44,844 bases of DNA. Source: Pseudomonadota bacterium. Lineage in GTDB: Bacteria > Pseudomonadota > Alphaproteobacteria > Acetobacterales > Acetobacteraceae. The notes under the pieces were generated by a model that worked only from the letters and a program-made list of their open reading frames with translations, did not search any database and had not been told where the DNA came from. This document shows, piece after piece, positions 1 through 44,844 of the stretch. The stretch lies in NCBI GenBank assembly GCA_021805545.1, contig JAJZFB010000017.1, positions 1 through 44,844 of the forward strand, in the 5' to 3' direction. Position numbers and translations under genes: made by a program. Positions within the stretch are counted from its first letter, which is position 1, and every line of letters starts with the position of its first letter.

Positions 1-90
1 CTCAAAACCGCTTACCACGACATCCCGCTCGTCATCCCCGCCATCAGAGAATTCTGGATGCCCCAGCGCGTCGCGGAAGCCAAACGGTAG
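1..90 (+). CDS. 3' end of an unidentified gene (partial)
   Basis: An open frame runs from base 1 to a TAG at 88-90 and encodes 29 residues, ending in ...FWMPQRVAEAKR. Its GC content and codon use match the rest of the window, unlike the AT-richer gene that follows, so it looks like the tail of a resident plus-strand gene that starts outside the window. The fragment is too short to assign a family. The opposing gene ending at 44 overlaps it tail to tail by 47 bases. Confidence 0.45.
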   Translation, partial: LKTAYHDIPLVIPAIREFWMPQRVAEAKR

Positions 91-1294
91 ATAACGGCAC
101 ATGCCGTGGGGGGCTCGCACCGGTTACGATAGATTCGTAAACGCTCTCTATTAGATCGCGTTGATCTTGTATATTTTTTTGGCTGAAGGTGTCGTTCAGA
201 ACAGAATGGGCTGGTTTTTGTCGTCTCTTTCTGATGTCACGAAATGTTTTGATCATCTTTTTCGCGGGTGAGTCGTCCTGAAATCGCCATTTCGTGTGCA
301 ACCAATTGTCAAGCATTGTGATTGACCCAATTTGACGAACCTCTATTTTCCCATCTGGTCGAGTCACCTCTTCGCTACTTGGTATGTCATTTTGGAAAAA
401 TGCTTTGTTGATGTTTTCAGATATCATTTTGTCAAGAAGATGAATGAATGAGTTAAGTTCTCGTGTGGTCGGGCGTAGGAGAGGCCCAAATTCCTTGGGC
501 CGTTGCTCATATGATTCCGAGAACAAAGCTGGGCGGTTCATTGCCTTGGACATCTCATTGATAATTCGAATCTCTTCAATAAACGCGTCATAAATAGAGC
601 CTCTCTCGTACCATTCTCCCATAATTGATGTACGGAAGTAGTCAGGATGAAGCCGCGTAGTTCCGCTGAATTCGCGGATTTTCCAAAGTTTTTGATGCTC
701 AGGAGAAAGGCCTGCCAAATCGTAAAGAAAAACGGCTACATACTGTTTGAAGTCTTCGGTATAGGAGAAACCAAATTCGTTTAGCAAAACTTGATCGCTT
801 TCGTCGATCGAATCACTCTCGTAGTATTCGTCTGTTATTGAAATATACCCTTTGATACCATCGCACTCATAATGGTAGCGAGGGTCGTTGCGGTATGTCT
901 CTAGGATCATCATGTCAAATGCACGATGAGAGAGTTGTGGACCGCCTAGCGCCAATTCAAGCGTATAAGGTTTTTCTGCGTAGTTCGAGCGGTCCACGAC
1001 TCTTTCTAGATGCTTGGGTAGCGGATAGGCACATGCTCGTTTAATAAAGGGAGAGCTTGTTAGAAGCGCGATCTGCTCCTCTGCGGTATGATGTTCTGGT
1101 AACGCCCTAATGTGTGGATTTGGGTGGCCATCGCCATAGACAATAGCAATCATCTCGTCTCGAATGAGATCCTTCAGCAACTCTTGAATTTGTGCGTAAT
1201 CAGCTCCAAAAAAATCTCTTAGGGGTAATCCATTGAAGTCAGGAGACTCCAGGTAGAACCTCGTAATTTTTTCCAACAAATCGTCTCGTGTCAT
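44..1294 (-). CDS. uncharacterised protein, probably transferred, with a chimeric C-terminus
   Basis: 416 residues, ATG at 1294. I do not recognise a named domain. The protein is charged and soluble-looking, rich in Asp, Glu, Tyr and Ile, with no signal peptide or membrane segment. Base composition is clearly more AT-rich than all neighbouring genes, and codon use differs (many AAA, ATT, TTT codons), which suggests horizontal acquisition. Residues up to about 389 are in this style. The last 27 residues (Pro/Arg-rich, ending RRAGASRIL) are read from GC-rich DNA around 44-125, antisense to the resident gene that ends at 90. The original C-terminus therefore seems to have been lost and replaced by read-through. 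The gene is flanked on its 5' side by a truncated dioxygenase, consistent with an integration or deletion scar. Whether it is functional is unknown. Confidence 0.7.
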   Translation of the reverse strand: MTRDDLLEKITRFYLESPDFNGLPLRDFFGADYAQIQELLKDLIRDEMIAIVYGDGHPNPHIRALPEHHTAEEQIALLTSSPFIKRACAYPLPKHLERVVDRSNYAEKPYTLELALGGPQLSHRAFDMMILETYRNDPRYHYECDGIKGYISITDEYYESDSIDESDQVLLNEFGFSYTEDFKQYVAVFLYDLAGLSPEHQKLWKIREFSGTTRLHPDYFRTSIMGEWYERGSIYDAFIEEIRIINEMSKAMNRPALFSESYEQRPKEFGPLLRPTTRELNSFIHLLDKMISENINKAFFQNDIPSSEEVTRPDGKIEVRQIGSITMLDNWLHTKWRFQDDSPAKKMIKTFRDIRKRRQKPAHSVLNDTFSQKNIQDQRDLIESVYESIVTGASPPRHVPLSTVWLPRRAGASRIL

Positions 1295-1311
1295 TTAACC
1301 ATCCAACTAAA

Positions 1312-1599
1312 TTAAGGTCGCGCATACTCAAAACTCTCCGCAATCTTCTCCAACATATGCGCCCCCGCGGTCGTCGGCTTAAACCGCGCCACTTCCCCAG
1401 CCCCCAAACAAGTCTCCAAACATTCCACGGGCACATAAAAATCCGGGTCGAAGAAAAACGGCAGCGAATACCTGTCCCGCCCCGAAACATTCACCACCCG
1501 GTGCAGGGCCGAGCAGAACACCCCGTTCGTCCAGCGTTCCAGCATATCGCCGATATTCACCGCAAAGCCCCCCGGCACGGGCGGCGCGTCTAGTCCTTA
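1312..1599 (-). pseudogene. C-terminal fragment of an isopenicillin N synthase-like 2OG-Fe(II) dioxygenase
   Basis: The minus-strand frame reads [16 protein letters not shown], then [24 protein letters not shown] and ends ...ESFEYARP. This is the C-terminal third of the isopenicillin-N-synthase/gibberellin-oxidase type dioxygenase family. The distal iron-binding His (in LHRVV) and the RxS 2-oxoglutarate-binding motif (RYS) are retained. The upstream HxD iron ligands and the N-terminal domain are absent, because the similarity stops near 1599 and unrelated AT-richer DNA follows. An internal ATG at 1578 could give an 88-residue peptide, but it could not be a working oxygenase. It lies just 5' of the foreign-looking gene ending at 44. 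Read as a decayed gene remnant. Confidence 0.75.
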
Positions 1600-1694
1600 A
1601 AACCTCCCACCGCCTGCTGCGCCGGGTCCAAATTTCCGCTTTCGCCAGAAATGACAATACGTATTGGTATGATTTGGAAAGACCGCAATAATCG

Positions 1695-2147
1695 TTAATT
1701 ACAAGAAATAACCTGGCGCAGCAAGCGCCGTTTGGTGTCGTAAAAGCCCATTTTGCTGTATAGGCCATAGGCGCGCTCATTATGCTCTTCCACTTCCAGC
1801 AATAAAACGCGGATTCCGAGCTCTAACGCGGCATCAATGGCAAGCTGCACGGCCTTGCGCCCCAACCCTTGGCCGCGCAGGCGGGGGAGCAGGTAAATAT
1901 CGTCGATAAACCCATCAATCCCCCCATTCTCCACGCTATAGCCCAGGGTGAGCACGAAAAAACCGGCGGGTTCGCCGCCAAATTCCAGCATATAGGCGGG
2001 GGCCAGAGGCTCGCCCTGGCACACATGGGTAATGGTGGCCTCGCCCGCCGCATCCAGCGGCGAGCCATCCTCGATATGGAAATCCCGGCACATTTGCAGG
2101 AAGGTTTCAGTGTCGTCCGGCGTGGCACGCCGCGTGGTCAGGCTCAT
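1695..2147 (-). CDS. GNAT family N-acetyltransferase
   Basis: 150 residues. Acetyl-CoA-dependent N-acetyltransferase of the GNAT fold; the substrate cannot be told from sequence. The acetyl-CoA-binding segment is visible as LPRLRGQGLGRKAVQLAI (R/Q-x-x-G-x-G/A type), followed by the strand VLLLEVEEHNERAYGLYSKM typical of motif B. I chose the ATG at 2147 because its ATGA overlaps the stop of the upstream S49 peptidase gene and because the domain begins there (MSLTTRRATPDDTETF). A longer frame to 2255 would add an Ala/Arg-rich extension read inside the peptidase gene. Translational coupling suggests one transcript with the peptidase gene; a functional link is not evident. Confidence 0.85.
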   Translation of the reverse strand: MSLTTRRATPDDTETFLQMCRDFHIEDGSPLDAAGEATITHVCQGEPLAPAYMLEFGGEPAGFFVLTLGYSVENGGIDGFIDDIYLLPRLRGQGLGRKAVQLAIDAALELGIRVLLLEVEEHNERAYGLYSKMGFYDTKRRLLRQVISCN

Positions 2148-2935
2148 TTCAGCTCCGGGGCCATCATCCGCTGCTCGGCGGCATCCAGCAGGCTCTCGGC
2201 GCCAGAGCGCATGAGCAACCGCAGCAACCCGCGCGGCTTGCGTGGCCGCAGCCATACGGGCTTGGCCTTCGGCCCGGCCAAATCCTTCACCACACCCGGC
2301 ACATCGCCATATCCGTCAATCAGGCCCAAAGCCAGGGCGTTCTGGCCCAGCATGTAGCCGCCATCGAAAACCTGCTCGTCCGCGGCGTGCAGCCGGCTGC
2401 CGCGCCGCTCGCGCACCCAGGTTTTGAACATTTCATGCGCCTCATCCAGCAAGGCGCGGGTAAAGGCCACGTCTTCGGTCCGCTCCGGCGCGAACATATC
2501 CCCCCGCCGCTTATTGGCGCCTGCTGTATATATACGGCGCGTAATGCCGTGCCGGGCGATGAATTCATCCAGCCCGAACCCGCCGGTGACCACGCCGATG
2601 GAGCCAACGATGGAAAGCCGGTTGGCGAGAATACGGTCCGCCGCGCAAGCCAGCCAATACCCGCCCGAGGCTCCGGCATCGCCGATAACCGCCGTAACGG
2701 CCACTTTATGCTCCTCCGCCGCGCGGCGTATGGCCTGGCCCATCAGGTCCGACTGCGCTGCCGACCCGCCGGGGCTTTCTATGGCAAGGATGATGTTGCC
2801 GCTCTTTTTGGCCATTGCAAAACCCTGCTCGATGAGCGGGGCATAGGCCTCGAAATTGATCATGCCCGGCCGCGCGGCAATGATGCCGCGAAACGGCAGG
2901 ACGGGAATTTTGGGGGTGGAAAAGGGCAGTCTCAT
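2144..2935 (-). CDS. S49 family serine peptidase (SohB/SppA-like)
   Basis: 263 residues from the ATG at 2935. ClpP-fold peptidase of family S49, whose members degrade cleaved signal peptides and other membrane-associated peptides. The nucleophile Ser lies in GASGGYW (about residue 90) and the general-base Lys in AGANKRRGD (about residue 142). SPGG near residue 54 forms the oxyanion region. The protein is the short single-domain form. I see no N-terminal transmembrane helix or signal peptide, unlike E. coli SppA or SohB, so it may be cytoplasmic or peripherally bound. A longer reading to 2971 would add MDRGGKRGYVWR and seems less likely. Its stop overlaps the GNAT start (ATGA). A palindromic repeat lies just upstream. 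Confidence 0.85.
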   Translation of the reverse strand: MRLPFSTPKIPVLPFRGIIAARPGMINFEAYAPLIEQGFAMAKKSGNIILAIESPGGSAAQSDLMGQAIRRAAEEHKVAVTAVIGDAGASGGYWLACAADRILANRLSIVGSIGVVTGGFGLDEFIARHGITRRIYTAGANKRRGDMFAPERTEDVAFTRALLDEAHEMFKTWVRERRGSRLHAADEQVFDGGYMLGQNALALGLIDGYGDVPGVVKDLAGPKAKPVWLRPRKPRGLLRLLMRSGAESLLDAAEQRMMAPELK

Positions 2936-2981
2936 GCGCCAAACGTAGCCGCGTTTGCCGCCCCTGTCCAAGCCATGGCGC

Positions 2982-3085
2982 TAGAGCATTTTCCGATCAA
3001 TCGGAAACGCTCTAAATTTGCTTGGGCGAGCAATTTCATCCGATCAGCTTAAATCTTCGATTCAAGCTGATCGGATATTGCTCTA
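2982..3085. repeat. palindromic interspersed element E1 (TAGAGC-bounded)
   Basis: A 104-base element bounded by TAGAGC at 2982 and GCTCTA ending at 3085. It contains two palindromes: one centred near 2998 (arms around TTCCGAT/ATCGGAA), and a second with arms ATCCGATCAGCTT and AAGCTGATCGGAT around 3039-3076. About 47 bases of its left part recur inverted at 9235-9280. The TA GAGC...GCTC TA layout resembles a miniature transposable element with a TA target duplication. The right end supplies the TAG stop of the neighbouring SnoaL-like gene. Confidence 0.75.
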
Positions 3086-3631
3086 ACCTGCCGGTTTGGT
3101 GATGCGGCGGCGGTCCACATGCAGCGGCCGCATGTAGGAGGGGTCGTTCCTATCGCGCCGGGGTGATACATAGAACTCATCACCTTCAAAGCCGGTCACT
3201 GGCGATAATGTCTCATCGCGCACATCCACCAGGCAGACGCGCTCCACAATGCCCCAGCGCCCGTTGCGCTTCTCGAAGCGGTCGATATAGCGGCCCGAGG
3301 CCATGGTGTAGAGCGGCGCCGCCTTGTTGAGGCAGTAGAATAGAAAATAGCTCTCCGCATGGGCCACGTTTCCATCCAGCTCGCAATAATGGTTGGTTAC
3401 ATGGTGCAGCGTGCGCTCTTGCATGCCGCCATGTAGCTGGAACACGTAATCGGCAAACCCATCCAGCGGCCCCACATAGGGGCCATGGTCGTCAATGCCA
3501 TCCGGGTGGTAGGCGGAAAGCAGCAACGCGCGGTCCAGCCGGTCCACGCCGCGGCAATAGCGCATGATGCAGCCGTAAATATCCTGGCGGTCCTTCATTT
3601 CCACCACCAGCGCCGCGATGTCCTGGTCCAT
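3083..3631 (-). CDS. SnoaL-like (NTF2-fold) protein
   Basis: 182 residues from ATG at 3631. Small alpha+beta-barrel protein of the SnoaL/NTF2-like group. The family signature is the N-terminal segment DRQDIYGCIMRYCRGVDRLD, followed by HPDGIDDHG and HHVTNHYCELDG, which form the ligand cone. Members include isomerases, dehydratases and accessory subunits, so the reaction is not predictable. It lies 16 bases after the Rieske oxygenase gene on the same strand, which suggests that it serves the same pathway. The TAG stop codon is formed by the terminal TAGAGC of repeat element E1. Confidence 0.8.
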   Translation of the reverse strand: MDQDIAALVVEMKDRQDIYGCIMRYCRGVDRLDRALLLSAYHPDGIDDHGPYVGPLDGFADYVFQLHGGMQERTLHHVTNHYCELDGNVAHAESYFLFYCLNKAAPLYTMASGRYIDRFEKRNGRWGIVERVCLVDVRDETLSPVTGFEGDEFYVSPRRDRNDPSYMRPLHVDRRRITKPAG

Positions 3632-3647
3632 ATTTCCCCCGCTATGT

Positions 3648-4601
3648 TTATGCCGCGCCCCCTTTTATCCGCTCGAACCATAATTTGCGAAAAGCCAGCG
3701 TTGGCGCATCCGTTGCCACCGATTTTTCCTCGCCCGCTGGCGGCGCTTCGGCGGGTTGCGCGCTTTCAACAATGGCGCGGTCCTCCGCGGCAATCCGCGC
3801 ATTGGCGCGAAGGAACAAGGGATCCAGAAGTTTCAGTTTTGCAAAATTACGCAGCGTGTAGATGGTTAGCCTGGTTTTACCCTCTTCCGCCGGGTTGCAC
3901 ACGGCCAGAAGCCGCATCACGCGCCCGGCGGGGTCAATGGTCAGCTCCATGATATTGGGAAAGTAATAACGCAGCCCGGGGCGTGGCGCCTCACCTGCGC
4001 GCCGGGCGGTAATTTCGGCGCCATAAGCGGTCTCCTGCCAGCGCATCTCCATGGCGGCGGATGAGCGCCCGCGCAAATGCCGCCCTATGGTTTTGGCATG
4101 GACAAAGGGCAAATGCGGCGTGTCCAGCATGTTCTCCATCACCCGCGTCCAATGCGCGTTCCAGGTAAAATCCTGCGCGGTTACACGTATGTCCTGGCGC
4201 AGCAGCGTTTCCGGCATGGCCGGGCCGCCCATGGCCGTACCCCCGGTGTAAAGCCAAATTAGCCCGGCTATTTCGCGCAAGGGCAGGGCGGTGGCGGAAA
4301 GGGTGGCCAGCTTGGCATCGGGGTTCCAGGGCACATGGCGGCACTGGCCCGCGCCATCGAACCGCCAGCCATGGAATGGGCAGGTAATCAGCCCCTCCGC
4401 CACGCGGCCCAAAGACAAAGCCACGCCCCGGTGAGGACAGCGGTCCAGCAATGCCTGCACCGCGCCGTGCGTATCGCGGAACAATACCAGCCGTTCCCCC
4501 GCCAGCATCAGGGAGAGCGGCCGCCCGCGCGGTACGGCGCGGGCCGGGCATAAAGCCACCCAAAGCCCCGCGAAATGAGGGAATAGTCCTGCGCCCATCA
4601 T
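3648..4601 (-). CDS. Rieske non-haem iron oxygenase, oxygenase subunit
   Basis: 317 residues from ATG at 4601. Rieske-type mono- or dioxygenase of the VanA/phenylpropionate dioxygenase type: electrons from a reductase reach the [2Fe-2S] centre and O2 is activated at a mononuclear iron. The Rieske ligands are CPHR (Cys55, His57) and CPFHGW (Cys74, His77). The iron site is NMLDTPHLPFVH (Asp160, His163, His168). No reductase or ferredoxin gene is adjacent, so a shared electron donor must be used. A second ATG at 4598 is possible; a frame to 4679 would overlap the methyltransferase gene and is rejected. It sits 16 bases after the cyclopropane-synthase-like gene and 16 bases before the SnoaL gene. 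The substrate is unknown; a lipid is one inference from context. Confidence 0.88.
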   Translation of the reverse strand: MMGAGLFPHFAGLWVALCPARAVPRGRPLSLMLAGERLVLFRDTHGAVQALLDRCPHRGVALSLGRVAEGLITCPFHGWRFDGAGQCRHVPWNPDAKLATLSATALPLREIAGLIWLYTGGTAMGGPAMPETLLRQDIRVTAQDFTWNAHWTRVMENMLDTPHLPFVHAKTIGRHLRGRSSAAMEMRWQETAYGAEITARRAGEAPRPGLRYYFPNIMELTIDPAGRVMRLLAVCNPAEEGKTRLTIYTLRNFAKLKLLDPLFLRANARIAAEDRAIVESAQPAEAPPAGEEKSVATDAPTLAFRKLWFERIKGGAA

Positions 4602-4617
4602 GTGCTGGCTGGCGGTG

Positions 4618-5862
4618 CTATTCTCCCGCCTCGGCAATTTTCTCGCGGTGCTCCTGCTCGTACATATAATCGCGCGCAAGGGGCAGCGCCTCGCGGCTGC
4701 GGGTGAGCTGGATTTGGAAATTCATGTGGTCTGACAGACGGAACGCCAGCTCTGAACTGGATAAATAGAATTCGAACATGCGGCAGAAACGTTCATCGTA
4801 GATGGTGGTGATGGCGTCACGATTGGCGGCGAAGCGGCGCCGCCAATGGGTCAGGGTTTTGGCGTAATGCAGGCGCAAAATCTCGATATCGGTGGCCAGC
4901 AGCCCGGAACGCTCGATTGGCCCCATAACTTCCGATAAGGCGGGGGAGTAGCCGCCGGGGAAGATATATTTGGCAACCCATTCATTGGTCGCCCCTGGTC
5001 CCTCAAACCGCCCGATGGAATGCAGCAGCGCCACCCCATCCGGTTTCAAGCAGCGTTTCATCGTGGCGCAGAAGGCGGGATAATTCGGCACGCCCACATG
5101 CTCGAACATGCCCACGGACACGATACGGTCAAATTGCCGGTCCATGGCGCGGTAATCCATCAGCTCGAACCTCACGCGGCCAGAAAGCCCGGCCTCTTCA
5201 GCGCGCGCCCGCGCGGCGGCAAGCTGCTCTTCAGATAATGTGATGCCGGTGACACTGGCGCCGAATTCCCGTGCCAGGGTCAGCGCCATGCCGCCCCAGC
5301 CGCAGCCAATATCCAGCACTGTAAGCCCTGGCTGGTCCAGCTTAAGCTTGGCGGCGATATGCCGCTTCTTGGCCGCCTGGGCTTCTTCCAGCGTCTCATC
5401 TCCGCGCGGAAAATAGGCGCAGCTATATTGCCGGTCGCGGTCCAGGAACAGCGAGTAGAGCCGCCCGTTCAGGCCGTAATGATGCGCCACATTGCGTTTG
5501 GCGCGCAGTGCCGAATTGGCCTGCAACACAGGCCGCAGCCAGCGCAGTGCCTGCTCACGCAGGCGCATGATGGGCATGGAGCTGCTCTGGCCCATATTTT
5601 CCATCACTACATAGAGCACATCATGAATGCCGCCCGATGTAACGGTTATGCCCCCATCCATATAGGCTTCACCCAAGGCCAGCCCGGGGTTGAGCGCCAA
5701 ATGCCGCAAGGCGGCCTTGGTATTTATACGAATGCCAGCGCTGGCGCCCTGCCCATTGCCGTAAGTGCTATGGGTGCTGTCTGGCCACATAACATGCAGC
5801 GTGCCTGTCTGCACCAGCTTTTTCAGTCCGAAGTCGAGAACGCCGCGGTATACCCAGCTCAT
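4618..5862 (-). CDS. cfa: cyclopropane-fatty-acyl-phospholipid synthase family methyltransferase
   Basis: 414 residues from ATG at 5862, which has GGAG about 8 bases upstream. Uses S-adenosylmethionine to add a methylene or methyl group to unsaturated acyl chains of membrane phospholipids. The SAM-binding motif is VLDIGCGWGG, with GITLSEEQL following. CFA-type active-site segments YSCAYF and SVGMFEHVG are present. The usual HYD bicarbonate-site motif reads HHYGLNG here, with Gly in place of Asp, so activity may differ from the E. coli enzyme. First gene of an apparent operon with the Rieske oxygenase and SnoaL genes. Whether it makes cyclopropane rings or is a paralogue with another substrate is open. 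Confidence 0.85.
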   Translation of the reverse strand: MSWVYRGVLDFGLKKLVQTGTLHVMWPDSTHSTYGNGQGASAGIRINTKAALRHLALNPGLALGEAYMDGGITVTSGGIHDVLYVVMENMGQSSSMPIMRLREQALRWLRPVLQANSALRAKRNVAHHYGLNGRLYSLFLDRDRQYSCAYFPRGDETLEEAQAAKKRHIAAKLKLDQPGLTVLDIGCGWGGMALTLAREFGASVTGITLSEEQLAAARARAEEAGLSGRVRFELMDYRAMDRQFDRIVSVGMFEHVGVPNYPAFCATMKRCLKPDGVALLHSIGRFEGPGATNEWVAKYIFPGGYSPALSEVMGPIERSGLLATDIEILRLHYAKTLTHWRRRFAANRDAITTIYDERFCRMFEFYLSSSELAFRLSDHMNFQIQLTRSREALPLARDYMYEQEHREKIAEAGE

Positions 5863-6000
5863 CCCTTGCTCCACCCTGCAACAACCAGACGAACACCAGA
5901 ACTGGCCGCACCGTGCAGGGGGCAGCCGGATCCGGACACGCGCCAAGCAAAACAACTATTAAGCAATTTAGGTGGCAATGCAGCAAAAAAAAGAGACAAA

Positions 6001-6036
6001 ATAAAAAACGGCCCCCGCAACATCGCGGAGGCCGTA
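6001..6036 (-). terminator. intrinsic terminator of rpsF-rpsR-rplI
   Basis: On the minus strand a GC-rich hairpin (ACGGCCTCCGCG, loop, GCGGGGGCCGT) at about 6008-6036 is followed by six T residues and then ATTTT. It lies about 30 bases after the rplI stop and ends the ribosomal-protein operon. Confidence 0.85.
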
Positions 6037-6064
6037 ATTTAGGGCAGAAATTCTGTCTTTTAGC

Positions 6065-6619
6065 CTAGCTGGCGGCGTCTTCCTCGCCAAACAGCGGTCC
6101 CAGATCCGGTTTTTCATCGGCTTCAGGTAGAATTTCCTCGCCGCGTGCCTGTTTCTCCGCTTCTTCCGCGGAACGGGCCACATTCACCTTCACTTCGATA
6201 TGCACTTCCGGGTGCAGTTCGATGCGCACCTTGGCGATGCCAAGGGTCTTGATGGGATGAACCAGCAGCACCTGGCCACGGTCGATGGTCAAGCCTGCTA
6301 CGGTGGCCGCATCCGCGATGTCGCGGCTGCTCACCGAGCCATACAGCGCGCCGGCCTCAGAGGCTTGGCGGATGAGGGTGACAGACAGCCCGGCCACGCG
6401 TTCGGCCACGCGTTCGGCCTCCTCGCGGCGCTTCAGGTTATTCGCCTCAAGCTGGGCGCGCTCACGCTCAAAGCGTTCCTTGTTCGCCTTGGTGGCGCGC
6501 ACGGCCTTGGCCTGCGGCAGCAGGTAGTTGCGGGCATAGCCCGGCTTCACCTTCACCAGCTCGCCCATCTGGCCCAGCTTTTCAACGCGCTGGAGCAGGA
6601 TCAGTTCAACGTTTGCCAT
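6065..6619 (-). CDS. rplI: 50S ribosomal protein bL9
   Basis: 184 residues. bL9 is an elongated two-domain protein binding 23S rRNA at the base of the L1 stalk; it helps maintain reading frame. The N-terminal signature [32 protein letters not shown] is intact (abbreviated here as the [12 protein letters not shown] block), followed by the long central helix rich in Lys, Arg and Glu (residues about 40-75) and the C-terminal domain. An acidic tail (about 25 residues, ending FGEEDAAS) extends beyond the E. coli length, as in other alphaproteobacteria. Third gene of rpsF-rpsR-rplI, 13 bases after rpsR, followed by the terminator. Confidence 0.98.
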
Positions 6620-6632
6620 TGTTCCCCCTCCC

Positions 6633-6908
6633 TTAGTTCAGCACGTAGGGCAGCAGGGCGAGGAAGCGGGCGCGCTTGATGGCCTTGGCCAGCTCGCGCT
6701 GCTTCTTGCCCGAAACGGCGGTGATGCGCGACGGCACAATCTTGCCGCGCTCCGACAGGAAGCGCGACAGCAGCCGCACGTCCTTATAGTCGATCACCGG
6801 CGCGCCGGCCCCGGAGAAGGGGCAGGATTTCTTGCGGCGGTAAAAGGGCCGGCGGGCACCCACGGCGGGGCGGCGCAGCGTGCCGGGCTGTTCGGTATTG
6901 TCGGACAT
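6633..6908 (-). CDS. rpsR: 30S ribosomal protein bS18
   Basis: 91 residues. bS18 pairs with bS6 on the platform of the small subunit. The sequence shows the conserved [18 protein letters not shown] and [20 protein letters not shown] blocks, with a Pro/Arg-rich N-terminal extension. The Cys in KKSCPFSG lies where some bS18 proteins carry zinc-ligand cysteines. The ATG overlaps the rpsF stop by one base (TGATG), so translation is coupled, which helps keep bS6 and bS18 equimolar. Confidence 0.98.
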
Positions 6909-7381
6909 CAGATATCCTCCTCGGCGCCGTAATCGTCACGGTCGGCGCGGAACTCGTCGCGCGCGCGGAACTCTTCGCGCTCATCAAAGCCGCGCTTGCG
7001 GCCGGAATCAAAGCGGCCGCTGGGCTTGGGCCCGCGGAAGCTGCGCTCGCGGTCGTCGGCCTTGCGGGAGAGGATGGCGGAGGGCTCCTCCGAAATCTCT
7101 TCCACGCGCACGGTCATGAAGCGCAGCACGTCTTCGTTCAGGGTGAGCTGGCGCTCCATTTCCTGCACGGCGGGGCTGGGCGCATCCAGCCCGAGCAGAA
7201 TATAATGCCCCTTGCGGTTCTTTTTGATGCGGTAGGCCAGCGAGCGCAAGCCCCAATATTCACGCTTCTTGACAGAACCGCCATCGGCTTCAAGCTGGGC
7301 GGTGGCGGCATCGGCGGCGGCGTCGGCCTGTGCCTGGGTAATCTCGCTACGCGCGATCACCACGGTTTCATAAAGCGGCAT
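6908..7381 (-). CDS. rpsF: 30S ribosomal protein bS6
   Basis: 157 residues. bS6 binds bS18 and the central domain of 16S rRNA. The N-terminal 100 residues carry the family core ([49 protein letters not shown]). The last 55 residues form a low-complexity Arg/Asp/Glu/Phe-rich tail with repeated EFRA and RD motifs, longer than the E. coli tail but common in alphaproteobacteria. First gene of the operon. A purine-rich GAGGGGGA lies just upstream of the ATG. Any S6:S18-binding leader RNA motif in the upstream region could not be confirmed by eye. Confidence 0.97.
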
Positions 7382-7725
7382 TTGCGGTCCCCCTCTGGCT
7401 GATCAGCTCAGGCCCTGGTCTGGGCCACCCGGAATTGGGACGAGCATAGCCGGGCACGATGCCACGCACCCGGCAGGGAAGCGCGGCGTAAAGCATGGAT
7501 GGCCGCGCTATTCAAGGGGCCGTCCGGCTCCCTATGCGGGCGGAGGGTCTTGTGGCAAGTGCTCCCGGCAAACGCACCCGCGGTATTCGGCGTGGGTCCC
7601 CCAGCGGGCGCATACATGGCACTGTTCATCCGCCATATAAGGTAATACTCCATCATCATTCGACCTTAAGGTTCACATGGACAGGATCGCCGGCCATCTA
7701 AACGGTACAAGGCGCGGGGCACGGC
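7382..7725. other. 344-base divergent intergenic region
   Basis: This region separates divergent rpsF and the DHA2 exporter gene, so it must hold both promoters. An 83-residue minus-strand frame at 7408-7659 has low-complexity composition typical of chance GC-rich frames and I do not accept it. No confident -35/-10 pair, riboswitch or repeat was recognised. Confidence 0.4.
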
Positions 7726-9264
7726 ATGGAAAATAAAACGCGCCGCGCGATCACCCTCTGCCTGATTCTGGCAACCCTTATGCAGGCGCTGGACACCACC
7801 ATCGCCAATGTCGCGCTGCCCTATATGCAGGGCAGCGTGTCCGCCAGCCAGGATGAAATCGCCTGGGTTCTCACCTCCTACCTCGTCACCTCCGCCATCA
7901 TGACGCCGCCAGCCGGTTATCTCGCCACCCGTTTCGGCGTAAAGCGTGTCCTTTTGGTTTGCATAACGGGCTTCACCTTGGCCTCCATGCTTAGCGGCGC
8001 GGCTCAATCCCTCACGCAAATCGTTCTGTTCCGCTGTCTGCAAGGCGCGATGGGCGCGCCCATCAACCCGCTCACGCAAGCCGTGCTGTTCAACATCAAC
8101 CCGCCCGAGCGGCAGGGGCGGGCCATGTCCATGTTTGGCATTGCCATCATGGCGGCGCCGGTACTGGGTCCGGTGCTGGGCGGCTGGCTTACATCCGTTT
8201 ATTCCTGGCGTGCCGTATTTTACGTCAACGTGCCAATTGGGGCGCTGGCATTTTTCGGCACGCTCATCTTCCTGCCGGATTCCAAGCAAAATTCCACCTT
8301 CAAGCTCGATTGGTTCGGTTTCGGCGCGCTCAGCATCGCCGTTGGCGCGCTGCAAATGCTGCTGGACCGCGGTTCGGAGAAGGATTGGTTCTCCTCCAGC
8401 GAGATCATCGTCGAGACCGTGCTGGCCGGCACGGCATTCTACCTGTTTCTCGTGCATATCCTCACCACGCGGCGGCCCTTTATCCGGCCCGCCCTTTTTA
8501 CAGACCGCAATTTCGCCGCCGGCACGCTCTTTATCACCAGCGTTGGCATTGGCTCCTATGCGGCTCTTTCACTGCAGCCGCCCTTCCTGCAGAATTTGAT
8601 GAACGAGCCCATCATTACGGCTGGCCTGGTCATGGGGCCGCGCGGCTTTGGCACCATTGCCGCCATGCTTGCCGCGGGGCGGCTCATTGGCAGGGTGGAT
8701 ACACGGCTGATCCTCTTTGCCGGGCTTATCACCACGGCGGGGGCTTTTTATACCATGAGCCGCTGGAACCTGGATGTGTCTAACATGTCGATTATGTTGA
8801 CAGGTGTGGTGCAGGGGATTGGCCAGGGCTTGATTACGGTGCCGCTGAGCACGCTCAGCCTGTCGACCATAGCGCCAGAGCATCGGGCCGAGGGGGCTGG
8901 GGTATTTAACCTCGCCAGAACCATCGGCTCGGGCGTAGGTATTTCCATCGTCAACAGCTTGTTCACACGCAATGTGCAGGTCAATCACGCTGAAATTTCC
9001 AGCTATATCACGCCGTTCAGCCGCACGCTTAATGTGCCCGGCGCCGCGGTGTTCTGGAATCCGTTCACCAGCGGGGGCCGCGCCGCGCTTGATTCCGTTA
9101 TCAACCAGCAGGCCCAGGTCATTTCTTATAATGACGATTACAAGATGCTGATGCTTTCAACGCTGATTACGCTGCCACTGCTTCTTCTCCTGCGTAAGCC
9201 AAGGCAGCAGAATGCGGACGCCAGCGCGCCAGCGCGCCCAAGCAAATTTAGCGTTTCCGATTGA
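7726..9264 (+). CDS. DHA2-family MFS drug:H+ antiporter (EmrB/QacA type)
   Basis: 512 residues with about 14 predicted transmembrane segments, the DHA2 architecture. Inner-membrane proton-coupled exporter of hydrophobic compounds. Family features: LDTTIANVALPYMQ in helix 1 (motif D1), the loop 2-3 segment GYLATRFGVKRVLL (motif A), and GPVLGGWLTSVYSWRAVF in helix 5 (motif C). EmrB-type proteins normally pair with a periplasmic adaptor (EmrA) and an outer-membrane channel; neither is nearby. The last eight residues (PSKFSVSD) and the TGA stop are read from a copy of the palindromic repeat found at 2982, so the original C-terminus has been altered by that element. Confidence 0.92.
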   Translation: MENKTRRAITLCLILATLMQALDTTIANVALPYMQGSVSASQDEIAWVLTSYLVTSAIMTPPAGYLATRFGVKRVLLVCITGFTLASMLSGAAQSLTQIVLFRCLQGAMGAPINPLTQAVLFNINPPERQGRAMSMFGIAIMAAPVLGPVLGGWLTSVYSWRAVFYVNVPIGALAFFGTLIFLPDSKQNSTFKLDWFGFGALSIAVGALQMLLDRGSEKDWFSSSEIIVETVLAGTAFYLFLVHILTTRRPFIRPALFTDRNFAAGTLFITSVGIGSYAALSLQPPFLQNLMNEPIITAGLVMGPRGFGTIAAMLAAGRLIGRVDTRLILFAGLITTAGAFYTMSRWNLDVSNMSIMLTGVVQGIGQGLITVPLSTLSLSTIAPEHRAEGAGVFNLARTIGSGVGISIVNSLFTRNVQVNHAEISSYITPFSRTLNVPGAAVFWNPFTSGGRAALDSVINQQAQVISYNDDYKMLMLSTLITLPLLLLLRKPRQQNADASAPARPSKFSVSD

Positions 9265-9280
9265 TCGGAAAATGCTCTAG
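9235..9280. repeat. partial palindromic element E2, overlapping the exporter's 3' end
   Basis: 46 bases matching, in inverted orientation, the left part of element E1 (2981-3029) with a two-base difference. It contains the TTTCCGAT/ATCGGAAA palindrome and ends in GCTCTAG. The E1 half carrying the second palindrome is absent. The element lies inside and just past the end of the exporter gene and provides its stop codon. Confidence 0.75.
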
Positions 9281-9374
9281 AAAAATCAATAAGCTAGTGT
9301 GATTCAGCATCCCGGCCGGCCGGGCAAGCCTGCCCCCTTTGCCGGACGCTGGCGGGCAGGTTCGAAAAAATCGT

Positions 9375-9430
9375 CAGTTGATAGAATCATCAGTTGATAG
9401 AATCATCAGTTGATAGAATCAGTTGATAGA
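9375..9430. repeat. short tandem repeat, 16-base unit
   Basis: Direct repeats of CAGTTGATAGAATCAT start at 9375 and 9391. A third copy at 9407 lacks the last three bases and is followed directly by a fourth partial copy (9420-9430). The array lies between the convergent exporter and pgk genes and abuts the pgk terminator. It is AT-rich in an otherwise GC-rich region. Confidence 0.9.
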
Positions 9431-9457
9431 AAAAGGGGCCGCGCGGGCCCCTTTTTT
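9430..9457 (-). terminator. bidirectional intrinsic terminator after pgk
   Basis: GGGGCC, a short GCGC loop and GGCCCC form a strong hairpin flanked by an A-run on one side and TTTTTT on the other, so it can stop transcription from both sides. It ends the tkt-gap-pgk operon 22 bases after the pgk stop and may also serve the convergent exporter gene. Confidence 0.85.
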
Positions 9458-9478
9458 CATATCCTCGATGCAGGACGT

Positions 9479-10684
9479 TCAGCCCATATTCGACAAATCC
9501 TTGCTCAGCGCGATCACGCCGGGCAGAACCTTGCCCTCCATCCATTCCAGGAACGCGCCGCCCGCGGAGGAGAGATAGGTAAGATCCCCATGCACCCCGG
9601 CCAGTTTGAGGGCCGAGACCGTATCGCCACCGCCGCCAACGGAGATGATTTTACCCTCCTGGGTCGCTTTGGCGATGGCCGCCGCGAGCAGATTGGTGGA
9701 GGCGTCGAACGGCTTGGTCTCGAACGCGCCGAGCGGGCCATTCCAGATAAGGGTTTTGATGTGCGGCAAACGGTGGATGAAGGCTTCCACCGTGGCCGGG
9801 CCGACATCCAGCGCCATCATGCTGGGCGGAATCGCATCCACCTTCACCACATGGGTGTGCGGATTGGCGGCGAACACTTCCGCCACCACCACGTCCTGCG
9901 GCAGAATGACCTCGCAGCCCTTGGCGGCGGCGGCTCTCAGAATCTCGCGCGCCGTTTCGTGCAGCGCCGGCTCCTGCAACGATTTGCCAACGTTCAAGCC
10001 CTGTGCAGCCAGAAATGTGTTGGCCATGGCGCCGCCAATGACCAGAATATCCACCTTGGCAACCAAATTGTTCAGCAGGTCGAGCTTGGTGGACACTTTG
10101 GAACCAGCGACAATGGCGGCCACCGGGCGGGCCGGGTTGCCCAAAGCCTTTTCCAGCGCATGCAATTCGGCCTGCATCAGCCGCCCGGCGAAGGAAGGCA
10201 GATGCTTTGCCACGCCCTCGGTGGAGGCATGGGCGCGGTGCGCGGCGGAGAAAGCATCGTTGACGTAAAGATCGCCGAGCTTCGCCAAGGCGAAGGCGAA
10301 ATCCGGGTCGTTCTGCTCCTCACCAGCATGGAAACGGGTGTTTTCCAGCACCAGCACATCGCCATTATTCAGCTTGGCCACGGCTTCCTCGGCCACGGGG
10401 CCAATGCAATCCGGCGCGAAGCTGACATTATGGCCGAGCACCTTGGCCAGCGCCCCGGCAATGGGCGCCAGCGACATTTCCGGCACCACCTTGCCCTTGG
10501 GGCGGTCGAAATGGCTCAGCACCACCACTTTCGCGCCCTTATCGGCCAGTTCCTTGATGGTGGGCACAAGGCGCTCCAGCCGGGTGGCGTCGGAGACCTG
10601 GCCGCCCTGCATAGGCACGTTCAAATCGGCACGGAGCAGCACACGCCGCCCGGCTACCTGTGCATCGTCAAGGCTCCTGCTCAT
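9479..10684 (-). CDS. pgk: phosphoglycerate kinase
   Basis: 401 residues. Transfers phosphate between 1,3-bisphosphoglycerate and ADP in glycolysis, and in reverse in gluconeogenesis. Conserved blocks: [15 protein letters not shown] near the N-terminus, SHFDRPKG, the substrate-binding [13 protein letters not shown] region, [12 protein letters not shown], and the C-terminal nucleotide-binding [10 protein letters not shown]. The start is the ATG at 10684, which overlaps the gap stop as ATGA; a longer frame to 10735 would be read within gap. Third gene of tkt-gap-pgk, with a strong terminator after it. Confidence 0.98.
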
Positions 10685-11694
10685 AGCGCACCGAAATAGG
10701 CGGCGGTATCGGACATGCGGTTGGAGAAACCCCACTCATTGTCGTACCAGGAGAGCACGCGGGTCAGCCCGCCATCGACGACGGTGGTCTGCGGCGCGTC
10801 GAAGGTGGAGGAAGCCGCGACGTGGTTGAAATCCTGGCTCACCAGCTTGTCGGTGGAGTAGCCGAGAATGCCCTTCAGCTCGCCCTCGGCGGCCTTCTTC
10901 ATGGCGGCGTTGATTTCCTCCACGCTGCCCTGCTTCTTCAGCACCACGTCCAGCGAGATGAGCGAGACATTGGGGGTGGGAACGCGGATGGCGGTGCCGT
11001 CCAGCTTGCCCTTCAGCTCCGGCAGCACCAGGCCGACGGCCTTGGCCGCACCCGTGGAGGTGGGGATCATGGACAAAGCGGCGGCGCGGGCGCGGTGCAA
11101 ATCCTTGTGCAGCGTGTCCACGGCCTTCTGGTCGCCCGTGTAGGAGTGGATCGTCACCATGTACCCGCGCTCGATACCAAAATTCTCGTGCAGCACCTTG
11201 GCCACCGGGGCCAGGCAGTTGGTGGTGCAGGAGGCGTTGGAGATCACCTGCATGTCCTTGGTCAGGGTCTTGTGGTTTACACCAAACACGATGGTGGCGT
11301 CCACGCCATCGGCCGGGGCGGAGACCACAACCTTGCGCGCGCCAGCGGCCAGGAGCTGGGCAGCGGCCTCGCGCTTGGTGAACAGGCCGGTGCACTCCAT
11401 CGCCACATCCACGCCCTGCAGGGGCACCTTGGCGGGGTCGCGCTCGGCGCTTACCTTAATGGGGTCGTAGGTGCGGCCATTATGGGTGATGACCAGGGTA
11501 TCGCCCTTCACCTCAACCGTGCCGGGAAAGCGCCCATGCACGGAATCGTAGCGGAACATATGGGCGTTGTCTTCAACCGAGCCGAGATCATTGATGAGCA
11601 CCGGCACGACATCGGTACGGCCGCTCTCGATAAGCGCGCGCAGGACCAGACGGCCAATACGGCCAAACCCGTTAATCGCAATTTTCACAGCCAC
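10681..11694 (-). CDS. gap: glyceraldehyde-3-phosphate dehydrogenase, type I
   Basis: 337 residues. Oxidises glyceraldehyde 3-phosphate to 1,3-bisphosphoglycerate. The Rossmann motif [14 protein letters not shown] is followed by Asp in INDLG (about residue 36), which favours NAD over NADP. The catalytic Cys lies in [12 protein letters not shown] (about residue 156), with the partner His in TIHSYTGDQ. The start codon is GTG: at 11694 ([11 protein letters not shown]), four bases after the tkt stop, with a second GTG at 11688 (MKIAING) as alternative. Middle gene of the operon, coupled to pgk. Confidence 0.98.
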
Positions 11695-11698
11695 GATT

Positions 11699-13735
11699 TC
11701 AGTTCCTCTTCTGTTTCACCGCGGCTACGATTGCCGCTTCTGTAATACCGAAATGCTCATACAGCACCTCTGCCGGCGCGCTAGCGCCAAACCCGTTCAT
11801 TCCAATGAAAATTCCTTCAGGCCCGAGCCAGCGTTCCCAGCCGAAGCCTGAAGCCGCCTCCACGCCGATGCGCGGCGCGCTGCCCAGCACCTCGGCCTGG
11901 TAGGCCGCATCCTGGCGGGCGAACAGCTCGAAGCTGGGGGCGGAAACCACGGCCACCTGGATGCCCTCGGCGGCCAGCGTTTTGCGCGCGGCCAAAGCAA
12001 GGGCCACTTCCGTGCCCGTGGCGATGATGGTGGCCGCGCGCTTACCCTCGGCTGGCGCCAGCACATAGGCGCCGCGGGCCGATTGGTTGCCGTTGGCGGT
12101 ATCGCGCAAGGCGGGCGTGCCCTGGCGCGAGAGCACAAGCAGCGTGGGGCCGGTATTGTTGCGTATGGCCAGTTCCCAGGCTTCCGCCGTCTCAATCGCA
12201 TCCGCCGGGCGCAATACCAATACGTTAGGCATGGCGCGGAAAGAGGCCAGATGCTCGATGGGCTGATGCGTCGGGCCGTCTTCGCCCAGGCCGATGGAAT
12301 CATGCGTCAGCACATGGATGGCGCGGGTGCGCATGAGTGCCGCCAGGCGGATGGCCGGGCGCATATAGTCGGAAAACACGAAGAACGTGCCGCCATAGGG
12401 GATAAGCCCGCCATGCAGGGCCAGGCCGTTCATGGCCGCCGCCATGCCGAATTCGCGCACGCCGTAATAAATATAGCGCCCGGCGAAATTGCCCGGCTCG
12501 ATGCCGCCCATGCCCTTTACCAAAGTGAGGTTGGAGCCGGTGAGGTCGGCGGAGCCGCCCACCAGCTCGGGGATGGCGGGCACCAGCACGTCCAGCGCCT
12601 TCTGGCTGGCCTGGCGGGTGGCGAGCTTGGGCTTGCTCTCGGCCAGCCCAGCCTTGTAGGCCGACATAGCTTCCGCCCAGCCCTCGGGCAGCTTGCCGCT
12701 CATCACGCGCTCGAACTCGGCGCGCATGGGGTGCTTGGCCAGGCGCTTCAGCCAGGCGCGGCGGGTGGGGGCGCCGCGCGTGCCGGCCTCGTGCCAGTTG
12801 GCATACACCTCATTGGGGACGGTAAAGGGCAGGTACGGCCAGGAAAGCGCTTTTTTGGCGGCCTCGGCCTCGGCCCCGCCCAAAGCGGCGCCATGCACCC
12901 CGGCCGTGCCCGCCTTGGTGGGGGCACCCAAACCGATAACGGTGCGGCAGGCGATGATGGTTGGTTTGGATGATTTCTGGGCAAAGGCCAAGGCGGCCTG
13001 CACCTGGGCGAAATCATGCCCGTCCACGCGCTTGGTGGCCCAGCCATAGGCGGCGAAGCGCTTCAGCGGGTCTTCCGAGGTGGCCATGCCGGTGCTGCCG
13101 TCGATGGAGATGGAATTATCGTCCCACAGCACGCAGAGCTTGCTCAGCTTGAGATGCCCGGCCAAGGCGGCGGCCTCGTGGGAAACACCTTCCATCAGGC
13201 AGCCATCGCCCGCGACCACCCAGGTGCGGTGATCGACCAGGGATTTGCCGAATTTGGCGGCCAGCATGCGCTCGGCCAGCGCCATGCCAACGGCGGTGGC
13301 CAGGCCCTGGCCCAACGGGCCGGTGGTCATCTCGATGGCCGGGTGCTCGCCATATTCCGGGTGCCCGGCGGCGGGGGAATGGAGCTGGCGGAATTTCTTG
13401 AGCTGCTCAATGCCCATGCCCTCATGCCCGGTAAGGTGCAGCAGCGCGTAGAGCAGCATGGAGCCATGCCCGGCGGAGAGCACGAACCGGTCCCGGTCCC
13501 ACCAGCTTGCATCGGCGGCGTCGAATTTCAGGAATTTGCGGAACAGCACGGTGGCGGTATCGGCCATGCCCATCGGCATGCCGGGATGGCCGACCTTAGC
13601 CGCCTCCACCGCGTCAATCGAGAGCGCGCGGATGGCGTTTGCCATCATGCGTTCCTCGGTTACGGGCTGGGCGAGAATCTCCGCCTGGCGCTTCAGCGCC
13701 GCCTCGTTGCCCGAAATATCGCCAATGCTTGCCAT
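11699..13735 (-). CDS. tkt: transketolase
   Basis: 678 residues from the ATG at 13735. Thiamine-diphosphate enzyme that moves two-carbon ketol units in the pentose phosphate pathway. Conserved parts in order: [13 protein letters not shown] (substrate/ThDP loop), [15 protein letters not shown], the ThDP motif [14 protein letters not shown]...DDNSISIDG, the central pyrimidine-binding domain with [18 protein letters not shown], and the C-terminal domain ending in [16 protein letters not shown] at 13744 is an alternative, but the putative promoter would then leave almost no leader. First gene of tkt-gap-pgk. Confidence 0.98.
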
Positions 13736-13761
13736 GTTGCCCACTCACAAAAACTGGCGCG

Positions 13762-13790
13762 TGCATAATGCGAGCAGCCTTGTGCTTCAA
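13762..13790 (-). promoter_or_regulatory. putative sigma-70-type promoter of tkt-gap-pgk
   Basis: On the minus strand TTGAAG (13790-13785) and TATGCA (13767-13762) are separated by 17 bases. Transcription would begin about 20 bases before the ATG at 13735. Judged by eye from match and spacing only. Confidence 0.45.
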
Positions 13791-13889
13791 CCCAGGCAAG
13801 GGCTTATGGTGGGGGCATGGCTAAATTTCAGCGGCATAGCCCGGCATAGCTCCCCCGTGCCGGAAGCGGGGATGAGGGGGATGCCCGCT

Positions 13890-14288
13890 TTATTCACCCG
13901 CCATGGCACGGCTAAGCCGGGTGAAGGCGGCATCCAGCTCGGCCGCAAGGGCAGCGGGAACGGCCACCTTGTCCATGGCCTGGCGCATGGCGTGCAGCCA
14001 TTGCCCGGCGGTTTGCGGGGTTACACCCATGGTGGCGTGGCGCGACATGATACAGAATCCGCCCTGCGAGGTAATCCAGTCACGCGGGCCGCCCATCCAG
14101 GCCGAAAAGAAGCCAGCCAGGGCCTCGCGCGTGGGGGCGAGGTCGTCCTGGTGCATGGCGCGCAGCGCGCCATAGGCGGGGCCGGCTTCCATTACGTCGT
14201 AAAACGCATCAGCCAGCCGGCGCACACCAGCGGCGCCGCCCAGCATCTGGTATGGTGAAAGCCTATCCTGCGTTTCTGCACTGCTCAT
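13890..14288 (-). CDS. group II truncated haemoglobin
   Basis: 132 residues. Two-over-two globin of the trHb group II (GlbO/YjbI) type; these bind O2 and NO and are linked to oxygen delivery or reactive-nitrogen defence. Family features: YQMLGGAAGVRRLADAFYDVM at the N-terminus (helices A-B), SAWMGGP in the E helix region, SRHATMGVTP around the proximal His, and TAGQWLHAMRQAM carrying the group II Trp at position G8. The gene ends 145 bases upstream of tkt, whose promoter lies in that gap, so it is transcribed separately. It starts 33 bases after the stop of epmB and may be co-transcribed with it. Confidence 0.9.
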   Translation of the reverse strand: MSSAETQDRLSPYQMLGGAAGVRRLADAFYDVMEAGPAYGALRAMHQDDLAPTREALAGFFSAWMGGPRDWITSQGGFCIMSRHATMGVTPQTAGQWLHAMRQAMDKVAVPAALAAELDAAFTRLSRAMAGE

Positions 14289-14321
14289 GCCTTGCCACCT
14301 GCCTGTGTTGGAAAAAGCCAG

Positions 14322-15335
14322 TTAAGCAGACTGACGGCGCGGAAGGCTTTGATCCATGTCATGCGATACCGGTACTTTACCCAGACCGCCCGGGCGGTCG
14401 AGAATATAAATGGGCAGGGCCGTACCGCTGATCTGGCCGCGCAGCTTGGCCAGAAGCTCACGTCCGCGCGCCAGGGGCACGTAAAATCGCGCCGTGCCGG
14501 GGGCGGGGTCGAGCTGGTGCAGATAATAGGGCTTTACCCGGGCACGCAGCATGGCGCGGAACAAATCGCCCAGCGCGGCCTCGCTGTCATTCACCCCGGC
14601 CAGCAGCACGCTCTGGCCCAGCAGCGGTATGCCAAGCCGGGTGAGCTTGCGCAAAGCCGCCGCTACTTCTGGCGTAAGCTCGCGCGCATGGTTGGCATGG
14701 ATGGCGATGTAGAGCGGCTTTTCAATGTCCAGCGCGGCCAAAAGCGCGCTGCCCACCAATGCCGGATCGGCGATGGGGGCGCGGGTGTGGATGCGCAGCA
14801 GCTCGATATGCGGAATGCGCGCCAGCCGCCGCAATATGGCGCCCAGGCGGCGCGGCGAGAGGATAAGCGGGTCGCCGCCGGTAAGGATGACCTCCCGTAT
14901 GCCGGGATGCGCCTCGATATAGGCATAGGCGGCATCCAGCTCAGCCCCGGAAAGCAGCCCGCCATCTGGCCCTACCTGCTCGCGCCGGAAGCAGAACCGG
15001 CAATAGACCGGGCAGGCGAGCAAGGGTTTGAGCAAGGCGCGGTCCGGGTAGCGGTGGACAATGCCGGGGACGGGCGAGAGCGCCTCATCGGCAATCGGGT
15101 CCGCGCTTTCATGCGGGGCGGTGATGAGTTCGGCCGGATCAGGGAGGAATTGCAGGCCGAGCGGGTCATCCTTGTGTTCAATCAGCGCGGCCAAAGCGGG
15201 CGGCACGGCAATGGCGTAGCGCTGTGCCACGGCCTCGGCGCCCGGCACATCCGCGGGCGCGATCAGCCCGGCCCGCGCCAGCTCTTGCGGGCGGCGCAGC
15301 GTGCGGGGTTTGGGGGGAGAGATTCCGTCCGGCAT
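14322..15335 (-). CDS. epmB: EF-P beta-lysylation protein EpmB (lysine 2,3-aminomutase family)
   Basis: 337 residues. Radical-SAM, PLP-dependent enzyme that turns L-lysine into beta-lysine, which EpmA then attaches to elongation factor P. The radical-SAM cluster is CPVYCRFC (Cys108, Cys112, Cys115), followed by ILTGGDPLILSP (GGD SAM-binding) and the C-terminal PGGLGKVP, whose Lys should bind PLP. The length is that of EpmB rather than the longer catabolic aminomutases. It is divergent from epmA, with only 23 bases between start codons. No efp gene is in the window. Confidence 0.93.
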   Translation of the reverse strand: MPDGISPPKPRTLRRPQELARAGLIAPADVPGAEAVAQRYAIAVPPALAALIEHKDDPLGLQFLPDPAELITAPHESADPIADEALSPVPGIVHRYPDRALLKPLLACPVYCRFCFRREQVGPDGGLLSGAELDAAYAYIEAHPGIREVILTGGDPLILSPRRLGAILRRLARIPHIELLRIHTRAPIADPALVGSALLAALDIEKPLYIAIHANHARELTPEVAAALRKLTRLGIPLLGQSVLLAGVNDSEAALGDLFRAMLRARVKPYYLHQLDPAPGTARFYVPLARGRELLAKLRGQISGTALPIYILDRPGGLGKVPVSHDMDQSLPRRQSA

Positions 15336-15358
15336 CGGGCTGATGTATCCTGCCCTTC

Positions 15359-16318
15359 ATGGCCTCTCAACCCTGGCAGACCCTGCCCGACCGCATGCCC
15401 CGCCTGCGCCGCCGCGCCTTAGCCGCGCAGGCGGTGCGCGCCTTCTTCACCGCGCGCGGCTATATGGAGGCGGAAACCCCCTATGCCGTGCCCGCGCCGG
15501 GCGAGGAAGTGCATCTGCGCGCCCGGCCCGCCGGGGATTTATGGCTGAACACCTCGCCGGAATTTGCCATGAAAAAGCTGCTGGCGGGCGGATCCGGGCC
15601 GATTTTCCAGCTTGCCCGGGTGTGGCGCGATGAGCCGTGGAGCGATACCCATGCGCCGGAATTCACCATGCTGGAATGGTATGCGCCGGGCGCGGATATG
15701 GCCGCGCTGATGGATGAAACCTTTGCCCTGCTGCGCGCCATTTTGCCGCCCGAGGTAACCTGCCGGGGCATGACCACCAGGCTGGACGAGCCGGAATTCC
15801 TGACCGTGGCGGAGGCCTTCCGGCGCCATGCGGGGGCGGATGTGCTGGGCACGGCGGGAGATGCGCCAGCCTTGGCGGCGCAGGCCGGGGCAAGGCTGCG
15901 TGAGGGCGAGGATTGGGAGGATTTGTTCTTCCGGCTGATGCTGGAGCGGGTGGAACCGCATTTAGGCCGGGAGCGGGCGACGTTTTTAACCCATTGGCCG
16001 GCGGCACAGGCGGCCCTGGCGCGCAAATGCCCGGATGACCCGCGCGTGGCGGAGCGGTTTGAGCTTTACGTATGCGGCATGGAGCTGGCCAACGCCTTTG
16101 TGGAGCTGACGGATGCCACCGAGCAGCGCGCGCGCTTTGTGGCAGACCGCGCGCGGCGCCATGCGCTGTACGGGCCAGATTGGGGGCTTGACGAGGAATT
16201 CCTGGCCGCCGTGGCCGCCTTGCCAGCTTGTTCCGGTATCGCACTGGGCTTCGACCGGCTCGTCATGCTGGCCACGGGTGCGCCGCGCATTGCCGATGTG
16301 CTGTGGCTGCAGGGTTGA
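15359..16318 (+). CDS. epmA: EF-P--(R)-beta-lysine ligase
   Basis: 319 residues. Paralogue of the class II lysyl-tRNA synthetase catalytic core without an anticodon domain; it adenylates beta-lysine and joins it to a lysine of elongation factor P, easing translation of polyproline. Class II motif 2 is FQLARVWRDEPWSDTHAPEF and motif 3 is GIALGFDRLVML. The gene begins at ATG 15359; Met13 (15395) is an alternative. Pairing with epmB gives the full bacterial beta-lysylation pathway except for EpmC, which is not expected here. Confidence 0.95.
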   Translation: MASQPWQTLPDRMPRLRRRALAAQAVRAFFTARGYMEAETPYAVPAPGEEVHLRARPAGDLWLNTSPEFAMKKLLAGGSGPIFQLARVWRDEPWSDTHAPEFTMLEWYAPGADMAALMDETFALLRAILPPEVTCRGMTTRLDEPEFLTVAEAFRRHAGADVLGTAGDAPALAAQAGARLREGEDWEDLFFRLMLERVEPHLGRERATFLTHWPAAQAALARKCPDDPRVAERFELYVCGMELANAFVELTDATEQRARFVADRARRHALYGPDWGLDEEFLAAVAALPACSGIALGFDRLVMLATGAPRIADVLWLQG

Positions 16319-16371
16319 TATTATCGAGCCATTATATCATTACATGTAACACGAAGCAGGAGGTTTCCGCC

Positions 16372-16722
16372 ATGCGCCGTTTTGTTCTGCTCTTGCCCCT
16401 GCTGCTCGCCGCCTGCCAGACCGGGCCAAGCCTGCAGACACGCATGATCTCTTATATGGGCGCGTCTGAAACCAATCTGGTGCAGGCGCTGGGCGTGCCG
16501 GATAAGCAGATTACCGTGAATGGGGTGAGCTACCTGGCCTATACAAGGCAGCGCACGCAGGTCACGCCCACGTATTGGGGGCCGGTCTGGGGGCCGTATG
16601 GCGGCTTCTACCCAGCGCCGGTAACAAGCTCGGTGCGGGTTTGGACCTGCGAGACCACGTTTACCGTGAAGGACGGCAAGGTGGTGAATGTGGGCTTTAA
16701 GGGAAATGATTGTAATAATTAA
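16372..16722 (+). CDS. small lipoprotein
   Basis: 116 residues from ATG 16372, which has a strong AGGAGG just upstream. A short lipoprotein signal peptide ([15 protein letters not shown]) carries the lipobox LAAC with Cys15 as the lipidation site. The mature part is rich in Tyr, Pro, Gly and Trp ([16 protein letters not shown]) and contains two further Cys that could form a disulfide. I know of uncharacterised proteins with this look in alphaproteobacteria but cannot name a function. Its TAA overlaps the TAA of convergent thiE in the four bases TTAA. Confidence 0.8.
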
Positions 16723-17342
16723 GCGTCCGCGATGGCCTTGAGCATGGCGCGCACGCCCTCTGCCGGGCCTTGGGCATGGTTCCATACCGCGCCCACCACG
16801 GCCAGGAACTCCGCGCCGGCCTGCACCAGCGGGGCGCAGTTTTCCGCCGTGATGCCGCCAATGGCGACGCAGGGAATTTCCATGGTCTCAGCCCAGACCT
16901 TCAGCGTATCGATCTCCGCCATTTCCGGCGGCTCCTTCGTCTGCGTGGCGAAAAAGGCACCAAAGGCGACATAATCAGCGCCCGCCTCGCCCGCTTCCAT
17001 GGCGAGGTGGCGGGAATTGTGGCACGTCACGCCCAGGGTGAGGTCGCCGAGGATTTTACGGGCCTGCTTCACCGGCGTGTCGGTCTGGCCGACATGGGCG
17101 CCGTCGCAGCCGGATTTCACGGCAAGGTCCGGGCGGTCGTTGAGAAGGAAAGCAACATCGCGGCTTTGTGCGATGGGGCGCAGCCGGTCGATGGCGCGGA
17201 GCAGGTCATCATCGGGCACATCCTTCAGCCGAAGCTGCAGGGCGGCCACGCCGCCCGCATCCAGCGCGGCAGCAAGCTGGCGCTCGAAATCCGGCAACAG
17301 GATGGGCGGGGTGATGAGGTAAAGGCGGCAATCGCGGGACAT
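16719..17342 (-). CDS. thiE: thiamine phosphate synthase
   Basis: 207 residues from ATG 17342. TIM-barrel enzyme that joins hydroxymethylpyrimidine diphosphate and thiazole phosphate to thiamine phosphate. Family segments: RLYLITPP at strand 1, LQLRLKD (pyrophosphate site), [42 protein letters not shown] and [10 protein letters not shown]. It follows fba on the same strand across a 137-base gap that holds two hairpins, so read-through from fba is possible but may be reduced. No TPP riboswitch was seen upstream. Confidence 0.9.
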
Positions 17343-17410
17343 TGGGAGTCTTTGAGACGAGAAGCGGGCTTCTATAAAGATGGCACGACTATACGTGGCA
17401 AAATCCGTGC

Positions 17411-17440
17411 TGTCATTGCGAGCGCAGCGAAGCAATGACA
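17411..17440. repeat. short palindromic repeat between thiE and fba
   Basis: Perfect 9-base inverted arms TGTCATTGC and GCAATGACA around a 12-base loop (GAGCGCAGCGAA). The sequence type 'GTCATTGCGAGCG...' is a widespread intergenic palindrome in proteobacteria. Confidence 0.75.
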
Positions 17441-17441
17441 A

Positions 17442-17465
17442 GGGCTTGCGGTGGCCCGCAAGCCC
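17442..17465 (-). terminator. hairpin after fba, possible terminator or 3' stabiliser
   Basis: A perfect 10-base stem (GGGCTTGCGG / CCGCAAGCCC) with a 4-base loop starts 15 bases after the fba stop on the minus strand. No T-run of useful length follows, so it may be a weak terminator or protect the fba mRNA end. Confidence 0.5.
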
Positions 17466-17479
17466 AGGTTTCGCCAGCG

Positions 17480-18394
17480 TTAAGCCTTGTTCAGATAGAT
17501 ATCGATAATCTTCTGCAGCATGGCCAGCGCTTCCTCGCGCGGGCGCTGGAAGGTGTTGCGGCCGATGATGGAGCCGTTGGCGCCGCCATCGCGCAGGCCG
17601 CGGATTTCCTCGTACAGGCCATCGAGGCTCTTGGACTCGCCGCCCGAGAACACCACGATGCGCTTGCCGTTGAAGCAGGACTGCACGACGTGCTGCACGC
17701 GCTTGGCCATGGTCGAGGCATCGAAGCCTTCGTAGGATTTCTTGGCGGCGTCCAGAGAGATGACGTCCGTGGGCGGCTTGACCTTGATGATGTGGGCGCC
17801 GAGCAAGGCGGCCATGTGCGCGGCATAGGCGCAGATATCGAGCGCGGTCTCGGCCTTCTTGTCCAGGTTGGGGCCGCGCGGATAGGACCACACCACCACG
17901 GCAAGGCCCGCCGCCTTGGCTTCTTCCGCCATCTCGCGGATTTCTTCCATCAGGTCGAACGCGAATTCGGAGCCCGGATAGATGGTGAAGCCGATGGCCG
18001 CGCAGCCCAGGCGCAGCGCATCGTTCACCGAGCCGGTGAGAGCCTGGTTCTTGTCCACGGCCAGGGAGTTGGAGGAGTTCACCTTCAGGATGGTCGGGAT
18101 TTGGCCCGCGAAGGTGGAGGCCCCGGCTTCCAGCATACCCAGCGGGGCGGCGTAGGCGGACAGCCCGGCATCGATGGCGAGCTGGTAGTGGTAATGCGGG
18201 TCGTACGCGGCGGGGTTGGGGGCGAAGGAGCGGGCCGGGCCATGCTCGAAGCCCTGATCGACGGGCAGGATGACCAGTTTGCCGGTGCCGCGCAGCTTGC
18301 CCGCCATGAGCATACGCGCCAGGTTGGTCTTGGTGCCCGGGTTGTCGCTCTCATAATGCGACAGGATCGTCTTTACCGCTTTGCTGATCGCCAT
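17480..18394 (-). CDS. fba: class I fructose-bisphosphate aldolase, DhnA type
   Basis: 304 residues from ATG 18394, preceded by AAGGTGG. Cleaves fructose 1,6-bisphosphate reversibly through a Schiff base; unlike class II aldolases it needs no metal. DhnA/archaeal-type features: [12 protein letters not shown] at strand 1, the predicted Schiff-base Lys in [11 protein letters not shown], the phosphate-binding VFSGGESKS and [19 protein letters not shown] at 18406 would be an alternative start without a ribosome site. The gene follows a hypothetical gene and precedes thiE. With tkt-gap-pgk nearby it belongs to central sugar metabolism. Confidence 0.96.
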
Positions 18395-18506
18395 TGATAA
18401 TCCCACCTTCTCTATAAAATTTGGCGCTTCCTAACCCATGCGCCACGGCATGTCATCCGCGCGGGCCAGCGCCACGGCGCCGTAAAAGGTAAAAAATGCG
18501 GCGGAA

Positions 18507-18929
18507 TCATGGTCCGGCAGGCGGGTTTGGGTAAAATTTCACGTCCAGCCAGGCCTCCAGCCGCCGCGCGGTGCCGGGCTGGGCCATATCCAGGGCCGGA
18601 GGGGCGGTTTGCAGCAGCAGGGCATTGCGGGCGGCGGCATATGCGGCAAGCTGGTTCCAGCCCGGGCAGGGCGGCAATACAACGCCCTGCAGGCCCAGTG
18701 CCAGCCCCTCCCAGGCGCGGCCCGGGGCATCGGCGCAGTCCAGCAAGGCGGGGCCGGTATGGCGCGCGGCGCGCAGCAGGGCGGCCCACCAGGCGGGGCC
18801 GGCATAAGCTGCCGCGCCAGGGGCAGACAGCAGGGTTACGGGCCTGCCAGGTGCCAGGGCGGCCCGTATATCGGCCAGCCCGTGCACGATGATGGCGGGC
18901 GGAAGCAGGGGGTAGCACGGGTTATCCAC
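18507..18929 (-). CDS. conserved hypothetical protein upstream of fba
   Basis: 140 residues from a GTG at 18929. No known domain is recognised. The N-terminal half has alternating hydrophobic strands and small helices (PAIIVHGLADIRAALA, PVTLLSAPGAAAYAGP, ALLDCADAPG) like a small alpha/beta fold. It ends 112 bases before fba on the same strand and may be its leader gene. The start codon lies inside a perfect DnaA-box-like TTATCCACA (18922-18930), and a TATAAG box lies only about 13 bases further upstream, so translation may be nearly leaderless. An overlapping alternative frame (18412-18918) is Arg/Pro-rich and rejected. Confidence 0.65.
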   Translation of the reverse strand: MDNPCYPLLPPAIIVHGLADIRAALAPGRPVTLLSAPGAAAYAGPAWWAALLRAARHTGPALLDCADAPGRAWEGLALGLQGVVLPPCPGWNQLAAYAAARNALLLQTAPPALDMAQPGTARRLEAWLDVKFYPNPPAGP

Positions 18930-18973
18930 AGTTGCCTTGACCTTATACGGCGCGGTCGGGTTGAATAGCGCTT

Positions 18974-19175
18974 ATGTCCGAGTCGGAATCAGAAGACGAG
19001 ATCCTCGATCGCATAGAGGCGGCGCTGCGCAAAATTGCCGGTGTGCCTGTTGCCCCCCCCCCGGCTGCAAGGCGATGACCCGCCGGACCGCGCCGCCCTT
19101 ACGGAAAAGCTGGATGATATTATCGCCCAGTTGCGCGCCGGGCTGGAAAACCAGCTACCCGAGCCAGGAGAATAA
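18974..19175 (+). pseudogene. small acidic gene upstream of zapA, interrupted by a frameshift in a 10-C tract
   Basis: ATG at 18974 opens a frame MSESESEDEILDRIEAALRK... that reaches a run of ten C (19053-19062) and then stops at 19078. Shifting one base within the C run restores a frame that continues DPPDRAALTEKLDDIIAQL... to a TAA at 19173-19175, eleven bases before zapA. The joined product would be about 66 residues, two amphipathic helices joined by a Pro-rich linker. Position and character recall the small coiled-coil protein often encoded just before zapA in alphaproteobacteria. The break may be a real mutation, a phase-variable tract or a sequencing error. Confidence 0.6.
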
Positions 19176-19186
19176 GCCAGGCACAA

Positions 19187-19495
19187 GTGACCATACGCAT
19201 TAACGGCTATGCCTATACCGTGGGGTGCGAGGACGGGCAGGAAGAGCATCTTACCCGCATGGCGGCGGAAATCGAGCAGCGCATTACCTCCATCAAGGCC
19301 ATTGGCGGGCAGTCGGGCGAGGCCAGGCTGCTGATGCTGGCGGCGCTGCTGCTGGCCGATGAACTGCATGATGTGCGTACCAACAAGGCCCCCGCCCCGG
19401 CAGCGGAAAAGCCTGAGGCCGGAGAACGCCGCGCCCGGCTGCGCCGCGTGGCCGCGCGGGCGGAAGAAATTGCAGCAGATTTGCTGGATAGCTGA
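19187..19495 (+). CDS. zapA: cell division protein ZapA
   Basis: 102 residues from a GTG start at 19187. ZapA binds FtsZ filaments and promotes their bundling at midcell. The N-terminal strand block VTIRINGYAYTVGCEDGQEEHLTRMA is the family signature, followed by a long helix (about residues 40-100) that makes the tetrameric coiled coil; MLAALLLADELHD is characteristic. In many alphaproteobacteria zapA is followed by 6S RNA and ygfA; here a palindromic element and a convergent transporter follow instead. Confidence 0.93.
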   Translation: MTIRINGYAYTVGCEDGQEEHLTRMAAEIEQRITSIKAIGGQSGEARLLMLAALLLADELHDVRTNKAPAPAAEKPEAGERRARLRRVAARAEEIAADLLDS

Positions 19496-19524
19496 GCCGC
19501 AAGGCTGTGTTTATGGCGCGCATC

Positions 19525-19603
19525 CGTCATACCCGCGCAAGCGGGTATCTTGTGAAAACAGAACGCCTCCCGTGAAAAGGTCCCCGCTTGCGCGGGGATG
19601 ACG
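19525..19603. repeat. inverted-repeat element between zapA and a convergent transporter
   Basis: Two imperfect inverted copies of about 25 bases (525-550 and 579-603 of the 19-kb region) each contain their own hairpin: ACCCGC-gcaa-GCGGGT and TCCCCGC-ttgc-GCGGGGA. The GTCATCCCCGCGCAAGCGGGG pattern is a common proteobacterial intergenic palindrome. Placed between convergent genes it could act as a bidirectional terminator. Confidence 0.75.
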
Positions 19604-19619
19604 TATGTTGAGAGGGCCG

Positions 19620-20813
19620 CTAACCCGTCACCCCGCTGCTCCGGCGCGCGCGAGTGATCACGGCCAGGAAATAGGCCAGCGCCAGGGCTTGCACCCCCGC
19701 GCCAAGGGCGCATAGCCCGCCCCAGCCGGCATGGATGAGCAGCGTGCTGGTAACCGCGCTGGCCGTGGCACCGCCCAGGAAGAAAATGGCCATGAACATG
19801 CCATTAAGGCGCGAGCGCAGCTCTGGCTGCAGCAGGTAGATGGCGCGCTGGCCAATGACGAGGCTGCACTGCACCCCGGCATCCAGCACCACGCCCGCCA
19901 GCGCCAGCAGCACCACCGCATGCGCCATAGCCCCCAGCCAGGCCAGGCCGAACGCAGCGGCGATGCCCAGCATGGCCCCCGCCGTGCCAATGTTGGAATG
20001 CCCCCGATCCGCCAGCCTGCCCGCGATGGGCGCGGCCAGCACGCCCGCCGCGCCCACCAGCGCGAATACCGCGATGCCCCGCTGCGTGTAGCCAAAATGC
20101 TGCGCGAGGTAGAGGGGCACGCCGGTCCAGAACAGCGTGAAGGAGCCGAAAGCCGCGGCCTGGTACGCCGCCCTTTGCCGCAGCACCGGGAATTTTACCG
20201 GCAAGGAGATGAGCGAGCGCAACAGCGTGCCGTAATGGTAACCGCCCTGGGGCTGGCGCCGCGGCAAGGCAACACGCAGCAGCACCGCCAGCGCCGCCAT
20301 AAGCGCGGCGGAGAGAAAGAAGACCATCCGCCAGGAGGAGATTGCGGCGATGATGGAGGCAATGGGGCGGCCGAACAAAATGCCCGCCAGCAGCCCGCTT
20401 GTAACCAGCCCCACCACCTGGCCGCGCCGCGCCTCGGGCGTTAAGTGCGCGGCCAGCGGAATGAGCATTTGCACCGCCACGGCGGTAAAGCCTGTAAGTG
20501 CTGCCGCCGCCAGCAGCACAGTGCCGTTGCGGGCCGTGGCCGTAAGCAGCAGCGCCGGAATGCAGGCGGCGATGGTTGCCACCATCAGCTTGCGGTTTTC
20601 AACCAAATCGCCCAGCGGCACCAGCAGCAGCAAACCAGCCGTGTAGCCAAGCTGCGTAAGGCTGACGATAAGGCTGGCCGCGTGCGCGCTAAGCCCCACT
20701 TGCGGGCCAATAAGCCCGATGAGCGGCTGCGTGTAGTAAATATTGGCGACGATAATGCCGCAAGACGCGGCGAGCAGCCCGACCATGGCGGGGGAAGGTG
20801 ACTTTTCTTGCAT
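19620..20813 (-). CDS. MFS transporter (YgaY-like sugar/drug exporter group)
   Basis: 397 residues from ATG 20813 with about 12 transmembrane segments. Inner-membrane secondary transporter. Features: NIYYTQPLIGLI in helix 1, the loop 2-3 motif GDLVENRKLM, and VVGLVTSGLLAGILFGRP in helix 5, as in the YgaY/NepI-type MFS group. It lies 99 bases after the ketoreductase gene of the polyene cluster on the same strand, in the place where E. coli-type clusters carry another ketosynthase gene. It could export or import a pathway-related molecule, or be an unrelated neighbour. Confidence 0.88.
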   Translation of the reverse strand: MQEKSPSPAMVGLLAASCGIIVANIYYTQPLIGLIGPQVGLSAHAASLIVSLTQLGYTAGLLLLVPLGDLVENRKLMVATIAACIPALLLTATARNGTVLLAAAALTGFTAVAVQMLIPLAAHLTPEARRGQVVGLVTSGLLAGILFGRPIASIIAAISSWRMVFFLSAALMAALAVLLRVALPRRQPQGGYHYGTLLRSLISLPVKFPVLRQRAAYQAAAFGSFTLFWTGVPLYLAQHFGYTQRGIAVFALVGAAGVLAAPIAGRLADRGHSNIGTAGAMLGIAAAFGLAWLGAMAHAVVLLALAGVVLDAGVQCSLVIGQRAIYLLQPELRSRLNGMFMAIFFLGGATASAVTSTLLIHAGWGGLCALGAGVQALALAYFLAVITRARRSSGVTG

Positions 20814-20912
20814 TGATCCTGCATGCGTATGGTTGGCGGCGCAGAGATAATGGCCGCCGCACGGCACGGCCATAGGGAGGTGCGGGTTGCACCGATGTGC
20901 CGCGCGCAGGGC

Positions 20913-21620
20913 TTATGCCATACCGCCATTGATGGAGATGATTTGCCCTGAGATGTAAGCCGCGCGCGGCGAGGCCAGGAAGGAGACAAGCTCCGCCACC
21001 TCTTCCGGCTGGCCGGCGCGCTGCATGGGCACCAGTTTGGCGATCGCCTCCTTGGGAAAAACCGTTTCCGTGGCGGGAGATTCGATGATGCCGGGCGCGA
21101 CGGTGTTCACCGTTATGCCGCGGCTGGCAAGTTCTAGCGAGAGCGATTTGCTGGCCCCGTGCAGCCCGGCCTTGGCGGCGGCATAATTGGCCTGGCCGCG
21201 ATTGCCCATGATGGCCGCGACGGAGGAGATGTTGACGATGCGCCCCCAGCGCGTGCGGATCATCGGCATGAGCAAAGGCTGGGTGACGTTGAAGAAGCCG
21301 TTGAGCGACACATCGATCACGCGCGACCATTGCGCGGCATTCATGCCCGGCATTACCCCATCGTCGTGGATGCCGGCGTTATTCACCAGAATCTGGATGG
21401 GGCCAGAGGCGAGAATTATTGCCAGGGCGGATTCGGTTTGCGCGGCATCGGTAATATCCAACCGCACGGCCTGGGCGTGGCCAATTTCTGCCGCCAGGGC
21501 CTCGGCCAGGGTGATGTTGCTGTTGGCATGGATGTAGACATAATGCCCATCCCTGGCCAAAGCGCGGGCGATGGCCGCGCCAATGGCGCCGCTGCCGCCG
21601 GTGACCAAAGCGCGCTTCAT
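20913..21620 (-). CDS. 3-oxoacyl-ACP reductase (ApeQ-like ketoreductase)
   Basis: 235 residues. Short-chain dehydrogenase of the FabG type that reduces the beta-keto group on ACP with NADPH. Cofactor motif TGGSGAIGAAIA at the N-terminus, NNAGIHDD, catalytic Ser in NISSVAAI, and the YxxxK pair in NYAAAKAG; it ends with SGQIISINGGMA. Its ATG overlaps the stop of the dehydratase gene (ATGA). Last enzyme gene of the aryl-polyene-like operon. Supports a reducing, dehydrating chain-elongation cycle dedicated to the cluster. Confidence 0.93.
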   Translation of the reverse strand: MKRALVTGGSGAIGAAIARALARDGHYVYIHANSNITLAEALAAEIGHAQAVRLDITDAAQTESALAIILASGPIQILVNNAGIHDDGVMPGMNAAQWSRVIDVSLNGFFNVTQPLLMPMIRTRWGRIVNISSVAAIMGNRGQANYAAAKAGLHGASKSLSLELASRGITVNTVAPGIIESPATETVFPKEAIAKLVPMQRAGQPEEVAELVSFLASPRAAYISGQIISINGGMA

Positions 21621-22054
21621 GGCGCCGCCCCGAACAGCACGGTGGCGCGGCCTGTAACCAGCGCGCCTGTGCCGTTTGCCACCTCGAACCGGTAACTCGC
21701 CCCGCTGGCATCGCCCAGCAGGCGGGTGGCGGTGATGTTGAGCGGGCCTGAATTTTCCAGCAGCGGCGCGGCTAAATGCACATCGCGCAGCGCGGCGAGC
21801 AGGCCTTGGGCGGGCGTGCCGCCCGGCGGGGCGGTAAGGCGCGCATGCAGCGCCATGGCCTGCGCCGCGATCTCGATGGCCGTGGCGCTGCCCAGCGTGC
21901 CACCGGCACGGCGCAGCGGGTTGGCGGGGGCGGCGTAACGGCGGGAGCGGCAGCTTATGGACGCCGCGCTCCAATCCAGCACTTCGTCCAGCAGGCACAT
22001 CTCACCCGCATGCGGGACGAGGGGCAGGATGGCATCACGGCTAAGCGCGCTCAT
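21617..22054 (-). CDS. hotdog-fold 3-hydroxyacyl-ACP dehydratase (ApeP-like)
   Basis: 145 residues. Predicted to dehydrate 3-hydroxyacyl-ACP to trans-2-enoyl-ACP during polyene chain growth. The start of the hotdog domain is LPLVPHAGEMCLLDEVLDW, whose His15 and the following MxLLD are typical of the ApeP/COG4706 group. The rest is the central helix (AIEIAAQAMALHA) and the beta-sheet. The ATG at 22054 overlaps the stop of the preceding gene; a frame to 22081 is rejected. Together with the smaller dehydratase at 29648 it would form the two-dehydratase set seen in aryl polyene synthesis. Confidence 0.85.
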   Translation of the reverse strand: MSALSRDAILPLVPHAGEMCLLDEVLDWSAASISCRSRRYAAPANPLRRAGGTLGSATAIEIAAQAMALHARLTAPPGGTPAQGLLAALRDVHLAAPLLENSGPLNITATRLLGDASGASYRFEVANGTGALVTGRATVLFGAAP

Positions 22055-22842
22055 GCTGCCACTGGAGAAATGTGAAGGCACAGGCTCATGCCCGGTAAAT
22101 AGCCCAGCGTAATTGTGTGGGCCATGCCAGAAGCCAGGGCGGCGAGCAGCGGCAGGCTTTGCGCGGCCGGGGCGGCGTTGCGCAAAGCCTCCAGGGCTGG
22201 CGGCGCAGGGGTGGGCGCGGCCTCGGGCTGCACGGCAAGTTCCAGCCGCGCCAAAGCGGCGGGGCCTTGCGTGGGAGACAGCAACAGCGCCACGCCAAAC
22301 ACCGCGCTGATGGGGCGCACGCCAGAAAGCGGGGCGGGGTACGGCACGTCATAGGCAATTAATACCACGGGCCGCGCCGTGGCCTGCGCCGCGGCCTCCA
22401 GCAGCCCGGCGGCGAAACTGCCATCATGCGCGCACAGGCTGGTGGAGGGGGCGGTGGCACCGGTGGCGATGCTCCAATAGCCCGCGGCGGCGTTGTGTAC
22501 GGAGTTATGAAAGCGCGTGGGCGAAAGCTCGCGCTGTTCCGTGGCCAGGGTGCTGAGGATGTTGTGGATGGTTTCGCCATCGCCGCCCGAGGAGGTAAAG
22601 ATTGTGGCGGCATCTTCCGGCGCGCGGCTGGCGGCGGCCAGGGCCTCGGCGCCCGTGGCCAGCGCCAGGCGGACGATTTGCGGGGCGCGGCGGCGCTCGG
22701 CGGCGGGCAGCAAGGGGCTGGGCGGCAGGTTGAGCGGCGCCCCTACATACGGCGCCTGCCCCGCCAGAATGGGCGCGCTGGCCGCCCAGCCTTCCAGCCC
22801 GGGGGCGCGCAGGCCGATGCCTTCGACGAATAAACGGATCAT
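22051..22842 (-). CDS. beta-ketoacyl synthase-like protein, chain-length-factor-type partner
   Basis: 263 residues, about two thirds the length of a full ketosynthase. Belongs to the short ketoacyl-synthase-like group found in aryl polyene clusters, thought to pair with the active ketosynthase and set chain length. The recognisable segment is TRFHNSVHNAAAGYW...TSLCAHDGSFAAGLLEA, which corresponds to the region around the ketosynthase nucleophile. The conserved downstream His residues of active enzymes (HGT and GHT) are not present, so catalysis on its own is unlikely. ATGA overlaps couple it to the ketosynthase gene before it and the dehydratase gene after it, fitting a 1:1 heterodimer. Confidence 0.82.
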   Translation of the reverse strand: MIRLFVEGIGLRAPGLEGWAASAPILAGQAPYVGAPLNLPPSPLLPAAERRRAPQIVRLALATGAEALAAASRAPEDAATIFTSSGGDGETIHNILSTLATEQRELSPTRFHNSVHNAAAGYWSIATGATAPSTSLCAHDGSFAAGLLEAAAQATARPVVLIAYDVPYPAPLSGVRPISAVFGVALLLSPTQGPAALARLELAVQPEAAPTPAPPALEALRNAAPAAQSLPLLAALASGMAHTITLGYLPGMSLCLHISPVAA

Positions 22843-24029
22843 GCGGCCCGCCCCAATATCAGGCTGCAATTCACCCCGCCGAAACCAAAAGCGTTGCTCA
22901 TGATGATACCGGGCCGCGCCGGACCGCCCGCGATGAGGTAATTGCTGGCAAATTCGGGATCTACCCGGTTTGTGTGCGGGCTGCCGGGCAAAAACCCATG
23001 GCGCAGCGCCAGCGCCGAGATGGCAGCACCCACCACGCCCGAGGCGCCAAGCGTATGGCCGGTGAAGCCCTTGCTGGAATTGCACGGCACCGCATTGCCA
23101 AACAGCCCGGCTATGGCGCGGTCCTCCGCCGCATCGCCCGCCAGCGTGGCGGTGCCGTGCAGGTTTATATAATCTATTTGTTCCGGTGCCAGCGCCGCAT
23201 CTTCCAGCGCCAGCCGCATGGCGCGGCGCGCGCCCTCGCCATCCGGATGTGGCGAGGACATATGGTAGGCATCAGCACTTTCACCCGTGCCAAGGAGCAG
23301 GGTTGTTCCGGTGCCGTGTTGCGGGCCGGGGCGCTCCACAAGCGCAAAACCGGCGGCCTCGCCTATGGAAATGCCCGAACGCGCGGCATCGAACGGGCGG
23401 CATGGGCCTTGTGCCATCACGCCCAGCGCGTGGAAGCCGAATAACGTGGTGGCGCAGAGCGTATCGGCGCCGCCGATAATGGCGGCATCGCACAGCCCGG
23501 CGGCGATAAAGCGCGCGGCGCTGGCGAACACCTTGGAGGTGGCGGCGCAAGCGGTGGAAATAACGAAGGCCGGGCCGTGCAGGCCGAGATAGGCGCGGGT
23601 GAATTGCGCGAGCGAATAGGTGTTGTGCGTGCGGGTATAGTCGAAATCGGCCGGGAGCAGGCCTTGTACGTTACGGCGCTTATAGGCCTGCTCGGCCTGC
23701 AATATGCCAGAGGTGCTGGTGCCCAGGAACAGGCCGATGCGGCTGGTGCCGTAACGGGTTTTCGCATCCTCCACAACGCCCATAAACCCGTCCTGCGCCA
23801 GGGCCAGCGCGGCGAGGCGGTTGTTGCGGCAGTCAAACGGCGCCCATTCACCGGTAAGCGGCGCATCATCGCAGGCCGTTATCTCGCCGGTCCAGGCGTC
23901 TACCGGCAGCGTATCGAACCGGCAGGGGGCGAGGCCGCTTTGCCCGGCGCGCAGGGCGGCCAGCGTGGCGGCCCGGCCCGCGCCAAGGCAGGTGATGAGC
24001 GCGAAATCGCTGAGCGCCAGGGGCGTCAT
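22839..24029 (-). CDS. beta-ketoacyl-ACP synthase (ApeO-like ketosynthase)
   Basis: 396 residues. Thiolase-fold condensing enzyme that extends the ACP-bound chain with malonyl units. Catalytic Cys161 in VISTACAATSK, His291 in NLHGTATLAGDA, Lys320 and His325 in KGFTGHTLGASG, and the C-terminal glycine-rich NAFGFGGVNCSLIL. All catalytic residues are therefore present, unlike its shorter partner encoded next. Only one full ketosynthase gene is in this cluster, whereas E. coli-type clusters carry two as I recall. Its start overlaps the stop of the 398-residue unknown gene. Confidence 0.93.
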   Translation of the reverse strand: MTPLALSDFALITCLGAGRAATLAALRAGQSGLAPCRFDTLPVDAWTGEITACDDAPLTGEWAPFDCRNNRLAALALAQDGFMGVVEDAKTRYGTSRIGLFLGTSTSGILQAEQAYKRRNVQGLLPADFDYTRTHNTYSLAQFTRAYLGLHGPAFVISTACAATSKVFASAARFIAAGLCDAAIIGGADTLCATTLFGFHALGVMAQGPCRPFDAARSGISIGEAAGFALVERPGPQHGTGTTLLLGTGESADAYHMSSPHPDGEGARRAMRLALEDAALAPEQIDYINLHGTATLAGDAAEDRAIAGLFGNAVPCNSSKGFTGHTLGASGVVGAAISALALRHGFLPGSPHTNRVDPEFASNYLIAGGPARPGIIMSNAFGFGGVNCSLILGRAA

Positions 24030-25222
24030 GCCGCACCCTCCAGCCTGGCCAGCATCTCCGCCGTGCTTGCGGCGGCACGGGCAATATGGGCCTCGTACTG
24101 TGCCTGGAAGGCGGCGCGCGCGCGGCTCATGCGCCGGGGCCGCCAGGCCTGGGCGGTGCTGGCATAACGGGCGGCGAAATAGCGCAGATTGGCGGCGAGA
24201 TTGGTCGAGGTCGGGCTGGCGAAAAAGCGTTTGAACGCGAACCGGTACGGTCCAAAAACGGGATTATCGTAGAAAATCAGCCGTAATTTATCCGCATCGT
24301 AAATCTCGTTGGCGGCAATGGCGGGCACAATGCCGGCCAGCACGCCCGGGGTTGCCGGCAGCGTGCCATGGCGCAGCAGGCTTTCGCGCGCGGCTTTGTC
24401 CTCGTACAGCGCTTCAGCATCTTCCAGCGGCAGATCATTACCACGGCGCAGCAAATCCACCAGCGCGTTTTTGGGCACGGGGAAGTGAAACGCGGCGAAC
24501 ATGCGCCATTGGCCGGTGTGCCACGGCGCCCAAACACCAGCCGCGGCCAGCGCGTTGCGGGCCACATGCACGCAATTATCGTTGAACACGTTCCAGCGGT
24601 ACAACCGATCGCCGCGCGCATAGGGGGTGTTTATCTCGTTTAAGTAATCAATAACCGCCCGCATGCGCGGTGCATCCAGCGGGATGCGCGCGCAATAGGC
24701 ATCGCGGCCAAATTGCAGCGCGTAATCGGTGGCGATGGAAATCTCGTATTTGAAATCTTCATCGCTCATGCCAGCGGGTTTGGTGGAAAAGTAAGATTTG
24801 TGGAAGGCCACGCCATCCAGGCAGCCGCGCGCCTTGGCTTGCGCCTGGGTGCGGGCATAGGCTTCATGCGTCAGCGCCTCGCCGGGTGCCAACGCGCCGC
24901 GTTGCAAAAAATCGCGCCCTTCCATGCCCACCCAGTTGGCGTTGCTGTAATGCGCGTTCACGCTTATGCCCACGCCATGCGCCGCCGGGTTTTCATCGGC
25001 CAGGCGCAGCCTGTGCGGGCCGCCATCGCGCCGCACACCGTTAAGGTAGAGCAGCGCGTGCCCGCCTATGCCGCTTTGCAGGGGCACGCCCATGCCGGGC
25101 TTTTTACGTAGCTCCGAGAGCGCGCGAAATTCCGCGTAATAGGGGTAAAACGCCGCGTATTCCGTGCTGGCGGCGTGGTTTGTGCCCATTTCTCCCCGTC
25201 CTGCGTGAATCGTGGCGGCCAC
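24026..25222 (-). CDS. uncharacterised 398-aa protein of the polyene cluster, possible permuted papain-like fold
   Basis: 398 residues from a GTG at 25222 with AGGAG ten bases upstream; an in-frame ATG at 25189 is the alternative but its purine-rich site is only one or two bases away. I cannot assign a family. Visible features: a conserved-looking GIGGHALLYLNGV (His55), then GISVNAHYSNANWVGMEG, and FNDNCVHVARNALA (Asn216-Cys217) placed before a helix. A His preceding an NC pair recalls circularly permuted papain-like domains (NlpC/P60-related, DUF4105/Lnb). No signal peptide or membrane helix is evident. The C-terminal 100 residues are Ala/Arg-rich and helical. It is coupled to the ketosynthase gene by ATGA and follows the alpha/beta hydrolase gene, in the slot where E. 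coli-type clusters have the DUF3261 lipoprotein. A role in chain release, transfer or lipid attachment is only inference. Confidence 0.75.
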   Translation of the reverse strand: MAATIHAGRGEMGTNHAASTEYAAFYPYYAEFRALSELRKKPGMGVPLQSGIGGHALLYLNGVRRDGGPHRLRLADENPAAHGVGISVNAHYSNANWVGMEGRDFLQRGALAPGEALTHEAYARTQAQAKARGCLDGVAFHKSYFSTKPAGMSDEDFKYEISIATDYALQFGRDAYCARIPLDAPRMRAVIDYLNEINTPYARGDRLYRWNVFNDNCVHVARNALAAAGVWAPWHTGQWRMFAAFHFPVPKNALVDLLRRGNDLPLEDAEALYEDKAARESLLRHGTLPATPGVLAGIVPAIAANEIYDADKLRLIFYDNPVFGPYRFAFKRFFASPTSTNLAANLRYFAARYASTAQAWRPRRMSRARAAFQAQYEAHIARAAASTAEMLARLEGAA

Positions 25223-25237
25223 TATAGCATTGCTCCT

Positions 25238-25882
25238 TCAGCCGTCCAGCAGCGCCAGCATTTGCTGCCACAGGGCGCGCCAGCTTGGCCAGTCATGCCC
25301 GCCCGGCACGGCGGCCACGCGCGCGGGCGGCAGGCAGGCGGCGAGCATTGCATGCGCGGCGGCAAAACGGTCTTGCGTGGCGTAACCGAGGTAAAGTGCC
25401 GGCTGGCCCGCGCCGGCGGCCACATAAACTTGCAGCCAGGCCAGGAGATTTTGTTCCGGATTCGTGGCACAGCTTTGCGCGGCGCGCCACGGCGCAATGC
25501 CACCAGCGCGGGCAAGCTCGGCCACCGTGCCTTTGGTGCCCAGGAACGGCGCAATGAGAAATATGTTTTCAAGATATTGCTGATGCACCGTGGCATAAAG
25601 CAATGCCCCCATCGCGCCGAGCGAGATGCCGAGCAGCCAGATGCGCTTTATGCCGCGCGCCAAGGCGGGCGCTACCACCTGCTCATGCAACGCAGCCGTC
25701 ACGCCATTTTCCAGGTACAACGCAATATCTGGCGCGGCGGCGATAACCGCTACCCCGCGCCGCGCCTGCAGGGCGGCCACCATGCCTTGGGCCGCGAAAT
25801 CTTCCGCCGTAATGCCCGCGCCGGGCAGCATGATAAGCAGCGTATCCGCCCCGGCGCAGGGGTAATGCAGGGTTTTTATCAT
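25238..25882 (-). CDS. alpha/beta hydrolase in the polyene cluster
   Basis: 214 residues. Serine hydrolase with the nucleophile in LLGISLGAMG (Ser87), an oxyanion-region LPGAGITAED near the N-terminus, an Asp in GYATQDRF and the terminal His in VPGGHDWPSW. No signal peptide, so cytoplasmic. Likely a thioesterase or esterase: it could free the finished aryl-polyene chain from ACP or the ester from its lipid carrier. It overlaps the exporter gene by ATGA and is not part of the E. coli-type gene set I remember. The longer reading up to 26884 runs antisense-like through the exporter gene and is rejected. Confidence 0.85.
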   Translation of the reverse strand: MIKTLHYPCAGADTLLIMLPGAGITAEDFAAQGMVAALQARRGVAVIAAAPDIALYLENGVTAALHEQVVAPALARGIKRIWLLGISLGAMGALLYATVHQQYLENIFLIAPFLGTKGTVAELARAGGIAPWRAAQSCATNPEQNLLAWLQVYVAAGAGQPALYLGYATQDRFAAAHAMLAACLPPARVAAVPGGHDWPSWRALWQQMLALLDG

Positions 25883-28179
25883 GCGCTTCGCCTTGTGCTG
25901 AGCAAGGCGCTGCACAGCAGGACCAGAAAAGTGCCAATGGCGACGGTGCGGCCAATATCGTGCAGCACGGGGATGCGCGAGAAGGAGAGCAGCCCGTAAG
26001 CCGCCACGGTGCAAAAATTGGCCAGCACAATGGCGGCGGCGGCACGCGGCCATTCCGCCGTGCCGGGACGGGTAGTGGCAAAAAACAGGCAGTAATTGGA
26101 GCCAATGGCGATGATGAGCAGAAACCCCGCCACCATGAAGATGGAGAGCTTGGCACCCCCCAGCGTGAGCAGTGCGGCGGTAAGCAGCACAGCCACAGCC
26201 AGCGGTGCCGCCACAGCCAGCACAGCCCGCCAGGCACGCAGGCCCAGCCAGAGCAGCAGCAGAATGGCCAAGCTGCCCGCAACGGCCAATGTTACAGCCT
26301 GGGCCTGGAAGTTTTGCAGCAAGCCCGTGGCAGCCTGGCCAAGATTGGTAAACTGCGCGCCCACGGCGGCAAGGGCATGGGCAATGGCCGCGGGATCGCG
26401 CACGCCAGAGAGTGGCGCCATGACCATCCAGCCCCGCCCGGCCTTGTTGAGCAGCGAGGAGACTTGCAGCGCCAGCGCCGGGGGCAAGCTGGCTTGGGTG
26501 AGCAGCGGCGCGGCGCGGGCCGCCGCTACGGCGGTGAAAAAGGGCTGGAATGCCTGGATATTGAACGGCAGCCCCGCGGCGGCCTGGGTAAAGCGCGCCC
26601 GCAGCGTGGCATCGTCCGGCAAGGCCTGTTGGCGCGCGCGCTGGGTTTGCGCGCTGGGCAGAATGGCGCTGGGCAGGCTGTAACCGCCCAGCTTGCCTGC
26701 CGCCACCAAAGCATCCAGCACCGGCGCCACGGCCTGGCTGCGCTGCAAGCCCTGCTGCACGCTGGCCGCCGGAATAAGCGCGAAATAACGCTGGCCATGC
26801 AGGCCAAGCCCGGCGCGCAAACTGGCATCCAGCCGCTGCTGCGCGGCCGGTATGGGGCTGAGGTCGAGCAGGTTGGAATCCCACATGCCGCCACGGTGCA
26901 GGGCAAGGGCGGCGATGGCGGCAAGGGCCGCCAACCCCAGAACAGCGTGGCCCGTGCGTTTATGGCGCTGCAACATTGCGATGGGCCGGGCCAAGGGCGC
27001 CGCCCCAACGGCAAAAAAATGCCCCGGCATAAGCAGCGGCAGCACAAAGCGCGTGGTGGCGGCAGCCCCCGCCAGCCCGGCGATGGAAAACAGCCCAAGC
27101 TGCGCGAAGCCGATGAAGCTGGAGAACAGCATGGCGCAGAACCCGGCCATGGAGGTAAGCGCCCCCAGCCGCAGCGTGGGCCAGATGCGCGCGAGCGCCG
27201 CAGCCGGGGCCTCGCCCTGCTTTGCCTGGGTGAAGAGGTAAACCGCGTAATCCAGCGATTCACCCATGAGCGTGACGCCAAAACCCAGCGTGATGCCATG
27301 CACGAAGCCAAATGCCAGCGACACGGCGGCGGTAGCCGCCAGCCCGCCGGTGAGTATAGGCAGCAGCCCCAGCAGCAGCATGCGCGGCGAGCGGTAGGCA
27401 AACAGCAGCAGCGCCGCAGCGCCCAGAAGTGCGAGCGCCGAGAGGCGGGAGACATCCTGCCTGGTGGTATCGCGGCTCTGCACGGCGAACACGCCAGGGC
27501 CGCTCATTTGCAGCATTGCGCCCCCTGCCCCTGGCACGGCCTGTAATGCCTTGGCGAAAGCGGCGCGCACGGCATCTTGCGCCCGCTGCTGGGCATCCAG
27601 GTTAAAACCAGGCGCTTTTGTGTGAACCAGCAGCAGGGCGGCGCTGCCATTGGGCTGCATCCACACGCCATCGCGCATGGCGGGGGCGGGCATGGAAAAA
27701 CCGTTAAGCAAAGCCTGCATCGCGCCCGTGGGATCGGCGGACAGGCCTTGGCCTACCGCCAGCCCAAGCGGCGAGCTGAGCTGGGCCAGATCGTTCCGTA
27801 AAGCGTTACGCAAGCCAGCGGTGGATAAATCCGGCGCGGTGAGCAGATAGCGGTTATTCCAGAAATAATCCTGCATGCCGGTAAACGAACCCGGGCCGCC
27901 ATTCAGCACGTCGAGAAATTCTGGCTGTTGCCGCAGGCGCCCGGCGAGGCTCTGGCTGAGTGCTGCCAAAACCGGCGCGGGCGCGCCGGAGAGCGAGAGC
28001 AGCAGAATATGCGCGGCAGCACCGCCATTGACCTGCTCCACCAGCAGGCGCTGGGCGGGGCTGCCGGCGCGGGGCAGAAAATCGCCCATATCCGTGCGGT
28101 AGCTGGTGCGCGCGGCAATTACGGCGCAGCCGGCAAGCAGCGCCAGCCACAAGCCGAGAATAAGCGGCTTACGGCGCAT
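25879..28179 (-). CDS. MMPL/RND-type exporter (ApeM-like)
   Basis: 766 residues with the RND/MMPL double layout: one helix, a large periplasmic loop (about residues 30-230), five or six helices, a second loop (about 420-610) and a second helix bundle. Predicted to be an inner-membrane, proton-driven exporter of the lipid-linked aryl polyene toward the outer membrane. Helix-rich blocks such as LGFGVTLMGESLDYAVYLFTQ contain the Asp expected in the proton path. It is the standard exporter of aryl polyene clusters, followed here by the hydrolase gene. Its start overlaps the LolA-like gene by 11 bases. Confidence 0.9.
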   Translation of the reverse strand: MRRKPLILGLWLALLAGCAVIAARTSYRTDMGDFLPRAGSPAQRLLVEQVNGGAAAHILLLSLSGAPAPVLAALSQSLAGRLRQQPEFLDVLNGGPGSFTGMQDYFWNNRYLLTAPDLSTAGLRNALRNDLAQLSSPLGLAVGQGLSADPTGAMQALLNGFSMPAPAMRDGVWMQPNGSAALLLVHTKAPGFNLDAQQRAQDAVRAAFAKALQAVPGAGGAMLQMSGPGVFAVQSRDTTRQDVSRLSALALLGAAALLLFAYRSPRMLLLGLLPILTGGLAATAAVSLAFGFVHGITLGFGVTLMGESLDYAVYLFTQAKQGEAPAAALARIWPTLRLGALTSMAGFCAMLFSSFIGFAQLGLFSIAGLAGAAATTRFVLPLLMPGHFFAVGAAPLARPIAMLQRHKRTGHAVLGLAALAAIAALALHRGGMWDSNLLDLSPIPAAQQRLDASLRAGLGLHGQRYFALIPAASVQQGLQRSQAVAPVLDALVAAGKLGGYSLPSAILPSAQTQRARQQALPDDATLRARFTQAAAGLPFNIQAFQPFFTAVAAARAAPLLTQASLPPALALQVSSLLNKAGRGWMVMAPLSGVRDPAAIAHALAAVGAQFTNLGQAATGLLQNFQAQAVTLAVAGSLAILLLLWLGLRAWRAVLAVAAPLAVAVLLTAALLTLGGAKLSIFMVAGFLLIIAIGSNYCLFFATTRPGTAEWPRAAAAIVLANFCTVAAYGLLSFSRIPVLHDIGRTVAIGTFLVLLCSALLSTRRSA

Positions 28180-28759
28180 GGGCCCTGGCGGGGCGGATGC
28201 TCATGCGGGATTCGGCGCCATCGGTGCTAAGTGTATCAATAGACGTAACCTGCCCCTGGCTGCCGCCAATGGCGACGGATTGCACAAACGCGGCCAAGGC
28301 GGGGTTGCGCGGCACCAGCCGCAACCGCCAGGCGGCGGCGCTGCCGGTAAGGGTAAGGCTGTAATAGCGTTGCAGCGCGGGCAGATCGCCCGCCAGCGTG
28401 CCGCGTATGGCCTCCACCAGCCCGGCGATACGCGGGTCTTCATCCAGCGCGAACTGGCGCGTGGCCCCGCCCTCCATCAGCGTTACCTGGCCGTTGCGCA
28501 GTGTGAACAGCGAGGATACGGGGGTTGCGGTCTGCTTGCTGAGATAACCCGGCGCCACATAGGTAAGCGTGCCCATGCTGATAAGCGGGGCGCTGAGCAC
28601 GGGCGATGTATCACGCTCGGTAAAGCTGGCCGTGGCGCTGCGGGTAGCGGCAAGGGCGGCCATAAGCTGGGGCAGGCCCCAGCCGGGTTTGGCCTGGGCG
28701 GTTAGGGCCAGCAGCCCAAGCAAAACCGCGCGGCGGCGCAGGCTAAGCCCAGAAATCAT
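28169..28759 (-). CDS. LolA-like periplasmic lipid carrier (ApeL-like)
   Basis: 196 residues. An N-terminal signal peptide (RRRAVLLGLLALTAQA) with cleavage near AQA-KPG predicts a periplasmic protein. The mature part has the LolA-type opening (LPQLMAALAATRSATASFTE) and short beta strands of the half-barrel. In aryl polyene clusters this protein is thought to ferry the lipid-like product across the periplasm with the MMPL exporter. It overlaps the acyltransferase gene by 17 bases and the exporter gene by 11. Confidence 0.85.
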   Translation of the reverse strand: MISGLSLRRRAVLLGLLALTAQAKPGWGLPQLMAALAATRSATASFTERDTSPVLSAPLISMGTLTYVAPGYLSKQTATPVSSLFTLRNGQVTLMEGGATRQFALDEDPRIAGLVEAIRGTLAGDLPALQRYYSLTLTGSAAAWRLRLVPRNPALAAFVQSVAIGGSQGQVTSIDTLSTDGAESRMSIRPARAHAP

Positions 28760-29651
28760 GGAAATTAAACCAGTTATACGGCGCCTCGCGGCAATAATGC
28801 TCTACCCGCGCCACGTAGCGGGACATGGTCTCCTCAATCCAGCCCTGCATATTGGCCGGGCGCGCGGCCGGGGCCGCGGCCAGCAGCTCGAAATGCAGCT
28901 CGTAGCGCCTGCCGCCGCGGTACAGCCCGGCCATGAACACCACCGGGCGCTGCAGCATGGCGGCCACACGGAACGGGCCTTGCGGGAAGGCTGCCGGGGC
29001 ACCGAGAAAATCCATGCGCCGCATGTCGTGGCCATCGAGGTTACGGTCCGCCAGCACGCCGATGAAATGGCCCGCGCGCAAGCGCTCCGCCACGGCGATG
29101 AGCGAGCCGGCCCGGCCCAGCCCGATGACCTCGGTGGCGAGGCTGGGGTTGATGGCGGCCAGGGCGGCGCGGATTTTCTGCGCGTTTTCCTCGTACATCA
29201 GCAGCGAAATGGGCAAATCGCGCCTGCGCCGCCGGCCAAGGGCGCGCGCCACCTCAAAACTGCCGAGATGCGCGCCAAAGAGCAGGCAGCCGCCGCCCTG
29301 GGCCTCGATGGCGTGCAGAATTTCGTCGCCATGCACCTCGATCTCGAACGCAGCGCTCTCATCGTTGAGGAGAAAAACGCGGTCCAGCAGGCAGCGGGCA
29401 AAAGTGAGAAAATGGGTGAAACGCTGGGCAAAGCCAGGGGCGGCGCCCCGCACGCGGGCAAGGTAGGCGCGCGAGGCGCGGCTGGCGGCGGGGCATAAGA
29501 AGCTGAAATACAGCACCAGCGGGTAGAGCAATAGCCGGGCGGCGGGGCGGCCCAGGCACCGCGCCACCCATACCCCAAAGCGCAGCAACGGCAGCGAGCC
29601 GCGCTCTGGCCTGCGTGCCCATTCCTGCAAGCGGGCGGCTTCCTGCGTCAT
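28743..29651 (-). CDS. lipid A biosynthesis-type acyltransferase (ApeK-like)
   Basis: 302 residues. Member of the LpxL/HtrB lysophospholipid acyltransferase-like family; in this setting it should join the aryl polyene chain to a lipid or sugar-lipid core. The HX4E motif is GAHLGSFEVA. FIGVLADRN and FPQGPFRVAAM form the rest of the acceptor site. An N-terminal hydrophobic stretch (LLLYPLVLYFSFL) suggests inner-membrane anchoring. It follows the small dehydratase gene by ATGA; the glycosyltransferase usually found at this point is absent. Confidence 0.88.
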   Translation of the reverse strand: MTQEAARLQEWARRPERGSLPLLRFGVWVARCLGRPAARLLLYPLVLYFSFLCPAASRASRAYLARVRGAAPGFAQRFTHFLTFARCLLDRVFLLNDESAAFEIEVHGDEILHAIEAQGGGCLLFGAHLGSFEVARALGRRRRRDLPISLLMYEENAQKIRAALAAINPSLATEVIGLGRAGSLIAVAERLRAGHFIGVLADRNLDGHDMRRMDFLGAPAAFPQGPFRVAAMLQRPVVFMAGLYRGGRRYELHFELLAAAPAARPANMQGWIEETMSRYVARVEHYCREAPYNWFNFHDFWA

Positions 29652-29944
29652 GTGGTGCCCTCAGGGGCCAGCGTGCCTGAAAGGATAAGCCCCGCGGCGG
29701 CGGTGCATTCAAAACGGTATGGCGCGCCCTCGCCACCCTGCCAGCGTAGCAGCAGCGCCGTGCCATGGGCGGCGGGGCAAAGAAATTTTACACCACGCAG
29801 GGCAAGCGGAAACGGCGGGCCGATGGCGGCCAGCACGGCATCGAGCAGCAGCGCGCCGGGGATGATGGGCCGGCCAGGGAAATGCCCGGCGGCGCTGGGG
29901 TGGTCCGCAGGTATGTGCAAACGCCGCTCGTGCCAGATGCTCAT
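29648..29944 (-). CDS. small FabZ-like 3-hydroxyacyl-ACP dehydratase (ApeI-like)
   Basis: 98 residues, a single hotdog domain. The FabZ-type active-site loop GHFPGRPIIPGALLLD (His21) is well conserved. Likely heterodimer partner or second dehydratase in the elongation cycle. It begins at ATG 29944, overlapping the ligase stop, and ends overlapping the acyltransferase start, both as ATGA. Its short length agrees with the E. coli ApeI type rather than with FabZ (about 150 residues). Confidence 0.88.
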   Translation of the reverse strand: MSIWHERRLHIPADHPSAAGHFPGRPIIPGALLLDAVLAAIGPPFPLALRGVKFLCPAAHGTALLLRWQGGEGAPYRFECTAAAGLILSGTLAPEGTT

Positions 29945-31248
29945 GGCGCCGCCTGGGCAATAAGGCGCAGCAAATCCGCCCTTGGCAGCTTGCCCAGCGC
30001 GTTGCGCGGCAATGCCTCCACCAGCAGGAGTGGACGCGGCAGAAAAGCGGGGTCCAGGCGCTGGCGCAAAGCGGCCCGCAGGCTGGCGCGTGTATGGCCG
30101 GGTGCCACTGCCAGCACGGCCAGCCGGGCCACGCCGCCTTTTGGCGCCTCGCCCATGATGAACACGCCGTCGCGCACGCCGGGGATGGAGAGAAGCTGAT
30201 GGTTGAGAAAAGCGAGCGAACTGCGCTTGCCCGCCACATCTATAAGGTCCGCATTGCGGCCGCCAAGGGTGAAATGCGCCGGGCCGGTAAGGGTAATGGC
30301 ATCGTGCAGCAGGTTTGGCCCGGCCACGGCGGGGCCGGAGACCCAGGTGCCGAGCGCGTCCTGATGCAGCGCGGCGCCTTCGAAGCAATGCCACTCCTGC
30401 TCGTGCGCGGTGCGGCGCGTGGCAATCTGCCCGGCCTCGGTGCAGCCGTAAATTTCGATGAGCCGGGCGCCAAAACGGGCCTCGGCCTCCGCCGCCAGCG
30501 CTGGCGCGAGCGGCGCCGTGGCGGAGAGGATGAGGCTGGCGGGCGGCAGCGCATCTGGCTCGCTCAGCAATGCGCGCAGATGCACCGGCGTGGTGACCAG
30601 GATGCGCGGCGGGGGCGCGGCCGCCAGCGCGGCGCGTATATCCGCCGGGTAAAGCGGCCAGCCGGATTCGATGGTGAGCCCGTGCAGCAGGCCAAACAGG
30701 ATGATGGACTCCAGCCCATAGGAATGCTGATGCGGCACCGTGGCGACGATACTGCCGCCCGCAAGCTGTGTGTACGCCCCCAGCCGCGTGGCGGCGGCTT
30801 GCGCGCTATGGCGCAGCGTGCCCCAGTTTTTGGCGGCGGGCTGGGGTTTGCCGGTGGAACCTGACGTAAACAGGATGACGGCGGGCTGCTCATCATCCAG
30901 CGCGAACGGGTCTGGCGCCGGGCCGGAATACGGTAAATCCTGCGGGTAGGCCAAGCCCGGCAGGTCTGGCATGGCGCCATCGGCAAGGGCGTATAAATCC
31001 GGGTAGTCCCGCGCCAGGGCGGCCAGGGCGGCGGGCACGTTGGCGGCGGGCAGCAGCGTAACCTGGCGGCGGCGCAGCGCGGCGGCGAGCCCGACGGCGA
31101 AGCGGTAACGGTCCGTGCAGAGATTGACCATATGCCCGGCAGCGGGCAGGCGCGCGGCCAGGGCGGCTGCATCGCGCCGGAACCGCGCCGGCGCCACCGC
31201 CTGGCCGGCATGGCGGGCAATGGCGGCAGTGAAAACGGCCTGGCTCAC
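29941..31248 (-). CDS. AMP-forming acyl/aryl-ACP synthetase (ApeH-like)
   Basis: 435 residues from a GTG at 31248, which has GGAG ten bases upstream and lies four bases after the COG4648 gene's stop. ANL-superfamily adenylating enzyme expected to activate the aromatic starter acid (a hydroxybenzoic- or cinnamic-type acid in known clusters) and load it on the ACP. The P-loop-like motif is ILFTSGSTGKPQPAAK, the A5-type motif is EIYGCTEAGQIATR, and the catalytic Lys of the C-terminal domain lies in RNALGKLPR. Shorter than general fatty acyl-CoA ligases, as usual for this group. A reading up to 31482 would overlap the membrane protein gene and is rejected. Confidence 0.87.
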   Translation of the reverse strand: MSQAVFTAAIARHAGQAVAPARFRRDAAALAARLPAAGHMVNLCTDRYRFAVGLAAALRRRQVTLLPAANVPAALAALARDYPDLYALADGAMPDLPGLAYPQDLPYSGPAPDPFALDDEQPAVILFTSGSTGKPQPAAKNWGTLRHSAQAAATRLGAYTQLAGGSIVATVPHQHSYGLESIILFGLLHGLTIESGWPLYPADIRAALAAAPPPRILVTTPVHLRALLSEPDALPPASLILSATAPLAPALAAEAEARFGARLIEIYGCTEAGQIATRRTAHEQEWHCFEGAALHQDALGTWVSGPAVAGPNLLHDAITLTGPAHFTLGGRNADLIDVAGKRSSLAFLNHQLLSIPGVRDGVFIMGEAPKGGVARLAVLAVAPGHTRASLRAALRQRLDPAFLPRPLLLVEALPRNALGKLPRADLLRLIAQAAP

Positions 31249-31252
31249 GCGG

Positions 31253-31810
31253 TTATGGCTCCAGGGCCGGTTTAACGGCGCGGGGCATGGCCTCGCCCAC
31301 CATGCGCATGATAACGGCGAGGGATTCGCGTGGCGGGTTTTCCAGCACGCGCCGCCGCACCGCGTATTCCACCGCGAACATGGCGGCGACCAGCGGAAGA
31401 TCGAGAATATTGACGAAGAAGGACCACACCACCAGCGGGGCGAAGCAGAACAGCGCGATGGATGTGATGAGCTGCGCGGCAAAGAACAGCACCCAGGCGA
31501 TGGTGACCTTGCGCGTATAGGCCGTGGTTTCGGGCGTCAGCCCGTGCATGCGCCGCACCATGGCGGTGATGAGCGGCTCGCGCCCTGGCCGCAGCGTGAG
31601 GGCAAACACGGTGAGCAGGCTGGCGTAAATGCCCCAATGCGTCAGCGCCGAGACGCTGACGAAGCCCAGCTTGGCCACCGCGCCCAGCCCGGCATGCAGC
31701 CCCAGCGGCACATGCCGGGTGAACATGATGACGAGATGCGACAGAACAGGCACCACGAGAATGGCCAGGATGCTGACGGACGGCGCGCTTTTGCCCGGTG
31801 CGGCGCGCAT
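31253..31810 (-). CDS. COG4648-type inner-membrane protein (ApeG-like)
   Basis: 185 residues with four or five predicted transmembrane segments (SILAILVVPVLSHLVIMF, WGIYASLLTVFALTL, IAWVLFFAAQLITSIALFCF, LVVWSFFVNILDLPLVAAMF). Conserved in aryl polyene and xanthomonadin-type clusters, function not established; an accessory role in membrane transfer or complex assembly is likely. It begins immediately after the ACP stop (TAA then ATG) and is followed by the ligase gene. Confidence 0.85.
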   Translation of the reverse strand: MRAAPGKSAPSVSILAILVVPVLSHLVIMFTRHVPLGLHAGLGAVAKLGFVSVSALTHWGIYASLLTVFALTLRPGREPLITAMVRRMHGLTPETTAYTRKVTIAWVLFFAAQLITSIALFCFAPLVVWSFFVNILDLPLVAAMFAVEYAVRRRVLENPPRESLAVIMRMVGEAMPRAVKPALEP

Positions 31811-32092
31811 TTATACCTGCCGATGCCCCTGGATGTAGGCGGACAGGCTGCGCAGGGAGTGGAAAATCTCGGTGTTATTCCCCGCATCGGCGCGCAATTT
31901 AACACCATAACGCTGCGAGACGGTGAGTGAGATTTCCAGCATGTCTATCGAGTCGAGCCCCAGCCCTTCATCGCCGTACAGCAACCCGTCCGGGCCGATT
32001 TCATCTGGCGCCAGGTCGAGATTCAGGGTTTCAACAATAAGTTGTGCCAGAGCGGCTTCTTCGGCGGTTTGAGTCATGCTGGCGGCGGTCAT
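31811..32092 (-). CDS. acyl carrier protein (ApeF-like)
   Basis: 93 residues. The phosphopantetheine attachment site is GLGLDSIDMLE (Ser48), inside the aryl-polyene subtype signature LDSIDMLEISLTVSQRYGV. The C-terminal SLRSLSAYIQGH also recalls ApeF-type carriers. This is the only ACP in the cluster; E. coli-type clusters have two. The start may be the ATG at 32092 or the one at 32077; neither has a clear ribosome site. As first gene it marks the upstream edge of the operon, and a promoter should lie just above it, but none is convincing. Confidence 0.88.
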   Translation of the reverse strand: MTAASMTQTAEEAALAQLIVETLNLDLAPDEIGPDGLLYGDEGLGLDSIDMLEISLTVSQRYGVKLRADAGNNTEIFHSLRSLSAYIQGHRQV

Positions 32093-32260
32093 GCGGCCAC
32101 ATTACCGGGCTGGCCAGCGCGGGCCAAGGCAAATCGGCTGACGGAACAGAGAGAAGCGGTCAAACTTGGTCCTTCCAGGCTTTGTGATGATGTAGCAGGC
32201 CAGGGCGGCGGTGCAAGCTGGCGCTGGTTACGGCCGCATGAAGCCCAGGCAAGCTGGTGT

Positions 32261-32350
32261 TCAACCGTTTCGTTTGAAGTAATTACGCGGCGAGCGGCCC
32301 AGCGTGCGCTTGAACATGGCGGTGGCAGGCCGCCGGGGAGACCATTGCCC
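32261..32350 (-). pseudogene. possible AraC-family regulator C-terminal fragment
   Basis: The minus-strand frame reads ATAMFKRTLGRSPRNYFKRNG then TGA at 32263-32261 (positions 32261-32325 hold the key part). F-K-R-x-x-G-x-S-P-x-x-Y is the ending of the AraC/XylS second helix-turn-helix. Upstream, similarity is lost within about 30 residues. Too short to be certain; it may once have regulated the adjacent operon. Confidence 0.35.
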
Positions 32351-32511
32351 AGCGCGATGAGCGGGCGCTGCACATCCTCGTAAAATCCAACCCTGGTGTT
32401 GCATACCCTGGCGCCTTTGGCCCAGTTGCATAAATTTTTGGCCTTATGGCGGCTTCCTGGGCGCGATGACTTGAGATGTGGTGTTCAGTTATACGCAAGA
32501 CAGCCGGGTGA

Positions 32512-32664
32512 GAGAGAAACCGGAAAACGTCAACCGTGCGTTCGCGTGTCGCGCATGTCATCGGCATGATCAAGCTGAAGTTTGGATACTCCAAGGTGCG
32601 GTATAGTGGCCCAGAGAAGAACGCCAACCGGCTGTTCGCTATCTGCCGGCTGACAAATTCGTAG
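32512..32664 (+). pseudogene. IS5-family transposase remnant (C-terminal)
   Basis: Frame 32512-32664, bounded upstream by TGA and ending in TAG, encodes 50 residues. It contains VRSRVAHVIGMIKLKFGYSK, VRYSGPEKNANRLFAICRL and TNS, matching the C-terminal DDE-E region of IS5-type transposases (R-x-R-V-E-H-x-x-G-x-I-K, then K-V-R-Y-x-G-x-x-K-N). The catalytic Glu of the usual VEH is replaced by Ala (VAH). The rest of the transposase and clear terminal repeats are missing, so the element is dead. Confidence 0.8.
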
Positions 32665-32933
32665 ATTCTGCGGCATCGATTCGGGGCAGCTTAGGATCAT
32701 TGCGGCCAAATCAAAGAAAAATACGCATTATTAGGAGAAAACTCACAAAATCCAGGAAATTTTCCACAAGATTACAGTCGGAACAAACGCACAAACCTCA
32801 TACACAGAGGGTCTCTAGGCCAATTATGAGACAATAACCGACCGTAAATTCACAATCCCTCTCTGGGGAGGGGAGTAAGTAAGTTGGCCTGACAATTCCG
32901 CTAAATCCTGAGGATTAAGTCGAATAATGTACA

Positions 32934-33908
32934 TTAGATATTCAATGCATTGAACAAAAATCGGCGGCATTCTTGGACTATTTCCTGATCTTCAGGCGCA
33001 TTGACGCCCATGAAGCCGCCGTGAGGGCTCGCTTCTGAAATGTGCAACTCCGCTTGAATGCCCTTTCGTCGCAGGGCGCGATGCATCAGTACAGTATCGG
33101 ACAGGAACAGGTCACGGGTACCAGAAGTCAGGATGGTCGGCGGCCAGTTGCTTACATCACCGTATATAGGGGATACGAATGGGTCCTTCGGATCATGCTG
33201 CCCGAGATAGGATGCGGGGCCGCTCTCGGCACCGCCATAGAGATTAACGTCCAGATATTTGTTGGTGTGATAACTGTCGCTGGTGCGAGCCAGGTCGAGA
33301 GCGGGCGTCTGGAGGACAAGCGCGCACGGTAATGGCAGACCGGCCGCACGTGCCCGGTGGGTAGTCGCGGCAGCGAGATTGCCACCCGCAGAAGCCCCTC
33401 CTACCACGAGTGCCGAAGGCTTAAAACGCTTTAGCACTTCGGCGTAAGCGGCAACGCAGTCATCTAGCGGCGCGGGATAGGGATGGGTGGGCGCGAGCCG
33501 ATAATCGACCGAGAACACCGAAATGCCATAGTCCATCATTTTTATCTTCGCGAGAAGCTCGCACATCTTGCCGCCGCCGCTGATGAAACCACCCCCGTGG
33601 ATGTCCATGAACGCGACTTCAGCACGGCGCCCATTGGCGTTTAGCGGCTTCATGTGGAGAAGTTTTGCTCCGCTCTGCAGAGCGATTGACTCGCTTATCC
33701 CATCGAAATTCGCAGCCAGAGGACCCAAAAAGCCTATCGCAGCCTGCTCCATTGTGGTTTGGCTTGGCGCTTCCGCTCCGGTGCGCGCCATTGCCGCAAT
33801 TCGCTCTCCCGCAGCCGCAAGATAGGCTTGACCTTGGGGGCTGAGTGACTTTGGAACTGGAATTACCTGCGCCGGTAGCCGTAGTCCGGTGTCCACATCT
33901 TGCACCAT
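32934..33908 (-). CDS. alpha/beta hydrolase, hormone-sensitive-lipase family (esterase)
   Basis: 324 residues. Carboxylic-ester hydrolase of bacterial family IV: HGGG oxyanion motif at 104-107 (FMDIHGGGFISGGG), nucleophile Ser173 in VGGASAGGN, Asp266 in GTRDLFLSD and His296 in SPHGGFM. No signal peptide. Composition is somewhat less GC-rich than the polyene cluster, and it is separated from it by the remnant-rich region, so it need not be related. No co-oriented neighbour within 200 bases. Physiological substrate unknown. Confidence 0.92.
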   Translation of the reverse strand: MVQDVDTGLRLPAQVIPVPKSLSPQGQAYLAAAGERIAAMARTGAEAPSQTTMEQAAIGFLGPLAANFDGISESIALQSGAKLLHMKPLNANGRRAEVAFMDIHGGGFISGGGKMCELLAKIKMMDYGISVFSVDYRLAPTHPYPAPLDDCVAAYAEVLKRFKPSALVVGGASAGGNLAAATTHRARAAGLPLPCALVLQTPALDLARTSDSYHTNKYLDVNLYGGAESGPASYLGQHDPKDPFVSPIYGDVSNWPPTILTSGTRDLFLSDTVLMHRALRRKGIQAELHISEASPHGGFMGVNAPEDQEIVQECRRFLFNALNI

Positions 33909-34164
33909 TACTTACGCGCTCCGAGTGCCATCAAACGCGCCGGGATTCCGGCGGCTGCAAGGGCAAGAGCAGTGGCATGCTGTCCCGCCTAGTGCGTTTA
34001 CTCATCGACACCGCCCCAGGCTCAATTTCCCGCAAACGGGCGCTGGGCGTAGACTCGCTGCTCAACCCTAGACGCCGCAAAACCGAAGTCAAGACGAAAA
34101 ACGCTTTTGTTATTTGATTCGAACTGTCCGTCGTCAAAACATTTGGCACAATTCGCGGCGTACA

Positions 34165-34638
34165 TTAGCGGAGTGTGTTAATCCGCCTGTGATGCATGAT
34201 AACGCCTTCCATCGCGTTCTGCAGGTCGTGGTGGAAGGCGGATAGCCTGGCGAGGCGGTCCTTGGCCTCGCCCGTGGCGACTTTATCTTTCCGCGCGGCG
34301 ATAAGGGTGGACATCATGCCAAGCAACTGGGTCTGCCGGCGTAGCGGTGTGCCGAAATCCTCGCCCGCGACATACAACACCCGTTTGGAGCCACGCTCGC
34401 CCACGCGGCGGATATTGCCGTTGGTTTCCAGCAATTTGGCGGCGGCGCAGACATTGCTCTTGCTCACCTGCAAGTCCAGGGTGATATCGTCGAGCGCGGC
34501 CGGCCCTTCCTGGAGCTGCAAATAACCGTAGAGGCGTGCTGCCGTAATGGGCAGGTTCCAGGTAACGAGCAGCATGGCCAAATCATCAACAAATTCACGC
34601 TGCTCCGGCGATAAACGGCCATTTGACAAATTCTGCAT
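34165..34638 (-). CDS. GbsR/MarR-type HTH transcriptional regulator
   Basis: 157 residues from ATG 34638. Winged-helix DNA-binding protein: residues about 25-95 contain TAARLYGYLQLQEGPAALDD, LQVSKSNVCAAAKLLETNGN (recognition helix) and IRRVGERGSKRVLY (wing), which matches the GbsR subgroup of MarR-like regulators. The C-terminal part is a helical dimerisation region. It is divergent from the aldehyde dehydrogenase gene with 66 bases between starts, so it probably controls that gene and itself. A perfect ATATTC-A-GAATAT palindrome at its start codon is a candidate operator. A long overlapping minus-strand frame through the dehydrogenase gene is a shadow. Confidence 0.85.
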   Translation of the reverse strand: MQNLSNGRLSPEQREFVDDLAMLLVTWNLPITAARLYGYLQLQEGPAALDDITLDLQVSKSNVCAAAKLLETNGNIRRVGERGSKRVLYVAGEDFGTPLRRQTQLLGMMSTLIAARKDKVATGEAKDRLARLSAFHHDLQNAMEGVIMHHRRINTLR

Positions 34639-34649
34639 ATTCAGAATAT
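34637..34649. promoter_or_regulatory. palindrome in the regulator/aldehyde dehydrogenase intergenic region, candidate operator
   Basis: Perfect 6-1-6 palindrome ATATTC A GAATAT, extended imperfectly to TGC...GCA on both sides. It begins inside the regulator's start codon region and would allow autorepression as well as control of the divergent dehydrogenase. Assignment to the regulator is by position only. Confidence 0.45.
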
Positions 34650-34704
34650 AGCACACATCAGCGTGGCGAAGCAAATCAGCCGCCACTTTGGAAAGGAAGC
34701 CAGA

Positions 34705-36174
34705 ATGTCCGTACTCCCCGAAGGCAGACTCTATATAGACGGCGTGCTGCGTCCGGCGGAAGGCGGCAAAACCTACGACAATATCGGCCCCTGGACGGGG
34801 GAGGTGGTGAGCAAGGCGGCGGATGCCTCGCACGCCGATGTGGAAGCGGCGATTGCCGCAGCGCGGCGGGCTTTTGACACCACCGATTGGTCCACGAACC
34901 ATGAGAAGCGCTTCGCCCTGGTGCAGAAACTGTACGATCTGTTCGTGGCCAATAAAGACCGGCTGGTGGACATTGCCCGGCACGAGGTGGGCGCCCCGCT
35001 GGTGGCCGTGAACCGTGCCCAGGTGGCCAACTGCCTGGATGGCTGGCGCGACCTGATGGCGGTGTACCCCAACCTGAAATGGGAGAAGGATTACGGCACC
35101 AAGGAGGCCTTTGGCTTCCCCACGCACCGCAAGGCGGTGTACGAGGCCGTGGGTGTGGCGGCGGCCATTACGCCATGGAACTTCCCGCTTTACGTGAATG
35201 CCGAGAAAGTGGTCTCCGCCCTGCTGGCGGGCTGCACGGTCATTCTCAAGCCCGCCCCGGATACCCCGCTGGCCGGCGTTATCTTCGGCGAGCTGGCGCA
35301 GGAGGCGGGTTTCCCGCCGGGCGTGATCAACGTGATTACCGGCGCCGACCCGGCCATGGCGGGCGAAATGCTGGTGACCGACCCGCGCGTGGACCTGATT
35401 ACCTTCACCGGCTCCACCGCCATCGGCAAGCATATCATGCGCCAGGGCGCCGAGACGATGAAGCGCGTGTTCCTGGAGCTGGGCGGCAAATCGGCCAATA
35501 TCATTCTGGAGGATGCGCCGAATTTCGCGCAACTGGTGGCGCAATCCATCCTGGTGTTCCATGCCGGGCAGGGCTGTGCCGTGCAGAGCCGCCTGCTTGT
35601 GCCGCGCAGCCGTTACGAGGAGGCGAAGGCCATCCTCAAAGCAACCTACGAGGCCTATTCCACCAAATGGGGCCATTTCGACGACCCTGCCTGCGCCATG
35701 GGGCCGGTTGTGTCCAAAAAACAGATGGAGCGCATCAAGGGCTATATCGACCTGGGCATACAGGAAGGTGCCACACTGCTGGCCGGCGGCAATCTGCGCC
35801 CGGACAAGGGCACGGGCTGGTTCATCGAACCCACCTGCTTTGTGGATGTGGACAATAAAATGCGCATCGCCCAGGAGGAAATTTTCGGTCCAGTGCTGGT
35901 GGTTATTCCGTTCGAGGACGACGAGGACGCCATCCGCATCGCCAATGACAGCCCCTACGGGCTTTCCGGCGGGGCGTGGTCGGGCAGCCTGGAGCGCGCC
36001 ATGAAAATTGCCAAGCGCGTGCGCACCGGCACGTTCAGCATAAATGGCGGCGTGCCCATTACGGGTGACCTGCCCTTTGGCGGCTACAAACAATCCGGCG
36101 TGGGCCGCGCCTGGGGTGTTGAAGGCATCGAGGAATATCTGGAGACCAAGGTGATTGGCTGGCGCGAGGGCTGA
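34705..36174 (+). CDS. NAD(P)-dependent aldehyde dehydrogenase
   Basis: 489 residues from ATG 34705, preceded by AAAGGA. Oxidises an aldehyde to the acid. Asn159 in TPWNFPLYV, catalytic Glu258 in LELGGKSAN, nucleophile Cys291 in HAGQGCAVQSR, and the coenzyme site FTGSTAIGKHI are all present; the end PFGGYKQSGVGRAWGVEGIEEY is typical of the broad ALDH family. Substrate not deducible. It is divergent from a GbsR-type regulator and followed by a perfect terminator, so it is a single-gene unit. A start at 34663 would extend the protein by 14 residues without a better ribosome site. Confidence 0.95.
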   Translation: MSVLPEGRLYIDGVLRPAEGGKTYDNIGPWTGEVVSKAADASHADVEAAIAAARRAFDTTDWSTNHEKRFALVQKLYDLFVANKDRLVDIARHEVGAPLVAVNRAQVANCLDGWRDLMAVYPNLKWEKDYGTKEAFGFPTHRKAVYEAVGVAAAITPWNFPLYVNAEKVVSALLAGCTVILKPAPDTPLAGVIFGELAQEAGFPPGVINVITGADPAMAGEMLVTDPRVDLITFTGSTAIGKHIMRQGAETMKRVFLELGGKSANIILEDAPNFAQLVAQSILVFHAGQGCAVQSRLLVPRSRYEEAKAILKATYEAYSTKWGHFDDPACAMGPVVSKKQMERIKGYIDLGIQEGATLLAGGNLRPDKGTGWFIEPTCFVDVDNKMRIAQEEIFGPVLVVIPFEDDEDAIRIANDSPYGLSGGAWSGSLERAMKIAKRVRTGTFSINGGVPITGDLPFGGYKQSGVGRAWGVEGIEEYLETKVIGWREG

Positions 36175-36199
36175 GCGCCCGCCGCCCTGGCATGAACGG

Positions 36200-36234
36200 G
36201 AGCGCCCTTGCCACGGCAGGGCGCTCTTTTTATT
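36200..36234 (+). terminator. intrinsic terminator of the aldehyde dehydrogenase gene
   Basis: A 9-base perfect stem GAGCGCCCT / AGGGCGCTC with a 9-base loop is followed by TTTTTAT. It lies 26 bases after the stop codon. Confidence 0.92.
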
Positions 36235-36292
36235 TGCAGTGGGCGGCTGGTAATGCTGCCTGGTTTTCACCCGCCCTGAATGAGGATGAGCA

Positions 36293-37306
36293 ATGAAAGC
36301 AATGCGCCTTGGCAAACCCGCCAGCTTTGAGGCCCTGGCACTGACAGATATGCAAGCCCGCGCGCCGGGGCCGGGCGAGATAAAGGTGCGCATTCGCGCC
36401 GCGTCGTTGAATTTTCGCGACATGCTGGTGGTGAATGGTGTTTTCCCCGCGCCGGAGGGGCTGATCCCGCTTTCGGACGGCGCGGGCGAGGTGGTGGAAA
36501 CAGGGGCGGGCGTAACCGGCTTTGCCCCGGGCGACCATGTGGTAAGCACCTTTCACCCCAACTGGCCCGGCGGGCATGTTGACCGCGCCGCGCTGAACAA
36601 CACTCCGGGTGGACCGGCGGATGGCTATGCCTGCCAATATGCCACCCGTCCTGTCTCACACTTTACCCATGCGCCCAAAGGGCTGAGCCACGCGGAGAGC
36701 GCGGCGCTTACCTGCGCCGGGGTAACAGCCTGGCGCGCGGTGGTAACGGATGGACGCGTGAAGCCCGGCGCCACGGTGCTGGTGCAGGGCACGGGCGGCG
36801 TCTCGCTGTTCGCGTTGCAATTCGCCAAGGCGGCGGGGGCGCGGGTTATCGCCACCTCGTCGCGCGATGCCAAGCTGGAACGGCTGCGCGCCCTGGGCGC
36901 GGATGAGGTGATTAATTACCGCACGGTGGAGAATTGGGGCGAGGCGGCGCTGGCGCTGACCGGCGGGCTGGGGGTTGACCATATTATCGAGGTGGGCGGG
37001 CCGCATACGCTGCGCCAATCCTTCATTGCCGCGCGCACGGGCGGGCATGTGGCCCTTATCGGCGCAACGGGCGGGTTCGAGATCGATACGATGCCGTTTG
37101 CCATCGTCCAGGCCAAGCGGCTATGCCTGCAGGCGGTAACCGTGGGCAGCCGGGCCGACCAGTTGGATATGGTGCGCGGGATGGAGACGCTGGGGCTGAG
37201 GCCGGTCATCGACAAGATTTTCCCGCTGACCCAGCTTGCCGAAGCGTTCCATTACCTGAAATCGGGAGAGCATTTCGGCAAAATCTGTATCGATATGGAT
37301 GTGTGA
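36293..37306 (+). CDS. zinc-free MDR-family NAD(P)-dependent oxidoreductase
   Basis: 337 residues. Medium-chain dehydrogenase/reductase of the quinone-oxidoreductase type. The N-terminal GroES-like domain has SLNFRDMLVVNG where zinc alcohol dehydrogenases carry a ligand Cys (here Asn), and the structural-zinc cysteines are missing, so no zinc is expected. The Rossmann motif is VLVQGTGGVSLFALQFAKAAG, followed by the ATSSRD loop. Likely reduces quinones, enones or an aldehyde with NADPH. GAGG lies ten bases upstream of the ATG. It is separated from the aldehyde dehydrogenase gene by a terminator, so any joint role is uncertain. Confidence 0.9.
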   Translation: MKAMRLGKPASFEALALTDMQARAPGPGEIKVRIRAASLNFRDMLVVNGVFPAPEGLIPLSDGAGEVVETGAGVTGFAPGDHVVSTFHPNWPGGHVDRAALNNTPGGPADGYACQYATRPVSHFTHAPKGLSHAESAALTCAGVTAWRAVVTDGRVKPGATVLVQGTGGVSLFALQFAKAAGARVIATSSRDAKLERLRALGADEVINYRTVENWGEAALALTGGLGVDHIIEVGGPHTLRQSFIAARTGGHVALIGATGGFEIDTMPFAIVQAKRLCLQAVTVGSRADQLDMVRGMETLGLRPVIDKIFPLTQLAEAFHYLKSGEHFGKICIDMDV

Positions 37307-37382
37307 GCCGCCCCCGCCGCTCTTGATTTAACCATGCCCCGCAACGAAGTTTTACGCGGCACAAGCACAGGGGGCAGCAGGC

Positions 37383-38081
37383 ATGAATGCGGATTCCGGC
37401 GATAAACCGCCCTTCTGGCGCCGGGCCGGGCGGTTTATCGCCCATGAGTTCATGGAGGCCCTGCCCGCCATTCTGTTCTTCGCGGCGGGGTTCAACCTCA
37501 TCGTCTTTTCAATGAACCTGGTGCTGGCGGCGTATCTGGTCCGTTTCGCGGGGTTCATGGTCGCCACCGGCGCGGCACTGGTGGTGGGCAAGGCGGTGCT
37601 GGTGGCCAACAAGCTGCCCTTTCTGCGCCGGTTCGACACGCAACCCCTCATCCGGCCCATCCTGTTCAAAACCATCGTTTATACGTTGCTGGTGATGGCG
37701 GCGCGGCTGATCGAGCGATTCATAAAATACTGGATTCATGCCGGGCATGCGGCCGGGTTCGTGGCCTATGCGCTCTCCAAATTCACCTGGCACAAATTCT
37801 TCTTCATCCAAATTTGGATTCTGGTGCTGTTTCTCATCTATACCACGGTGTCGGAGTTCAACGCGTTGTTCGGCCAGGGCGAGCTTTACAAGCTGCTCTT
37901 CGTGCGCCGCTCAACCGAGGCCAAGCTGACCCGGCGGCAGCGCGTGCGCACATTGGTGCATCTCTCGCGCCTGACCGGGCGTTATACGATGGAAGAGTTC
38001 AAGGATGTGACCAGCGCGGCGCACCGCGCGCTGGTGAGCGATATTGTAGCGCTGGTGCGGGACAAGCCTAGAGCGCGATGA
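37383..38081 (+). CDS. conserved integral membrane protein
   Basis: 232 residues with four predicted transmembrane helices (ALPAILFFAAGFNLIVFSMN, FAGFMVATGAALVVGKAVLV, LFKTIVYTLLVMAARLIER, FFIQIWILVLFLIYTTVSEF) and cytoplasmic-looking basic ends. No named domain is recognised, though proteins of this pattern are common in proteobacteria. AGGGGGC lies upstream of the ATG. The last codons (KPRAR and TGA) are read from the left end of repeat element E3, so the C-terminus has been set by that element. Confidence 0.78.
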   Translation: MNADSGDKPPFWRRAGRFIAHEFMEALPAILFFAAGFNLIVFSMNLVLAAYLVRFAGFMVATGAALVVGKAVLVANKLPFLRRFDTQPLIRPILFKTIVYTLLVMAARLIERFIKYWIHAGHAAGFVAYALSKFTWHKFFFIQIWILVLFLIYTTVSEFNALFGQGELYKLLFVRRSTEAKLTRRQRVRTLVHLSRLTGRYTMEEFKDVTSAAHRALVSDIVALVRDKPRAR

Positions 38082-38207
38082 CTTGAGATGCGCTCGCTTT
38101 GCGAGCGATTCGAAAGTCTGAATCGCGCTCTACCTCATTGATTTAGAGACGGATTCAGATTTTAGACCGGATCACAACGTGATCCGGTCTAAAATCATCC
38201 GGCTCTA
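38069..38207. repeat. palindromic interspersed element E3 (TAGAGC-bounded)
   Basis: 139 bases between convergent genes, starting TAGAGCGCGATGAC and ending GGCTCTA. Internal hairpins: GCGCTCGCTTTGCGAGCG, a GAATCGCGCTCTA arm partly complementary to the left end, and TTTTAGACCGGATCAC/GTGATCCGGTCTAAAA around 38159-38195. It shares the TAGAGC/GCTCTA borders with E1 and an 18-base segment with 32461-32478. It supplies the stop codons of both flanking genes. Confidence 0.75.
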
Positions 38208-38753
38208 AGATTTGAAGGCGCGGGAGACGAAGATGTAAGCGAAGCCCGTGGTGAGGAAATTGATGCCGAGCAATATGCCCAGCACGATGGAGGAAATGCC
38301 CGGCCAGCCTGAAACGATGATGATGGCGAGCACGATGCTGGCCAGGCCCGAAACCAGCATGCCCACCCAGCCCGCGGCGGGCCGGGCTTCCAGCGCGAAA
38401 ATAAGCTCCGCCGCGCCCTGGAAAATGAACATGATGCCGACGATGAGCGTGAGCGTGACAGCACCCGCCAGCGGGTTGAACAGCAGGAATATGCCCGCCA
38501 CGCCCGAGAGCAGGCCGAACAGATTGGCCGCGAAGAACGGGCCGGTGCCGTGAATCCAGAATGAGCTGATGAAGATGGCGATGCCGGCGATGAGCATCAC
38601 CCAGCCCACCAGCAGGGTTGCCGCCAGGGTGCTGAATTCGGGGAAGGCAATGGCAGCCAGGCCGAGCAGCACCAGCACAAGGCCCAGCCAGAACAGCCGG
38701 GGCGAGGCATTACGCAGCTTGTCGTGAAAGGGGAGCTGGGTCGGCTGGTTCAT
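38205..38753 (-). CDS. hdeD: HdeD-family (DUF308) membrane protein
   Basis: 182 residues with six predicted transmembrane helices. Belongs to the HdeD/DUF308 family, linked in E. coli to acid resistance at high cell density. Paired helices such as LFWLGLVLVLLGLAAIAFPE, LLVGWVMLIAGIAIFISSFW and VTLTLIVGIMFIFQGAAELIFA show the internal repeat of the family. Its TAG stop is formed by the terminal TAGAGC of element E3. The gene stands alone. Its presence is in keeping with an acid-tolerant host. Confidence 0.88.
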   Translation of the reverse strand: MNQPTQLPFHDKLRNASPRLFWLGLVLVLLGLAAIAFPEFSTLAATLLVGWVMLIAGIAIFISSFWIHGTGPFFAANLFGLLSGVAGIFLLFNPLAGAVTLTLIVGIMFIFQGAAELIFALEARPAAGWVGMLVSGLASIVLAIIIVSGWPGISSIVLGILLGINFLTTGFAYIFVSRAFKS

Positions 38754-38803
38754 GAAACGGCACCTCTCTGATTGCCGGAGGTTGGTTGTCCAGCGTTATG
38801 AAG

Positions 38804-39874
38804 TCAAGCCGGGCGCAGCTCTTGGGCCAGGGCGCGGGTAAGCGCGGCGGCGGACATGCGGCGGGCCAGCGGCGCGCCTTGCCCGGCCCATTGCGCGCCG
38901 TAACCCGGCTCGCCCGCCGCCTTGGCGGCAATGTGCAGGGCTTTACCGAGATCATACGCAATGGGGTAGGCGGGAATTTCCGCCGCATCCAGCGCCGCGC
39001 CCAAGGCGGTAAAGCGGTTGGCGAGGCTGCGCGCCGGGCGGCCGGAAATGGCGCTGGTCATTACGGTATGGTGCGCGGCCTCGCTGAACAGGGCGGCGCG
39101 GTAGCCTGCATCGGCCAGGCTTTCAGCGGTGCCGATATAGGCCGTGCCAAGCTGTGCGGCGGCGGCCCCCAGGGCGAGCGCGGCGGAGATGCCCGCGCCA
39201 TCCATAATGCCGCCCGCCGCGATAACGGGCAGGCCGGTTTGCGTGGCCAGCAAACGCGTAAGCGCCAGGGTGCCCAGCCGGTCATCCGGCGCGGCGGGGT
39301 CGAACATGCCGCGATGCCCGCCTGCCTCGTAACCCTGGGCCACCAGCGCATCGATGCCCGCTGCCTCGGCCAGGCGGGCTTCGGCGAGATTGGTGACAGT
39401 GGCGAGCAGCGTGATGCCGGCGCCACGCAGGGCGGCAAGGCGCTTGGCATCTGGCAGGCCGAAATGCAGGCTGACCACGGCGGGGCGCAGCTCCAGCAGC
39501 AGGGCCAGCATGGCATCATCGGCCAGGAAGCTGGTGTAGATTTCGCCAAGCCGCTCCGGCGGCTCGGCGCCATAGGCGGCAAAGGCCGGGCGCAGGCGGG
39601 AAATCCAGGCGGCCTCGCGCGGGGCATCGGCCTGGGCGGCAGGATGGGTGAAGAGGTTGACGTTGAGCGGGCCGGTGCAGCGCGCGGTAAATTCCGCGAT
39701 CATGCGCCGCGCGCCTTCGGCCCCGGCAGCACCCAGCCCCAGCGCGCCCAGCCCGCCCGCCGCGGTTACGGCGGCCGCCATGGCGGGGCTGGAAACACCC
39801 GCCATGGGCGCCTGCAATATGGGCAGGGCGATGTTGAGGCGCGCAAGCAGCGCCTGTGTGCTGGCATGGCTCAT
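38804..39874 (-). CDS. nitronate monooxygenase (2-nitropropane dioxygenase family)
   Basis: 356 residues from ATG 39874 (ATG at 39886 also possible). FMN-dependent TIM-barrel enzyme that oxidises alkyl nitronates; members also act on related toxic acids. FMN-binding PILQAPMAGVSSPAMAAAV at the N-terminus, the catalytic His in GYEAGGHRG, and VIAAGGIMDGAGISAALALGA with QLGTAYIGTAES are family landmarks. It begins 45 bases after the CoA-transferase gene on the same strand and is probably co-transcribed with it. Confidence 0.92.
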   Translation of the reverse strand: MSHASTQALLARLNIALPILQAPMAGVSSPAMAAAVTAAGGLGALGLGAAGAEGARRMIAEFTARCTGPLNVNLFTHPAAQADAPREAAWISRLRPAFAAYGAEPPERLGEIYTSFLADDAMLALLLELRPAVVSLHFGLPDAKRLAALRGAGITLLATVTNLAEARLAEAAGIDALVAQGYEAGGHRGMFDPAAPDDRLGTLALTRLLATQTGLPVIAAGGIMDGAGISAALALGAAAAQLGTAYIGTAESLADAGYRAALFSEAAHHTVMTSAISGRPARSLANRFTALGAALDAAEIPAYPIAYDLGKALHIAAKAAGEPGYGAQWAGQGAPLARRMSAAALTRALAQELRPA

Positions 39875-39919
39875 GGTATCCGGCATGTGCACATACAAGC
39901 CGGGCGCTTCAAGCCCGGC

Positions 39920-41149
39920 TCAGGCGATAACGCCCTCCGCCTTGAGCTGCTCGATACGGTCCCACTCCAGCCCCATATCTTCCAGCAGAAACACTTCCGT
40001 ATGCTCCGAGGCCTGCGGCGCGCGGGTGGTTTCCACCGGGGCGCCGTTGAACTGTACCGGCCCGCGCACCAGGTGGATGGGCGCGCCGCCATCTATGGCC
40101 TCCACCGCCACGATCATGTCGTTGGCCAGGGCCTGCTCATCGCTGAGCAAATCGAGGAAACTCTGCGAGGGCGCCCATTGCGCGCGCGAGGTTTTGAGGT
40201 GCTCGCGCCAATAAGCGAAGCTCTGCTTGGAAATTGCCACCACCATGAGGGCACTGGCCTCGGCCCAGTTTTCCAGCAGGGCCTCGCCGGTGGAGAAGCG
40301 CGGATCATCCGCTGCCGCCGGGATGCCGAGATGGGTGAAAATATCGCGGATATACGGGCCGGGGGTGAGGGTGTTGAAGACGATGGTGCCGCCATCGGCC
40401 GTGCGGCACGTGCCGAGGGACGGGTTGCCCACCGAGCAGCCCGATTTGGGCAGGCGGTTGCGGGTGGCCTTCCCGGTTTCGCTGGCCTGCGAAATGGCAG
40501 CGCCCGCCGCCCACCAGCCGGAGCTGAGCAGCGAAACATCCAGCGCCACGGCCTCGCCCGTGCGGGCGCGGTGGAACAAAGCGGCGGAGATACCGCCCGC
40601 GATGTTCATGCCCCCGATGGAGTCGCCAAACGCGGGCAGACCCTGGTTGAGCGGCCCGTCCAGCTCCTCGGGCGTCATGGCCAGGCCGATGCCCGAGCGG
40701 GTCCAGAAGGCGGTATTGTCGAACCCGCCCATTTCGCGCTGCGGCCCTTTATCGCCATAGGCGCTGCCGCTGGCGTAAATGATATTGGGGTTGGCGGCGC
40801 GGATATGCTCGAGATCGAACTTGTTTTTCTGCCGCGCGGCGGGGAGGTAATTGGTGAGGAACACATCGGCGGTCTTGGCGATTTGGTAAAGCAGCTTCTG
40901 GCCTTCAGCCGTGGTTACATCCAGCCCCACGCTGCGCTTGCCGCGGTTGGGGTGCTCTATCAGCGTATGGCGGTTGGGGTCCACCTTCTGGCCGCCAAGG
41001 TTGATGAAGCCGCGTTGCGTGTCGCCGCGCTTGGGGTGCTCGATTTTGATAACATCCGCGCCCCAATCGGCCAAAATGGCCCCGGCGGCGGGCACGAAGG
41101 TAAATTGCGCCACTTCGAGAATCCGTATCCCCTTCATCACCTGGGTCAT
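39920..41149 (-). CDS. class III CoA-transferase (CaiB/BaiF family)
   Basis: 409 residues from ATG 41149, with AAGGGGA seven bases upstream. Transfers CoA between carboxylic acids. The N-terminal block [20 protein letters not shown] and [14 protein letters not shown] are hallmarks; the nucleophilic Asp is Asp144 in [10 protein letters not shown]. The C-terminal [20 protein letters not shown] is also typical. Substrates are unknown (formyl-CoA, carnitine, bile acid and others use this fold). Linked in one transcript with the nitronate monooxygenase gene. The longer frame up to 41281 is rejected in favour of the ribosome-site-backed ATG. Confidence 0.93.
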
Positions 41150-41280
41150 CCTGGTCCCCTTCCCTTTTCTGTCACTGTTCTGGACAATACAGGTTGAGGC
41201 AAGGAACGCGGGCAGCGTCAAGGGCCAAAACAGGCTGAGGGGCGCAATCCGCCCCGGCGAAATACTGACCCCGTTTTTCA

Positions 41281-41309
41281 TTGCAGCCGGGCGCGCCAGG
41301 CCCTAGATT
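41281..41309 (+). promoter_or_regulatory. putative sigma-70-type promoter upstream of ihfB
   Basis: TTGCAG (41281-41286), 17-base spacer, TAGATT (41304-41309). Transcription would start near 41316, giving a 278-base leader before the ihfB ATG. By-eye match only. Confidence 0.45.
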
Positions 41310-41315
41310 GGGTGT

Positions 41316-41447
41316 GGAGCTGCCCGGCGCGTCAGGCAGAACATCCCCAGGGCCGTTAAGCATCTCCCTCGGGAGCTGGCACTGCCCGGGCCTTGGTCCG
41401 GGTATCTGGCGCCCACCTGCACAAGCAGGCCTTGGGAGGATGTCATA
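41316..41447 (+). ncRNA. candidate structured RNA or folded ihfB leader
   Basis: Downstream of the putative promoter, a long-range stem joins ACATCCCC (41341-41348) with GGGAGGATGT (41434-41443, one bulged A). It encloses the hairpins CTCCC-tc-GGGAG (41364-41375), CCCGG...CCGGG (41385-41402) and CCTGC-acaa-GCAGG (41416-41429). It matches no RNA family that I recognise: no SRP, RNase P, tmRNA or TPP consensus. GC-rich DNA often folds by chance, so confidence is low. Confidence 0.3.
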
Positions 41448-41593
41448 ACCAACGGCCAGGGCGGCTCCGCATTGTTACCCCCGGGCCCATGCCAAGCCCC
41501 CGCCAGCGCCGCATGGCGCGAAAAACCGCCCTAACACAATCGTTTATTGACCAATCCGCGGCATCCTGGCATCGTTATGGCTGGGAGAGCCAC

Positions 41594-41911
41594 ATGACCC
41601 GTTCGGAATTGATCGCAGGGCTGGCGGAAGACAATCCGCACCTGACCGTTGCGGAAGTAGAGCGTATTGTTACCGCTTTGTTCGATGAGATGACTGCGGC
41701 GCTCGCGCGCGGCGAGCGCGTGGAGCTGCGCGGCTTTGGCGCCTTTACCGTAAAGCGCCGCCAGGCCCGCGCCGGGCGCAACCCGCGCACGGGCGAAACC
41801 GTGGATGTGGCGCAGAAAACCGTTCCCTTCTTCAAGGCCGGCAAAGAGCTGCGCGAGCGGATTAACAAGCCCGGCACGGCGCCCGCCCCGAAGAAGAAAA
41901 ACGCGGAGTAA
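41594..41911 (+). CDS. ihfB: integration host factor subunit beta
   Basis: 105 residues from ATG 41594, preceded by GGGAGAG. With IhfA forms IHF, a sequence-specific DNA-bending protein used in recombination, transcription and replication. HU/IHF core: [44 protein letters not shown], then the DNA-inserting beta-arm with Pro in [10 protein letters not shown], and [15 protein letters not shown]. The beta-type N-terminus and arm favour IhfB over HU. A Lys-rich tail (APKKKNAE) follows. First gene of ihfB-lapA-pyrF-trpF. Confidence 0.93.
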
Positions 41912-41916
41912 GGGTT

Positions 41917-42195
41917 CTGAGGTTTATCAAGTTCCTGGCCGGGTTTCTGGCCATTCTGCTGCTCGTCATATTCGTGCTTTCCAACCGCGTGCCGGTTTTG
42001 CTGGGCATGTGGCCGTTTGGCGCGGCCAAGCTGTGGCTGGGGCCAATTATGCTGGGCGCGCTGGGGGCTGGGTTTGTGCTGGGCTTGCTCGCGCATCTGC
42101 CCGCGCATATCGGCCTGCGCCGCCGCGCGCGCACGGCTGAAAAGCGGCTGGCACAGCTGGCCCCGCCGCCGGATTCCGCTAAACCGGACGCATGA
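41917..42195 (+). CDS. LapA-domain membrane protein, apparent CTG start
   Basis: 92 residues. Small inner-membrane protein with two transmembrane helices (FLAILLLVIFVLSN after a short basic start, and GPIMLGALGAGFVLGLLAHL) and a basic cytoplasmic tail: the lipopolysaccharide assembly protein A (YciS/LapA) domain, usually encoded after ihfB. No ATG, GTG or TTG exists at the family's usual start. The frame reads CTG-AGG-TTT-ATC-AAG, so (M)RFIKFLAGF, with GGAG exactly eight bases before the CTG. The first ATG (41974) would remove the first helix. Its TGA overlaps the pyrF ATG. Confidence 0.75.
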   Translation: MRFIKFLAGFLAILLLVIFVLSNRVPVLLGMWPFGAAKLWLGPIMLGALGAGFVLGLLAHLPAHIGLRRRARTAEKRLAQLAPPPDSAKPDA

Positions 42196-42878
42196 TTAAA
42201 AGACTGATCGCGGCGATTGACACGCCGGAGCTGGACCGGGCCGCGGGGCTGGTACGCGCGCTCTCGCCGCATTGCGGGCTGGTAAAGCTGGGGCTGGAAT
42301 TTTTCCTCCGCCATGGCCCGGCGGGGTTTGCCCAGGCGGCGCAGGGTAATGCCGTGTTTCTGGACCTCAAGCTGCACGATATTCCCAATACCGTGGCGGG
42401 GGCGGTGCGCTCGCTGCTGCCCTTGGGGGCGGATATGCTCACCATCCATGCCGGGGGCGGCGCCAAAATGGTGGCGGCGGCGGCTTTAGCGGCGGACAAG
42501 GCGGAAAAACGCCCCAAAATTCTGGCCGTGACGGTGCTGACCAGCATGGATGCCGCCGGGCTGGCCGAAATTGGCGTGGCGGGCGGGCCGCCGCAGCAAG
42601 TGCTGCGGCTGGCGCGCATGGCCCTGGCAAACGGGGCGGACGGGCTGGTGTGCTCGGCGCATGAAATTGCGCTGCTGCGCGACGCCTTTGGGGCCAAGCC
42701 CATTTTGGTGGTGCCCGGCATACGCCCGGCGGGTGCTGCCCTGGGCGACCAGGCGCGGGTGATGACGCCGGAGCAGGCCGTGCGGGCGGGCGCAGATTAC
42801 ATCGTGGTCGGGCGGCCCATTACCGAGGCCGCCAGCCCGGCCCAGGCCGCCGCCGCCATCGCGGCCTCGATACAATGA
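42192..42878 (+). CDS. pyrF: orotidine-5'-phosphate decarboxylase
   Basis: 228 residues. Last step of UMP synthesis. The catalytic D-x-K-x-x-D array is FLDLKLHDIPNT (Asp58, Lys60, Asp63); KLGLEFFLRHGP and the C-terminal phosphate-binding VVPGIRP and DYIVVGRPIT are also clear. Coupled by ATGA overlaps to lapA before it and trpF after it. Confidence 0.97.
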   Translation: MIKRLIAAIDTPELDRAAGLVRALSPHCGLVKLGLEFFLRHGPAGFAQAAQGNAVFLDLKLHDIPNTVAGAVRSLLPLGADMLTIHAGGGAKMVAAAALAADKAEKRPKILAVTVLTSMDAAGLAEIGVAGGPPQQVLRLARMALANGADGLVCSAHEIALLRDAFGAKPILVVPGIRPAGAALGDQARVMTPEQAVRAGADYIVVGRPITEAASPAQAAAAIAASIQ

Positions 42879-43501
42879 CCCTGGTTAAAATCTGCGGCAT
42901 CAGCAGCGCCGATGCGCTGGATGCGGCGGTGCAGGGCGGCGCGGATTATGTGGGATTCGTGTTCTTCCCCCCTTCCCCGCGCTATGTAACGCCGGTGGAG
43001 GCCGCCACGCTCTCTGCCCGGCACGCGGGTGCCAGGCCGCAGCGCGTGGGGCTGTTCGTGAATCCGGGCTTTGATGAGATTGACGCGATTTTGCAGGAAA
43101 TCTCGCTGGATATTCTGCAAATCCATGGCAGCCCGGCCTTGGTGGCGGCGTTGCGCGGCAGGTTTGGCCGCCCGGTTTGGCGCCAGTTGGGCGTGACCGC
43201 GGAAGAGGATTTTCCCGCCCCCGATGAGCGGGCAGATGGTTACGTGGTGGAGGCCAAGCCGCCGCCGGGGGCAACGCGGCCCGGCGGCAATGCGGTGCTG
43301 GCGGATTGGAACCTGCTTGCGCGCTTGCGCCCCGCCAAGCCCTGGCTGCTGGCAGGCGGGTTGCGCCCGGATAATGTGGCCGAGGCGCTGCGCGTTACCG
43401 GCGCGCCGGGTGTGGATGTATCTTCAGGCGTGGAAGATGCGCCGGGCCGGAAGTCACCGGCGCTGATCCGCCGCTTTATTGCCGCTGCCCGCGGCGGGTA
43501 A
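42875..43501 (+). CDS. trpF: phosphoribosylanthranilate isomerase
   Basis: 208 residues. Amadori rearrangement in tryptophan synthesis. KICGISSADAL with catalytic Cys7 at the N-terminus, YVGFVFFPPSPRYV, LDILQIHGSP, and the phosphate-binding LAGGLRPDNV and GVDVSSGVED. Overlaps pyrF by ATGA. In many relatives trpB and trpA follow at once; here an opposite-strand SGNH hydrolase gene comes next, so the trp genes have been separated. Confidence 0.96.
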   Translation: MTLVKICGISSADALDAAVQGGADYVGFVFFPPSPRYVTPVEAATLSARHAGARPQRVGLFVNPGFDEIDAILQEISLDILQIHGSPALVAALRGRFGRPVWRQLGVTAEEDFPAPDERADGYVVEAKPPPGATRPGGNAVLADWNLLARLRPAKPWLLAGGLRPDNVAEALRVTGAPGVDVSSGVEDAPGRKSPALIRRFIAAARGG

Positions 43502-43558
43502 CGCCGCGGGGCGCTGAAATGGCCGCCCATCCATTTATTGCCGCAGGCGGGCCAAGCC

Positions 43559-44317
43559 TCAAGGGGCGGGCGGGCCCGCATATTTCTCCACATAGGGTTC
43601 CAGGGCCTGGGCCATACGCGCCATTGTGGGGGCCGAAGGGTGCAAAGGCGGGGCGGGCGGGTGCAAATGCGGGTCGAGAAAATAGGCCGGGTTCACCTGG
43701 CCATTGGTGAGAAACAGCGCCTTCAGGTTGACGAAGGTGACATCCGGGCTCTTCGCATAGATGCTTGCCAGGGCCTTGTTGGTCAGCGCCGTCTGCTCAC
43801 TCACCCAAGGCGAGCGGATGGAGGGCAGCACGCCGAGCAGCAGGATATGCGCGCCCGGAAGGTCGTGGTGCGTGATGTTCACCACGGATTCGATGCCGGG
43901 CACGGTTTTTTGCACATCCCAGTGCGGCAGGCCAAAATTATTGGCGCCGATGAGGATGATGGCCAGCGCGGGGTGCAGCCCCTTCACCTGCCCGTGGTCC
44001 AGCCGCCAGATCAGGCTTGCCGTGGTATCGCCCGTAAAGCCGAAATCCAGCGCCTGGTACGGGGCGTAGTATTTGTTCCACACGGGCAGGTAATTATCAT
44101 ACTCTTGCTTGCCCTGGTGCTGCCAGTTCTGGGTGATCGAATCCCCCAGCCAGACGATGCGGGCATCCGGCGTTTCCTTCGCCGCGCGCAGCGTGGCTTC
44201 CCAGCGCTCTTTCCACCAGGGCAGAGAAAGGCGGCCGATCGGCGCCATGGCCAGATTGACTTCCGCCCGCGCCAGGCCGGGCAGCAGCAGGAGCAGAAAG
44301 AGCAGGACCGCGCGCAT
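43559..44317 (-). CDS. secreted SGNH/GDSL hydrolase
   Basis: 252 residues from ATG 44317. A signal peptide (MRAVLLFLLLLLPGLARA) predicts periplasmic location. SGNH esterase fold: block I IVWLGDSITQNW with Ser60, block II Gly in FGFTGDTTASL, block III Asn in LIGANNFG. Block V, normally DxxHP, reads LDPHLHPPAPPLHP here; the Asp is either five residues out of register or replaced by Pro, so the catalytic Asp is uncertain. The ATG overlaps the uppP stop as TAATG, so the two genes are coupled. Possible substrates are acylated cell-envelope glycans or lipids (inference). Confidence 0.87.
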   Translation of the reverse strand: MRAVLLFLLLLLPGLARAEVNLAMAPIGRLSLPWWKERWEATLRAAKETPDARIVWLGDSITQNWQHQGKQEYDNYLPVWNKYYAPYQALDFGFTGDTTASLIWRLDHGQVKGLHPALAIILIGANNFGLPHWDVQKTVPGIESVVNITHHDLPGAHILLLGVLPSIRSPWVSEQTALTNKALASIYAKSPDVTFVNLKALFLTNGQVNPAYFLDPHLHPPAPPLHPSAPTMARMAQALEPYVEKYAGPPAP

Positions 44318-44844
44318 TACAGGCCCGCCAGCAACAGAACAAAACTGCCAGCGCCGAACGCCGCGCAGTACCAGGCGAAAGGCCGAAGCGCCCATGTATC
44401 GTGCTCCTTGAAGTAACGCATGAGGAACGCCGTGCTGGCATAGGCCACCACCCCCGCCACCAAGGCGGCCAGCAGCGATACGCCGAGCAAGGCATGCAGT
44501 TGGTGCTGATGAACGAGCCTGGGCACCTCGGCAACCCCTGCCGCGGCGATGGCCGGTGTGCCGATGAGGAAGGAGAATTTGGCAGCACCTTCATGGCCGA
44601 TACCCCGGCGCAGCGCCCCCACCATGGCCGCGCCCGAGCGCGAGATGCCAGGCAGGAAGGCCAGGGATTGGAACAGGCCGATCATCAGCGCGTCCTTGTA
44701 GTCCATCTCGCCGCCGCGCAGGTTTTTACCGCGCAGGCGCTCGCCCAGCAGCAGCAGCCCGGCATTGGCGATGAGGAACAGGCTGGCCAGCAGCGGCGCG
44801 CCGAACAGATGCGCCAGTGGTTTTTTGAACAATCCGCCGATAAT
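44317..44844 (-). CDS. uppP: undecaprenyl-diphosphatase (partial, N-terminus outside the window)
   Basis: 176 residues of the C-terminal two thirds. BacA/UppP removes a phosphate from undecaprenyl diphosphate to recycle the lipid carrier for peptidoglycan. The active-site motif SLAFLPGISRSGAAM (PGxSRSG) and the following helices (KFSFLIGTPAIAAAGV, LLGVSLLAALVAGVVAYAS, WYCAAFGAGSFVLLLAG) are typical. The frame is open to the window edge, and the usual first motif (BacA1, GxTE) lies beyond it. Coupled to the downstream SGNH hydrolase gene. Confidence 0.94.
   Translation of the reverse strand: MIGGLFKKPLAHLFGAPLLASLFLIANAGLLLLGERLRGKNLRGGEMDYKDALMIGLFQSLAFLPGISRSGAAMVGALRRGIGHEGAAKFSFLIGTPAIAAAGVAEVPRLVHQHQLHALLGVSLLAALVAGVVAYASTAFLMRYFKEHDTWALRPFAWYCAAFGAGSFVLLLAGL

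What the first reader, a model, noticed from the sequence alone, without database searches (positions are those of the whole stretch)
20913..32092. A compact, reduced aryl-polyene-like operon in an alphaproteobacterium
Twelve minus-strand genes in 11.2 kb are coupled by ATGA or longer overlaps, or gaps of 15 bases or less. Gene order (ACP, COG4648, ligase, small dehydratase, acyltransferase, LolA, MMPL, ... KS, CLF-like, dehydratase, ketoreductase) is colinear with the E. coli-type APE cluster as I remember it. It lacks the second ACP, the glycosyltransferase, the DUF3261 lipoprotein and the second ketosynthase, and gains two genes. This points to a distinct subclass with a different head group, lipid attachment or export.
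Basis: partly seen in the sequence, partly recalled or inferred. Interest (0 to 1): 0.75.

Follow-up and report, generated by a model that had tools for sequence, protein, structure and literature searches.

The report
Aryl-polyene pigment operon with added acyltransferase-like gene
A relative of the acid-loving bacterium Acidocella carries a compact operon related to the one that makes aryl polyenes (yellow, membrane-bound protective pigments), and inside it sits an unstudied enzyme-like protein that travels with these pigment genes in its bacterial family and has lost its export signal in this lineage.

Summary
The operon is real: 13 (not 12) minus-strand genes at 20913-32092, joined by overlaps or gaps of 15 nt or less. 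Eleven match E. coli ApeE, G, H, I, J (acyltransferase half), L, M, O, C, P and Q. KS and CLF group with ApeO/ApeC; the KS lies apart from FabF. This reduced layout, without ApeK, N or R, is the usual one among the Acetobacteraceae sampled, where aryl-polyene clusters are already reported (PMC8776678). So "distinct subclass" holds, but the operon is not singular. The glycosyltransferase is not lost: it lies on another contig beside a flavin halogenase-like gene; both flank the operon in close relatives.

Not found in print by my searches is the inserted pair: a serine hydrolase and an uncharacterised protein, here "LNBL". LNBL occurs in 29 of 200 family genomes; 27 have a full aryl-polyene KS, two a KS cut by contig ends. 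It has an invariant His and Cys, and weak but consistent signs of being a permuted NlpC/P60 (Lnb/TseH-like) lipid acyltransferase. In 52 of 77 copies it looks like a lipoprotein; the Acidocella clade, window included, has lost the signal and mostly a cysteine pair, but keeps the His and Cys. Activity is untested.

The parts
31811..32092 (-). Acyl carrier protein (ApeE type)
   Evidence: PF00550 2.6e-6; NF006617 over its cut-off; ApeE 45% identity; GLDSID serine kept
31253..31810 (-). COG4648-like membrane protein (ApeG)
   Evidence: ApeG phmmer 1.2e-9; no Pfam hit
29941..31248 (-). AMP-forming acyl/aryl-ACP ligase (ApeH)
   Evidence: PF00501 6.1e-21; ApeH 2e-26
29648..29944 (-). Small hot-dog dehydratase DH1 (ApeI)
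   Evidence: PF07977 3.3e-5; ApeI phmmer 1.1e-5
28743..29651 (-). LpxL-type acyltransferase (C-terminal half of ApeJ, without the GT2 half)
   Evidence: PF03279 2.3e-11; ApeJ residues 250-549, 4e-41
28169..28759 (-). LolA-like carrier (ApeL)
   Evidence: PF19574 5.4e-18; ApeL phmmer 6.5e-5
25879..28179 (-). MMPL/RND exporter (ApeM)
   Evidence: PF03176 1.8e-10; ApeM 2.7e-26
25238..25882 (-). ABH: alpha/beta serine hydrolase without a visible signal peptide, no counterpart in the E. coli cluster
   Evidence: PF00756 1.1e-5; S87 31/32, D171 32/32, H196 32/32; no Ape match
24026..25222 (-). LNBL: APE-linked His/Cys protein, Lnb/NlpC-P60-like, signal-less here (start GTG 25222 or ATG 25189)
22839..24029 (-). 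Ketosynthase (ApeO)
   Evidence: NF006618 1.8e-149 over cut-off; best PDB 6qsp_A, 7f28_B; C/H/H positions kept (roles recalled); tree
22051..22842 (-). Chain-length factor (ApeC)
   Evidence: PF13723 1.1e-29; PDB 7f28_A, 6qsp_B; ApeC 1.3e-12
21617..22054 (-). Dehydratase DH2 (ApeP)
   Evidence: ApeP phmmer 4.3e-6; no Pfam hit
20913..21620 (-). Ketoreductase (ApeQ/FabG)
   Evidence: PF13561 4.9e-53; ApeQ 8.6e-61

Best explanation
This is a reduced aryl-polyene (APE) operon of the Acetobacteraceae type in an Acidocella-like bacterium. Inferred pathway: the ligase loads an aromatic acid on the single ACP; KS/CLF extends it with malonyl units; KR, DH1 and DH2 turn each keto group into a double bond; the LpxL-type acyltransferase moves the finished polyenoyl chain from ACP to a sugar-lipid acceptor, probably made with the unlinked GT2; MMPL and LolA carry the product towards the outer membrane. 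KS/CLF does all condensations, since no ApeR is present. The two inserted genes act on acyl bonds: ABH as a cytoplasmic thioesterase/esterase that edits or releases chains, and LNBL as a permuted NlpC/P60-type (Lnb/TseH-like) acyltransferase or hydrolase that completes or remodels the polyene lipid. In most relatives LNBL works outside the cytoplasm as a lipoprotein; in the Acidocella clade the same chemistry has moved to the cytoplasm. Shown: gene content, matches to Ape proteins, co-occurrence, loss of the signal and of cysteines, invariant His/Cys, predicted fold. Inferred: every enzymatic step, the aromatic starter, the acceptor, and the roles of LNBL and ABH.
For: Eleven 1:1 matches to the E. 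coli Ape proteins. The nearest solved relatives of KS and CLF are the two partners of the same two entries, 6qsp and 7f28, which I recall as the ApeO-ApeC complexes. KS tree: 28 reduced-type KS form one clade (99/98) beside the full-type ApeO, apart from ApeR and the genome's own FabF-like KS (100/100). LNBL: 29 of 200 family genomes, 27 with an APE KS over cut-off, the other two with a KS cut by contig ends; of 14 genomes whose LNBL stretch shows no APE operon, 13 have the KS over cut-off and one a cut KS. In the genus, KS in 21 of 38, LNBL in 21 of 38, both in 20. In two genomes the APE-type ACP sits beside LNBL, 0.5 Mb from the rest. H44 and C206 in 77 of 77 copies. Lnb_N 0.0068, hhalign P 0.017 and 0.044, Foldseek to TseH prob 0.94 for an exported homologue; TseH and DUF4105/Lnb are described as permuted NlpC/P60 lipid enzymes (PMC12994826, passages). 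Signal-less copies: 25, in one clade, 100/100.
Against: No product is known for these clusters; PMC8776678 (passages) calls them likely to make undescribed products. Chorismate lyase PF04345 was not found in the genome, so the source of the aromatic acid is open (the family rang in only 1 of 14 control genomes, so the test is weak). Lnb_N is below Pfam's cut-off (16.4 of 22.2 bits; 3 of 25 members match at E<=1); no PDB sequence matched the LNBL profile; the hhalign probabilities are low (1-3%); the window protein's own model has no PDB match (best E 1.8), and the TseH match of the homologue is E 0.022. LNBL is absent from 44 of the 71 family genomes with an APE KS, so it is not required for APE in general. 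Four genomes have LNBL together with ApeN, so it is not a plain substitute for ApeN. The co-occurrence test is not corrected for kinship, and many genomes are drafts.
Confidence: 0.6

Rival explanations
1. The operon makes a non-aryl or differently started polyene acid (for instance a fatty-acid-started or halogenated chain), so it is APE-like in machinery only.
For: No chorismate lyase hit; the ligase is far below the cut-offs of the named aryl-CoA ligase models and only 28% identical to ApeH; the unlinked partner is a flavin halogenase/monooxygenase-like protein.
Against: ApeH, ApeO, ApeC and ApeE counterparts are all present; an enzyme of another family could supply the aromatic acid.
Confidence: 0.25
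2. LNBL is an ordinary lipoprotein or lipid maturation enzyme that only rides with the cluster, with no role in the polyene.
For: In 14 of 29 family genomes no APE operon lies in the fetched stretch around LNBL (11 of these 14 have the KS on another contig of a draft); the weak fold and family signs suggest a general lipid or lipoprotein acyl enzyme.
Against: All 29 LNBL genomes have an APE KS, whole or cut; 20 of 21 LNBL genomes in the genus, the other a fragment at a contig end; in-operon position with a 4-nt overlap to the KS.
Confidence: 0.2
3. LNBL takes the place of ApeN, the LolB-like receiver at the outer membrane.
For: ApeN (DUF3261) is in only 6 of 200 genomes; in this operon LNBL sits where E. 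coli has ApeN, between MMPL and KS (with ABH), and it is mostly a lipoprotein.
Against: Four genomes have both; 42 of 71 APE genomes have neither; the predicted structure is largely helical, unlike the LolB barrel as I recall it; the window copy has no signal peptide.
Confidence: 0.1
4. The cluster is a decayed remnant that makes nothing.
For: GT2 and the halogenase-like gene have been parted from it; 17 of 38 genus genomes have no APE KS over the cut-off.
Against: All 13 frames are open; the KS catalytic positions and the ACP serine are kept; the full order is conserved in 15 named loci.
Confidence: 0.05

Closest known systems
E. coli CFT073 APE cluster (apeA-R; PMC8253772, section 4 part 1)
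   Same: Counterparts of ApeE, G, H, I, J (AT half), L, M, O, C, P, Q, mostly in the same order
   Different: No ApeA, B, D, F, K, N, R in the operon; the GT2 half of ApeJ corresponds to a separate gene on another contig; CLF follows the KS; ABH and LNBL inserted between M and O
Acetobacteraceae aryl-polyene clusters reported by genome mining (PMC8776678, passages)
   Same: Same family of bacteria; APE clusters in 19 of 43 acidophilic and 28 of 96 acetous type strains; 'probable halogenase' and hypothetical genes noted there
   Different: The passages that I read do not describe the LNBL/ABH pair, the signal loss or the reduced gene set; figures and supplements were not seen
Lnb (DUF4105) lipoprotein N-acyltransferase and TseH, permuted NlpC/P60 enzymes (PMC12994826, passages)
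   Same: His before Cys, here at the start of a strand and of a helix; most members look like lipoproteins; weak profile and fold matches
   Different: No match over Pfam's cut-off; about 390 residues with its own helical parts; linked to APE genes; signal lost in the Acidocella clade

Membership tests
Aryl-polyene biosynthetic cluster | KS of the ApeO group | tested here: met
   NF006618 498 bits over 407; tree; ApeO best of the E. coli set; PDB 6qsp_A best
Aryl-polyene biosynthetic cluster | CLF of the ApeC group beside it | tested here: met
   no CLF tree was made
Aryl-polyene biosynthetic cluster | Ligase, ACP, KR, two dehydratases | tested here: met
   the dehydratase matches are weak
E. 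coli-type aryl-polyene cluster | Initiating KS ApeR, thioesterase ApeK, LolB-like ApeN | tested here: not met
   No ApeK, N or R in the operon. In the genome, a second cluster KS and DUF3261 were sought and not found; a genome-wide search for ApeK was not made
Aryl-polyene biosynthetic cluster | Product is an aryl polyene | not testable with these tools
   needs extraction and LC-MS
Lnb / DUF4105 (PF13387) | Match over the Pfam gathering score | tested here: not met
   16.4 bits against 22.2; 3 of 25 members match at E<=1
Permuted NlpC/P60 superfamily | Catalytic His on a strand, then Cys at the N-terminus of a helix | tested here: inconclusive
   H44 starts strand 44-50, C206 starts helix 206-216, both 77/77; their distance in the model was not available
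Permuted NlpC/P60 superfamily | Fold match to a solved member | tested here: inconclusive
   Exported homologue (L117): TseH 6v98, E 0.022, prob 0.94, TM 0.23/0.41; window protein: none

The most novel reading that the evidence does not exclude
LNBL is a new, aryl-polyene-dedicated branch of the permuted NlpC/P60 acyltransferases. It transfers or remodels the polyene acyl chain on its lipid carrier. In the Acidocella clade this step switched compartment, from an envelope lipoprotein to a cytosolic enzyme paired with a serine hydrolase, shedding its lipobox and, in most copies, a cysteine pair, but keeping the His and Cys.
Probability: 0.3. Interest if true: 0.65.

Novelty: new variant of a known kind. 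Interest (0 to 1): 0.48.

Why it matters
[quoted passage not shown] A gene that follows the APE KS so closely in one bacterial family, with invariant His and Cys and signs of a changed compartment, is a concrete handle on that step. The natural contrast (52 lipoprotein-like copies, 25 signal-less ones) makes the side of the membrane on which the step happens testable.

Tried and rejected
Rejected: (1) 'The KS is housekeeping': refuted. (2) 'The GT is lost': refuted at genome level. (3) 'LNBL simply replaces ApeN': weakened, since four genomes have both and 42 of 71 APE genomes have neither. (4) 'The missing signal peptide is a start-site error': rejected, because in the window the in-frame stop upstream of LNBL is the stop of ABH (same frame by the coordinates), and 25 copies show it in one clade. 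My first automatic split called 27 copies signal-less; L100 and L116 were mis-called through start choice (their lipoboxes are visible) and were moved before the counts; the tree was labelled with the uncorrected split. Lipoprotein signals were judged by pattern and eye, not by a signal-peptide program. (5) While checking this report I dropped a statement that the six E. coli-type clusters have the fused GT-acyltransferase: one search shows the fusion only in E. coli and in one of the six (L193).

Led nowhere: PDB sequence search with the LNBL profile (none at E<=1); BFVD fold search (best E 4.6e-3, TM 0.26, uncharacterised giant-virus proteins, not followed); promoter/terminator scan (one promoter-like site against 2.8 expected); chorismate lyase. 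Paper searches; 'aryl polyene' with 'DUF4105' gave 0. Rows dropped: A2 for folding held 64 of 79 LNBL rows (78 named loci plus window), A5 45 of 78 named loci; the LNBL tree used 77 of 79 rows, fragments L137 and L139 dropped; the KS tree used KS genes longer than 350 residues and over 200 bits from 35 chosen loci (L062 gave none) plus the genome's FabF-like KS. The A1 alignment held 25 of 30 LNBL rows.
Full report
What is there. The stretch 20913-32092 holds 13 minus-strand genes with 12 junctions of overlap or gap of at most 15 nt. Pfam and NCBIfam give ACP, AMP ligase, FabA-like dehydratase, LpxL-type acyltransferase, LolA-like, MMPL, alpha/beta hydrolase (ABH), a protein with a weak Lnb_N match (LNBL), KS, CLF-type KS and FabG-like KR; COG4648 and the second dehydratase have no Pfam hit but match ApeG and ApeP directly. 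GC is 66.7% against 62.1% and 63.0% on the two sides.

What it is. Against the 18 Ape proteins of E. coli CFT073 (fetched, order and functions as in PMC8253772, section 4 part 1), 11 genes have a best partner: E, G, H, I, J (only its acyltransferase half), L, M, O, C, P, Q; the matches to I, L and P are weak. Nothing matches A, B, D, K, N or the GT2 half of J; F and R are matched only as second-best by the ACP and KS; ABH and LNBL match nothing. The KS has Cys and two His where ApeO has them. Its nearest solved relatives are 6qsp_A and 7f28_B, those of the CLF 7f28_A and 6qsp_B, which I recall as ApeO-ApeC complexes. In a tree of 41 KS the reduced-type KS form one clade (28 rows, 99/98) next to full-type ApeO, and ApeR and the genome's own FabF-like KS lie across a 100/100 branch.

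How common. Among 200 genomes of the GTDB family, 71 have a KS over the NF006618 cut-off. DUF3261 (ApeN) is in 6 of 200. The clusters of those six hold ApeK, ApeN and a GT2, and five show ApeR (the sixth, L197, is cut by a contig end); ApeK and ApeN were found nowhere else among the loci examined, E. coli apart. The GT2 is fused to the acyltransferase, as in E. coli, in only one of the six. The reduced type is thus the usual one. APE clusters in this family are already in print, in 19 of 43 acidophilic and 28 of 96 acetous type strains, with a 'probable halogenase' and undescribed products (PMC8776678, passages). In the window's own genus (nearest named relatives are Acidocella) 21 of 38 genomes have the KS.

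The glycosyltransferase. Of the 24 named loci of the window's LNBL clade, 17 carry a GT2 on the other strand just after KR, with a flavin halogenase/monooxygenase-like gene next to it; the other seven end before KR, within it or just after it. In the window's genome an MFS gene (19620-20873) follows KR instead, and the pair sits at the end of contig C36 (GT2 of 235 aa, 77% identical to that of L063, 72%). The flavin protein is cut by the contig end; it matches Trp_halogenase over the cut-off but also other flavin families, so 'halogenase' is a label. The genome has three PP-binding hits. PF00109 finds, besides the window KS, one whole FabF-like KS and four short matches of 33-68 model positions that I did not identify.

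The inserted pair. In 40 of 79 loci (78 named plus the window) LNBL lies in the operon, with MMPL just upstream and/or KS just downstream; ABH is present in 32 of these 40 and in 0 of the 58 APE loci L140-L197. Of the eight without ABH, L075 and L081 begin close to LNBL; in the others it is absent or was not detected. All sampled embedded KS fall in one clade of 11 rows (99/99). In several acetic acid bacteria LNBL lies beside the operon, next to the halogenase-like gene. ABH keeps Ser87, Asp171 and His196 (31/32, 32/32, 32/32) and shows no signal peptide by eye.

LNBL and APE go together. LNBL is in 29 of 200 family genomes. Of these 27 have an APE KS over the cut-off; in G017 and G161 the KS is cut by contig ends. 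Fisher's test gives 3e-12, without correction for kinship. In 14 genomes the fetched stretch around LNBL shows no APE operon; 13 of them have the KS over the cut-off, in three on the same contig far away and in the rest on another contig, and the other one is G161. In the genus, 20 of 21 KS genomes have LNBL. The exception, G394, has a second KS at E. coli-type spacing (inferred from the distance alone); the one LNBL without KS, G418, is a fragment at a contig end. In G100 and G157 an APE-type ACP stands beside LNBL, half a megabase from the rest of the cluster. Against a required role: 44 of 71 APE genomes have no LNBL.

What LNBL may be. It has no Pfam match over a cut-off; Lnb_N is reached at 0.0068, and 3 of 25 members match it at E<=1. 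Profile comparison with DUF4105 proteins gives P 0.017 and 0.044 with low probability, both aligning the same Asn-Cys motif. Both AlphaFold2 models are confident (pLDDT 93.5 and 92.3). The window model has no PDB neighbour; the exported homologue from L117 has one, TseH, at E 0.022, prob 0.94. TseH and DUF4105 (the lipoprotein N-acyltransferase Lnb) are described as permuted NlpC/P60 proteins, a group tied to acyl groups and lipids, with conserved His and Cys (PMC12994826, passages). LNBL has an invariant His at the start of a strand and an invariant Cys at the start of a helix. I take this as likely but unproven kinship.

A change of compartment. In 52 of 77 copies the N-terminus looks like a lipoprotein signal with Cys; in 25, the window included, it does not (L100 and L116 corrected by eye). 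The 25 are one side of a 100/100 branch. Cys at positions 53 and 166 is present in 52 of 52 lipoprotein-like copies, but in 2 and 4 of 25 signal-less ones (the window keeps Cys166 and has lost Cys53); Cys22 and Cys64 mostly stay (21 and 24 of 25; both lost in the window); His44 and Cys206 stay in all 77. That these cysteines pair as disulfides is inference.

Judgement. A sound observation, a partly right reading, and a known kind of system with an unstudied, APE-linked component. The mechanism of the polyene synthase rests on established knowledge of the Ape proteins; that of LNBL and ABH is inference.

Noticed in passing
window 19620-20873 (-): An MFS transporter gene follows KR where close relatives carry the convergent GT2/halogenase-like pair; in this genome the pair is at the end of contig C36.
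   Followed up: partly
L050, L051 (G157, G100): An APE-type ACP stands beside LNBL about 0.5 Mb away from the main APE operon, in which no ACP was detected.
   Followed up: partly
L106 and L109 (Siccirubricoccus sp. G192, both ends of one 5.48-Mb contig): Near-identical APE-LNBL loci at the two contig ends, the second with genes in pieces; probably an uncut overlap of a circular contig.
   Followed up: no
G394:C51:10172-13737: One genome of the window's genus has two KS genes at the spacing of the E. coli-type cluster and no LNBL.
   Followed up: partly
L145 7362-10613: One open frame of 1084 residues matches both the acyltransferase and the MMPL profile, a possible fusion.
   Followed up: no
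L089 (Asaia astilbis): The ligase is in three pieces and LNBL is signal-less and divergent; possible decay or sequencing errors.
   Followed up: no
L129, L074: MAG contigs labelled Myxococcales and Acidithiobacillus carry LNBL loci of this family; possible transfer or mis-binning.
   Followed up: no
window 20913-32092: The operon is about 4 points richer in GC than its flanks and is patchy in the genus (21 of 38), which may point to transfer.
   Followed up: no
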